From Paramacrobiotus metropolitanus (lineage: Eukaryota; Tardigrada; Eutardigrada; Parachela; Macrobiotidae), in NCBI RefSeq assembly GCF_019649055.1, contig NW_026570228.1:1984001-2048000 (forward strand): 64,000 nt of DNA. Direction: 5' to 3'. The notes below the pieces were generated by a model, which ran no database searches, was not told the DNA's origin, and worked only from the letters and a program-made list of their open reading frames with translations. Numbering within the stretch: the first letter of the stretch is position 1; every line of letters starts with the position of its first letter. Both the position numbers and the translations under genes were made by a program. Below are positions 1 to 64,000 of this stretch, piece by piece.

Positions 1-142
1 AATAATTTAATACTGTCGAGTTGTTCTGTTACCTTGTCAAAACTGAACAAAGTAAACTGTAAAGTGATCCAAGGAAATGATCCAAGGAAAACGCTAACGC
101 CAGTACGAAAATCCTATTCAGTGACCAAAGATACTCACCTGA

Positions 143-519
143 TCATTCGCTGGTGCCACTGCCGCGACAACTGTCAGTGTCCTCGTTCAACTGTATATCC
201 GAATCATTCGTGCAGTCCGGCTGCACCTTCTCCGGCTCGAAAATAATACGCTTCTTCGGCAGTGGATACATGTGGAAATGATTAATACCGCCTCGCATTT
301 CCTTTCCCACCACGAAGTCTTGATTGCGATCGCTGCAGCCGAACTGTGTCCCACTGACCCTCTCAACTTCCAACGCGATACGCTCCCGAATGGCCAAGAA
401 GCCTTCATCCAATCCGAATAATTGGTCTGGACGGTGTCGTCAGTGTACTTCAATTTGTATGTCAATTCATCGGCAATACCGCAAGATAGGGATACGGCCA
501 AAAAAGGTTCAAATGGCAA
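143..519 (-). pseudogene. Fragment of an unidentified coding sequence, frame-broken
   Basis: On the minus strand two overlapping open frames look like one protein interrupted by a frameshift. An upstream part (about 519 to 420) reads into a second frame (about 415 to 143) that contains DEGFLAIRERIALEVE and later HFHMYPLPKKRIIFEPEK, ending in a TGA at about 143. Three bases downstream of that TGA is a good donor (CAG then GTGAGT), so the real gene may have used another frame or the stop may be genuine. The fragment abuts the left end of a TA-flanked element (538), which probably separated it from its upstream part. I do not recognise the family. This could also be a chance pair of open frames. 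Confidence 0.3.
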
Positions 520-537
520 GATTGATGATGCTCCTTA

Positions 538-2119
538 CTCAGAATTTTTTTCTGAATCGAATGTGCCGGGACAGGAGCAGATCCGAAGTCACGTGACTGA
601 GCTATGGGTCAATTTGCATATTAGGTGCTTCGTCATAGTTTTTTATGTAAAACCTGTGATAAACACACGTTTTATAGCTAGTTTGAGTCGAATGAAAACA
701 AAAAAATTCGACTCAGAAAAAAATTCTGAGTCGAATGATACGTGAATCACGTCGATCAGAGATCGCATGACCAAGTTATGAATTTATTCAATCATTTCTG
801 GATTTAAGGAGTTTAATACTCCTTCTTGCTGATGACGTCATATATACGTCATAAATGACACGTTCGACTCATATTTTTTTCCACTCATAAAGGTCAAACT
901 AGGTCACAAAGGTCACTTGACTGAAATACTGAAAACAGTTACAATTAAATAATAGTTGCTTAGCGGTAATGCTATTATTTAGCCAACTTATTTTCGCGTA
1001 ATTTCTCAGACAATTTGTGTTTTCACAGCTAGGTGACTCGTTTCTTTAAAAGAGACATATGGGCTGGTTACAGCTACCAGCAGCGTTACTCCTTTCTTTA
1101 AACGAGACAGGAAGTAGAACTTCGAACTAATGTTACTCCTTTCTTTAAGCAAAACAGAAGAAGTGAAGAAGTAGCACCTCACAGCAGTATTACTCCTTTC
1201 TTCAAACGAGACAGAAGTGGTAACACCCCACAGCAATGTTACTCCTTTCTTTAAACGAGACAGAACTAATAACACCCATTAGCAATGTTATTCCTTTCTT
1301 TAAACGAGAAAGAACTGGTGACACCCCAAAGCAGTGTTAATTCTTTCTTTAAACGAGACAGAAGTGACAACACCCCACAGCAATGTTACTCGTTTTTTAA
1401 ACGAGACAGGAAAAGTAACAACTCACAGCAATGTTATGCGCAGAAGAAGGCAGAAGAAGGAACAACTAAACGCAACGCTACTCCTTTCTCTAAACGATAC
1501 ATGAATAACTGACACCCCAGAATTGATTTGGTTTCGTTCACTGTTTCGCAGTTTAGGTTACCTCTTTCTTATGTTTCCTCGTTATATTTGTTATGATTTC
1601 TTATAATTTTTGTGTTGTCTTATGCTTCTTGTAATTCTTATATTTCGTTGTTTTTTACGATATCCTGTACTTCTTAGATTTTATTTTTAATGTGATTCGC
1701 TAAAATAGATGTTAGCTTGTGACCTTCAGATGACCTTTACTCCAAAGGTCACGACGATTCATTTCAGAGGAACGGAGTCGATGACGTCATCAGCGTGTCC
1801 TGCTTTCGTGGGTCATTTTACCATTTTGTACGTCACCGTGGTTAAATAGCACGAGAATGACTAGTTTAAAAAAGGCCCGAAAATTGACGAAATTTAAAAA
1901 AATTTAGAATTTGGTCACGTGATTTATTATTCACCTGAGATGGGTACTGTTCGACTCAGAATTTTTTCTGAACAAAACAAGTAATGCACCGTCTTTTTGT
2001 ATGGTATTTGCTTACTTTACTATGGTAAGGCGCCCATATGCAAATTAGCCCATAGCTCGGTCACGTGACTTCGGAACCATCGTTGTCCCGGTCCATTCGA
2101 CTCAGAAAAAAATTCTGAG
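538..2119. mobile_element. TA-flanked inverted-repeat element (MITE-like, 1,582 bp)
   Basis: The ends are inverted copies of each other: about 90 bp from 538 matches the reverse complement of about 90 bp ending at 2119, beginning CTCAGAATTTTTTTCTGA and including AAGTCACGTGAC and GAGCTATGGG. A TA dinucleotide lies immediately outside each end (536-537 and 2120-2121), as expected for a Tc1/mariner-type target. A second, inner inverted pair is visible (palindrome at 706-736, partner near 1946-1972). No transposase frame is present, so it is non-autonomous. The internal part is a minisatellite. Assignment to Tc1/mariner rests only on the TA flank. Confidence 0.7.
1036..1505. repeat. Degenerate ~50-bp minisatellite inside the TA-flanked element
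   Basis: About eight degenerate units share the core CTCCTTTCTTTAAACGAGAC followed by AGAAGTGGTAACACCCCACA-like spacers, with spacing near 46-57 bp. The units drift strongly towards the right-hand end. Short open frames on both strands come from the repeat structure and do not look like genes. Confidence 0.8.
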
Positions 2120-2121
2120 TA

Positions 2122-2520
2122 GGATACGTCGATAATCAGCCCATTTTTTGCAAAACTGGCCATATCCCTATATTGCGGTTTTACCCATTATCGGAACAGC
2201 CCTTAGCGGCTTATTACTAAAAAACGAAGACCAAGAATTCAATTGACGCGACACGGTTCATTTCTACGCAAAAACCTCACCATGACTCTGCAAGCCCAAA
2301 ACAAAGTCTTCACGTTTAATTTTCACGTTAATTTAATTTCACGTTAATTTAATTTTTACAATTAACCTTTACGTTGGATGATTAATTTTTAAGTTTGTGT
2401 AATGGATGGTGGGTCGCAAACTAACCAATAATGTGTACACGTATGTACAGTACTTGAACACGTAGTACAGACAAGCTAATAATACACTCGCTGAATAGTA
2501 GTAGGCGGTCTCCAATTAAT
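2122..2520. other. Non-coding spacer with an inverted echo of the 5' fragment
   Basis: No gene seen. Positions about 2152-2183 (TGGCCATATCCCTATATTGC and following) resemble the reverse complement of about 467-503 on the far side of the TA-flanked element, so the inversion symmetry extends beyond the element. Positions about 2288-2312 share AAGCCCAAAACAAAGTCTTC with about 6917-6938, downstream of the first protease-like copy. AT-rich tracts with TTTAATTTTCACGTTAATTT duplications follow. Confidence 0.5.
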
Positions 2521-2730
2521 TTACGGGGGGAGGGGAGTATTCAAAACAGTGAATTTTGGCGTTACGTAATTTATGGATGGCCCCTTACGAAGGGAGAGTC
2601 TTAAAACTGGGGGGATTCTGGCGCTCAGGGGAGGGAATCTGAGTTTCGTAGCACTGGTGACACAGGGGAAGGGGGGTATTAAAATGTCGAACTTTTTTTG
2701 CATTCGTAATTTATGGATGCCGCCTTAGAA
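2521..2730. repeat. G-rich dispersed repeat, two tandem units
   Basis: Two units of about 138 bp each start with a G-run and end with CGTAATTTATGGATG plus GC-rich bases (first near 2567-2585, second near 2705-2722). Inverted, they contain CATCCATAAATTACG, a sequence I associate with a widespread invertebrate repeat. No coding function is inferred. Confidence 0.5.
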
Positions 2731-2840
2731 TTGTAATTGACGATCCATACATAATTTAAAAATTATTGATTTTTAAACTTGGTAGTACTAGGAATTTTTA
2801 GCTTGAAAGCGCATTTTCTGGTAGTACGTTTTAAGATACT

Positions 2841-5800
2841 TTGGGGAAGGCTGCGCCAACGAAACCTGCGGTGACGAACTGCGCTTCAAAGCACGGGACG
2901 CAACTTCAAAAAAAGGCCGATAGTGCGAACAAGCGCGGGATTAGGGCTAGTACAGTGAAGGCACCGGGGAAGGGCGATACGTCCAAGACAAGGATGAAGC
3001 CTTGGTCTGGAAAGGCTAAGGATGAGCTCGGTGATTCAGCTGTTGAGGCTGGAGAATTTCATCCGTCCTCGCAAGACTTCTACCACTTTGAACCAAAGGT
3101 AAAAAGCCGTCTTACTGTACGTTATATGTTGCCAAATTGTTTTGCATTACCAGGCTTATAGGACCTTCAACGTCCTGTTGAGCGATCTTGACACCACTGA
3201 GCCATTCCGTTTCGTGAATAAATCTGCGGGAGCATACAGTAATTACAAAGAATATGTCTCTACGTTGATTGAAAACGCAAGAATTATCCTCTTCCGACCA
3301 AAAGATCGATTTTTTGCTGTCAATGCGGAACCAATTGATTCCAAAGCATTCGCTCAGGCGCTCGAGCATCTGCAGCCAGAATCTGTTGAATTTGAAGCGC
3401 GAAAGCCAGATCCACCCTTCCTGGAGGGCGTGAAGCTGCGACCTTTAGACCGTATCGTTGGAGTTTTGATAGCAAAAGACCTGGAACAGCAGAAGCTGAA
3501 AAGAGAGGAACATTTGCCTGCAGCAGTGAAAACGCCTTTGAAAATTCGCGTACGTTTGCACTTCTAAAAAGCTCTTTACAATGTACCGTTGTGCAGTCTT
3601 TGGATTTATTTTTTGAAAATCATTGATAAATTATTTTGTTAGGTCAATGTCATCCTAGAGCCGCTAAAACACGAAAATGATCGGTACGGATACCAGATTA
3701 ACGACGGCGAATTTCAAGAATACCCCGCTTCGGTGGTCGATCCTTTTCTTACCGCTATTGCAATGCTAGAAAAGGATGAGAAAATATCTGAGGAGGCGAT
3801 CATGTGTCATCTCGGCAATACATATTTCGATATTAGGCGCGGTATAATAAACGAAAAGAGAAGTCCAGCTACGATCAACAAAATTTTCATCGGCAAACTT
3901 GATGCAGAAATGGTTGGTCGCATCTGGAGCGAATTTCTTAAAACCATCTTTGACGTTCGCGGTACCACACACATGGATATAATTGTGAATTTTCTAAAGC
4001 TGGTTGCCAGACGAAGTTTTGACATGAAAACTAAAGAAAAGGATACAATCGTTTTCCATTGTCTTGCCGGCTTGCCAGTCAGACTTTAGCTGGTTATCAT
4101 GCTCAAAGTTACATCGTACCGGCATTCTCTTCAGCACTTCGGATTTTTTTTGGCGAATTTTTTGTTGCGTACCACATAGATTTGGACGAAGATAACCTCC
4201 CTTCTTCGGCTACTGGTAAGCAAAAGTATTACTTATTGAGTGCGAGCTTATCATTATGAGCAGCAGCAAATATTTAGGTGATTTTAGTTACTTAACTTCA
4301 CTAAATTTGGGTAGTTTCTAGTATGTTAGTACTCGTGACCGGGCCACGGTTAATTACACAATCAGTTGTTGAAACGTTTTCAGAGGAGTACCATCTGACT
4401 GAGAAGGAACGTTTTAACGGTTTCAGTATTCGTGATTTTGTCAAATGGATTCGAAAGTGTATGCCACGCTTGCATAAATGTAAGTTCAGCGTTGCTTCTT
4501 TCGAATTATCCTGTGAAGGCATCCTCCCATTTTCTAGTGATTGATTGGGATAACGTTGAGTGTCCTTATCGCGCTCTTCTTCGACCTGAGATTGACGAGG
4601 TGTGCAATCCCGATAGCGCAATGAAACTCGGGCTGGGCGACGATGATCCTGATGTGTCCAATATTCATGTTGAGATAGCGCCTCGCCACGCAGCAAAAAT
4701 ATTCCGGCACGCTCTCCCTGTCGCGCCAGAGCAAATTATGCCCATTGAGGAAGATCTGTCTAATCGAACGCGAGTGAACGTAATGCCCATTGACGTAATT
4801 CTGTCTAATTGACAAAATTTCTTCTCAGAAACGTACCGTAATGCATATGTGCTGAAGTAATTTTTATTCTTAAGGACACTGATTGGGATTTGAACGACAT
4901 TCTGGGGACTACTATACAGCATATCGATAATCTGCTTAACTGCAACGATATGGCCAAAATCAATCACAAACTAAAACCGCCAGGGTCACGAATGGTGAAA
5001 AGTGCGCAGAATTCAATCGGAAGTCTATCCATGCTGCAACAAAATGCGATTCCCGTTTCTGAGGACTACGCATGGGACAAAGTTACGAACAAGACGTGCC
5101 CTTTTGATACAGTAGGTAGAGGAATTGGAAACTGTTTTACGAAATTGCTGGATGGTTGATTCGTTTGCAGGAATTTAACAAAGGGTTGTCTACTGCTTTC
5201 GAATCTGTGCTGGTTGAAGTAAGTTTGTCACCATCTAAGGCGATAATATATAAATAGTATTATTGTACCTACAGTGCACATGTTTTCGTAATTAAGTGTC
5301 ACTGTATCCAGCTACCGTGCCGAACGTTCAGTGGTCACCATGCCACGGTGAGATATGTCTGCTTCTTAAAACTTATTCCATTTAAACCGTAAGTCAAACC
5401 GTTGATTCAAAGCATATCTATCAGCTCTACGAAAAAGAGACGTTTCCAACGAGTTTTGTCCAGTTGACGGATTCGAGCTGTATTATGATCATGAGACCTT
5501 GCTGCTGCCAACTACAGCTCTTCTTCACCCAGCGCTGTCGATACCGGAGCTCCAGATTACGCATGAAATGGGCCAGAAGTTTAAACAGGAGGGAGCGGGC
5601 CGAATATTAGTCCATTTGTTAACCTTATTAGCAAGCTTGCACGCAAGTGGTATCCTTTGCTGGGTGGTTGTGATGCCTTAATTACGCTTAAGAGCGATAT
5701 CCGCAAGAACAAATTTATGGAAGGCGTATCGGGCATCCAAATCCTGGTCATCGGCGACCATGTTGTTATCTTTGCCAATTAGTACTGAAACCAGAGAACT

Positions 5801-6555
5801 TAGAAGCAGCGCGCACATGGGCTCAGGAACCGCTTAAGTGAGTCCGTTGTATTTAAGCCTTTTGCTCAACCTTGTGTGTGGTTTAAACGGTTGATATAGT
5901 GTCTGCTTTCGTGTTGGCAAGTGGGCCGTTTGAATTGATGAATTCTGATTTTCATTTTCTGTTACCGTAGTACTAAGTTTTGCAAGTTTCATCTTTGTTC
6001 ACTGCTGAGTTTACATGTCATTTTAGAGACCGCAATGGCAATGACATTGTGCAGTCAACCAATGCCAAGGTAGCCGGAGGCCCAGCAAAATCGGATGTTA
6101 AGGTACACATAAGCTGATATGACCATGCCACGGTCTCAGCTAATTTAATGTAGTGTTAATATTGGTGGGTTTTCTCTCTTTAATGCAGAAAACCGGAAGC
6201 TCTCAGCTGGCGCTTCGGCCTTCTGGTGGTGTTGCCGCTGCTCCGGCTATTTCCGCGCGTAACTTTAAGGTACAGGTACGTTTACGTACTTGGAGATCCT
6301 TTAAGTTGAATTTCTGATATACAGAAGCGATCAATATTGGGTGCTCTTGACGAGTCGGATAGGGAAGACAAATCGTACGGCGATCAGGATAACGTTAGTT
6401 CAGAAGAAAGAATGCGTGTTCCCTGTTTATCGATGCCAGCTCCAACAAAGCAGCGGAAATCGTTGGCAGAATTGGCTCAACGATCGCCGGCTTGCTTTAC
6501 GCCTGCAAAGCCGAATACAAAGCCGCCTAACAGACCCGCGAATCCGTCTCGTTAA
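2841..6555 (+). pseudogene. Decayed copy 1 of the C48-like protease-domain gene family
   Basis: Exon by exon this matches the better copy at 10,820-17,162. Exon 1 is 2841-3098 (Lys-rich), exon 2 3154-3549 (shared PFRFVNKSAGAY and FLEGVKLRPLDR blocks), exon 3 3643 onward; exon 4 opens at an acceptor near 4381 and exon 5 near 4535 (GDDDPDVS); a short EFNK exon starts at about 5171; the protease region is about 5400-5780. Signs of decay: the start codon aligned with copy 2's ATG is TTG at 2841. A TAG at 4087-4089 interrupts exon 3 where copy 2 reads Gln, yet homology (TSYRHSLQHFGFFL) continues past it. Two frameshifts break the protease region (near 5468 and near 5607). That domain ends in TAG soon after the conserved HVV motif, before the positions of the catalytic Asp and Cys. 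C-terminal exons still look spliceable (about 6029-6102, 6188-6276, 6325-6555). Possibly still transcribed, since a polyA signal follows. Confidence 0.7.
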
Positions 6556-6764
6556 AGCAGTTCCAAATTCTTCGAAGAAAAAGCGGATTTGACAAACCTG
6601 TGCAGATACTGCTGTTGTTCGTCTTAGCAGTATTGGTTTTCGGTATCTAGGATGACCGCATATCAAATTTGTTTGTGTCAGGTATCTTATGTTTTTAATG
6701 TTCTAGCTCCTTGTTTTAGTGTTTACAGATGATGTATGACTGTAGTGTTCGATGACTTTGTCTA

Positions 6765-6770
6765 AATAAA
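6765..6770 (+). terminator. Polyadenylation signal AATAAA after copy 1
   Basis: AATAAA lies 210 bp past the TAA that ends the last recognisable exon of the decayed copy, followed by a GTGTCTTCTC-type GU-rich stretch. This suggests the 3' end of the transcription unit is preserved. Confidence 0.5.
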
Positions 6771-7708
6771 GTGTCTTCTCAGTGCATCCTTGCATTGTCC
6801 TGGCGTGCATTGTGCTTCAATCAACCCGGATCGTACGTGCGGATGCGTAGGATTCTGGCCAAGGTTACGGATGCTCGCCCAAATTCCGTCACTAATCACA
6901 AAAATCCTTGGTATCAAGCCCAAAACAATGTCTTCACGCCTTTGGATATATGTCTCGTCTATATCTACTGCCAGGGTAACAGCACAAAAGATGCGGTCAA
7001 GTATGCACTATTTCGGTACAAAGCAACTAACCGTGGCCCGGTCAGTTTAAATTTTGCCGTGACACGGTTAATATCGGGATATGCTGTATCGAACCAGCCC
7101 AAAGAGTAATCTATTTGCAATTTTTTAATCAAGACAACTTCTTTATTTGAGTGATTTTTATTGAGCGAAGCTCGCCATGGTACATAATGCGATTAAAGTT
7201 CTCAGAGAAAAGTGGATGCGCTGTGCGCGTACTCGTCTCGATGGGGCTCGTACGCACTTATGACATTGTTAGCCGCGTGTGGTGTCTCGGCTTCAACATA
7301 TACAAAGTGAATTTTATGCACTTTACATTAGACCACAACATTTCAATATGCTGGCCTGGTGTTCTATTTGCATCAAACAAACAAACCACCGTGTCGCGGT
7401 TAGCAGGAAGGCTGGCCGTGACCCGGTTTTTGCTGATGCATTGACTGTGACCCGATTTTTAACAGTTTACTAATTACTGCTAAGAAATTGGATAGAAATT
7501 ATTAAAAGACGTACACGGACCAAGAGCGATTGCTAATACTCACTCTTGCAAACTTGAACTGGTTTACCAAGCTCACCCGACCTATCCGGAGCGAGCTTAC
7601 TATATTTTAGCGTGCTACGGTAAAAAACCGTGCTGCGGTGTTACGGTTAACAGTCGTGCTACGGCGCTACGGTACTACGGTAAACAGTCGTAACCCAATG
7701 CAATGACG

Positions 7709-7786
7709 CAGGAAATCATTGATAAACCATTTTGCTAGGTTAATATTATCACGTCAACTGCTGACAGACGACAGGGATCGCGACAG
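7709..7786 (+). pseudogene. Third relic of the C48-like family: intron end plus start of exon 3
   Basis: The sequence AGGAAATCATTGATAAACC, then a TTTTGCTAG acceptor, then GTTAATATTATCACGTCAAC matches the corresponding intron 3' end and exon 3 start in copy 2 (about 12118-12185) and copy 1 (about 3620-3690). Homology fades after about 75 bp. It shows that at least three copies once stood in this array. Confidence 0.6.
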
Positions 7787-8171
7787 AAGTCGCCAGCTCA
7801 ACTTATAACCGTGAGACGGTGGTTTCTGACCGTGACGAATTATGTAAAACCTACAGTTTTGTCGGAGATCTACACTTGTGTCTTTTAGAATTTTATCTCT
7901 TATAGACTCATTATATCGCAGTACTTAATGCTTCTGGATCAGCTCGCTTTAATTGAGTGATTCGCAATTAACATAGGTTAAAACCAAAATTACGCAGTTT
8001 ATCATTTTAACACATCACTGACAGTGCAGCTGACGAAGTCGTTTGTTTAAAAACTCAAAAACATCATCACGACCGCTTATAAACATGGGAATTCGATTTA
8101 AAAAAAAGAAAAGCATCATACCGTTCTTCTGAATACAACACAAAATATGCCCGTGCTGATGTAGGTAATCT

Positions 8172-10407
8172 TCACCCAGTTCCTTCTTGCGGAGCAGCGT
8201 TGTTCTCGGAACGTCCACGTTTTTCTACAAAATAAACACCACTACTGTATACAAGTTTCTGCAGCTGCAAAAGCGCTCCATACCATGTGTAGTCTTCCCG
8301 CTTCCCGGAGGACGTCCACGACCGCGTCCAGATGACAGTGACTTCACTGATTTCTTGCCGCTTCCGGGAGGACGGCCGCGCTTACCAGTACCGACAGCTA
8401 TACAGAGAATCAAGCGTTAGATAACAGCCAAACCAAATTCAAAACTGCACGGCTCGAATGCGGCCTCATATGCTACAATCAGTAATTTAAATACTCACTC
8501 TTTTTCTTGATGACACCGGCACCTAAAAAAAAGAAGTAAATATAAGTAATTAATGTGCAGAAGACTAACGTTAGAAGACAACATTTACACTTTCAACGTT
8601 AGAACACAGTACACGTTATTAGAACACGTGGCTGCCTGCCCCTGCCAGGGGCACCCCAAACACCACAACAAACCCGAAGCACACCTTGCTCGCGTCCCGG
8701 GGAAGTCGTTCCTTCCGAGGAAGTATCTTCCGAGGAAGTATCCGGAACGTACTCCTCAGGCGGAACATAAAGCATTCGTTCCGCTTTCGTTTTCATCGGC
8801 CCTACCAGACCTGGGCAGTTAATTTTAACTATTTAACTTAACGCGAGTTTTTTTCGAGTTAACGATTTATAACTTAACTTTGAAGCTTAACTCGCCGGGA
8901 CGAAAACTTAACTCTAGCGCAACTCAAAAATAATATAGCGCAACTCGAGTTTAACGTAACTCTGGGGGTTTCAGTTGAAAGCAAAAATGAAATTAAAAAA
9001 TAGAAAATATCAGAAAAAATGTTATTTTAACCGTGGATCGCATAAATTGCCATAATTACAAAAGTATGTGTGTACAAAATTTCTCGAGCAGACGTACACT
9101 ACCACCGTCCAAGGCATTGACTAGACTAAGAAAATGTGCATTTGAAAGCCCTGAGCGCAGCATTTCCTTTGAGTACAGTATACTACATTTTATATTACAA
9201 ACTATTTAAGTATTTTAATACTATTTGTATATGTTGAATAATGAAATTTTATATTATTTTGCAAAACGACTTAGGAACATAAGCATAGACTTCCAGTTAC
9301 TCGTTGGAAATGGCTTTCGTGACAACCTTTCGTAACGACCTTTCGTAACGGACACAAATCAACGAAAGTATGTATTAATCTGCCTTCGCTACGCTTCGGT
9401 CGATGAATATGCATCGGAGAGTCCATGCTGACGGTGAGTGTGGTCGTTCAATTTGAGCTCAATTAACAGCGTGCAGAGAACGTAATTTTTTGCGGAGCAA
9501 AATTTTGTCAACGAGAGGACAAATCATGTTCCGCACAAAAATCACACGGGAACTGATCGTCTGTGCGCTACCTGCTACCTGCTACCTGCTACCTGTAATT
9601 GTTCGCTACCTGCCCATTAAAGAAGCGTAATAATGCGGTCAACGCTGTCAAACAGCTACACTAACTTCGGTAGCCATGTGAAGCGAAATATTAGTAAAAA
9701 GTTCAGCGTTGCCGGCGCTCGGCCCCAAAAGCCAGGGTCAAAAAGAGGGAGGAATTTTGAGAGGCAGGAATTTTTATGTGGTTAAAAAGAGGGAGGAATT
9801 TTGTCAGATAAGAACTTCTTATGTTTGATTTTTTCTTGAGGGTGAGAGAAAACAGGCAGGAAACACAATAAGAACAAAACACAAAAAACACAAGCATGTT
9901 TTCTTTATATGTTTCATTCTTTTGTTTCATTCTTATTCTTTCTTATGTTTCATTTATATTTTATCTTCCTCCCTCAAGAAAAATGTGTCTCTCGCTCTCT
10001 CCCTCAGGAAAAACATGAAAAAGGAACATTAGAAAAAGCATGAATTTTAAAAATCAGTTTTAAGAAAAAAATTAATAATTGGTCTGTGTCTCAAATCTGG
10101 TAAAAGTGATATCGGTATGCATAAAAGACTACTTGAAGTTGATTAATAAAATCATGATTTCTTTTATTAGAAGTTAACTCCAGTTAACTCTAGTTATTGC
10201 GGCTAACTTAACTCGTAGCGTAACTCGCGAGCTGCGATTAACTCTTAATTCTAACTATGAGTCGAAATCTCATAACTGCCCAGGTCTGGGCCCTACCCAA
10301 TAGGCATATGTCTCCTCGGTGAGCTCTCCCCGCTTCAGCATCTCCTGTTTCATTTTTTTAATCATTCTTCCAGGGCAGGGACGAGGCGGTTCTTGTTGGC
10401 CAGACAT
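8172..10407 (-). CDS. AT-hook (HMGA-like) DNA-binding protein, first exon split by a hAT insertion
   Basis: Coding parts on the minus strand: 10407-10289, then (after the inserted element) 8797-8685, then 8522-8499, 8397-8284 and 8224-8172. Removing the element and one 8-bp duplication copy gives 423 nt, 140 residues, with every splice in phase and a TGA at 8174-8172. The N-terminal half is acidic with TSSEDTSSEGT repeats. The C-terminal half has two strong AT-hooks (KRGRPPGSGKK and GRGRGRPPGSGK) and a weaker third (EKRGRS). AT-hooks bind the minor groove of AT-rich DNA, so a chromatin role is likely. As sequenced, the insertion leaves the N-terminal 39 codons cut off, so this allele may be null or may use a downstream start (a Met codon lies just past the insertion site). 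It diverges from the protease-like copy 2, with 412 bp between their starts. Confidence 0.7.
8806..10288. mobile_element. Non-autonomous hAT-type transposon, 1,483 bp
   Basis: The ends are perfect inverted repeats of at least 16 bp (CAGACCTGGGCAGTTA at 8806 and its complement ending at 10288), flanked by the perfect 8-bp direct repeat GGCCCTAC (8798-8805 and 10289-10296). A terminal CAG plus an 8-bp target duplication is the hAT hallmark. Both ends carry many subterminal TTAACT/AACTCG words, also typical of the group. No transposase frame is seen inside. The interior has AT-rich simple sequence and a heptamer array. The perfect duplication and ends imply a fairly recent insertion, here into an exon. 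Confidence 0.9.
9567..9595. repeat. Heptamer microsatellite (GCTACCT)4 inside the hAT element
   Basis: Four consecutive GCTACCT units with one further partial unit (GCTACCTG downstream at about 9604). It lies wholly inside the transposon. Confidence 0.85.
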
Positions 10408-10819
10408 GTCTACACGGTTGAAAATCTAGCAGAACAAACTACCAGTGAGCGCAAAAAAATGGCTTCTTATGAACTGCTTAGGCTCCACATGCACAGACTT
10501 GAAACATGCCAACTGAAAGTTCTCATTTTCAGGGCGCACAATGTGCAGCGCAGTAGTGCGGGTGCAGGAAGTACTATGAGTCGTATCCGTTTAGCATGTA
10601 ACTCACTGTACGGGCGGGTGCTTTTTCTACTTGGCACCACAGTAGTACAGGCATGCTTTGACACGCTCGCTATCGTGACACGGATCTGCTTAACACCGAT
10701 CTGTCCAGCCGTTGCACAGTACAGTTTCAAGCTCGTCTCACTTAAAGTGTTATTGAAAATTGTCAGAATTTCAGTTTTGAGATTCCTTTGACTACGATGT
10801 CTGATGATCGTTTGGCGCA

Positions 10820-13800
10820 ATGGGTAAAGCTCCAATGAAACCGAAGGCGACGAACCGCGATCGTGCGAGCAGGACGAAACTGCTGGAAAAGGCAAAGGCA
10901 GCCAGCAAAGCGGGGAAGGGAAAGGATTCTGAGAAACCATCAACGAGCCTGCACAAAGTCACTAAGAAGCGGGGGACCACTGGTACGCACACGAAAAAAG
11001 CTTCGAAGCGCAAGTATATTGCTGAATCCGATGAGGACGACATTGAAGCTGATCCTAGCTATCCGGACGCAGAGGACAATGAAGACTTCAAGAAATCCAA
11101 GCAAGAATTGTATCAGTTCAACAGAAAGGTAAAATTGCCGTTTGTGTTTGTGTGCGTGTGGTTGTGTGTGTGTTTGTGAGCCATATGGTTTGTTTGCAGC
11201 CGTTTGAGACCTTCGAGGTCTTCCTCAGTGATCTTGTCATGGCGAAACCTTTCCGTTTCGTCAATAAAAAGGCGCGGGAATACCACAGGTACAAATCCCG
11301 TCTAACTGCTGAGTTTGAGTCGGCCAAGGTTATCGCATTTGGAGCTTCCGTCGTGGATGTAGAGCCAGTAGATCCCAAAGCCTACGAAAAAGCTCGCAAG
11401 CGCCTATCAAACCGAGAAACTGTTCCCTTCCTAGAAGGCGTAAAGCTTCGCCCTTTAAACCGTATGGTTGGACTCCAGATACTTCGTTCTTTGGACGTTA
11501 AAAGAAAGAAAATGGAGCGGAACTTAGAAGACGGAAAAAAAAGAAAGGGTCCGATGATTATTCGCGTAAGTTGCGCCCGTGTATCAGTTTAAAGCTAGAG
11601 TTTCACTTTGTAGATTCTTAGAAGTGGTAAATGACTAAATTACGACATTTTTGCCACCCCGTAGACGGTTAATGAGTAGAACAGTTGTACATAAAGCCAT
11701 TGCACGGCTGCACAACTGCAGTAGATTCGCGTAAGTTTCGCGTATCGGTATCACGTATCGGTTAAAAGCAATTTTGTCGATTCTTAGCCGAGGTACGGTT
11801 ATAAAACCGTGGAATGGTTAAAATGCGACATTTTTGCCAACCGTGGCACGGTCATAGAGCACTGTACACCTTGGTGCAAGTTTGCGTAACTGCACGGTTA
11901 ATGAGTACAACAGTTGTACATAAACATAAAGCCATTACACGACTATACAACTACAGTAGATTCGCGTAAGTTTCGCGTATCGGTATCGCGTACTGGTTTA
12001 AAAGCAAGTTTGTCGATTCTTAGCCGTGGTACGGTTATAAAATCGTGGAATGGTTAAAATGTGACATTTTTGCCAACCGTGGCACGGTTATAGAGCACTG
12101 TATACCTGGAAGTTATCAGGAAATAATTGATAAACTTTGTTGCTAGGTCAACGTCATCGACTCGCCGCTGACAAACAATTTGGATCGCTATGGCTACCAG
12201 ATAGCCGACCCTGAGTTAAATTTCGACCAGTTCCCCGCTACAGCAGTTGATTACGTCTTTACTGCAATCTATATGGTCATCGCGAAAAGTGACAACAAGG
12301 AAGAGGAAGACGAGATTACTGAGGATATGGTTATGCTTCATCTCGCAAACACGTATTTCAAAATTCGGCGCAGTACGATACGTAACGAGAAGTCGCCTGC
12401 GACTATTGACAAAATTTTGACTGGAAACTTCGTGAGAATGATGACTGATGTTACTTGGAACTGCTTTATTAAGACCATCTTCGAGCTCCGCAATTCCGAA
12501 CACTTGAAAATTGTTGTGAATTTCTTGGCACTGTTTGAGAAGCGCTCCCATAACCTAGAACAGAAAAAGAAGAAATCACGTCGCCAAGACTTAGCTGAAA
12601 GTTTGGCCACGGAAACAGTTTGGCCGATTCCATATGAAGCTTTCCAGTGCCTAAACTCCTTACCTGTCCAACTTCAGTTAAGAATAATGAAAAAGTTGAC
12701 GTCCTACCGGAATGCTCTACAACACTTCGGTTTTTTCCTTGGCGTATATAAAAGCGCCGCCGCGTCAGTCGTGCCAAAAGTAAGGCAAACATTGCACTTC
12801 ACTCACGTTGTACAATTTTCTGTTAAGAACCAGTTTTTTATTGTTCCGATCATTTGCCAGCAAACAAGTTAGAGCGATATGTACGGTGTCATAGTGGCCG
12901 ATTAACGGTAACCGTGTTACGGTATACAGCATTTTCAACCCGGCGCACGGTCATTTGTGAATTCATTTATGCTTAAACTTTTTCAGAAAAATACCATCTG
13001 ACGCGGAAAGAACATCATGATGGATTTAGTATTCACCTTCTAATTCCCTGGATTCGAGGGGAAATACCGCGCTTATTAAACCGTAAGTTGTGATGAGTAA
13101 ATTCTAAATCCTGTGATGAGTAATTAATTGGGACATTACTCGTAGTCAAGTTCCGTCCCGCACTTCTGCGACGTAATATCGACGAACGTCCGAACCCCCA
13201 ATGCGAAATGGATCTCGAACCTGGTGACGACGATCCTGATGTGTCGACAATTTGTTTTGAATGGAGTGCTCGCTACGCAGATAAGGTTTTCTTAGAGGAC
13301 CTTTCGCGCAAGCCTGAAAATCCATGCGCATCGATGGGCGAGACCCTGCCGACTGTTGTTCGTCATATTGACAAACTACTTTGTTCTGGCGATGTGGGAA
13401 GAATTGGTGAAGAGCTAAAGCAAGCCGGATGTGTGGTTTTGGACGAAGTCCAGAGTGCCTCTAGAAGTCTGTCCTTGATGGCCACACATGATACACCGGT
13501 TTCCGATATTTACGAGTGGAACAAAATCATTAACAAGGCGTCTCCTTTCGATTCCGTAAGTTCCAAGAAAGCTTGAGTGTTGTAATCCATTGCTGTATGT
13601 GTGCTTGGTTTCAGGAATTCAACAATTTGCTTTCTGCTGATTTCCTATCCGTGCGGGTTGAAGTAAGTTTGGCACTAGTCAAAGCCATATTTGCATATGG
13701 TGTACGTAATCTTAATTGGTTAAATCAGATTTACGTAGATGGGTATGAGTGGTCGTTATGGCGCTTGCCTTTCCTCGGGGTTTAAACTTGCAGTGCCTAA

Positions 13801-16800
13801 TGGTTACCGTGCCACGGTTAGTTGATCTCTCCGCTTGTTCTAACTTAGTTAATATATTTTTCAGTCATATATTAAAGTCACTGATTCGACGAAGCAGCAG
13901 AAGATCACGGACCAAGTCCGGGCGAAATTAGGCGATATTTACCAGCATTTCGGAGAGCATACGTACCCAACCAGTTTCGTCCAATTCGACGGCGGATATG
14001 AGCTATACTTCGATCAGGACAACTTGCTGCAGCCAACTACAGCCTACCTTGATTCCCCCTGGGCGATACCCGAGCTCCACATTACGCGTGAACATGCTGA
14101 GAAGTTTCGGGAAGAGGGTTCCATGGGGAATATGGTACCGTTTGTGAGCCTCGTGTGTATACTTGCGCGGAAGTGGTATCCCAAGCTGGGCGGATGCGAT
14201 GCCATGCTTAAACTTATGTGCAACATCGACGCCAACCTATTTATGAAAGGTGATCGTGGCATCCAACTCCTGGTTGTTGGCTTGCATGTTGTAACCTTTG
14301 CAAGAATTCGAAGCATTGAAGGAAACCAGCGTTATTATTACTGGGATACCATGAACAAACCTCCACCTGAAGAACTTTATAGAATTTTTGCAGCATTGAC
14401 AGGCCTGCCTAAAAAAAGTTGTCTTAAAATCACCCAGTTTTATGTGCAACAGCAGAAGGAGAACGAGTGCCTTCCCCTTGCCAGTGCACTTATGCTTGAA
14501 TTTGCGGCAGAAAAGAATGTCCGTACGGTTAATTTCGTCTTAGAAACCGTTCCGGAAGAGCTGTTATTAGCTTATAGAACGAAAAAGCGTCCCCAATTTT
14601 TGTACGGTCCGGACAATACTAAGCCAGTGACAGATTTGGAAAAAGAACATACCGTACAATTGCCCGCAGTTTTCGCAAAGGTACGTTGCAGTGACGCTTA
14701 AAGTCACTAATCTCGCTTACGGTGTCTGTGTAACTAGTTGGACTCTCGCTACTGGTCTTATGAAATTCCAAAAGACTTCCGGGCAGTTATGCTCATGGGC
14801 AAGGCCTGGCACCTGGGAATGTGCCGATTCCCCCAAGCAAGATTCCCGATGTTTGCGTATTTCGTTGAGAACAAGCTTTTGATGTTTAAGGTTAGTGTGA
14901 AACTTATTTTAATCAACTTCAAAGCTGCACATTGAACTGAAGCATATTTGCCGTAACGCGGTTATACTGTGCACCGGCTTAGCCGTTAGGCTTAATCGTA
15001 CCTAGATTACTTTTCGCGGCAACACTTGAGTTGTAAGTTTGGTATTGCAGGACTCTCTCAGTAACGCCCGGTACGTCGGAAGGGCTCGCGACGCAGAAAA
15101 AATTGCCTTGGCAGGTCACACTATCGACCGGGAGTTCCAGTTTATGCTTAGACATTCGCGGAACGGGCCAGGGCGTGCTGTGTTGTCTCACCAGGGGAGT
15201 GTCTTTACCCAACGAAGAGGACATTCATCTCTCGCACCATCCGAAAGAACATCTGGCCAAAAGCGCAAACGGCAGCGGATTCGCGGAACTGGCATCACTG
15301 ATGGAGATGTGGGTGCTACTCAAGCTGATCCACGAGAATTGGACACTGTTATTGAAGCAGACGAGTGCGAATCAAGCTGCTTGGCTGCTACAATGGCAGA
15401 AGGCACCGTCATCAGTGATGTGAGTGCTGAAACTCGGACTTCGCATGGGGAAGGCTCGTCTCCAGCGCGTTCCCAAAGGGCAACTTCGCCGGCACCTGCC
15501 CGCTTCATCGGTATATTTAGTTCTGCTTTCGATATGGCACCAGCTTCCTGCCTCAATGATGTCAACCCGTTCGGGCAGCAGACCAGCAGAACTGGCGGCG
15601 ATGGATACATCGATGATCGAGCACCCGATTTTGCGCAGTGGAACTTACCGCCTGTTGCCCATGAAGTCATATTGGGCTCGGAAGGAGCTGTAATTCAGCC
15701 CGTGATGCCGTCCCTGCCAGCTGCAGAAGCATCTACCCCTAATCCTGAGGGTCCGACTGAGCCTTCCCCATGGAGCTCGCGTCGTGGAAGTCCTGATAGT
15801 CAAGATTCCGAAAGTTGTGATGAGACTAGTGGATCTGATGCAGATGTTAAGTATGTTTCGAATGGTTTTGTAAGTAATAAATGCCTTACCAGAGCACCAT
15901 TTGTTAACCCGTGACACGGCTGTAATTTACCTCATCTACGCCTAGACATTTAATTAGTGTGCTGCGTGTAGGACTCTGTTTTTGATGATGGTAGCCATGA
16001 TGAAGAAGATAGGGCTGGCGTTACATGTGATGCGGTAAGTATTACAGTGAACTCATTAACACCGTGAAACGGTAGTATGATGCCTTTGGTTGCAGGATAT
16101 TGCACCTCATGGCCACCGGCAATCCGAGACTGAGTCACCCACACTCGATTTACCGCTTATTGTCCGTGAATCGATGAATTTAGCAAATGATGTGCAAGCG
16201 ATTGAGCACCAGGAGGTAAGGAGGAGATGCGGATCGGATAACGATGTGCGCGCTACTGAAACGGTTGCAGCTACCGGGGCTACGAGCGAAAGTGTTGATG
16301 TAAGTAATCAATGCCGTTCCAGAGCACCACTTTTTTACCGTGACACGGCTGTAAGTTACTTCATCCTAGTGTGCTGCGAGTACACCAGCCCGACAAAGGC
16401 GGGAAACAACTACCCCTATTCCTGGCGGTCCGAGTGAGCCTTCAGCATCGCGCTCCCGTCGAGACAGTCCCCTGCCTCCGACTCCAGTACCGCCGAGATC
16501 GGAGTTACCGGTTTACCCATCAGACGCGGCCGACGATAAATCAGGTGGATCGGCTGAGACAGCTACGACTTCGACCGACAATGTAAGTAATCAAGCGCGC
16601 CCCTCTTTTACCGTGACACGGCTGTAAGGTACTTCATCCTTCGCCTTGACATTTAAATAGTGTGCAGCTACCCCTATTTCTGGCGGTCGAGGTTGCTCAC
16701 AGCCTCCGCCTCCAGTACGTGCTGTGAGTCAAGATTCCGAAAGTAGTGAAGAGGCTAGCGGATCTGATGCAGACGGTGATGAGGCTACGACCTATGGTTA

Positions 16801-17162
16801 TGTAAGTAATACATGCCATGCCAGAGCACCATTTAATAACCCGTGACACGGCTGTAATTTACCTCATCTACGCCTAGACATTTAATTAATGTGCTGCGTG
16901 TAGAGGCATTTGTGATCACAATACCATTTATTTTAACATCGACAACGGTTAGATCAAAAACTTGGATGCTCAAACGAAAGTTGCGTGGAGTGGAATTCGC
17001 CGAGAACTGACCCAGGCAAAGCAGCAGAGTAACCAGCTGAACAAGAAAGTCGGGGAGCTTGAAAAGGAGGTCAAGAGCCTGAAAACGGGAAATGCCAACT
17101 TGCACACTGAGTTTGAAAAACTTAATAAACGATTCAACGATTTCGAGCGCTCTTCCAATTAG
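10820..17162 (+). CDS. Copy 2: large nuclear-like protein with a diverged Ulp1/C48-type protease core
   Basis: Proposed exons: 10820-11128, 11200-11565, 12147-12779, 12987-13082, 13146-13555, 13615-13662, 13865-14680, 14738-14890, 15051-15869, 15972-16034, 16096-16299, 16370-16582, 16661-16801, 16953-17162; about 1,490 residues. The start is a real ATG. The N-terminus is Lys-rich, then acidic. Exon 7 holds the C48-like core: His codon 14285-14287 (GLHVV), Asp 14345-14347 (YYYWD), Gln-Gln-Gln 14447-14455, Cys 14468-14470 (NEC). His to Asp is 20 residues and Asp to Cys 41, close to Ulp1 spacing, and the Gln-before-Cys layout matches. In known C48 enzymes this fold cleaves SUMO-type conjugates; the substrate here is unknown. 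Exons 9-13 are Ser/Pro/Asp-rich and repetitive. Exon 14 is a short coiled coil (Lys/Glu heptads). The exon 3 to exon 4 join is out of phase with the simplest sites, so one boundary is wrong or the copy carries a lesion. Confidence 0.65.
11566..12146 (+). repeat. Intron 2 of copy 2: tandem ~234-bp duplication that copies the splice donor region
   Basis: Two long direct repeats begin near 11720 and 11954. Each contains GTAGATTCGCGTAAGTTTCG, GTCGATTCTTAGCC and the palindromes GCCGAGGTACGGT/GCCGTGGTACGGT and ACCGTGGCACGGT, and ends at ATAGAGCACTGTA. A weaker partial copy precedes them. The TTCGCGTAAGTT core equals the real donor of exon 2 (ATTCGC then GTAAGTTGCG at 11566), so decoy donors are repeated inside the intron. 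Confidence 0.75.
15730..16902 (+). repeat. Duplicated exon-intron modules in the 3' part of copy 2
   Basis: Introns after exons 9, 11, 12 and 13 are homologous. Each starts GTAAGTAAT, most contain CCAGAGCACCA, and all contain CCGTGACACGGCTGTAA and then TTAC or TACT-TCATC and a CTAG or ATAG-type acceptor. The exons on either side repeat too: the C-terminus of exon 9 and exon 13 share SQDSES and SGSDAD, and exons 9 and 12 share the GP-SEPS block and an Arg-Arg-X-Ser-Pro motif. The simplest reading is serial duplication of an exon plus its downstream intron. Confidence 0.75.
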
Positions 17163-17497
17163 TAAGTGTAAAAAGCAGCTGTTGTTGTGCAAGAATGATC
17201 GGATTCAGATGATTTTGTGATGATTGAGAAATCACGTACATATTTTGTTTGAACTTCTACGATCAGAGTTGGTTAGTGCTACAGCTTGTCTAGCTTTTTG
17301 CGTACATATTGTTGTTGCCTTTAGTCAAAAAGTGACTTGTCTGATAGTTAAGAAAGATTGTTGTGAACGTAGTATGCATTCGTGTTTTTTACATGTAAGT
17401 AGTGTACTACTATACAAATCGTGGCTGTGCATCGCTGCAACTGGTTTTATAGCACCTATTGAGCCATTTTAACTTCTCACAAAGTGCTCTTGGCATA
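17163..17497. other. Spacer after copy 2
   Basis: Mostly T-rich, presumably 3' untranslated sequence of copy 2. No clear AATAAA directly after the stop and no further gene seen. Confidence 0.4.
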
Positions 17498-17561
17498 CAG
17501 TACTGTAACACTACAACTTACAACTTCGTCTTGTAGACTAAGTTGTAGTGTTACAGTACTG
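17498..17561. repeat. Perfect 23-bp inverted repeat (hairpin)
   Basis: CAGTACTGTAACACTACAAC plus three bases (17498-17520) is matched exactly by its reverse complement at 17539-17561 with an 18-base loop. It sits four bases outside the left end of the 8.4-kb fold-back structure. Confidence 0.9.
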
Positions 17562-17564
17562 ACG

Positions 17565-18490
17565 AGATCATCACGACTGATCGAATCCTGCTAGAGGGTT
17601 GGGATGCGTGTTATTCACGCAATTCGGTTCATTTAACGCACTTAGCGTCTTGTTCAGTGACGGCGTTCACACATCCACTCTAACATGAAATCCATTGGAA
17701 GTGTCGCTGTTCAGAGTTTAAGAGTAAGCATGAATACGCAAATAAGGCGAAAACTTCCGTTTTGTTCTTCGACAGCTGATAGGGTATGTGATAGAAACAA
17801 TATTGAAAAATTCTTTGATTGTAAATTTTTAGTTTGTTGTTGTCAGGCATATTTTCAGATTAGTTGATGCTCACGTGCGTTTTAACTTTGATGCTGTAAT
17901 GGTGAGAACCTAATGCTTGCAGCGGCAATATATTTGCTAATCTACAGCTCCGCAGTCAAAATTTTACTATTTCTAGGAATGAAACCTTTAATAAGTAACG
18001 CAATAAAAATGCAAAATAAGAAACAAACGAATGAAAACCTACTATTCTTACATTTATTTTCAAGGAGTGTGCATTAACTCTGTGCTATAAAACAAACTTC
18101 GTGCAATGCAATCGCAAGTACGCTAAGTAAACGCACAGTAACCATATACTAACACTTTTACCTTTTGGTCTTTTTTTCTTAATAAATTAAATAAACATTG
18201 CATCCGCACAAACTACAGCGCCAAAAACTACAGTAGAAAAGCCGTTTGAAAACTCAGCTGTAAATCACAGCCTTCACACAAATAAATTTTTGACGAAGCT
18301 TACATAAGCACTCAGGTTAAGACTTTGATTAGAACTAACATCAGCACTCGGGTTAAGACTCTGATCAAAACTAACATCAGTACTCGGCTTTACATTCAGC
18401 TGAGCACTAGCAGTAGCACTCTGGTTAAGACATTTGAAACTGAGAACCACACAATCATGACAGTTGCAATTAACCACCGTTGCGTTTGAC
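17565..18490 (+). repeat. Left arm of the fold-back structure
   Basis: Inverted partner of 25074-25960. The inner third (about 18300-18440) is made of degenerate ~30-36-bp units around AGCACTCGGGTTAAGACTCT. Small indels and substitutions separate the arms, so the duplication is old enough to have drifted or was never perfect. Confidence 0.8.
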
Positions 18491-19188
18491 ACCGGAAAGT
18501 TCAGGGCTATAAACAGAATCTATTTTTTTCTAAATTCTACCGAACTATCAATTAGGAAAAAGATTCCAACAAAAATATTCCAGTTCAGCGTTTTCAAGTT
18601 CAAAAGACAGAATTGTTTTCGTCAGTGTCGAGGTCTTGAACCCACTCCACTAGGGCCTCGGTCAAGGTAGCGAAATCACCTTAACAGACAGTTTCAACTG
18701 TTATCAATAATTTGGTTATGCATTGTTTTAGTTACACAGAGAGCTTCAAATTTTCGAGTTATGTCTTTCTTTTTGTTTGAGGATTTCGGTTTAATTGCTG
18801 AAATGTAGATATTGGATTAGGTTCAAAGGAAACTGCAAAAAAACTTCAACATTCATTGTGCATTTGCCTTCAATATTCGGCCCAGTTGCATAACAGCTAG
18901 ACTTATGAGAGTACATTGTAGCGATTGAAGGCTGTGCTTGCTAGTTTCTACAGGAGTCTTAGGCCGAGTTCACGCATACACCTATCTAGCTTAATTGCTT
19001 AGCGGGATTTGAGTTCAACCGGGGACAACCACCTAATTGCATTAGATCCCAAAATCGCGTTCACGCAGCACACCTATGCTAACGTTAATTACCTAGCTCT
19101 TAATTGGTAGATAGCAATGTGCGGCATGAACAGTGCTTTGCTATCCAAAGGTACCTTTTCCTCTACTCCGTAGACACAGTGGTTAAGG

Positions 19189-19218
19189 CAAATAGGAACC
19201 ACTTGAGGTTCCTATTTG
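19189..19218. repeat. 12-bp hairpin, 6-base loop
   Basis: CAAATAGGAACC (19189-19200) and GGTTCCTATTTG (19207-19218) are exact reverse complements. Confidence 0.85.
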
Positions 19219-20400
19219 TCCGGATATACATGCATTTCTGATTGAAATGCATTAACAATTCACATTATGAAATTCGCAATGATTATGACATTGTGACGAC
19301 CTGGAAAGTGTTTTGATTCAGGATACGACTTCTTACGATTAATTACCATTTCAGACATCAACTACTTTAACATTCACAATGTTTCACTGTTAGATTAACA
19401 TTTTAAACGACAACGTGCGCTTGCTGCAGAAGCAAACCTGTGGCTGCAGCAGTTGCACGGTATCGTTTTAATTGTTAAAATAAACACAAACAAAATGTGT
19501 AAACTTTTACCTAACTGGAAGAGGATTTTATTATACGCAAAAAATACCGTCAGTACTGATAAATATTAAATCTGTGGTTGCACTTTGCATTTAATAAACT
19601 ATCGATTATGACCAACGCTGAGCGATGACGACAGCTGAAAATTAAATAAAAGTTATATGCTGTAATAGTAATTTATATTGAACCATTACCGGATGCTTTG
19701 AAAAATTACCGTGATGTGCGGTTGATGTCTGTCAGTATTACTGTAAATTGCAGTAACTGTTATGCAATATTGAAATGTATAATTAATGTACCATGTATTG
19801 TAGGTTGCAATGTACAATAACAATGCAATGTACAATTAATGTACAATGTATTGTACGATAATAACAATATCTATATCTGTATAATAGTTATGTACCTATA
19901 AACACTGTGCTGCAGACGGAGCACCGGGGCAACCGCCCGTTGTATCGGCAACTGGCAACCGCCCACGGTAGCAGCAGGCAGCGATATACGCATCCGCCCG
20001 CTGTGACGGTAGCCAGTAGTCGCCGGGGCGGTTGAGCGCTGCATTATGGTGAGCCGATATTAGGCGCATGGCATGCCGAGCATTTAATGAACCAACTGGA
20101 TAGACGAGTACTGTAATAAATACTAATATTAAATGTGAGCCTGCAAAACTGATTTTGACTTTTGCTCACTATTGAAGCACTGAACTGAAAATACATTAAT
20201 TGTAATAATTAACTGCAAGCCTGGTGGCCAACAATAGTAGAAAAAAAACTGAAATACTGAAGTAGCGTAAGGGAGGAATATTATTTATATGCAGTCACAA
20301 GTATGTGAAGCATACAGAACTGTTAAATTGTTGAATTTACACATATTAATCGACCGAAGCGTAGCGGAGGTCCTCTATGTTCAGCGTTTATGAAAAAAGT

Positions 20401-22440
20401 GGTGTCCGTCGGTCACCGCCACCTAATGCACATATGCGCGGGTTCACTATCAAACGCACATATCCGCGCTGGCCGTATATACTCAAGCCACAAGCAAACT
20501 ATGGTTTCCGTCGGTCACCGCCACCTAATGCACATATGCGCGGGTTCACTATCAAACGCACATATGCGCGCTGGCCGTATATACTCAAGCCGCAAGCAAA
20601 CTATGGTGTCCGTCGGTCACCGCCACCTAATGCACATATGCGCGGGTTCACTATCAAACGCACATATGCGCGCTGGCCGTATATACTCAAGCCGCAAGCA
20701 AACTATGGTGTCCGTCGGTCACCGCCACCTAATGCACATATGCGCGGGTTCACTATCAAACGCACATATGCGCGCTGGCCGTATATACTCAAGCCGCAAG
20801 CAAACTATGGTGTCCGTCGGTCACCGCCACCTAATGCACATATGCGCGGGTTCACTATCAAACGCACATATGCGCGCTGGCCGTATATACTCAAGCCGCA
20901 AGCAAACTATGGTGTCCGTCGGTCACCGCCACCTAATGCACATATGCGCGGGTTCACTATCAAACGCACATATGCGCGCTGGCCGTATATACTCAAGCCG
21001 CAAGCAAACTATGGTGTCCGTCGGTCACCGCCACCTAATGCACATATGCGCGGGTTCACTATCAAACGCACATATGCGCGCTGGCCGTATATACTCAAGC
21101 CGCAAGCAAACTATGGTGTCCGTCGGTCACCGCCACCTAATGCACATATGCGCGGGTTCACTATCAAACGCACATATGCGCGCTGGCCGTATATACTCAA
21201 GCCGCAAGCAAACTATGGTTTCCGTCGGTCACCGCCACCTAATGCACATATGCGCGGGTTCACTATCAAACGCACATATGCGCGCTGGCCGTATATACTC
21301 AAGCCGCAAGCAAACTATGGTGTCCGTCGGTCACCGCCACCTAATGCACATATGCGCGGGTTCACTATCAAACGCACATATGCGCGCTGGCCGTATATAC
21401 TCAAGCCGCAAGCAAACTATGGTGTCCGTCGGTCACCGCCACCTAATGCACATATGCGCGGGTTCACTATCAAACGCACATATGCGCGCTGGCCGTATAT
21501 ACTCAAGCCGCAAGCAAACTATGGTGTCCGTCGGTCACCGCCACCTAATGCACATATGCGCGGGTTCACTATCAAACGCACATATGCGCGCTGGCCGTAT
21601 ATACTCAAGCCGCAAGCAAACTATGGTGTCCGTCGGTCACCGCCACCTAATGCACATATGCGCGGGTTCACTATCAAACGCACATATGCGCGCTGGCCGT
21701 ATATACTCAAGCCGCAAGCAAACTATGGTGTCCGTCGGTCACCGCCACCTAATGCACATATGCGCGGGTTCACTATCAAACGCACATATGCGCGCTGGCC
21801 GTATATACTCAAGCCGCAAGCAAACTATGGTGTCCGTCGGTTACCGCCACCTAATACACATATGCGCGGGTTCACTATCAAACGCACATATGCGCGCTGG
21901 CCGTATATACTCAAGCCGCAAGCAAACTATGGTGTCCGTCGGTTACCGCCACCTAATGCACATATGCGCGGGTTCACTATCAAACGCACATATGCGCGCT
22001 GGCCGTATATACTCAAGCCGCAAGCAAACTATGGTGTCCGTCGGTCACCGCCACCTAATGCACATATGCGCGGGTTCACTATCAAACGCACATATGCGCG
22101 CTGGCCGTATATACTCAAGCCGCAAGCAAACTATGGTGTCCGTCGGTCACCGCCACCTAATGCACATATGCGCGGGTTCACTATCAAACGCACATATGCG
22201 CGCTGGCCGTATATACTCAAGCCGCAAGCAAACTATGGTGTCCGTCGGTCACCGCCACCTAATGCACATATGCGCGGGTTCACTATCAAACGCACATATG
22301 CGCGCTGGCCGTATATACTCAAGACGCAAGCAAACTATGGTGTCCGTCGGTCACCGCCACCTAATGCACATATGCGCGGGTTCACTATCAAACGCACATA
22401 TGCGCGCTGGCCGTATATACTCAAGCCGCAAGCAAACTAT
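20401..22440. repeat. 102-bp satellite, exactly 20 tandem units
   Basis: The unit starts GTGTCCGTCGGTCACCGCC and recurs every 102 bp from 20401 to 22440 (2,040 bp). A 21st unit degenerates from about 22457. Units are almost identical; a few single changes mark individual units (TCACCG to TTACCG at about 21841 and 21943, CCGCAA to ACGCAA at about 22323, GTGTCC to GTTTCC in units 2 and 9). Each unit holds two CACATATGCGCG words 41 bp apart, giving a sub-repeat. Because 102 is divisible by three and the unit lacks stops in two forward frames, open frames of 732 and 745 codons span the array. I treat these as by-products. Confidence 0.95.
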
Positions 22441-22457
22441 GGTGTCCGTCGGTCACC

Positions 22458-24206
22458 ACCACATAAGGCACACATACATGGTCCCCCTATTGTCAGATAC
22501 ATACAGAGATGCGCGCTGTCCGAACATGTCCAGGCCGCATCTAAATTTGTCTTTATTGGTCACCATCTCTTTTGATAAAATGTCCAATGGTACGGTACCA
22601 TATACAAGTGCTGCGCTGCTTAATTAAATTTTCAGGGATATGTTTCTTTGGTACCTCAATTTTGGCATTTCGCGTCACGATCTCAATCTTACGATCTAGC
22701 AGATAAGATTATATTGCGTTGCCCGAAAGTACGGAAAAAGTCACAGCTGCTCGATGTGACAAGCGCAATACCGGCATGGGTATCTGCGTCCTTACCTGAC
22801 AGCAACTTCATGGGGTGGCTACAGTAGTCATTATTCTAACCTGCAAGTATTTCCAAAACCATATTTTACCACCAGCCCGAGTTGCGACAATAAAATTTTC
22901 ATATTATGCCGGGAAAGTTATTAACTTCAATAGGGAGCAAGTAAAAAAATTAGGCTCGTGCACAGATACAACGTTGTTCGATTCAAGTTTTGTACTGACA
23001 TGCTGCGTAATATGTTCATGGGACAAATCGCAACAAGGAGGGTCAGCCCGTTCCGGTTTTGAAACGAAGAAGGTAGAATCTACACACCAGATAAATTAAG
23101 AAATTGATTTTGGGAATTGATCACAATAAATACCTGTGTCGAAATACAAGAGGCGGTTCTTTGACCATATCAGGAAATGCACTCTTCGTTTTTTGTGAAA
23201 ACTGCGCGATTATTAATTCTTTGACAAATTATTAACTTTGAAGAAGGCAGCTTTAAATGGTTCATTCCGGAAAAAAACCGTGATGCGAGCACGCTACGCT
23301 TCGGTCATGCAGTGCCCGCAAAAAGCGAGTGCACTTTCCTAGTAATTTATAATACTTGGCAATCGATCTTCATAAACAGTAAAATAAATACAATTTTGCG
23401 ATTTTATTCGATTATAATTCAGTACAGTAATTCATTTAACTACAGATAGGTATACAGATCTAGATAGGTGGCTTGTGTTCACACAGACCCCGCTGACTAT
23501 CGCAAGCGCCTAAACAACAACTTTTATTGCACCTATTCAAAGGTGCCTGTGTGAACGCAATTCTGCTCCCTATTTAGGTATCTATTTAGAAGAGGGTGCC
23601 GCGTTCACGCATACTGCTAAGAAACCGGCCGTTTTGGGCCGTGTCTCAATAGAAAAACCGATAGATAGAAGTCAGCGTGAATCCGGCCTTAACCAGAGTA
23701 CTGTTGTCAGTGCTTTCTAGAGTGTTAACCCATGTGCTGATGTTAGTCCTAATCAGAGTCTTAACCCGAGTGCTCATATTGGTGTTGTTGAAAAGTGCAA
23801 GTTGAGGAAAGTAACAAAATCTAAATGTTTCTAAAATTCTGTTAAATAAAGGTTTATGCGTCTTTAATTGAGCTCAAAGCAAACTTTTCCTTTTGCAAAA
23901 ACAACTGTTTAAATTTTACGTTTCAGGTCTGAACGAAAAAAGCATTCAAAAAGAAGTCAAGCTAGCCATTTGCTGACCAGTTACTATCATCCAAAAAATT
24001 GAAGCAAGTGTTTTTCCTTTTGAAAAAGCAACTGTTTAAATTTCATTCTTTAGGCCTGAACAAGACGATGGTTGAACAACAACAAAAAATTCTTTTTTAA
24101 CCAGTAAATGTATTTCTATTTCTGCAACCGATACTGATGCCTTTAAAGAAATAAGGTGCGTAAAAAATGCATAGCTGAAGTATTAGTTATGGTTCAAATC
24201 GCGTTC
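22458..24206. other. Right interior of the fold-back structure
   Basis: No supported gene. After the degenerate last satellite unit come AT-rich tracts, a CACGCTACGCTTCGGTCATG word at about 23289 also seen in related form at about 20351 and 9390, a third copy of the AGAGTCTTAACCCGAGTGCT minisatellite unit at about 23755-23775, and a near-duplicate pair with TTTCCTTTTGAAAAAGCAAC-like text (about 23885 and 24014). An open frame at 22815-23099 has no recognisable features. Confidence 0.4.
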
Positions 24207-24980
24207 GATCACTTCGGCGGCGTTAAATTTTGGCTGCATAGGTTCACTTCGGCCAACACTCAATTCGGCCAACCTCACTTCGGCAACTGAACGTTTCAGC
24301 TACCATAAGTTTCTTGGGTTTCCTACGTTTTCTAGGTTGTGTTAAGGTTTTTTAGGTTTATTATGGCTTCTTAGGCTTTTTAGGTTTCTTAAGTTTCTTA
24401 ATGTACTTAGGATTTCTTAGGTTTTCCAAAATTTGTTATGGTTTCTTAGTTTACTTAGTTTCCCTGGGTTTCTTAGGTTTTCTTAACTTTCTTATGGCTT
24501 TTTTAGGTTTCTTAGTTTTCTTAGGTTTTTTAGTTTATTAGATTTCTTAGTTTCTTTGGTTTTCTTAGGTTTCTTAAATTTGTTATGGTTTCTCAGGTTT
24601 TTAATTTTTTTTAGGTTTTCTAATGATTTGTTATTTTTTCTTAAGCTTTCTGTGATTTCATAGATATTCTTTGGTTATTATTATTTGTTTTACGATATGA
24701 AGATTTTTTCATTTTCTGTGTCCCTATGTGTCATACGGTTAGGCTTTTAGTACTCTCTCGTGACGGTGACTTCGTGTCATCGAGATTTAGACATGGTGGT
24801 TACAGTAACACTGTAATCATACACACTGTGCTCAGACAGATTGTGCGTCCGAAATGAAATTGAAACAGATCAAAATTTGGCATATAACAAGGACTTAGAT
24901 TACACGGTTCAGTTTTGGCAGCCAAAATGTACTCTGGCCGAAGTAAATTGCGGCCAATAGGAAAAACGGCCGAAGTGATC
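24207..24980. mobile_element. Small nested inverted-repeat element with TTCGGC termini
   Basis: GATCACTTCGGC at 24207-24218 is mirrored by GCCGAAGTGATC at 24969-24980. AATTTTGGCTGC at about 24227 is mirrored near 24917, and further TTCGGCCAA words on the left pair with GGCCGAA words on the right. It lies at the inner edge of the right arm and appears to have inserted there. No transposase. Confidence 0.45.
24307..24650 (+). repeat. Degenerate TTTCTTAGGTT minisatellite
   Basis: About 340 bp of tandem, drifting TTTCTTAGGTT/TTTTCTTAGG units with occasional TTATGG interruptions. Strongly strand-asymmetric (almost no C outside the CTTAGG core). Confidence 0.85.
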
Positions 24981-25073
24981 GGTAGCCGGTTCAGGCTAGG
25001 TTCAAATAGCTTGTTAGAATGGAATAATTCGGAACAAATTTAGAATCTGTTCATGGACCTGAATCTTTGGGGG

Positions 25074-25960
25074 GTCAAACGCAACGGTGGTTAATTGTAA
25101 CTATCATGGCTATGCCTATGTGGTCTTTAGTTTCAAGTTTCTAAACCAGAATGCTATTGCTAGTGCTCACCTGAGTGTAAACCTGAGTACTGATGCTAGT
25201 TCTGATCAGAGTCTTAACCCGAGTGCTGGTTAGTTCTAATCAAAGTCTAAACCTGAGTGCTTATGCAAGTGTCGTCAAAAATTTACTTGTGTGAAGGCTG
25301 TAATTTACAGCTAAATTTTCAAGCGGCTTTTCTACTGTAGTTGTGGGCGCTGCCTTTTGTGCGGATCGTTCGCACGCACTGCACTGTTCGCACTGTACGA
25401 AATTTTATTTCGTCCGCACTGTACGAAATTTTATTCCGTTCGCACTGTACGAAATTTTATTTTATTGCAGAGTTAGTGCACGCTCCTTGTAAAATAAATA
25501 TTCAAAAATAGTAGTCTTTTTTTGTTTTGATACTTCGTTTGTTTTTTAATTGCGATACTTATTAAAAGTTTCACAAGTTTCATTCCTAGAAATAGTAAAA
25601 TTTTAACTGCTGAGCTGTAGATTAGCAAATATGCTGCCGCTACAAGCATCAGTTTCTCACCATTACAGCATCAAAGTTAAAACGTACCTGAGCATCAACT
25701 AATCTAAAACTATGCCTGACAACAACAAACTAAACTATCACAAACCCTTTTAGCTGTCGAAGAACAAAACGAAAGTTTTCGCTTTATTTTCATATTCATG
25801 CTTACGCTTAAACTCTGAACAGCGACACTTCCAATGGATTGCATGTTAGAGTGGATGTGTGAACGCCGTCACTGAACAAGACGCTGCGTTAAATGAACCG
25901 AATTGCATAAATAACACGCATCCCAACCCTCCAGCAGGATTCGATCAGTCGTGATGATCT
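25074..25960 (-). repeat. Right arm of the fold-back structure
   Basis: Reverse complement of 17565-18490 with drift. It contains the same degenerate AGTCTTAACCCGAGTGCT units (about 25140-25265) and a 26-bp triplet array absent from the left arm. Confidence 0.8.
25389..25463 (+). repeat. Three tandem 26-bp units
   Basis: CGCACTGTACGAAATTTTAT recurs at 25389, 25415 and 25441. The left arm lacks this expansion, so it arose after the arms separated. Confidence 0.9.
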
Positions 25961-26640
25961 AGTGTCTACAAGTGCTACTTAGTTTCATGATTGTGATGTT
26001 AAAAATGTTTATCATCTAACAAAATAAACCCATCCCTTCCGAACCGATTTTCTCGTTTATTCACAATACCGGAACTAAGTAACGTTTCCAATTCATTAAA
26101 TAATTTAGCCGATATTTAAAGTAAACCTGTAGGAGAAAGAGGACAGCAGAGCAACCGGCTAAAACAATAAAAGATATACTTAATCCAAACCACAAAAAGG
26201 AGGAAAAATTCTCAACCACCATCAACATACACCGTGCCGTTTAAAACTTTGTAAAACTATGCCAGACGCGCTAACATTTTTTTGTCAAAAACAAAATAAA
26301 ATCATCATCACTACCACTAGCTTGCCAGGTTGTCCAGAATGGATGTCACACTGTCCTTTTTTACCCGGACACACAGGCCAAGGACAAACAAACAAACTGG
26401 AATTTTGGTTTGATTGGCACCCGATAAAAGTATCCAGTACCGTTTCCGCGTCGCGCAATGGTGCGCGCGAAACACCGACGAACATCGCAACAGGAACTAG
26501 TATTTTCAGAAAGAAATAATCTTTAAACGAGACCGAAAAGCAGACTGAAGTAAAATGGTAAACGTTCCGCGCTGGTTGGATTAAAATGGGGTTTCTCTTT
26601 TGACGGAAATCCACTGCTCAGCGTTTCTGAACCATCACAA
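25961..26640. other. Spacer between the fold-back structure and the CaMKII 3' end
   Basis: No supported gene. A minus-strand open frame at 26285-26614 contains a hydrophobic stretch and a Cys-rich tail but no well-placed Met, so I do not call it. Confidence 0.4.
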
Positions 26641-26646
26641 TTTATT
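26641..26646 (-). terminator. Polyadenylation signal of CaMKII
   Basis: AATAAA on the minus strand, about 84 bp past the TAA of the last CaMKII exon. Confidence 0.55.
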
Positions 26647-26729
26647 TCAGGATTTAAAACGGGGGATTGTAAGTAGAAAAAACGAAGCCGGATCCACGGA
26701 GATTTTTTGTCTCTGCCTTTCTCCACATT

Positions 26730-29700
26730 TTATGCGGGGATTTTGGTGGAGAGACGACCGCCTGAGCGATGAAAATGGACCAACTGCCATCGTCCCTCGC
26801 GCTTATGCCATACACGGCTTTCTTCAAATGACTGTGACGACACAACACCAGATCTACAAAAAATCATCACATGCCAAATTATCATTGCACCATGATTATC
26901 TTAATATGAGCAATTGTTTGCGATAATTTTCTCACTTGTCAACACACTGGACCAGACGGATGTAGGCGATGGAGGCGGCATCGTCGCCCATGAGGTGAAT
27001 CTGCGGATTCAGCATGGTCGATCGCACGGACTTTGATCCACGATGCGAATCTGCAAGCATCATAAATGCCCGTTTTTTCTCGAATGACATGCAACGTTTC
27101 ACAAAATTACATATCAGCATTAACAGATAACGCAGCTTACTGTTATCGAAGTAGAATTTATGGAAATCCATCCCGGTTACGAGATTTCCCAGTGATTCTG
27201 GCTCAAAGGCGGTAAGGGAAGGATCACAGAATTTTCTGCAAAAGAAACGAGAATGTATTACAATGTTGTGTATGTATCTCAAAGCCGAACGAAAAATTGA
27301 TTTACGAGTAATACTGTCTGAATTACTTACTTTGTCAACTTTTCAAGACTGAATCATTCGAATGCCCCAAGTTTTTCATGTGCATTTAAATTAACTTTTG
27401 CATTCATTACATAACACCTACATATCCAAACCAGAAGCCAAATTTACGTGGAATTAGTTTAACACTTCTGAACAAAATGCATAAAATTTCATTAACATTT
27501 TTCAGTCTAAATCAAGATATCACGTATAAAGTTTTTATAACAGGGTGTACTAGACAAAATAATTAAAATTTACTGATTTCATTACCATGCAAACAAAATG
27601 GATGCGTCATACGGCGCGAAAGGAAACCATTTGATAATCAATGTGCAGCGATTCTTGTATTTCGTATTTACTGTTTAATAGGGGTACTCAACAAGCTTGT
27701 AAATAACTGGCAAAATGTAGCCAAATTCTGCGCGAACTGATTGGCGTTTGTGTGCAGCGTCTCGCCGTCTCCGACTACGGACAAGTAGGCTAAATGGATT
27801 ATCTCGGCTTTTTCGACACAGCGCGCACGACACCCGCCTACGCAGTTGACAAACCCAAAGTTCACAACGCGATCGAGCCGATAAAACCCAAGAGACACTA
27901 CCCCACAGTCGAAATGAAATCACAATCCTGTATACTGCATATTTACTAAAGTTGAGTTATGACAACTTACGAATATGCATCAAAATCTCCCGCACTAATG
28001 AAATCCAGTAGGGCCTGCGTGATGCGGATAATCTCCAGCTTTTTCGCCGTCAGGACACTGGGACTGACGGGCGCAGAATCCGCACCGCCGCGATGATTGT
28101 CCATCAAACCGGCCACACTGTTGATGACGGTGGGTCCGTGGGGTGTTTTCGGTGTCTCAAAACCATCCTCCTCCACAATCGTATCACTGGTACTGGCCGG
28201 TGTGGCGGCGGAATTCTCATCCGCATTCTCCTTGGCGACAACATCCACCTTCTTGGCCGTCAGACTCCGACTGTTGGCGTCGTATTTGGGCGCGGCGAAG
28301 CTGGTGCGGGTGGCCAGCATCGTCGTCAGAATGGCGCCCTGCGTACATATAGTACAACATTACGGCTCACTTAAACCAATCAGATTCTATTTATTCATAC
28401 TGCCCTGACAAGTACACACACAGGCAGTAGATCTACAGTATTTCGCATCAATCAGCACTGTGCTGAGAACAGAAATCCGCTCTGTCTATTCACTGGCCAA
28501 TCAGATTACATACACATTCAGCGTTACAAAAGACGTATTACCAGCACATCCTTCTCGTGTCATTTTCAACAGAAGCTGTCCTCTAAAAGCCCAAGACAAA
28601 AAAGCAGTCGGGCTGCCGTTTCTCATTAACCTCTCCTCGACTTTACGCCAGGATTGGCTGAGATCGGAGCAAAGTGCTTCTCCGATTACAAAGATCGTCA
28701 ATCAATTGTTCATCCAGGCAGCCCGCGTCGTCTCCTTAGCGATATCAAATAAGGCGAGAGATGTTACACAAAAACATGAAAGATCAACTGCATCCTAAAA
28801 TTTATCGATTGAAAAAAAAATCCGCAAATCAAATCAAAGCAACATCTTCACGTGCACCATATTCATGTGCACTAAACATATAACACCAAGCAGTTGCTCC
28901 TTGAATTTTAGCCTCGCTAATCCTGAAATTCACTTGACATTCTAACCTCCAAAATACCGCAAACCACTCGCCTAGTAAACAATCCCAACCCGAAATAAAC
29001 CGTATCAAAATGTCAAGCATATAGCAATTTTCTAAAACTTTCACGGTGCAGTAAGAAAGCAGAACACTAACACACCCATTTACCGCAATAAGCAATAGAA
29101 CATATCCCGACACCGCCCACAGATAATCCACACAACTCTGGACCAATTGGACAAACTCCTCAAAAACCGACGTTGCGACATCGACCGTCGCATCGCCTTG
29201 ACCGGGCGCTGGTGCATATTTATCACGTTTACGCCCACTATCTACTATACCGATCAACAGCGCCGCACAACTAACAATAACCAAGAATACACATTCGTCT
29301 AATAAATGCATGTTTTTGCCAGCACGAGAGAGTAGTGATCAAGCACCTCCACAAGACTCCGATCGATCACAGCCTTGGCGGCATTGGCTACCGGGGAGGA
29401 GCGCACTTCCACCTCCTTAGTCAGCTGGACAATCTGGGTTTTGGTGCGCTGCGGGAGCACCGGGGAGATGGGAAAGGGCTTGCTGTGGCTGCTACCACTA
29501 ACACTGTTCCCACCATCCACACTGGCGGGCGCGTGATCATTCCCTTTGACCGGGGATGGGGAGGACGGGGTGCTGGTCACCGGCTGGATCTTATTGATAT
29601 CAGAGCTGCTGGTTTTACGCTTATTCTCCGCTGAAGACGACTTAAACAGCCGACCCCATTCCATGACCATGCACCACGATATATCCGATCAAAAATTCCA

Positions 29701-32700
29701 AATGCACACACACACCACCACACTCAAGTCCGCAAGGAGAAAATTTATGCGCACCGATCGTCGGCAGGCGCGTAAATGTGTACGTTGAAAGCTGAACGGG
29801 CAGCTGCAGCTATTTTCGCAGTGGCAAATGAGAGCGCGAGATGGTTGCGATTTTTTTCCGCGGTTGAAGCTGCTCACATACTGCCAACTAGTTCATCATC
29901 GCATCCACCCCACTTTGGGATGTTATGCAACTGGGAATATGCGCCGACGAAGAAATCTGAACTGACATGGAAATGACCAGAAAATATTAAGCGATAACAC
30001 AATTAACTATCCGGCCGCCGACGACAACGGCGCAACGACTCTGAAATTCCGCAAACTGCCAAAACTGCAACATGTATCACATCCGGTCTTATGAATTTTC
30101 GGTGAAAGGAAAGATAAACGCGCCTACCACTGCAGAATGGCCGAGCTTCTAATTCCGTATGATATGGTAAACAAACTGCATTTCTGCCATAGCTCAAGTG
30201 CCATCAGCGTGTGCCGTCGAGTAAAAAACAACAAGCGCACGATTCATACGCGCACATTTTCATACCATACGGTTTTGGTCGTCACAGCCATATTTCCCAA
30301 AATAGACTAGAGTAGGTAACGATATTCGGCTTCCTGCTTGGTTGCCTTCCCCAGAAGTTAGTTAACCCATCCACTCGGCACTTGTAGTACAAAATTATTT
30401 AACAAATCAAAGATGTACCAAATGGTTGTTCAAGAGCGGCTAACGCCGGAAATCGCAGGCCCAAACTGTGGGAACGACACCGTCACTATCAATGAACATC
30501 AGAATCGTAGAGCAGATCTGCGATTTTCTGATTCCAAGCCAAAAAATTACTAACTCTAGACATAAGGAAACTAAAAATGCAATTTTCCTGCCATACCGAG
30601 AAAGGCTCTTCAGTAAATCGTTCAAGTTAACGTTAACGTAAACTCGCTTTGCCGTCGAAATGCGCAATACAAAGGTCACTCACTACTAATAATTTTCAGA
30701 TCTTGCCCAAACAATACTCAGTAAAAACGATTTTGCTTGCATTAAAGGAAAATGAAACTGTTAAATACCATAAATAACATGAGTATTTCAGTCAAATAAG
30801 TAAGCGCTTCGATACATGTACGCTTCAAAGCAACTGATTAAAAGAGTACCAGGTAGTTCAAAACGTATTAAGTTGCTGAACTCTCCAACGAACTCTTTGC
30901 ATGACCCAGTAAAACATAGACCCATATCAAAAAAGGCCGGAAAAAAGCCCTTTACTCTTACATACAATAATTCCACACTGCGTACCTTCAGCTTCCGTCT
31001 AGCATTGAAGCGGCGCAGGCATTCCACCGTCTGTTGGCGGTGCATCTTGGAGGCGATGTCGTCCCGTTTGAGGATCCACATGTGTTTGAGGGCCTCCGCG
31101 GAGGTGATGCGCTTTTTGGGGTCGGTGGTCAGCATGCGATTGATGAGGTCCTTGGCCTCCCTGGTCACCGTATCCCACTCGGGGGACGGATACTCAAAGT
31201 GGCCGCTCTTGATCTGTGCGTACAGCCGGTGCTGGTCTTCATCCCAGAAGGGAGGATAGCCCACCAGTAAAATGTACAGGATAACGCCTACAACAAAGCA
31301 GAATAATGCGACAGACATTCCACAACATGAGAGACCCATTCAAAGTATTAAAACAATACAGCAGTACAGCGGTGAACCATTATAAATGACATTTCCGAAA
31401 ATAATCGAACCACAAATCAGTTAATTCAGGCGTAGAGAAGGCAATGCGCGCAAGATCAGGAACGAAAGGCCATGCAACGTAAGAAAAGGTAAAAGCCCTT
31501 TAATTTAAAAATCTGGTGAATGACCTATTTTATTTCGATGACAAGAACATTTGTTTCCACAATAGTAAACACACAAAAAGACCGCATACCTAGTTTACCA
31601 TAAAATAAATCAAAATACAAAAAAATTATTTATTTACTAGAGTAGCTATTAAAGCAAGTTCATAAGCGTAAACTTATTTAAGGAATTTTAGCGAACGTAC
31701 CGCAAGCCCAAATGTCCACCGGTTTGCCATAGGGTTCCTTCTTGAGGACTTCCGGTGACAAGTAGCCGGGCGTGCCGGCAAATCCATACCAGCTCTGCTG
31801 ATCACCGTTCACTTCAATGGCTAAGCCGAAATCGGCCAATTTCACCACGGCATTTTTCGATTTACTGGACAATAAAAGGTTCTCTGGCTGTAAAAGAAGA
31901 CGCACACTTACACCAAGCGGCACATTTCCTTCACAAACAAGTCACCTTAAGGTCACGATGGACGACGCCATTCGTGTGGCAATGGTTAACACTCTCGAGG
32001 ATCTGCTGTATACATTTACTGGCTTCATGTTCACTGTAGAATTCCCGCGCCACAATGTCTTCAAACAGTTCTCCACCCGTTACCCTAATAATAACAGAAA
32101 ACACTTGAAACAATCAAAATAAAATTCTTCACCTTGAGGCATGGAAAAATAAACTTTCCCAAACCAAATTTATTGAAAGTACATATTTTCCGGCTTACAG
32201 ATCAAAGACAAGGTAATGGAAATTTTCCTCTTGAATACTGTCATGAAGACGCACTGAAATCCAAAAAAAACACAGTCGTTATAGCTATCAGATCTGCAGT
32301 TGACTGATATTCATCCTACGAGTAGGTCACGTTTATGCTGGAGAAGACTCACCAATATTAGAATGATTCAGCCGTCTGCAAATTTTGGCTTCGCGTTCAA
32401 GTTTCTGAAAATCTGCAAATCATAAAGCGCATTATTCTATGTTTTCAGCATACAGTCACAAAATCCGAACCTAATTATAGTCTAGTTTGTTTGTGCAGTA
32501 TAAACTCTTTAATAAATACTAATGGAAAAACTTTATCGAGCGAATGCAGTTCCTGGAAAAAATGTTTAGTTGAAAGGAACCTGATTAAACCCCGCCAACA
32601 AATCGAAGCCTGAAGAACTGCAGACAGCAATTGAGTGGCAAGAACAAAACTCACATAATCAATACGCATGGCTGACTACACTTCCGGGCCTCCTAACCAT

Positions 32701-35700
32701 CCGTAACCCATGCTTTTTTACGCACGAAAAATCCTGCCAGTCCAACTCCGCCGGTTTCCGGCTTCGATTCAAAGACCTGACAATTACTTTCATCCGCGTC
32801 AAACATCCCACCGCCATAAATCAACCGCTACTCGGACCCCACACATTACACCGGCAATACAGAGAAACCTAACGCTCACATCTCCCTCTTCTCCACCTCA
32901 GTGGCGCATATCCGTAAACAGGAAACCCAGCTCTATCCTATCAATTAGCCGAGGGCACCAACTGTCCGCCGCTGTTCTGTTGCGCCAGTATATATCTACG
33001 TGTGTGTGTGGATGCCATCGGAGGCACATTTGCCCAAAAATCCTAAGTGCTTTATTTTCATCCGGCCCCGGCTAATCCGCTTACCCGGCCATCTACCAGG
33101 ACAAATCAATGCGTCAATGCAAGTAACGTGTCTTCCGGGCACCATATGGTGCCGGTTCACAGTCCAACCAGCCGCGCCCGCACACCACACTGCACATACA
33201 AGTGCGCTACACATCCCACCACTTCCGGATGAAAGGCAACACAAAAAATTCCCCAAAATTTTCACCACGCGCCCGGCCTTGATGAACTGCATTTTTCCCC
33301 TCTTTTTTCTTGTTTTCTCTCAATCGTAGTCCCTCATCTACACGCGAGGCCAATACATACTGGCCTATTACGCTTTAGCGCAATTTGACAAAATGATTAT
33401 TCCCGTCCCGAGGAATCTTTTGTGTCGGGCCTAATTGATTGATGGCTGCCGGGTTCACATATAAACCCGCTCACAAAGCCAACACGACATTGACCAAATG
33501 GATGGCGGCGGGATTTTTGCCACAGCCACCCCTTCAACACGTACATATCCCGGCATCGCCCGCGATTTAATTTGCAATGATTTTTTAATGCCAAAAGCGC
33601 AGTTTCCATCATTCGATAATCGATCAGTACATGGAGCGGGCAATGCTTTCTGATCATGAATATGTCGGATAGGCCGCACCCAACCAATGTGACAAAAAAA
33701 CATCATCCTGTTCATTAGAAACAACCTCAGTGGAAATCTGCCGTTAGAGAAGCTGACAAATGACTCAATAAAACTACTCGATAACTCACTTCCACTCTCT
33801 GCAAATTATGCCAAAATGCTCGTTTTTCTTACGGTTTCCGTAATTCCTTTTTCCTTTCTAACTTTCCAAAAACAATCGTTATGGTAATCATTATTATTAC
33901 GAAAAAAACACAAAAACAGAAAGGTTATCAAGGTTCTCTTTTCAAGTTTCTTTCCTGCTTCTGGAACTAATATTTAATTCATCTCATTGCCGATACGCAT
34001 ACGAGAAGCGTACAAATGCAAACATGTCCGCCCTCATGTCACCGATGAAGACAACATATTTTCAACACGCTGCTCGCGTACATTCGATACGGCGACGGAG
34101 ATCGTCAGTGGCGACCCGCGTTGCGCGCGCCGATCCACTGCTTAGCATGGGGAATGCATTATCAAATCGATAGGCGTCGAGCGTGCGAACCAGCAGGCCT
34201 ACAGGCGTTACGGACTAACGCACTTGCACATTTGACGTTTGCCAATTCCCAGTACAATATACCACGACGCGCCGACTCCAGCCGCGGCGTACGAAAGGAC
34301 ATACATACATATTACATATATACAGGAGAAATTCGATCAAAATCGCTTGCGCAAATATTCATGCTTCACAGACAATCTGGCGAAGGCCTCCGTATCCCTT
34401 GATCTCCTCCCCTGTCTCTCTCTCTCTCAATCCCCCCCATCAGCCCAATGAATGCGACATGCTATCATCCGCATCCCTTGCCCGATCGCTCGCTCCCCGT
34501 CTTTCCTCCTCTGCGGACTCCATTATAGGCCATTACGCCAATTTGCCAGAACAAAAATACAAATAATTAACCAAACACCCAATACCACATGCTCACGCCA
34601 ATTGCCTTAATCCCCACATTATCGCCGACTTCGTCTGCGCTTTCCCGATGCGGGAAAGCTGTCCATCGAACCGTACGAAAATTTCACTTATTAATGTTGC
34701 TAACTTGCCGTCGTACCGCAACATATCAAGTAAATTACATTTTGTAAAAAATGATTATAAAGCAGTTTAATAAAGGTACTTTTGGTCAAAGGTGGATATG
34801 ACTTTCTGACAGAAACCTTTCCAGAAATTACGTCAGTATAAAAATCTGAAAACCTGCCTCTTTGTGAAAGCTTTTTGGTGTTGATGATTTTGGCCGCAAA
34901 TTCCATTCCGGTGATTTTGTGTACACATTTTCGTACAATGGAGAAGGCGCCTCTGTCAACAAACAAAAGTTACAATTATCAGATTATCCCATATCAATAT
35001 TGTCGTTTATGATTAGCATACAATCAGGTTCTCTTTTACAAAAGGAACGAACTGAATGACATAAGGATGAACTTATCGCAGCATGCATGGCACACGAAAC
35101 AATGCACAGTGCATACTGCATACAGCCATACACAAATGACCATATCAGTCACAATTCAAAATGCAAATTGGATAGTAATGCATAACTATCTTTGAATAAC
35201 ATGATGAAAAAATATTCGAACGCAGTATAAAATTTGCAAATTTTAAAATACAGCGTGTTAAGAGTATATCAAAACCCACAGGTGGAAAACTAGTGCTGCC
35301 GAAAGCCGATCAAATATCCCTGGTCACACACACTGCCACAGCAAATTTCAGTTCCCTTTCACAATAATTTACATTGCTTCGTGATCTTGTGCTAATGATA
35401 TTCCCCCTAGAGTAGACTAAATTTTTAAAAAGTCAAGATTCAACAGCATAGCATAAATCGTAAGCCATTACTAAGAGGCTGCAGCGTATCACTTTTCAGG
35501 AACTTCTTGCAAATCAACCACATGTGTTATTACGCAACGTAATGTAATTATTTCACCGTCAGCGCCCTCTCATTTGCATCGAGCAAAAAAACCGGCAAGA
35601 GCGCACGCACGGCATTTTTCCCTGCAATTCGTGTGCAAGAAAGGAGAAATCGAGTGCTGGGCAATATACTTTGTAATGCACTGTGCGTGTGTGTGCGGTG

Positions 35701-38700
35701 CATTTTTTTGCTATCCCGGGCAGGGAGGCGTGGCAGGAACATCCACTGAAATGAGCCCAAGAGGATGATCGAGCGTTTTGACAGACAGGATTGACTCCAT
35801 GACGAAACAATACCGGGAACAATCTACTTTCTCCATCTATAAGCGGCCCTTTTACCATCGTAATTTAAATCTCACTCTTCAAAGCCCCATTTTATCCCCA
35901 ACAAATGATTCTCCGCTGTATGCACACAACCCCTGCTTACAATCACATGCAAAATATTTAAGGGGGAAATTATCGTTGGATAATTCATATTAAATATTTT
36001 TCTCGGCCTTTTCTCTGTACCGCTCATGCATATACCCAAAGCAGTGGATCATTGTCAGTTTTCTCTTCCCTTTGCAGAATTCATACGCACACACTACTCT
36101 CCGGTCAACATCATCATTACGCTCGGTTGACAATCTGCGTTATGCTGCATAATCAAACAGACACACGCAGCCACAACGACCCCACCAACCATGGTTATGT
36201 AATTCCCCGTGGTGTACGCGAAAAACAAGCCACGTCGGCTATATAATGAAAACCCGCCGTGTGCGCCTGTAACTCATAAACAACCGGATTAAAAATTGAA
36301 ATCCAATGCCCACTTTCCGCCTTGTAATGCCCATTATCGTTGCAACCCATGCACAAAGTCGGACAAATTTCTACCCCAGCAATCCGATTCTGACTAAATA
36401 CCACCATCATTTTCTGCCAGGCAAAACCAGCTAATAATCTCCATCAGCGAGAGCGCCTACCAGGCAAAATGCTCGGTATCGATTGCCGGGATTATTACAA
36501 ATTTCAAAGAAATGTGGGGAAAAAATTATATTAAAACTATTACCGGTATCAATTATGAACCACCATATGGCGGTGCGAGGCAGTGTGCTACCGAGAATCC
36601 ACGCCGTTCCCACTCACACAAAAACATCCCCTCGCGCACTATCATTAACCTGAAATGGGCTGTCAATATGTAATACTACGCGTTTCCTCTGTGGATAATT
36701 AATGATAACATCCGATTACATCCAGCTGCGAACAAAAACGGGATTCCCCTATCGCAGTATCTGTCATCGACGGAATAGATGTACACCGTGCCGGTGTTAT
36801 TCACCCATGGGATACCGGATATCCTAACCTGACAGGATAAATCATGCACTCGTAATGGTGAAATCGTAATGGTGAAACAGATGCATGGCATCAGAAATGT
36901 TTCCACACTCGAATAAAGAATTTACTAGCCATAATAAAGGTACTGCGAATGGCTGAAAATACCTTCGATTTGATTCATCCTTATTGATGGTACTCGTGCA
37001 CGTAGATGAAGCTGGGAACAACGAACAAAAATAAAGCTACGTAGCTCCGATATCCTACGGGGAGAAGGTAAGGCACCGTTAATTACTCGGTAAGACTAAA
37101 AACATTCGCTTTCACTATCACGTGTTATGGATAACCGTTCATATTACGAGAACTGTAAGATATGCCAGAACAAACTCAATTTATTGCAATTCCATGCTCC
37201 GGATTCATATTTTAAATTATATCATTCCAATACAATTTTGAAAAAAACCTCTTTTTGAATGACACTCGCTGTGCAACAAATTTCAGATTTTTTTGTGCTG
37301 CAATTGCTGTGCTTTTCTGATATGCAACAACGCAAACACTGTAAAGGAGAAGAAACTCAATGCAGCGGTGCCGCTTAACCTGTAAACCCAATACACCGCG
37401 GCAACAGCCGGCAAACTACGACCCTCTTGTCAGAAAACACAGCACAGCAAGGACACCGCCACATCCCACTGGCATTATCCATTTCCCCCATCCCCAATCA
37501 CACCGGCACATGCACGCGTTCCTGCAACGGCATCGATGATCGACAGGGAATCCTACCAATGTTGCAAATGCTGCCAGCTGCACACACGGGCCCGCGCGCC
37601 ACTGGAGTGGCCGTATTTGCTGACTTGTGTGCATGACAAATGTATTGTACCCCGCACCGCATTCCCAGTTTATACCCAACCACTCTCTCGCAACTCATCC
37701 ATGCACCGGTGGACGGGGATAAGTTTCATTCGGCCGTCAATTGTTATTACACCCGCATCAATTCAGGTTGATTTTGTTCTGTCGGATCGGCGCATACACG
37801 TCTGGTGTAATATACGGTGTACGTGCGTGCATAATGCTGTCAGGGAAAGGCATTACCCTGGATGCAGCATATGGTGGCGCTTTTTTTCTCTCGACGACCA
37901 CCGCGACACACAAAATCTCTCGGCTAAACCAAGCAGGAAGTCGGGCGGATTTCCAACACGCTCCCCATTATGTCGTGCTCAATGCGGCGTATTAAGAAAA
38001 AAGCCGGTTTTCAAATATTTATATTATCACGGGGATAAAACATAGTAAATCCGGGAGACCGATATTTCTGTGGCTGCGGGTGTGATATGATGATAGTCGG
38101 TCCTTTGTCTGTGTACTGCTACATCCAAGCGGCACAGTTGGATGGAGGAAAATTTAGCCAACTTCCGCTCATCTTGTCCCGCTGCACGTCACATGCCAAC
38201 TCATCCAGAAAACCGATCTACTTTCTTTTCTCTACTCACTAGTCACTTAATAATTAATTGCCACATATGGCCCTTGCAGGATATACAGGCGCTTATTAAA
38301 GGACAAAGCAAAACGATTGATAAAATATTTGCGCAACTATTTCACCAACTTATGAATTTTCAAAAAAGTAGTACTGTGCATCAAACAAAAAAACTCTATT
38401 ATACAATCCGAAGTTATGTTATCGAAAATTTTGTAATACGATAAATGGATAAAAGCGATCCGACACGCAGAAAGACCGATAAGTGATACCTTGTTTTCGT
38501 TATCAGTTTCCGAAATTGTGTCTAATGACACAACCGATTAAATAATTTTTGAGAAACCTCTCAACCAAAAAGCGCAAAGATATCATACAAAAACGGAAAC
38601 TTCCTGCAAATGAGGGGAGAGCACTTCTCAAATTAGCACCGATATTCAGTTACTGCATGCCTCTCGTCGTACATGGGAGAAATACACCGGGAGGAAAAAT

Positions 38701-39425
38701 AACAAGTAACACACTTGATGCTTTTTTTGGCTGTGCCAGCATTTTTCTTAGCCTATTAATTGCCACAACCGCCTGACTGAAAATACACATATCCACCATC
38801 ACACTCAGATGTCAAATGCCAAACACCGCGAATCAGAGACAAAATACTCCTGATTCTGCGCACAAGGCACAATGTGCAGCGTTTAAAACCAATTTCCATT
38901 ATGATAAAAGCGCTAACAATTGTAAGCCCAAAAAAACGAAAAACGATATGATGTTAACATACGATAAAATAGACAAAAAACACAGCTTGTAGAAAAGAAA
39001 AAAATTGTATTAGCAAAAATTAATTTAAACCATATTAACTTCTCAGCTGTGAATTTTTTTTCCAAAGCAAAAGAAAAAATTCCCAACTTGATTTAATGCA
39101 AATTATCAGCGAAGTAAAGCAGAAACGCGCGGAACGCCAAAGAATTCCATCGTCTCTCACGTATATTACTATATTGAATTACATAACTACACCATTTTTC
39201 AAAACCATTGCGCAGGGGATATTTCTGAAAATACCAAGTCACAAACCAAGCAAAAATCAAAGATAGCGAAACAATTCCACAAACGCAAAATTTCCGTAAG
39301 AAAAAGAAGGGAAAATGTCAAAAATTCGGAGACGATACTTACTTGCCGAGTTCCTCCTTGAGCTCATAATTATCGGTGAATTTGGTGGTATGATTCTGGA
39401 GGTTATTATTGGGAAGTGCCATCAT
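26730..39425 (-). CDS. CAMK2: Calcium/calmodulin-dependent protein kinase II (CaMKII), complete, 11 coding exons
   Basis: Exons (minus strand): 39425-39343, 34952-34858, 32412-32353, 32253-32199, 32084-31946, 31887-31701, 31287-30986, 28338-27971, 27235-27141, 27050-26936, 26853-26730; about 539 residues from the second Met (39422). All junctions are in phase. Ser/Thr kinase domain at about residues 22-280: Gly loop GKGAFS, catalytic Lys48, HRD Asp141, DFG Asp162, activation-loop GTPGYLSPE. The autoinhibitory segment [20 protein letters not shown] places Thr292 at the position of mammalian Thr286, with calmodulin-binding residues following. A long Ser/Thr/Pro-rich linker sits in exon 8. The association (hub) domain runs from about [10 protein letters not shown] to the end, with [12 protein letters not shown] and [10 protein letters not shown]. 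The enzyme forms a dodecamer that decodes calcium signals in neurons and muscle. The 4.4-kb first intron is typical of regulated CaMKII genes. One intron has a GC donor. A second Met three bases after the first is an equal start candidate. Confidence 0.95.
28829..29311 (-). CDS. Unassigned 160-codon frame with two hydrophobic segments in a CaMKII intron
   Basis: The frame begins with a short N-terminus and a hydrophobic stretch ([15 protein letters not shown]), then basic residues (GRKRDK). A second hydrophobic stretch ([19 protein letters not shown]) follows at about residues 70-90. It sits in the intron between the calmodulin-binding exon and the linker exon, sense to CaMKII. Vertebrate Camk2a makes a kinase-less membrane anchor (alpha-KAP) from an internal promoter in this general part of the gene, with a hydrophobic N-terminus. 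That parallel is only positional. A codon-boundary GCG-GTAAAT donor is present (phase 0, as exon 8 needs). It may equally be chance. Confidence 0.2.
   Translation of the reverse strand: MHLLDECVFLVIVSCAALLIGIVDSGRKRDKYAPAPGQGDATVDVATSVFEEFVQLVQSCVDYLWAVSGYVLLLIAVNGCVSVLLSYCTVKVLENCYMLDILIRFISGWDCLLGEWFAVFWRLECQVNFRISEAKIQGATAWCYMFSAHEYGAREDVALI
29347..29670 (-). CDS. Candidate alternative first (or cassette) exon of CaMKII with an NLS-like motif
   Basis: A 108-codon open segment starting with ATG at 29670 and ending in a phase-0 donor (GAG then GTGCTT at 29346), which fits exon 8 (phase 0) exactly. Composition is Ser/Pro/Thr/Lys-rich, like CaMKII linkers. It contains NKRKTSSS, reminiscent of the KKRKSSSS nuclear signal in mammalian CaMKII splice forms. 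No convincing acceptor precedes the ATG, so a separate promoter producing a kinase-less hub protein is possible. GC content is higher than in the surrounding intron. No transcript evidence is visible. Confidence 0.4.
32413..34857 (-). other. CaMKII intron 2 with a non-canonical GC donor
   Basis: Exon 2 ends AAGCTTTCACAAAGAG and the intron begins GCAGGT. The acceptor is ATTTGCAG before ATTTTCAGAAAC. Only this join restores the invariant [14 protein letters not shown] sequence. The nearby GT (AGAGGCAG then GTTTTC) would shift frame. GC-AG introns are a known minor class. Confidence 0.75.
34953..39342 (-). other. CaMKII intron 1, 4.4 kb
   Basis: No gene, repeat array or RNA gene recognised. Open frames on both strands are short and overlapping. 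Low-complexity spots include CTCTCTCTCTC at about 34418. Confidence 0.6.
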
Positions 39426-42400
39426 GAGTTTTTTCACACAGCGATCGAGTTCCTGCAACGAAGGGACAATATCATACTCGTCTTCTCCCCACTGCCGTCT
39501 GATCAACAGCATCCAGCAGGTAAAAGTGTATATACACACAGACACACAACTCTACACAGCAAAGCCTACTCGTCACACACTGATGGAGGAAGGGGAAATC
39601 AAACGGGGAAGAGTCGAACACACGGCTCAGTCAAATCCTGCTGCAGTACGTCGCTGCACTATATACGCTCGCCAATAAAATTGCGATTGCCGATGGATGC
39701 GGATCGAAATGCGGCAGCGCAATGCAAAGAGGGAATGATGGCTAATATGGACGTATCGCTGGCAGCGTCCAACGCGCGGGGTACACAGCCATCAAACATT
39801 AACGGGTTGCGCGCGCAACACACACTGCCCCGGCCATATCATCAAGGAGCGTAATTAACACAGTTGGCAGTTTTTCGCAAAAAGGATATTATATTCACGG
39901 TGAGAGCGCGCCGAGTGTGGGAGAGAGAGTGAGTGTGTGTGGTAACAGGAACGCTACACAGGCCTCACTGAATCAATACACATATACACAGCATCCTAGT
40001 TTGCAATGAGAAACTCCACATCCAAGGTCTGCCTTTTCTGGTAGCCAGCGTTTTTCGGGCGCGCTGGAATAAAATAAATTCCGCATTCAGATATGCGTGC
40101 GCGATTTCTCTCTCTCGCTCTTTGCCTCAGTCTCTCTCTCTCTTCCCTTTCACTGTGGCTATACACGAAGTCGTACAATCACGTACTACTGACTGGTGAG
40201 TGCAGTTCGATCATGAAGTTCGGCAGTGCGGACCGGAAAGGCACTTGTATGAGCGCACTATCGGTGCGATATGGGGCGGCTGCCGGTTATCCAATGCGCG
40301 CTCAGCGCGCACGTGCATACTGAACGGTTTCCGCTTCCCCAAAAATTCGGGATTATCCCTGCATTAGTTTGTGCATTATAAACTTCATTTCAAGAATTAC
40401 AAAATTAGTAAATTATTTTTATTCAAAACAGTGGTCAGTGAAGAGATTTATCGTTCAAATTCTGGTGGATTTTAAACATTGCGAACAGTCATATACCTAA
40501 GTACTGTACTTAAGTACTGTGGGATAACTTTCATGCATAAACTATTAAGCACTCTAATCAACGTGAGACCGGAAATTGAAGTTGCGGCGGTCTATCGAAC
40601 GCACATTTACTTGCCGGTGCATGCGAGCTAATCTCGTTTCGTAGGCAGGTACCACCTAATGTATCAAACAAGTGGCAACAAAAGAAAAGCGCTGAAAATA
40701 CCTACTACTAATAAAGTGCTACAGTTGCCTTGCGGCAATAATTAAATGCGGTTATTAATGTGTGGTTTATAACTCTGTACATATACAAATAGAATACTCC
40801 CATAATTTTATCAGGTGTGTTCCACACATATATACATTAAAACAAAAGAATAATATATTTTATTTTGAAAACTTTTGCAGTTAATTTTTACGCTAACAAA
40901 AGGCGCAGTGGATACTACGTGGATAAAACTACGTGCGTAGGAGAATCATGACGAAGATCGTAATAATTTCAAACATTTGTGTTTTCTCTATTCTCACGAC
41001 AGGTTTTGTATTCTGCATACAATACATATACATGTAAAACCAGGCAGAAATGTGCTTCAGTGATTTTCAGTTTTTTAATCACTTGTTGTGCAACTGTAGC
41101 GTCATTTTGATCTTTTATTCGAAGCGGCAATATCGTATACCTATGTTGTATAAGTTGTACTTATGAAGCTGTAAAGCGAAACGACGTGAGTTCCGAACAG
41201 AAGTTTAAGCTTATCGGATTTTTATCACTTTAGGAAACACTATGATGTAGTCGCATTTTGAAAATCAAATACTGTAATCGAATTAACGATAGATATTACA
41301 CAACAAACAATAATATCCTTATCTTTCGGTACTCGTATGCCGAGACTGCGTTTAAGAATAAGTAGAATTGCTCGATAAATATTGCAATAAGTGATTGTCT
41401 GGTTAATGTGAAGCGCTATCGCGGGAACAACTGTTAACGTTGTACATGTACACTAATTACGTAAAACGATGCATGAATTAGTCATTCATTTGAGCATTTT
41501 CGGATGCATTATACAGAATAATTCCAATATTGTATATTATGCAACACATGGAATTCTTACCCGCTTATCATCTGCACTATTACTTAGTTTGCTACGTCAT
41601 GTCCCAAAAGCACCATCGTTTGAATATGAACTGAATTATTTATACAGTTAAAAAATTTTCATTCTGTGGTTTTATACAGTTGCTTACTACATTTCATAAT
41701 TTCATGGCTGAATTCATCTTCGCATGAGGGTAAATAAATCTTGAACTGCATATCTACAATTTATGCACACATTTTTGATTTTGTACGCAAGATTCCACTT
41801 CGCACTGATTTTAATATAACAAAATTTTGATTGTATGCACAGTAACGAGTATCTCCAAAAATGACGATTCAAACAAATTTCTTACCAGTTACCTTTTGCC
41901 ATAATTGGCACATACTATAACAGGAGGAATATGCTTTTGTGTGCTAATTAGCTTTAAAATCGTAGAAATTGTACTAGTGAGAGTTGATGATGGATATTAA
42001 TTATTTTTCATAATCGTAACAGACTCAAGAAGCAGTGTGAAAAATAATTCTGCAATACCATCCTGGTTAACGTTAAATTTTTCAGATCATATATGCAAAA
42101 CTGTGTACGTATTGTACATAAATATATGAAATCAACCATCGATGTCAAAACTCGTACCTTTAAAACAAGACAACCTAACCATCCGAACTACATGATTTAC
42201 ACCATAAAGCATAAATGCCTTTTTCTTGTCATGACGTAATATATAACAACTCAAGTAGGCACTTGTGACGGCCGGGGTGTGCTGCCGGCGTATTTCATAG
42301 TAGTGATTTGATTCCCTGTGAATGCTTGAAGAAGTTGTTGTGCAATTGAACCTGCCCTGTCAACAACATAGTACACTATCGATCAAAGTTGTCTTCTGTT

Positions 42401-45400
42401 TGTACAGTATTCTTCCCGACTTTTTTTTACCGGCACAATACCGTACAAACACCTGACTGCGGCAGTATGTAGAACAAAACCATGCGGGTATGACAAATCC
42501 ATGTAAAACGGGATTGTAAAATTGTTATACATGCGCGTACGCATAACGTGCACGTCGATAGAGCCACCGAAAATGTATTAAAGTGTCTCGGCTAGCCCGG
42601 TTATACCGCTTTCGACGCCAACAGGAAGAGCGGAAAGAACATCTAAAGATAGCCCGCCGATGCACCCATTGCCGACTGCAGCACGTACCGGAAGTTTGAT
42701 AATAAAGCCGGCTCTTTCTCAACCGGGAGAAATGACATAACAAGCGGCTAACCCCGACGACGATGAACTGACTTAACAAGTAAAAAGTTTTTGACAAGTT
42801 ACAACCGCACCGCGCGCCGACACTGCATGTACGTAGATATTGCTCCATCGATCCAACATATTCGCATATAGATGTATGTATATATTCCCCCATCGCCGGC
42901 GCGTCTTCCCGTGGAGCATATTGCACTTAGCTGTTTGCAGCGCTTGTTTAAACTAATCTTCCCGGTCAATCGTCGTTGATTGCTTGATTAAACGATTTTT
43001 GCCATTCATGACCGTTTCTGCCATGCCGATAAAAATAATTAAACCATCAATGGGTTCTCGGAAACTTGTTAAATTTGTTATCAGTGGTTTCTATGTACAG
43101 CCCCGGACGTCAGACTAATCGTGTAAAATAAGTCTGATTACTCAGTCACCGTGCATAACATATGCAAAGCAAAATTTAGCGCAAAACACTTTAAAAATTA
43201 TGTAGTATCTGTCAAACTTTCTAAGAGCATTTCTTCGTTTATGGTAGTTTATGCTAACGTTACGTAGAAGATCACGATTGTTAGACGCTCGAAGTGCATC
43301 ATCTCTCGGTGAAGAGAGGTAAAGTTTTATACATGCTCGTTTATGTATGTAAAAATAATGTAAAACATTGAACATGAGCACGTCGGGAGTTATTATAATC
43401 TTATATTCTTATTTACTATTACTTTGTATTAGGTATATATATACGTATTCAATTAAAGGGAATCACACATCAATGTGTGCGACATGTACAACAGGCGGTT
43501 TCTATAGTGCGTTCATTACATTTAATGAACATAAACCTTTTGTCCTTTTCCCAGTCCGGCGATGAATAATAAACCGAATCTGGGAAGCGGGGTTGATTGA
43601 TCTGAAGGGGATTGTGTTTCTTAATGGCCGTAAAACACGAGCGTGGCATATTTCGCGGCCATCGCGTATGCATAACGCTCAGCGGCTCCAGCATTCCATT
43701 TAGCTTATGAAAATTAATTTCAGCGGAATATCATTCAGTCTGCGCGCACGGCCGTACCCGCACAAGCACACGCATATATCCACCGGAAGCGCATTATCAT
43801 CACCTTTACATATGCAGATCCCTATTCGCCTGACGGGATCAGGATAAATGCGGGGAGAGGGCGGATGAAAAATGTCCAGCATATTATAATTACACACAAT
43901 ATACACAATGCATGACGTACCTGTACAGCTGATTGCATGCTCTCCGATACTGACTTGTAAGGAAATCCTGTCATATAAAAGACGCATTTATTTACTCATT
44001 ATATACAGCAGCCACGCGCATCGTATTTCACGTCAATATAAATGTCGCGGAATATAAATACACATCCCACTGTTGATTATTTACTGCACAAAAGCGAAAT
44101 GCCACACCTGTGAGTATAATCAATGGTATAATACTTCATTGAATATGGATCGACATATGTAAAATACTCGTATATATGGCATATATAGGCGGACGCCGTA
44201 AAATATAAATGTCTCCAATCGGTGTTATAATTCAGATATTTACCACCCAGTCAAACATGCAACCGAACGTTGTTTATGTGAAAAATGTTCCCGGGGACAG
44301 GCCAAGTCATCCCCCCACGCACATATATGCAGAATGGAAGGCAATCATGTGTATTAAACGTGGATAGCTTAATGACAAAAGTACAGCGTGTGCAGTATGG
44401 AATCGTTCACATGTTCCTGTACGTGCCTTACACCACTGTGATAGACTATTCATACAAATTCGGGGATGGGTACTAATAATTTTCTAACATAACGGTCTGT
44501 GTGTTTTACAGCTTCTTCTCTATGAACAGCAGTTGAAAGGAGAGAGATCGGCGATGATTCTGGAACTGTGTAATATTATGGCGCACAAGTGTGTTATGTG
44601 TATAATCGGTCTCTATATATTTGCGCTACCAAGTCGAGCAATCGATATAACTGTGCTGATGTGCTGACGCCGGCATATCCCGTGTATATAATCGCCGGGA
44701 TAAAATATACCTATTTTTTCCGTACAGTCGGCGGTAGCCGGAGCAGCTCGGCATGGCGGAAAAAAATGCGTGTTATATATCACGAGCCACTTCATGACTT
44801 TGATCTTGACAAGTATTTTTATCCCCGGCGCACAAACGTTTTTGTTTCGATTGATGACGGGAATGCAGAGACCAGAGCTTTGCCATCATCTTCAGCGCAC
44901 TGAACATGTGGCACAGATCGCCGGTAAATAAACATCGGGCTGCGTTTTTCCGCCTGCATCCACCGATACAAAACGTCAAACTAATATTATATAAGACTTA
45001 CACGCATGCAGTGTTTATTTAACGGAATCCGTTTTCCACTGCTCGAAAACTTGTGTGAATCTGACAATACGTGTTAAAATCCAGCAAAAGGACAACTGCA
45101 GTATTCAAATTAGCAACAAAAAAATTTTGTCCATTCGTGACTAAAATTTCACAGTATGAGTAACATATGTAAAATGAAAAATTTTTAAACTTTTCTTTCG
45201 GAATAATATTTGTTATGTAAATGTCAACTTTTCACAAAAACACATAACTAAACTTTTCGGTTTTTATATGACAAGGTCATGGATACGTGCTTGCTTCCGT
45301 TTTGACGTACAGAGTAATTAAAATGATGCGTAACTGCATAGTTTGTAATAACACTTTTCACCGGTAAACGGAGCAAACAACAGTTTGACGTATCTCTGCA

Positions 45401-45787
45401 ACTAGCTCATGTATAATTCATGAAGGAAAAAAACTACCGGGTTTTTCGAGCTACGGTCATAATGTATTTACGAGTGCCAATACGACTTCTTTTATGATCT
45501 GATGCAACTGCGGCTTCAAGTGCTAATTAGCCGTAATATTACAAAACTTTCTGTCGGCATTCGACTGTGTTCTTAACTTATCGTCGCTCCAGTACAGCAA
45601 TTTGATCCTAGTTATCCAGTTGACGTATATTCTCTCGTTTAGGCAATGATTAATTACTTGTTGTATATAATTATAACGCACCTATGTAACACAATTTTTT
45701 ATGCACGTAAAGTGATGCTGTAATGTACTGAATCTTATTCGTATATGAAACAACGCCGATTGCTCTGCACTCCGGGGGATTTTCCGA
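39426..45787. other. Large intergenic region upstream of CaMKII
   Basis: No supported coding gene in 6.3 kb. Presumably it holds the CaMKII promoter (minus) near 39.5-40.3 kb, where CT-rich (about 40108-40150) and GAGA-like (about 39920-39945) tracts occur. The rest is AT-rich without long open frames. Confidence 0.5.
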
Positions 45788-45797
45788 TATATATAAA
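45788..45797 (+). promoter_or_regulatory. TATA box of the thyroglobulin-domain gene
   Basis: TATATATAAA, 119-128 bp before the ATG at 45916. It would place the transcription start near 45,820 with an untranslated leader of about 95 nt. Confidence 0.5.
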
Positions 45798-45915
45798 TGT
45801 AGCAAATTATCGCTGTTTGGGATTAAATTACTTCCATCCAAATTACTAATACCGGTAATTTGACTTTATCGGCTTTTCGAGAGAGTTTTTCCAGACTTCA
45901 CAGTACATTTGCAAG

Positions 45916-46649
45916 ATGTCGCGCGGAACAATCCTGACAGTATTAACCACACTTTCTTTTGTTTTTGCGGCTTTCCTCCTTAAACCAACGCTACAGGCGC
46001 CCAGCGGACAGTGTTTCTGCCAGCGGAACATAACCCTTCCGAATAATGGGGGTGTTATTACCGGATGGGCGAATGACAATGGCTGCACATGCACGGTGGC
46101 AAAGAATATTGCTAATATTCCCATGGGTAAGGTCACTATTGAGCTGTTATACATAGAAGAGGGTGGACCTTTCTCGGTAAATGTTTTTTACAAAGACGCA
46201 AGTTCTTCATATAAAATATTATACCAAATTTTTAACATATAAGGCTTGTAACAATTTGAACGGTTTAATTAAGCAACAGTATCTTAATTTTTATCTCAAC
46301 AATTGGTTAAATACTTGGGAAGAATCTGTCGGCCTCGGCAGTCCGTACTGAACGATCACCGGCACAGAACGCAACATTTAACGTTGTAGACCCTGCTTAA
46401 TTAGCAGCTGCCGTATAATAAATAACAAAAAGATTAAAACGATTAGCTTTAAAACCTTCAGACTTTAATGTCACTATTTGACAATAATATTATGGTATTT
46501 CTGCAGTGGTAGGCAATTATGTCCCCCAGTGCGATGACAATGGAGCCTTTTCAAAAGTTCAAGGTTGGGGAAGCACTGGATTCAGCTGGTGTGTGGACAG
46601 CAACGGGAACCAGATAAGTGTAGCAATCCGTGGCAGCCCGACTTGCTAA
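45916..46649 (+). CDS. Small secreted protein with one thyroglobulin type-1 domain
   Basis: Two exons, 45916-46126 and 46507-46649, joined in phase 1 (ATGG/GTAAGG ... CTGCAG/TGGTAG); 117 residues. A signal peptide covers about residues 1-28 (VLTTLSFVFAAFLL core). The second exon reads VVGNYVPQCDDNGAF then GSTGFSWCVD and ends with Cys, the thyroglobulin type-1 layout (YVPxC, GSTG, WCVD, terminal Cys). Cysteines 3 and 4 of the family (in the QC and CWC motifs) are replaced by Gly and Ser, the two that normally bond to each other. Such domains often inhibit or are cut by cysteine proteases; the function here is unknown. TATA box upstream, AATAAA at 46885. Confidence 0.8.
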
Positions 46650-46884
46650 AATGCGCGTCACTGCGTCAAAGCTGATTCTTGACCACCTTTTTATATTGTC
46701 ACTGGAACTCCAGCTAGCGTTTTTGTGCTTTTTTATTTCTTCTGTTGGTAAAACAAATGTGCAAACACAGATTTATTTCCCGATATCACTTTATATTTCA
46801 TCTGAACTCGGAAGTATTCAGTCTGCTTCAAAGTTCCGGGAGGTATGGTTCTTTTGGTCAGCTGTGAGTTTGAGACTTGCAGAA

Positions 46885-46890
46885 AATAAA
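46885..46890 (+). terminator. Polyadenylation signal after the thyroglobulin-domain gene
   Basis: AATAAA 236 bp after the stop codon; the first good match downstream. Confidence 0.45.
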
Positions 46891-48053
46891 AAAACTAAAG
46901 CCCGGATTGAGATACGCCGAAAAGTGTCTAATTAATCTGATATACGATGTTTCCGTATACATATATATACATATTTGGCTACACTAATTTTAAATACAAA
47001 GTAAACTGTTGCTCTAGAGCAACATGCTCTAGCGCAACCTGCATACTACATTAACTGCGGCGCTGTTCGCATTGTGAAAAAACTAGATCTAGTTTTTTCA
47101 CAATGCGAACAGCGCCGCAGTTATATGTAGTATGCAGCAAAGAAAGGTCATAACTGCATACACTGGATGTGCTGTATATGCCAGAATGCCGAGAAGATAC
47201 TGTAGTACTCTGTATGCATTAAAATTAATTTCGTATGGCTAGTGCATGAAAGCACGTATACGTATCTTTATGCACCGGATATTCATAGCAGTAACAGTCA
47301 TAATTTTTGCCCAGGAATATTCGCCCACCTTTCCAACTTGGAATGCATGGATTGCAGTTTACTGACGATTCAGTAACTTTTCCGTGGTACAGTACGTGAC
47401 CCGAGAAAGCTATTCACACCAATAGTGAAGGCGGAAAAATGTTCTTTCCAACTTACCATTTTGTATACTGCTTCGGTAGAAACTCGCTCGATTTTCCATC
47501 AAATCATTCGACACCGCAAACCAATACACAAGATTCAACACCCGATACACTAATCAACCGGTTATTATACAGACGTTTATCATGCTGTGTTATCAGCGTA
47601 TATGTAGTACACCGAACCTTCGTCACTATACAATAATAATTATAGATAATTATGTTCCTTTTTAACACACCACCCAGGGTTTGGAAACAAACTGTAATTA
47701 CGTGTAAACTGTCTAATCGCTAATCAGCGCACGCCGGGACGATGAAATACAATGATCGGATGAAAAGCAGTACAGTATCGTGCAAAATGACAACATGGGC
47801 CGCGCGTACCATCCGCACACGCAGCGCGCCTTGTTGAATTTTCACCCCGCACTCGCTCGCTGGTCAGTCAGCGTGCCACACAATTGATATTTTGCGATCT
47901 CCACAAAAATTTTGTTTATCATCGCTGAAGGAACCATGTGGATTATGTATTTATGAGTACAGTGCAAATTTACACAGTATTCAAATTGATTAAACCGCCG
48001 TCCTGTTGTGTGTGATATCATACGTCGGGGGATCATCAAGGTGCGACAAAGCC
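46891..48053. other. Spacer between the thyroglobulin-domain gene and membrane gene 1
   Basis: No gene seen apart from the 99-bp palindrome at 47039-47137. A shorter palindrome, GTTGCTCTAGAGCAAC, lies at about 47007-47022. Confidence 0.5.
47039..47137. repeat. 99-bp near-perfect palindrome
   Basis: CTGCATACTACATTAACTGC begins the left half. The right half is its reverse complement with one 1-base difference near the outer end. The centre is CTAGATCTAG with essentially no loop. Confidence 0.95.
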
Positions 48054-49859
48054 ATGCACAGTAATATTATGGCAGCTGAAGCGCGCTACAACACGAACCA
48101 GGGTGTATCCTTCTCCCATGCCCTGCACAATATGAACACAGTGTCAAGGGATCGTCCGGACGGCGGAGCTGATCGTTACCGGACCCGCATCAATATGCCG
48201 CGGATGTTGGCCATCAACTGGGGTCGGCTGGCATTGGCATTGTGCATTTTCGCCCTGGAGAGCGCCAGTAAGGGGTTCCTCTGTTTCATTTCACTATGTG
48301 TCTGTATAGAAGCAGGATATCCTATTTGTCAAGTGGTGATATCCACACAGAAGGGTACTTTAGTGCTGCTGCGTGTGGATCATCCATAATTAAAATTTTG
48401 CTGATATTTAATGCAGGAGTAGCTAGCGACGGCGGTGTTGCAAAAAGAATAGACGTTTTGTGCACGCAAAACTGCGAATACGTAAATAACAATGTCATAA
48501 CAGCTGAGCAGACAAACTGAGGAAATTGTTTATAGATTGGCGGGAATTTGGAAGTACATGTACTTAATTAATCACTTTACAACAACCAAGCAATCTATTT
48601 GGTAAACGTTCAAATTAATTTTAATTAACAGTTTTTTGTTCAGCTTTTCCAGAATTAATTACTGCTCCGAAAAAAAGTTCCATTAGAGTGAATACGGATG
48701 TTAGACATTAGTTACGTACAGTATTACTATCTGTTTGTCCAAAATCCGGTAATTAAGTTTTTACAAATTTGTAATGACAGTAATGTTACCATTGAGCAAC
48801 GCCAACGGGTAGTGCTACAATGCTACGGAATAAATTTTCTAAATTTTAAGAATAGTAAATTACCGTAACAGGACATAGAATTTGTGATTCCGGTTATTTA
48901 GTTTATTATGCATCGAAACTATTTGTTATGATAAATTACGGTAGTTACGTTTTAATATCGTGCATCGAACAACATTTTCACAAAATCTTAGTTTGCATTT
49001 ATTTAACGATAATTTTCTGCATCGTGTTGGGTTTGTGAAGTGTTAGCATACAATCAAATTTTTTTACGGTTTTTCCGACGCAGAACTTGTGCAGAATAGT
49101 TGAGCAAGGTTATGGCTAAAAGAGATACGCAGCGCTATGATAACAGCTTGTTCCAGTACAAAAAAGCCGGTCAAATCATATTCGCGCAACCCGCGAGATT
49201 ATAGCCGGTGCGCATTATTATTATTGTGTATCGATAAAAGCGTTATCTGGAAATTGCAGATTTGGTTCATAAATTTCTAGGTGTAAATGGCGTGCATTAA
49301 ACAGAATATCAATATTGCAGTTACATCCGTGTTCCACATTAACGCCAGCGACAATCTCCGCCAGCAGTTCCCCTTAACCAAAACCGTCATGGGCTTCCTC
49401 TACGGTCTGCTGGTGTTAATCTTCTGGAACCGGGTGCGTAAGATCACCAGCGGAACAATCGAGGCCGCCGAGAAATTCCACCAGGGCCAAAACGACCCGG
49501 CCACCAAACTCACCGCCTTTCCGGGATTTAAGTTGCCGCCCTTTCGGCGCACCATCGCCATCGTGGCGACATCTATCTCCTTTCTGGGTAGTTTCGCCTT
49601 CACGGTGATCACATCGCTGCTGTTCGTGGATGTCATGCAGATCCTGCGGGAGGAAGGGGACGCGACAATCGGATACACACTGGTGGTGCTGTATTCGCTG
49701 CTGTTATTCTGCGCTGTGGTGGCCATGCTCACCGGCATCCATGGCAGTCTCTCGCTGCTGCTGCTCCTCAAAGCTTTACCACCAAAATTCTATCCACTGG
49801 AAATTTTTTTCGGGGAAAACCGGAAACCTGTCAGTGTGCAGTTGTTCAAAGATGATTGA
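48054..49859 (+). CDS. Four-span membrane protein, paralogue 1
   Basis: Exons 48054-48267 and 49321-49859, joined in phase 1 inside the first membrane segment (GCCA/GTAAGG ... TTGCAG/TTACAT); 250 residues from the first Met, 245 from the next (48069). Hydrophobic spans at about residues 52-76, 94-112, 150-176 and 190-225. The loop after span 2 is charged (KITSGTIEAAEKFHQG). The C-terminus is short and cytoplasmic-looking. An open frame begins with ATG at 49287, but the acceptor at 49320 fits exon 1 and the paralogue, so that ATG is probably intronic. AATAAA at 50084-50089. The gene pairs with 51324-52620. I do not recognise the family; it is tetraspan-like in topology only. Confidence 0.75.
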
Positions 49860-51323
49860 TTCTGTGATTGTAACGAGTATTTTTAAAGTGAAAGCAAAAT
49901 GCGTGCCTGTATAACTGTGAGTAATTTGTATACACATGTGGTGTTTTGCCTTTCAAGCGTAGATGCCTGAACAATATTTTGACAGTTTTATGTGATATGT
50001 GTACAAATGCGGTTGTCTTTTTCTCGGTTTAAATTTTAAATTAATTTTTGCTCTAGTCAGATATTTACAACTTGAATATGCTGAATAAATTATGCATTTC
50101 TATTTTTTGCTGCTTCAAACAAAATATTACGTGCGGTGTGCATAGCAGTTACCGGTAGTTGCAGGCAACCGTAACGCAGATTCAAAAAATATTTACAACT
50201 GGAGGTCTGGAACATCATGCACGCATGTACTTGCACAAATCAAAATCTTTTTATGTGTAGTTTTTGTTTTGTACATAACTACGCTGATATATTAATAGAA
50301 AAATCTTCAGCTTGCAAAATTATTGATACTTCAGAGAGTTTAGTGGATGATGTGGAGCTATTCATGTAAGTGCTTATTTGCATCAAAAACTCGAAATAAA
50401 GAAGACCACGCAAATGGATCCTTAATGGCAGTTTTGTAACTGTGGGTAATAAATATGAAGTATTGTACAAGTAGGTACTTACTTTTAATAATCTAATATG
50501 CATTGAATATCTACGTAGCTGTAAGAATTAGTATTTACATATGATAGTAAAACTGATCTTGTTTAAATTCACGTTAAACGGGCATGCACGGCATCAGATA
50601 CTTTGCATCGTGTTATAGCCGGCATGGTACTTGTATTTCCTTACAGTGTGACCAAAAATTGCTCTTGATCTAGCATTCTTTTCTGCCTTCCGATCAAAGG
50701 ATGTTACAATAAGTATAAGCGCAATAATAACATATGCTGAACCAGTTTTTTTTCGCACCAGACTTTTGTTCCGCACCCGGCATTACTCGTTCGGAATGGT
50801 CGATACAATCGATGCTAAATCCCCTAACGGCATTAGTCACCGAACATTGCGAAGTCATTTTGCATTTTTCACCTGACATAATCGGGCGGTAACGTTCCCG
50901 GCATATTATACATATTGAACCCGGCAGTAATGCATCCAACAGCATTGGACACAGAACGCGGTTACGCGGTACTACCTGTTCTTTTTAGTACCAACGCAAG
51001 TACTCGATCGATCTTGCGTACGGTGCGGTAATTTAAAGAAACTCGGAGAAGCGTCAAGGTAGAGCAAATATTTACAGAAGCTCTCGGTATACCGTGTACA
51101 TTTTGCACTGTCATTCATTTCTCTTCTAACCACATTTTCCTTGTACGCGTACAATATAGGTGTGTTACACACAAGAACAAATTTCAGTTCCACTTCCGGT
51201 TTGACGCTGCCGTGTGGAACGAAAATGAAGTGCTCCTAATGAGCAGTTTTTATGTGGCATCGCGGTGATCAGCAGATTATATATAACATCCTTGTACCAA
51301 TTTGGCCATATTATTTTCCTAAC
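49860..51323. other. Spacer between the membrane paralogues
   Basis: AT-rich. Contains the AATAAA of paralogue 1 (50084-50089). No other gene recognised. Confidence 0.5.
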
Positions 51324-52620
51324 ATGGAAGAGCGACGAAGATCGTTGTCGACGATTAGCGGAGTGCACTTGAAGGACAGTTCATCCAGCACGGCCCAACT
51401 GACCAGCCAATGGATACCGGAAATCGAGAAAGCCAAAACCACGAGATTTCTTGACAGGATTTTACGCTTTAATCTGCATCGATTCATCATTGCCTTATAT
51501 CTGTTGGCAGTAGGGATCGCATGTAAGTAGAATCATGTGCACCATATAATTTTATTATAAAATTCCATACGTAACATAATTTCAAGTTGTGAGTAATATC
51601 TACCTTTCGGACTGGTAAACAAAATAGAATAATAAAGTTACTTTAACTTAAGTATATAGATATAGATGTATAGATACTCGCGTATAGATGATCTGCTATA
51701 TTACTGTACATCTAGACGTCGAACAATAATGCTTTTCAGCAATAATATTAAATAAATATGTATACAAACATGGATTTTCATTTATTCAAATACTCTGTAG
51801 ATATAAACGCTCTGCGATAATTTAAAACATCAGTCCAATGGATCAAAAGCTGATGTACAATATAAATATAATATTATATAAATTTATAAAAAAGTCAAGT
51901 ACATACGTATGTGTGCGTGTGCAATTGTTTTTTAAATAAAAGCGTAAGCAGAACGACGTAAGCAGCTCTTGCCCTTTCTATATAATACCATCTTTTTTAT
52001 GAAATTTACGTGTTTTTTACGATTACCAAATAAGAAAATGATTTTGTGGTCGTATATTTGTCAGTTTTAATAATCGTGTATTTTACTTTACAGTATGCGT
52101 CATTGTGTTCACGAACGATCCCGATCATAAACTCCGCGACTTTTACGGGACCCACGACCTGATCTCCGTCCCGCTGACCGGTCTGGTCATTGCCGGCTTA
52201 TGGGTGAAAGTGTACATCTGCGTGCGGCACATGCGCAGCGCCATCACTACCTACCGCACCGCCTTCGCCCAGGACCCCACCATCGTCTTCACCGGGATGA
52301 ACGTGTCCCACTGCAAACGCACATTAATCAAAGTGGTGTGTACCGCCGTCATCGGCGTCAAGATCGCCTTCGTGATCACCATGTGCGTGTGCTTAAAGAA
52401 GGCCGTCACCCGGCTGCCGGGCACCTCGATGGACACCACGGTGGTGGTGCTGTTCGCCTTGGTGGTGGCGGGCGCGGTGGCCACCTTACTGACCATGATC
52501 GAGGCGTCGTTTACCATTATCCTTCTCACGCGACCCCGACGTGTGCCCTTCGCCGGGCGGCTCTATCCGCTATTGATCTACGAGAGCGCGAGTGATGAGA
52601 AACCGGTTCTCCTGTCCTGA
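51324..52620 (+). CDS. Four-span membrane protein, paralogue 2
   Basis: Exons 51324-51522 and 52094-52620, phase 1, with the intron again inside the first membrane segment (GCAT/GTAAGT ... TTACAG/TATGCG); 241 residues. The N-terminal 45 residues are hydrophilic and Ser-rich, then spans at about residues 52-73, 86-110, 140-165 and 180-215. Overall size, topology, intron position and intron phase match paralogue 1, although little sequence identity remains, so this looks like an old tandem duplication. Exon 2 is markedly GC-rich at third positions compared with its surroundings. Function unknown. Confidence 0.75.
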
Positions 52621-53353
52621 ATTTCCGGATAGCGGTGCGCGACACGTGAGACGCGGATGGTTGGCTGGAGCTGAATGGATATTCGTATAGCGGCGCTGAG
52701 AGATTTTGTAAAGGAAAAAAGAATGCACATTCAGCATAAATCACCCACTCATCGATTTTCTCACCCTGTTTATTGTAATTCTTTCCCGTGTATACTCTGT
52801 AACGGTAATACCTGTCATCAACGCACAGACAGCATTTTTTCCGAGGAAGGTGACTGGATGCTCGAATTTCATTTCCTTGAAAGCTTCAAGCAGTTGCAAT
52901 CAAGCGGAAGATAATGATTTACTTTTATACGGTTTTAATCAAAGAATTTTACGTCCTGATTAAACGGCTCTGTTGTCGCGCTAAAATATTCTGGAATTCT
53001 GATATTAAAGCAACACCTGACTGTACAAAATGTGTGCGTACCAAATTCACTTGAACGCTTTAATGAAAATCATCCAAAAGTCGATAAAAATAACGGAAAT
53101 CACAGTAAAAAAATACTCAAATAAAAACTTATGGCGAAATTACCAAGGCACGAAAAATATCGTCAATGTAAGCTAAAATCACCAAAAAGCAAAATACTGT
53201 ATCTGAAAGACAATTCGCCCAATAAAACACCACAAACGCCAGAACTATCAAAAAGCGAAGTACTGTGTTTGAAAGACATTCGCCAAAAAAAACCGAAAAC
53301 AGGATAGTGGAAAATATTATCACAAAGAGAAATACAATCATACAGCGTCCAGA
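52621..53353. other. Convergent spacer
   Basis: Separates the 3' ends of paralogue 2 (plus) and the secreted Gly/Asn-rich gene (minus). A direct duplication of AAAAAGCRAARTACTGTRTY with AAAGACA-TTCGCC is visible at about 53185-53290. No gene. Confidence 0.5.
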
Positions 53354-54470
53354 CTAACCGACAATACCAGCGGCATGTCCACCGGCATGACTCATGGGAC
53401 CGATGGCGTTGGTCTGCGTGAGGGCTTTGGACAGGGCCAGACCGTTCGGCATCACCGGGACGAAGGCATTGACATGGCCCAAACTCTGCACTCCCCCGTT
53501 GCCCACCGCCGTGTTACGATTGCCGGCGTTGGCCGATCCATTGCCGCCGGTGAAGGTCACACTGTTCCCGACGGTCTTGGCCAATATACCCGCATCCAGA
53601 CCGAATCCATCGGCGATTCCTATTACAGATCAACACCAAAATTAGCGTGTAGCAACACAACAAAAAATTACGAAAACCTGTCGTTTCGTTTATGTGATGC
53701 TGACGTGATTATTCTAGGCTTTATAAGCCTTTACTGATTAAACAAATTGATTTACATTCAAATTAAATTAGAAACTTGAAATGTTAATTAATAGTAACTG
53801 ATTTTTACAAGAACACAAACCGACAAACTGAACGTTATGCATGTAACAAATTAATAATAAATTGTCGTATAATAGTAAGCTATTTATTCTAAACAATTAA
53901 CGAAAAGATTATACTGATTAAAAACATTTTAATTTAGAATTTAATTAAGTGAAGAGTTTGAGTGGCTTCCATTTTTGGATGGTACACACGACAAAAAGCC
54001 TGACAATTTATTGTAAGTTACAATAAATTTAGAAATTTCACCGTAAATACGCGGATTGTAAACGGGTTTAAATTTTAACAGAAACTAGCTAACTATCTGT
54101 ACACAATCTATTACAAATGAATTTATGAATTAGATTCGCATCTATTTCCGGGTTTCTCGGAATTACACGCAAGTCAACAAACAGACCATGAAACTGTATC
54201 AGATCAGCAAAAAACAGGACAGCGTAAATTCACGTGAGTGCATTCAGTGCAATTACCTCCAGCTAGGTTAACCAGCCCCGTACGCGGATCCACGGAGGAG
54301 GAGAAACCAAAATTGACATTCGTCGCAATGTTCGGTCGGACGAGGGATGATGAAGGTCGCCAAGCTTGCGCCTGTTGAGCATTGGTAGGGATATCCAGTC
54401 CAGCGAGTGGTGCTGCACGGACGGAGGACAAGTGGATTACACAGACAACAGCCAGCAAGATACATTCCAT
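53354..54470 (-). CDS. Small secreted Gly/Asn/Ala-rich protein
   Basis: Exons 54470-54257 and 53619-53354, joined in phase 1 (GGAG/GTAATT ... TAATAG/GAATCG); 159 residues. A strong signal peptide (MECILLAVVCVIHLSSVRAA) is followed by a low-complexity mature chain with no cysteines: NVNFGFSSS, then TFTGGNGSANAGNRNTAVGN and a C-terminal GGHAAGIVG. This composition suits a matrix, cuticle or mucus-type structural protein, or an antimicrobial peptide precursor; nothing decides between these. Two more in-frame ATGs lie upstream (54488, 54521), but the signal peptide starts best at 54470. Confidence 0.7.
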
Positions 54471-54521
54471 AATCGTTGAGGGAAACATTGTAGATTTTGT
54501 TAGTAGAAAAAACTGGATCAC

Positions 54522-55333
54522 AGGGTAGAACTTACAGTGGATGCAAAGGGTGGACAGCGGACTAGGTCAGTCATCAAGAATTACTTAAACTGAATGGTAA
54601 ATGCAGATTGCAGACCACAGTGGTGCTAGTGGCTTGATGCTTTCCGGCAACTACGGCAGATTTCCAGTTTCGTCGATTACGCAACCACATAACTGCAGTA
54701 TTCGTGCGGTTAACCGTGCGACACATGGTAAGCCGGTTTGCGCCATTGACTTAATTTGACCACATGCATAGACATACATACCCCTTCGTTTACGTATTTC
54801 ATTATTTTGTAAAAGAATGGAGAATGGCTTATGTACGTACAATATTATGTGCTCAAATTATGCAATGCGTGATTTTTGTTTAACCACTGTTCATTTGAAT
54901 AACCCAATAAAAATCTGCTATGTAATTAAATTATGGTATTAATGTCGAGCTGCGCTAGCGCCGTCCAGAAGACAAGTTAAACTGGCTGCTTGGTTTCACA
55001 AAGCACGGTCAGTGGTCCACGATCACTTGTACTTATAAGTACATGAAAAGATCTTATACGATGTACAGATACCATGAAACCTGTGACTTCTTTTGGAAAG
55101 GACACCGATATACATGGTTAACATAGAACATAATGTACGTAATTACATCAGCACTTCCTGTTGCACGCAGAGCAAGTATGTACACTGTTCCGCGCAAACT
55201 TGAATTTAAATTAAGTCCAATGCTAGAACCAAAAACCGATCAAAATTAGCGAAAACTGTAGTAGAAAAATACTGAGTTTTACCCCCATTTCATTTACAAC
55301 GTTGCAACACTCTTCACGGAGAACAGAAGACAG
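54522..55333. other. Spacer upstream of the secreted gene and past the RINT1 3' end
   Basis: No gene recognised. The part near 54.5 kb should hold the promoter of the secreted gene. Confidence 0.45.
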
Positions 55334-58300
55334 CTAAATCTCTAAATCACCACGCTTTCTTAACAACACCGCCACTTCCTCCGACGTTAGACTTTTAACA
55401 TTCAATTCCGTCAACGTTCGCGTAATGCTCTCACGATCACTCTGACTGGCATGCCCTTTTGAGGCACTGTCCAGTACTTCCAAAAGCAAAAGAGCAGATC
55501 CTTTTAGCATGAAGAGGACGCTGCAGCTCTCAACGGTTCTGCAAAACGGCAATTTATTCATACAACCGGTAACGCATTATCAAGACAGAAATTATTTATA
55601 ATTACTTCGTGAGCCCAGCGTTCGGCAAATTCGTCAGCCTTTGCAACGCCACCAACAGATTGTGCATTATGTCGAATTTCAGCTGACCCGCACCTCCGGG
55701 ACTGAATGAATTTTTCATTATCACCTGCAAAACAAATGACAAGTTGACAACCGACTACGGACTGAAAAGAGGAATTCTGAGGTATACAGATTTAAGATAC
55801 AGACACGTACATCAATTTATTTATATGGATTAAGATACATTTATCTACTTACACAGATACAGATTCTTAAGTATACAGATCTGTAATTAATTCTCAGACA
55901 AAATCAGCAGCACTTAACAGTTATTGTTTCTGAACCGATGTTTAGACAGGAAACAGTCAAACAGTTAACTACGCAAGTTCTGTAAATACAGTACGTATAC
56001 GACAATGTATAAATACTTTAAAACAAATACTGATGAAAAACAAGCTTACCTCGTTAAAAATCAGAAAATCGAGAGATGTCATCATTTCCCGCACAAAATT
56101 CTCATATAACACCGTAAGCAGGCGTTCCTTATGTGCCGACAAGATGGTTTTCATGGAATATATCAATTCACCAATCACCGGCGTTAAGGAAGGCACCACA
56201 TATTCCATTACTCCACCCGTTGTCTTCCATCTAAACACACAAATTACTAAGCCTTCCTGTCATCCAGACTTACCAGTGTTAGCGCAAAGCAATCTTCATG
56301 ACGCTTCAACACACCCCATCCGAGCGTATTCTCTCACGAAAGGCCGGGCGATATTCATGGCGGCATCCGTTGTTGTCCGTAGTAAGGAGGTCTTACTCAT
56401 CCGACTGAGATCGTCCTGAATAGCGGACAGCCGGTCGAACAACTCTTCCGCTAGACGAGCATTGGCTGATGGTGGATTGTGTGTGGAAGAGGACAGAAGC
56501 TGGATTATCAACTAAAATAGTGAAAGCAATAAGACATTATATCTGAACTTTTGTATAACTTTTATGTGCATATCCGTATTTTGTTGTATATTTTGTGGTT
56601 GTATGTATACGTAATGCGACACATTCCACACGATAACATATTAATCAGTGCTGCAACAGAACCGCGGCCAAGATTTGTGCAGTGCATAAATACTTTTAAT
56701 TATTTTATGAACAGCTCTGAATGATGAATGACAGTTATTTTTGACGAAAACCGGCCAAAGGGCGCTATTATAAAAATGCATTTATCTAGTACGCTTTGAG
56801 TTGCTTTTTACCGCGCTAGAGCGTAAATATTTGAGTTATTTTACCGTGCTGTTTCCAAACTCCTGGAGATAGTCATATAGATAACGCGATCCCGCGGCTA
56901 ATGCAGGACCAGACTGTGTCGCCGAGAACAAATCATCTTCCTGGTTCTCCTCGAAAAACGATTTCATATCGGAAATGTAATCCTCACAAGCACATAAAAG
57001 CAGCTGCACAAATTTCAGCTCGTGCTCAGCTGACGGTAACAATAGAAACCGGTCTAAAACAACGCGTCCTTAACTTTAAAAAACCTCAGAACGATCTGGA
57101 ATTATGTTAAGAAATTACCGTTCAATCCCCTCAACATCAAAACGAACTGCTGACTGCAGTGGGGTACTTTCATCTCTTCCGGATTTTCCACGCCTTCGCG
57201 ATACTTGTTCTTCCACGCTCCGGGCGCAGTGATAAAAGAATCAAGCCGCTCCTCAATTACTACAAAAAATGCCAACTAAAAACTGTTTAACGCCCAGCAG
57301 TGTTTCATTAATCGAGCGGACAGTGTTGGCGTAAATGCTTACGCAGAGATTCCGCTTCGAACCAGGGATTAAAGATTTCCGGTATGATAAGGACACGACA
57401 GAATTCCTTCGCCACGGTTTCATAGCCCATGCTGACCAAATGCCGTGAAAACACCAACAACTCATCGACAGCATGGGCAAAAAAGCTTCGTTCTTTTAGC
57501 AGTAAAGGGACACTCGACAAGAATTTGGATCGTCCCAAACAAGCCAGTGCACGCACAAAATCCACCTACAAATATGATATTCGGTAAGCAATGCCGGCTT
57601 TCATTACTAATTTTCATAATACTGCATTGGTTTACGCACTGAACACAGATTATTCCTTTTTTTATCCACTGAAATAATTAATTAAACACACCTTGACGGT
57701 ATTTTGGGGGAAACCTTCCGATTGAAACACCGGATGCAGCACATTCGCCAAGAAATCAGCATAATCCTTGATCCACGACAGCAACTGAGTGAAATACCAT
57801 TCGGGCTGCAAACACAATTTACGGCATCAACACATATACCCTGGCTTTTCACCACTTTAAATAGCTCAGTTCATCGCGTTCTTCAAAAGCCAAAACACAT
57901 ACTTTGTCAATTTTGTTGGTTTTATCGGAGACGTAGAAATGGAATCGGAAGCGTTTTTCCAGCGGTACAACGAAGTACTTGACAGGAAGATTTTGTTCCA
58001 GAAAGACGGCAGCTTCGTCGGTGTCGGTGCAATTTACCACGAAATCACTGTAAGCAAAACCTATGACAATTGATTTGAAAATAAATAACCAAGAATTCAA
58101 CAATCATTACGGATACGGGAAATGGGCAGTAAAACTTACGGCAACTGCATTTTCAGCAAGATCTTGGTAATCTCAGCAATTTCGTAACGAGAACGACCAT
58201 CAATCGCTACGCTCAAATTCTTCTGCAGTGACGGGGGTTTTGGATAACCAATTCGAACAAAAATTGCGGGTAGATCTCTAGAGTAAAGAAAACGATAGCA

Positions 58301-59464
58301 CTTTTTAATTTAAATTAGGTTTGCGTGCAAAAAGTCAAATGACAGCATGCAGAATTCCGTATATAAAGTGCAAAATCACAACAAGCCAAGTTTTAATTTG
58401 TCCATTTTACAGCAAAAAAGTAATGTACTGGCCTTACTGAGCAACGCGGTCGGCCACCATCCTTGTCCAAAACACGGTCATCTTATACAAAAAAGTCTGG
58501 AGATACGAACACTTGGAGGATTGTAACTCGTTGCACCAATCCAGCAACTGCTGTAGAAAATTCAAAGCATCGTTCATGGCTCCACATGCTAAAGAACTCC
58601 TTATACGATCGCTACAAAGAAACTTCATCATGTCTAGAATATTCACGAGAAATACAATATGCACACTTGGTACTTTTAAAAAAAAATACGAAAAAACGAA
58701 AAGGAACAGCATTTGGTAATTTGCGCAATAGCCGAAACTGTTCCACTTTTAGCGACATCAAGAGAGAAAACAACGTTGATATAATATTATAATAAAATCA
58801 AAGAAACTAAACAAATGTATTTAGTATGGTATTTTATACAACGCTGGTTTATTAGATCGGCACAGATTAGATTTTTTATCGCTGATTTTACAAGGTTTGT
58901 ATAAAATTACAGCATGCATTATTCTGGCACGTAAGTTACAAGTAAATACCACTGATCATGGATGGATTCCAAACGCTGCAGATACTGCAGCTGCATATTC
59001 GTCTGGTTGATTTTATCCAGCACTCCCTTCATCTCCTCCGTATTATCCTCATCTAGCGGCATAATAGATCGCAGCCGATCCAGCACAGCCGTGGCCTCCG
59101 TGGTGGCACTGAGGAGTAACTGTTGTGTGCGTTCACCATCAGCAATCAGCTGGCTCTTCCGCTCCAAGAACGCTTGTTCCGCCACATCAGCCTGTTGGCA
59201 TCCATCGTGTTAAAATCGCCAGCGGCTGGCCCGAAGCGATACTCTAACCACATAAGAGTTCTACGGTTTTACCTTCTGGCGCAGATCTTGCAGCTGATTG
59301 TCCTGCTGTTCCAGCAAAGCGTTACAGCGTGCGGACAGGTCCGCATCGTCCGACGCACTGCCCAATTCCGATTGCAGTCTTTCGCACACACGACGACGGA
59401 TCAGCTCGGAGATATCGTGGCTTGTGCTCCCGCTTTGCGAGTGCGCTCGCTGATAATGTGCCAT
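55334..59464 (-). CDS. RINT1: RINT1 (RAD50 interactor 1 / Tip20-like tethering protein), complete, 13 exons
   Basis: Exons (minus strand): 59464-59273, 59191-58950, 58611-58438, 58277-58140, 58047-57903, 57805-57692, 57565-57343, 57259-57119, 57053-56845, 56511-56315, 56230-56050, 55724-55606, 55538-55334. All phases fit; total 2,280 nt, 759 residues (human about 792). The N-terminal 145 residues form a coiled coil. The RINT1/TIP20 domain follows with recognisable family stretches: LEKRFRFHFYVSDKTN, PEWYFTQLLSWI, VDELLVFSRHLV, EEMKVPHCSQQF, GAGQLKFDIMHNLL and KGSALLLLEVLDSAS. RINT1 works with ZW10 and NAG in the Dsl1/NRZ complex, tethering Golgi-to-ER vesicles, and has a checkpoint role. An in-frame upstream ATG exists at 59479. 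Introns are mostly short (60-320 bp). Confidence 0.93.
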
Positions 59465-60025
59465 TTTTAAGTCATTCAAGTATGATCATGCTTGCTAATT
59501 ACGGAAAATAAAAAAACCCTGTGTTAGGTTATATTTAGTAAGTTGCTTACTGTAAGTAGTATTTGTTTCACATTTCAAAAAAGAAATCTAACCTCGATTT
59601 TGAAGACTACATAAAATGAAAAATCTTTTCATCGAGTTTTGAACCATAGACCTGTGGTGTACATTACCCACCTTCGCGCTGCAGTACCGTTAATACAGTG
59701 GCAACAACTCACTCCTTTCTTCTCAGCAACTACTCTACTAGAATTTGGATATGTTCTTTGTATTATGTAAACACTAAACAGAAACTACAATAAAAATCTT
59801 TGAACTTTTAAGGGTTAACTATTTTTCTAAGTTGTCACCATTGTGAAAAGATTTCGGAAAGATATGATGCGTACCTGACGGCGTATCCAGGACCGTAGCT
59901 GGTGTAATTTCACCCAAGAGAGATTTGCCCTTTGCCCTGCGAAGGTTAAAGCTCGCGGGCCAGTGTCAGCCTCAAGATTTTCCTCGCACTTTCTTTGACT
60001 CCCATTTTCCATTTCAGTTCTCATC
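59465..60025. promoter_or_regulatory. Divergent promoter region of RINT1 and the BTB-Kelch gene
   Basis: 561 bp separate the two start codons, which point away from each other. No TATA box is obvious at usual distances. Whether the genes share control elements is not visible from sequence. Confidence 0.45.
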
Positions 60026-63000
60026 ATGTCTTCCGAGCCAGTGCAGCCCTGTACGAATTCCGTTAATGTCTGTTCCTTTGTGGACATCGCCACGGTCCAG
60101 CGATTCCTGGACGGACTACAGGATCTGAAGAGCAGTGGAGTTCTGTGCGACGTGGTGCTCAAAGGAGCGGAAGATTTATCGGCTGGGATTCCTTGTCATC
60201 GGGTGGTTCTCTGCGCGCAGAGCAGCTACTTTCGCTCCATGTTTACATCCGAGTGGAAAGAATCCTCTCAAGAGGAGATCCGGTTGCGCAATATCCCTAC
60301 TGATACGTTAAAAAAGTGAGATTACGTAGCTATGCTTTGAGCTTTGCTTGTCAGATTTTTAACAATTAAAAACGGCTTCGTATTTCGTAACGAGAATAGT
60401 AGTATCTCATTTTATGGATGAACTTTTGAATCTTGTAGATTTGCTTATTAACGAGAGCAGTACGATTTGTATATTGTTTGACGACTTAATTAATTGTAAT
60501 ACGTGGACTTATTTAGGAAACGAAATGAGAGCATTCACTGTAAGTAATACTCGTATCATTTTCATAAAATAATTTTGAATATGTAGGAATTTTTTTGTTT
60601 TGTAAAATAATTTTCGAAATATGTAGATTTAGTTTTAGTAATTATTTCGAAATTGTGCTGTTCCCATTGAATCGTTCATCCATCGTTCTGTATTTTTAAT
60701 TTTTACGGCTAATGATTTCTTTGTTGTTTTTTGGTCAGTTTGATAGTCACGCTGAGGGGTGTGTTATTCGTTCGCAGGTTGGTGAATTACGCGTACACTC
60801 TGCAAATCTCCCTTGATGCTGACAGTATTCAGTCAGTCCTCACTGCAGCGCTCTTCTTAGATATTTCTCCCGTCGCTAAACTGTGCTGGGATTTTCTGGA
60901 AAATCACTTGGATGTTTCCAGTTGTCTACAGGTGTATTCTCTGGCGCGGATGCATAACAATCCGCATCTAGCTGACAAGGCCAAAGTTTTTGCTTTTCGG
61001 CACTTTTCCCACATTGCACGGAGTGTTGACTTCTTGCGCCTCGATGCGGAAAAGGTATTTGTGCTTGCGGTGAATTTTTTTAGACAGTCGGAAATTTACA
61101 TTTCGACTGGATATTTATTACTTCAGTACTGTCTTTAGAAATTTAACACAACTTATAACTGACAGAAGAAATGCCATAATTTACTTGCTGGCAGTTGCTG
61201 CTACAGCTTTATGGTCGTTTCCGTTTGTAGTTGTGTTTCTTTCTCGTTTAGTACAGTAATTCTCTTGTTTGTGTTATTTACATTTAATAATAAAAACTGA
61301 AAACATGTGTTTCAGAATTTATTGATTCGATGTGTTTCGATTTCGCATATACTTACTATTGTTTTTCAGGTGACTGAGCTGATAGGATCCGATGAGTTAT
61401 GCGTCGACAACGAGGATGAGGTGTTTGAGGCTGTTAAGAGTTGGTCTGATTACGACCCGGCTGGTCGGAGTGCGCAGCAGTCCGATATTTTGCAATATAT
61501 CCGTGTGTCATTTCTTTCTCCCAAGCGTCTTGAAAATTATTTTTTGGCCCTGTATAATGGACTTAACAATTCCCGCGCTGGTAATTCCCAAGATCAATCA
61601 AGGACACTGGATGAACTGCCCGTCCGTAATCCGGAAGCAGTAATATCTCGAAGTCGACCCCGAGAATCTTATGGTAAACCAAATGTTAATGATGCCTTAT
61701 TGTAATTGTAATAGTAATGATATTATTACTTTTATTACTAGAGTTTTCGTTAGTTCATTTGAAACAGATCAAAGGTTTACCAAAGGTTCTATTTCCACTG
61801 TTCTGTTTCATGAGGTTTGCCAAAGGTTATTGTGTATGTTGGCGGCTGTGATGAGGACGATGCCGCTCTGGACTATGTAGAAGTTTTCAGTCCATCCATG
61901 TCCATTATATGGCGGGTCGAGACACCAACGCTTCCGTATGGCGTCGATGGATGTGGTGTAACGGTTCTGAAGAAGAATTCGTTGGTCGTATGTGGCGGAA
62001 ATTATGAAAGTATGTATAGCGGCACGAAGGGAGTCAGCCGACTTGATCTGTTCCCTGGTGGATGTACAACGCTGGCGCCCATGCTAGTTAGCCGCGCCTA
62101 TGGCGGTACAGCTGCACTTCATGGCCGTATTTACGCTGTGGGTGGCTGTAACTCCGAAAGGACGGTGATGGCTGCCGTGGAATTTTACGACACAGAAAAA
62201 AATATCTGGCAGTCTCTGGCTGACCTACCGCAGCCGTTACTTGGCTTTGCCATGGTGGCGACCCGTAACCGGCTGTACGTGTTTGGGGGAATGTCACAAC
62301 TGAGAGGGCATGTTAGTCTTAACACGGCCTTCTGTTACAATCCAACTGAGGACGTGTGGACGAAACTGGCCGATATGCCGACGGCACGACGATACTGCAG
62401 TGCCTGTGTGGGGTCGAATGGCCTAATTTACGTTATCGGTAGGTAGAAAATTACGTTTTATGCGTAATTTATAACTGACTCGTTGGTAAAGTCTTCGCTT
62501 TCGTAGGTGGAATATCTACTGATGGTCGTTATAGTTTGCGTTGCGTGGAGGTTTACGATACCAGTAATGATCAGTGGTCGAATAAATGTATGTGTCTGTT
62601 GTCTGGTGCGGCAGTGCCAGCCGGTTGTTATTAATTTATTATTAATAATTATTAATAATTATAAGTTGTTATTAATTAATAAAAGTTAATAGTTCATTCT
62701 TATGAGCACAATGTAGTGACTGTCTGATTTCAGGTGACATGATTAGCGGTCGCTCCAGCGCTGGGTGTGCGTATGTGGATCGCAAAATTTACGTTCTGGG
62801 CGGCTCTTACGAACCTGCTAGGTGCGATACTAACACTATCGAATTTTTTGACGAGGATGCAGATAAATGGAACCTTCATCCTTGCCGACTATCCGAGCCC
62901 AGAATCGACTTCGGTTGTACGGTGATGACGATAGAAAAGGGTAAATAATTATTTGATAGCAGCGGTAGTTTCAGCGAAAATAGTAAAACCGTTTATGTAA

Positions 63001-63126
63001 GTAAGTGAACGTTATATGACGGTGTGACCTATCTTAGACCTTTGTGTTGATATTGGTAAATGAATATTATTTTGCTCAATAGGTACCGATATAACGGCTC
63101 AAATGAATTCCACCGAGGATAATTAA
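60026..63126 (+). CDS. BTB-BACK-Kelch protein (KLHL family), complete, 7 exons
   Basis: Exons 60026-60315, 60778-61054, 61370-61673, 61815-62438, 62507-62587, 62734-62940, 63083-63126; all in phase, 1,827 nt, 608 residues. The BTB/POZ domain covers about residues 25-135 (LCDVVLKG, HRVVLCAQSSYFRSMF, LVNYAYT). The BACK domain is at about 140-255 (DISPVAKLCWDFLENHLD, then EVFEAVKSWSDYD). Kelch blades follow from about 300 to 595, each with a VGG/FGG/LGG turn and later Y/W pairs (IYAVGG, LYVFGG, IYVIGG, IYVLGG). Such proteins usually serve as substrate adaptors for Cullin-3 ubiquitin ligase through BTB-BACK, with the Kelch propeller binding the target. I cannot assign a specific KLHL orthologue. 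If the last intron were retained the protein would end two residues after Lys (GK) instead of the 14-residue tail. An AATAAA lies at 63137-63142. Confidence 0.9.
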
Positions 63127-63136
63127 GAAATGGGGG

Positions 63137-63142
63137 AATAAA
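63137..63142 (+). terminator. Polyadenylation signal of the BTB-Kelch gene
   Basis: AATAAA 11 bp after the stop in the last exon. This would give a very short 3' untranslated region. Confidence 0.45.
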
Positions 63143-63806
63143 AAGAAAACGTACCAACTGATGTGCCCCGCTTGATCGTGAATTACTGGATTACCATTTG
63201 AAATGGTTTAACGTTGTTACCGGTTATTGCTGATTGGACTAGCAGTTTAGCAAACACGAGGTAGTTTCTTAAGGGTAGATCCAAGAACTTACTCTCACAC
63301 TATAGTAAGTACTTGGTAGATCCTAAATACGGTTTTATGTTTTATACTGAATTAGCTAGGTTCGAAGAAAGTGCGAGAGCCATGACTAAGCGTTCTGCGA
63401 GCTGTGCGGAGCTACCATATTATGAAATTAAAAATTTTTTGATACCAGTGATTTTGCTGATAACCGTGATTTTGCAGTTTTAGCGCGAAATGTCCAGCGG
63501 ATATCCATTTTCGGCAGTGTATTTATTTGAAGCAAAAAACAACCTAATTTCCATTTCATTTTTAGCAACATAAGACCTTTAACTGCGTGTTGAAACAGCT
63601 GGATCCACGTGGCACTTATGACAGCAGTAACCTCACGTCACATGATATGAGAAGAATCATATAGATAGTAGAACTAATCTTATTTTATTTCTCAATATGT
63701 ACAAAGCGAGCTTCGCTCAAAAATTATAATCAAATGAAGAATTTGTCCCAATTTACATGAGAAGGGACTGGGCACAATAGAACTAGTTATACTTCTATAC
63801 AACTAG
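63143..63806. other. Spacer, no gene seen
   Basis: AT-rich with no open frame of interest. A CGAGCTTCGCTC palindrome-like word lies at about 63708, with a related GAGCGAAGCTCGC at about 7162. Confidence 0.5.
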
Positions 63807-63866
63807 ATTATATAGTTTGCGAAAGCAGTATTCACTGAATACTACTGCTTTCGCAAACTATATAAT
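63807..63866. repeat. Hairpin palindrome 1 (arms ~28 bp)
   Basis: ATTATATAGTTTGCGAAAGC opens the left arm. The right arm is its reverse complement with one 3-base insertion near the centre. Confidence 0.9.
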
Positions 63867-63973
63867 TCGGATAAATTCTAACCCTGCACTCTGTAGTTGA
63901 GTACTGATACTACTGAATATTAGTATAATATTCAGTACTCAACTACAGAGTGCAGGGTTGGAATTTATCCGAA
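63866..63973. repeat. Hairpin palindrome 2 (arms 42 bp)
   Basis: The left arm 63866-63907 (TTCGGATAAATTCTAACCCT at its start) and right arm 63932-63973 are reverse complements with one mismatch (T/G). The 24-base loop itself contains the smaller palindrome GAATATTAGTATAATATTC. It shares its first base with the end of palindrome 1. Confidence 0.93.
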
Positions 63974-64000
63974 GATTCCAAATCCGGAAACATCCTTACA

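Follow-up and report, generated by a model that had tools for sequence, protein, structure and literature searches.

A 13-base palindrome clustered in introns and spacers of a duplicated gene family: a predicted site for a dimeric DNA-binding protein

Many near-copies of a 13-letter palindrome, ACCGTGNCACGGT, lie in introns and spacers belonging to a single duplicated gene family, here called gene X. The question raised by this locus is whether these copies are kept as such or are by-products of duplication, and, if they are kept, what kind of molecule they could serve.

Distribution of the palindrome in the window and in the genome

In the window (the whole stretch of DNA analysed, 64 kb) 22 near-copies with at most two mismatches were found, all of them at 4338-16852 and none elsewhere, which bears out the crowding of about twenty near-copies into 12.5 kb reported in the initial annotation. 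With up to three mismatches the number of matches is 43, against a mean of 17 (sd 4.2, maximum 26) in 100 dinucleotide shuffles; 33 of the 43 fall inside the same interval and 10 elsewhere in the window. Exact copies of the word are three (11840, 12076, 13806). The core of the sites is CCG-TGNCA-CGG, and the bases flanking it are weakly biased to TAACCGTGNCACGGTTA. General palindrome enrichment of the window was rejected as an explanation: by a raw count, the window has 36 perfect palindromes whose 6-base arms enclose a single central base, and 3 of these are this word.

In the model of gene X copy 2 (Table 1) the reading frame is mismatched once, from exon 3 to exon 4, and this was kept uncorrected. 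Sixteen of the 17 matches with up to three mismatches in this model are intronic (1888 bp), and one is exonic (4455 bp). Over five gene copies, 28 sites occur in 6.4 kb of intron versus none in 15.4 kb of mapped exon. Introns shorter than 100 bp lack sites at up to two mismatches, with the exception of introns 10, 11, and 12 of copy 2 (61, 89, and 85 bp). Eight of the 22 near-copies are outside the modelled introns, seven of them in the spacer 3' of copy 1 (7030, 7056, 7388, 7415, 7609, 7627, 7808) and one upstream of copy 2 (10672). Several copies of the palindrome are due to tandem duplication, either within intron 2 (11665-11871 / 11894-12107, 90%) or in an exon-intron repeat spanning introns 9 and 13 (15798-15971 / 16727-16903, 88%); introns 11 and 12 of copy 2 are, judged by eye, apparently one repeated unit as well. 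Descent from a single intron duplication therefore accounts for some copies but not for those of introns 2, 3, 6, 8, and 10 and of the spacer, which are mutually non-homologous.

Table 1. Gene X copies and palindromic sites in the window
Feature	Positions	Strand	Remarks
Gene X copy 1	2841..6555	+	shorter, stops in places; found by tblastn with copy-2 exons; last exon by comparison
Palindrome, 1 mismatch, ACCGGGCCACGGT subtype	4338..4350	.	copy 1 intron 3
Palindrome, 1 mismatch	5337..5349	.	copy 1 intron 6
Palindrome, 1 mismatch	6122..6134	.	copy 1, 5' of last exon
Palindrome pair, 26 bp spacing (7030, 7056)	7030..7068	.	spacer
Palindrome pair, 27 bp spacing (7388, 7415)	7388..7427	.	spacer
Near-palindromes 7609 and 7627, weaker ones, and direct half-sites at 8 bp intervals (7661-7680)	7609..7681	.	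spacer
Palindrome, 1 mismatch	7808..7820	.	spacer; conserved in C488 but not in C78
Near-palindrome, 2 mismatches	10672..10684	.	upstream of copy 2; C78 identity 0.77 vs flank 0.94, not conserved
Gene X copy 2	10820..17162	+	14 exons as modelled; GT..AG boundaries, open exon frames; paralogs by tblastn
Intron 2 module, tandem copy 1	11787..11852	.	11787 (3 mismatches), 11806 (2), 11840 (exact)
Intron 2 module, tandem copy 2	12023..12088	.	12023 (2 mismatches), 12042 (3), 12076 (exact)
Intron 3 sites, 28 bp spacing	12883..12951	.	12883 and 12939 (3 mismatches), 12911 (1)
Exact palindrome	13806..13818	.	intron 6; best-ranked conserved 13-base window of this intron
Weak site, 3 mismatches	14950..14962	.	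intron 8
Site, 2 mismatches	15908..15920	.	intron 9
Site, 1 mismatch	16061..16073	.	intron 10
Site, 1 mismatch	16337..16349	.	intron 11
Site, 1 mismatch	16610..16622	.	intron 12
Site, 2 mismatches	16840..16852	.	intron 13; duplicate of intron 9 site

In the whole assembly (169.8 Mb) there are 30 exact copies versus 15 in the control, and 21 of the 30 are located in C8, C78, C94, C416, and C502, five of the six paralogous loci that carry the gene X family. As to the remaining nine, seven have no second near-copy within the fetched 4 kb and two form an inverted pair. The density of exact copies is hence not uniform over the genome, and the concentration in one gene family, first claimed for the window, holds genome-wide. 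When one mismatch is allowed, the whole genome gives no excess (378 versus 368 in the reversed control). The six loci (the five above and C488) contain 134 sites at up to two mismatches, 83 of these with none or one; the counted stretches hold between 9 and 32 sites for each locus, the chance expectation being 0.0-0.4 sites at up to two mismatches per fetched stretch. Sites are absent from paralog C1 and from a homeobox relative on C5; a partial copy on C250 contains two, each with two mismatches.

Architecture and conservation of the sites

The spacing of the half-sites is strict: CCG-N5-CGG occurs 116 times, compared with 5-28 occurrences at other spacings from 0 to 20. Core pairs 8-38 bp apart gave 19 rows, 17 of them in the six contigs and two, off these contigs, in tandem repeats, versus none in the reversed control. 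Among the 19 non-redundant pairs of sites no more than 60 bp apart (2 mismatches), 6 are separated by 26-28 bp, 3 by 31-32, 5 by 52-55, and 5 by other distances (raw counts); allowing 3 mismatches makes the distribution more even.

In homologous introns of diverged paralogs the sites have a mean identity of 0.81 versus 0.70 for their flanks (251 non-independent comparisons), the site being above the flank in 193 of the 251 comparisons and below it in 57. The difference is non-significant in three of the eight directed paralog pairs listed (C8-C488, p 0.74; C502-C78, p 0.3; C416-C8, p 0.12). For control sites displaced by 18-30 bp, an excess is lacking in C78, C502, and C416, whereas C488 has a small one (0.853 versus 0.818). 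As many as five paralogs retain sites in their homologous introns 2, 3, and 6, and in these introns the sites are the best-ranked conserved windows or overlap them; sites 10672, 7627, and 7808 are not conserved in C78. The suggestion that the palindrome itself is maintained is therefore upheld by its persistence, above the flanks, at homologous intron positions of diverged paralogs.

On balance, we consider it somewhat probable that the palindrome is recognised by a homodimeric DNA-binding protein which regulates or marks the duplicated locus. Of the three mechanisms proposed initially, a protein-binding site fits best, given the clustering in the six loci, the lack of sites in mapped exons, the fixed half-site spacing, the independent changes in the two arms (see below) and the conservation between paralogs. 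Against it count the paralog pairs with a non-significant difference, the small control excess in C488, the sites not conserved in C78, the family members with few or no sites, and the short introns that lack them. A candidate homodimeric sequence-specific protein would recognise the inverted half-sites of CCG-TGNCA-CGG. Many such sites, with frequent distances of 26-28, 31-32, or 52-55 bp, are spread over the introns and spacers of one multi-gene locus, and jointly they would regulate or mark it in cis. The binding, its dimeric nature, and an output in transcription or chromatin state are all read from the sequence and should be taken as predictions.

A bolder form of this proposal, which we regard as speculative and rather unlikely, is that a dedicated putative protein acts through dozens of dimer sites in the introns and spacers, many of them 26-28 bp or double that distance apart, and so marks the multi-gene block in its entirety, silences it, or activates it; the palindromes would then constitute an operator system that a single animal gene cluster has to itself. 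Were this the case, an animal gene family would possess private intronic operator sites retained across several duplication rounds, and the locus would offer a small testable model both for the co-evolution of a locus-specific regulator with its sites and for introns carrying a regulatory code kept out of exons.

Alternative explanations and known systems

The palindrome could instead act as an RNA hairpin in the pre-mRNA (a stem of about 7 bp with a 3-base loop), aiding splicing or recruiting an RNA-binding protein. The strong intron preference of the sites is consistent with this, and so is their position, since outside intron 2 the site ends about 22-100 bases ahead of the 3' splice site (some intron ends being approximate). 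The arms, however, do not change as those of a stem. At two-mismatch sites, changes in the same pair are 2 of 38, versus 5.2 expected, and at sites chosen by their core alone the paired ones make up 7 of the 20 double changes, close to the one third expected from chance; no compensatory base-pair changes above chance were thus found in either set. Neither was a preference for sense-strand over antisense wobble changes, the wobble-keeping changes being 7 distinct (11 in total) in the sense and 6 distinct (8 in total) in the antisense, while 12 distinct changes (20 in total) break pairs. Moreover, the one-sided mismatch subtype ACCGGGCCACGGT is common to intron 3 of three paralogs, and sites also occur in the spacer at 7030-7808, past the AATAAA at 6765, an argument that counts only if the spacer is untranscribed. 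As the arm changes are independent and show no strand bias, the splicing or hairpin element suggested earlier is unlikely.

Slightly less probable still is that the sites are neutral leftovers of a single ancestral locus, multiplied by segmental and tandem duplication. The six loci are indeed paralogous over kilobases, some sites are tandem duplicates and part of them are not conserved. However, descent accounts for the spread among loci and not for retention, and the sites outlive their flanks and, as described above, coincide or overlap with the best-ranked windows of introns 2, 3, and 6.

We give little credence to recombination or gene-conversion sites serving rearrangement of the duplicated family. 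The paralogs are rearranged relative to one another, and 11 of 136 homology ends (8%, with symmetry double-counted) are no more than 12 bp away from a site, for example C8 6125 and C78 21848 (script numbering), versus 4.0% of random positions; this excess was judged unconvincing, as it comes from just a few distinct places and local alignments are prone to end at conserved words. A very short mobile palindromic repeat spreading by insertion, also suggested initially, is highly improbable: many copies do lie in non-homologous introns and a few sites have a gap opposite them in a paralog (C416 1094 and 5418, C502 10203 and 11454), but the genome-wide count at one mismatch lacks an excess, and between the close paralogs C8, C78, and C488 (aligned spacer included) most differences at the sites are substitutions in corresponding positions.

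Among known systems, the predicted dimer sites resemble those of dimeric transcription factors and operators (NFI TTGGC-N5-GCCAA, AP-2 GCC-N3-GGC, lambda operators) in their inverted half-sites, fixed spacing, free centre base, independent changes of the halves, and neighbouring sites; they differ from these examples in sequence and in being concentrated in introns of one gene family. Clustered families may share cis-elements, such as the protocadherin CSE and the promoter and enhancer motifs of olfactory receptors, and there too a single motif recurs across family members and is kept in paralogs; here, in contrast, the palindrome is found in introns and spacers, in the numbers per locus given above. 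Chromatin-entry and dosage-compensation sites (the Drosophila MRE and C. elegans rex motifs) are likewise clustered in particular chromosome regions, whereas the palindrome is restricted to loci of kilobases. Short palindromic mobile repeats, namely the Rickettsia palindromic elements and bacterial REP, share the many palindromic copies, but our palindrome is not in excess genome-wide and lacks a clear insertion polymorphism among close paralogs. A literature search by spellings of the motif among 5.39 million papers found none with it, and a broader word search gave none on this motif among the matches listed, as judged from the listing.

The product of gene X

The description of the family as protease-like receives weak backing: no Pfam family exceeded the cut-off in the gene X exons scanned, and the quality of the fold model does not allow its use. 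The AlphaFold model of exon 7 has a mean pLDDT of 37 and is unusable; Foldseek with this model gave no match at E 0.001, although the Ulp1-like OtDUB and XopD were among its higher-probability rows. A search of solved structures (PDB) with the exon 7 profile had a best match of E 1.6, and no relative of exon 7 was found in the viral contigs searched. The residues H, D, Q, and C, presumably the His-Asp-Gln-Cys catalytic pattern of C48 or Ulp1-like proteases, could be aligned by eye in copy 2, C78, C502, and C106; C1 is without the Cys, and the alignment row of C416 stops ahead of all four residues. A search with a lipocalin family, intended to place the organism, yielded a single match, FABP-like by eye, that did not settle the placement. 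Homeodomain matches and a C2H2 finger below the cut-off point to an animal.

Clustering at the loci of the gene X family

The palindromes are real sites, clustered at the loci of one gene family, where they lie in introns and spacers and have a fixed spacing of their half-sites. The window contains 43 matches to ACCGTGNCACGGT with at most three mismatches, 33 of them within 4338-16852, against a mean of 17 (sd 4.2, maximum 26) in 100 shuffles of the window. With at most two mismatches there are 22, all inside 4338-16852, and no such site occurs in 6 kb of sequence left of the window, so that the clustering of near-copies described in the initial annotation is confirmed.

In the whole assembly (G000; 169.8 Mb, 533 contigs), where the window occupies C8:1984001-2048000, with the reversed pattern as the control, exact palindromes were found in 30 places against 15. 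Twenty-one of these fall on contigs C8 (three), C78 at 271.9-290.3 kb (three), C94 (one), C416 (eight) and C502 (six); C60 has two, which share their flanking sequence in opposite orientations, and for seven (C15, C22, C62, C67, C155, C158, C208) the 4 kb fetched contains no further site with up to two mismatches. When one mismatch was allowed, there were 378 places against 368 in the control; the six palindrome-rich loci together hold 83 such sites. Paired cores, 8-38 bp from each other, were matched in 19 rows against none in the control, and 17 of them belong to C8, C78, C94, C416, C488 and C502. The other two, on C10 (one 23-base unit present twice) and C219 (13 three-mismatch matches within 2 kb), look like unrelated tandem repeats. 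As to the flanks of the C78 locus, 262-270 kb has no sites with up to two mismatches and ten with up to three, and 294-298 kb has one site.

Exons of the family are present in all six loci; on C94 most sites lie at 151.6-152.5 kb, about 4 kb away from the gene X exon fragments. In tblastn, exon 7 of the window gene matched C8, C78, C502, C106, C488, C416, C1 and C250, and exon 3 matched C8, C78, C502, C416 and C94. The family copies on C106 and C1 contain no palindromes, and that on C250 has two, with two mismatches each. The C106 copy, about 91% identical to C502, is apparently a processed retrocopy, since its exons 5-9 abut without introns, and the sites would have been lost along with the latter. 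The six loci are partly colinear over kilobases and share further sequences besides gene X, among them homeobox genes on C416, C78 and C488 (see the table); a homeobox relative at C5:1403971 has no palindromes with up to two mismatches in the 6 kb fetched. The protease label initially given to gene X is unproven.

Introns and conservation between paralogs

In copy 2, modelled with 14 exons (exons 3 and 4 join out of frame and were kept as found), 16 of the 17 matches with up to three mismatches are intronic. Five gene X copies, each taken over its mapped part (exons 1-9 or 1-7), have 28 sites in 6369 intron bp against 0 in 15407 exon bp (Fisher p 1e-15). Where mapped, introns 2, 3, 6 and 8 bear sites in most copies, the exceptions being intron 2 of copy 1 (no sites) and intron 8 of copy 2 (a three-mismatch site only); introns 1, 4, 5 and 7 have none with up to two mismatches.

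Overall, the sites are conserved above their flanks. The palindrome ranks top among 56 gap-free 13-base windows of intron 6 in four paralogs, the best of 31 windows in intron 3 sits one base off the site, and the four best of 188 in intron 2 overlap it. Between loci, site identity is 0.81 against 0.70 in the flanks (193 higher and 57 lower of 251 comparisons, which share sequences and are non-independent). Among the eight directed locus pairs listed, three lack significance. Controls obtained by moving the sites 18-30 bp, built for C8 only, compare with flanks as 0.806 to 0.800 (C78), 0.853 to 0.818 (C488), 0.673 to 0.696 (C502) and 0.663 to 0.690 (C416). Alignment programs can anchor on such words, against which stands the excess in the closer pair C8-C78 (0.88 against 0.79, 16 of 20 higher, p 0.009); for C8-C488 the values are 0.89 and 0.84 (p 0.74).

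Architecture of the site

In a non-redundant set of 98 sites, selected at up to two mismatches, positions 2-4 and 10-12 hardly vary (90-96 of 98). The central base is unconstrained, and on either side the flanks show a weak preference for TA. CCG and CGG stand 5 bases apart 116 times in 86.4 kb, against 5-28 times for each other distance between 0 and 20 (paralogous repeats counted); direct CGG or CCG repeats 5 bases apart are also somewhat frequent (62 against 15-48). Double changes in 105 core-chosen non-redundant sites number 13 in the outer pair, 2 in pair 5/9 and 5 in pair 6/8, where independence, calculated from single-position counts, predicts about 12, 3 and 5. Independent changes of the arms, wobble changes equally common on both strands and the fixed spacing make this the pattern of a DNA-bound protein with two equal halves. 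We infer that a putative homodimeric DNA-binding protein occupies the palindrome and may have a regulatory role.

As for mobility, the differences between sites in the spacer separating the gene X copies, aligned over C8, C78 and C488, are mostly substitutions; C78 also lacks about 100 bases around 7808. Some sites, among them C416 1094 and 5418 and C502 10203 and 11454, are matched by a gap in a paralogous locus, which deletion loss explains too, and breakpoints of homology show no clear association with palindromes. Neighbouring sites favour spacings of 26-28, 31-32 and 52-55 bp, less strongly once three mismatches are allowed; the letters between them vary (e.g., on C94), so that the arrangement is no plain tandem repeat. 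A hairpin is unlikely, as double changes are paired at the chance level (7 of 20, about one third being expected) and wobble changes have no strand bias.

Other features near the loci

Coordinates of features in the window and at related loci
Feature	Location	Remarks
Degenerate repeat array	window 1023-1437	left of the gene family; unit ~50 bp, by eye (TTACTCCTTTCTTTAAACGAGACAG...)
Gene X copy 1	window 2841..6555 (+)	
Spacer, aligned stretch	window 6990-7930	between both copies
Half-site ACGG	window 7661-7680	directly repeated every 8 bp, adjoining palindromes
Short frame	window 8225-8416 (minus)	between gene X copies
Gene X copy 2	window 10820..17162 (+)	
Abutting exons 5-9	3336-5975 of L014 (G000:C106:239001-247000)	
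Homeobox genes	C416:18046-18324; C78:285585-285830; C488:2099-2293	
Diverged internal repeats	G000:C94:136001-160000	many, of another kind, beside a family fragment

C488 (L027 and L017) carries several duplications within itself, about 99% identical, which point to recent rearrangement or to problems in the assembly. The short frame between the gene X copies has no Pfam match at 0.01; it contains two AT-hook-like GRPPGSGK motifs, recognized by eye, and similar DNA is present in C78 and C488.
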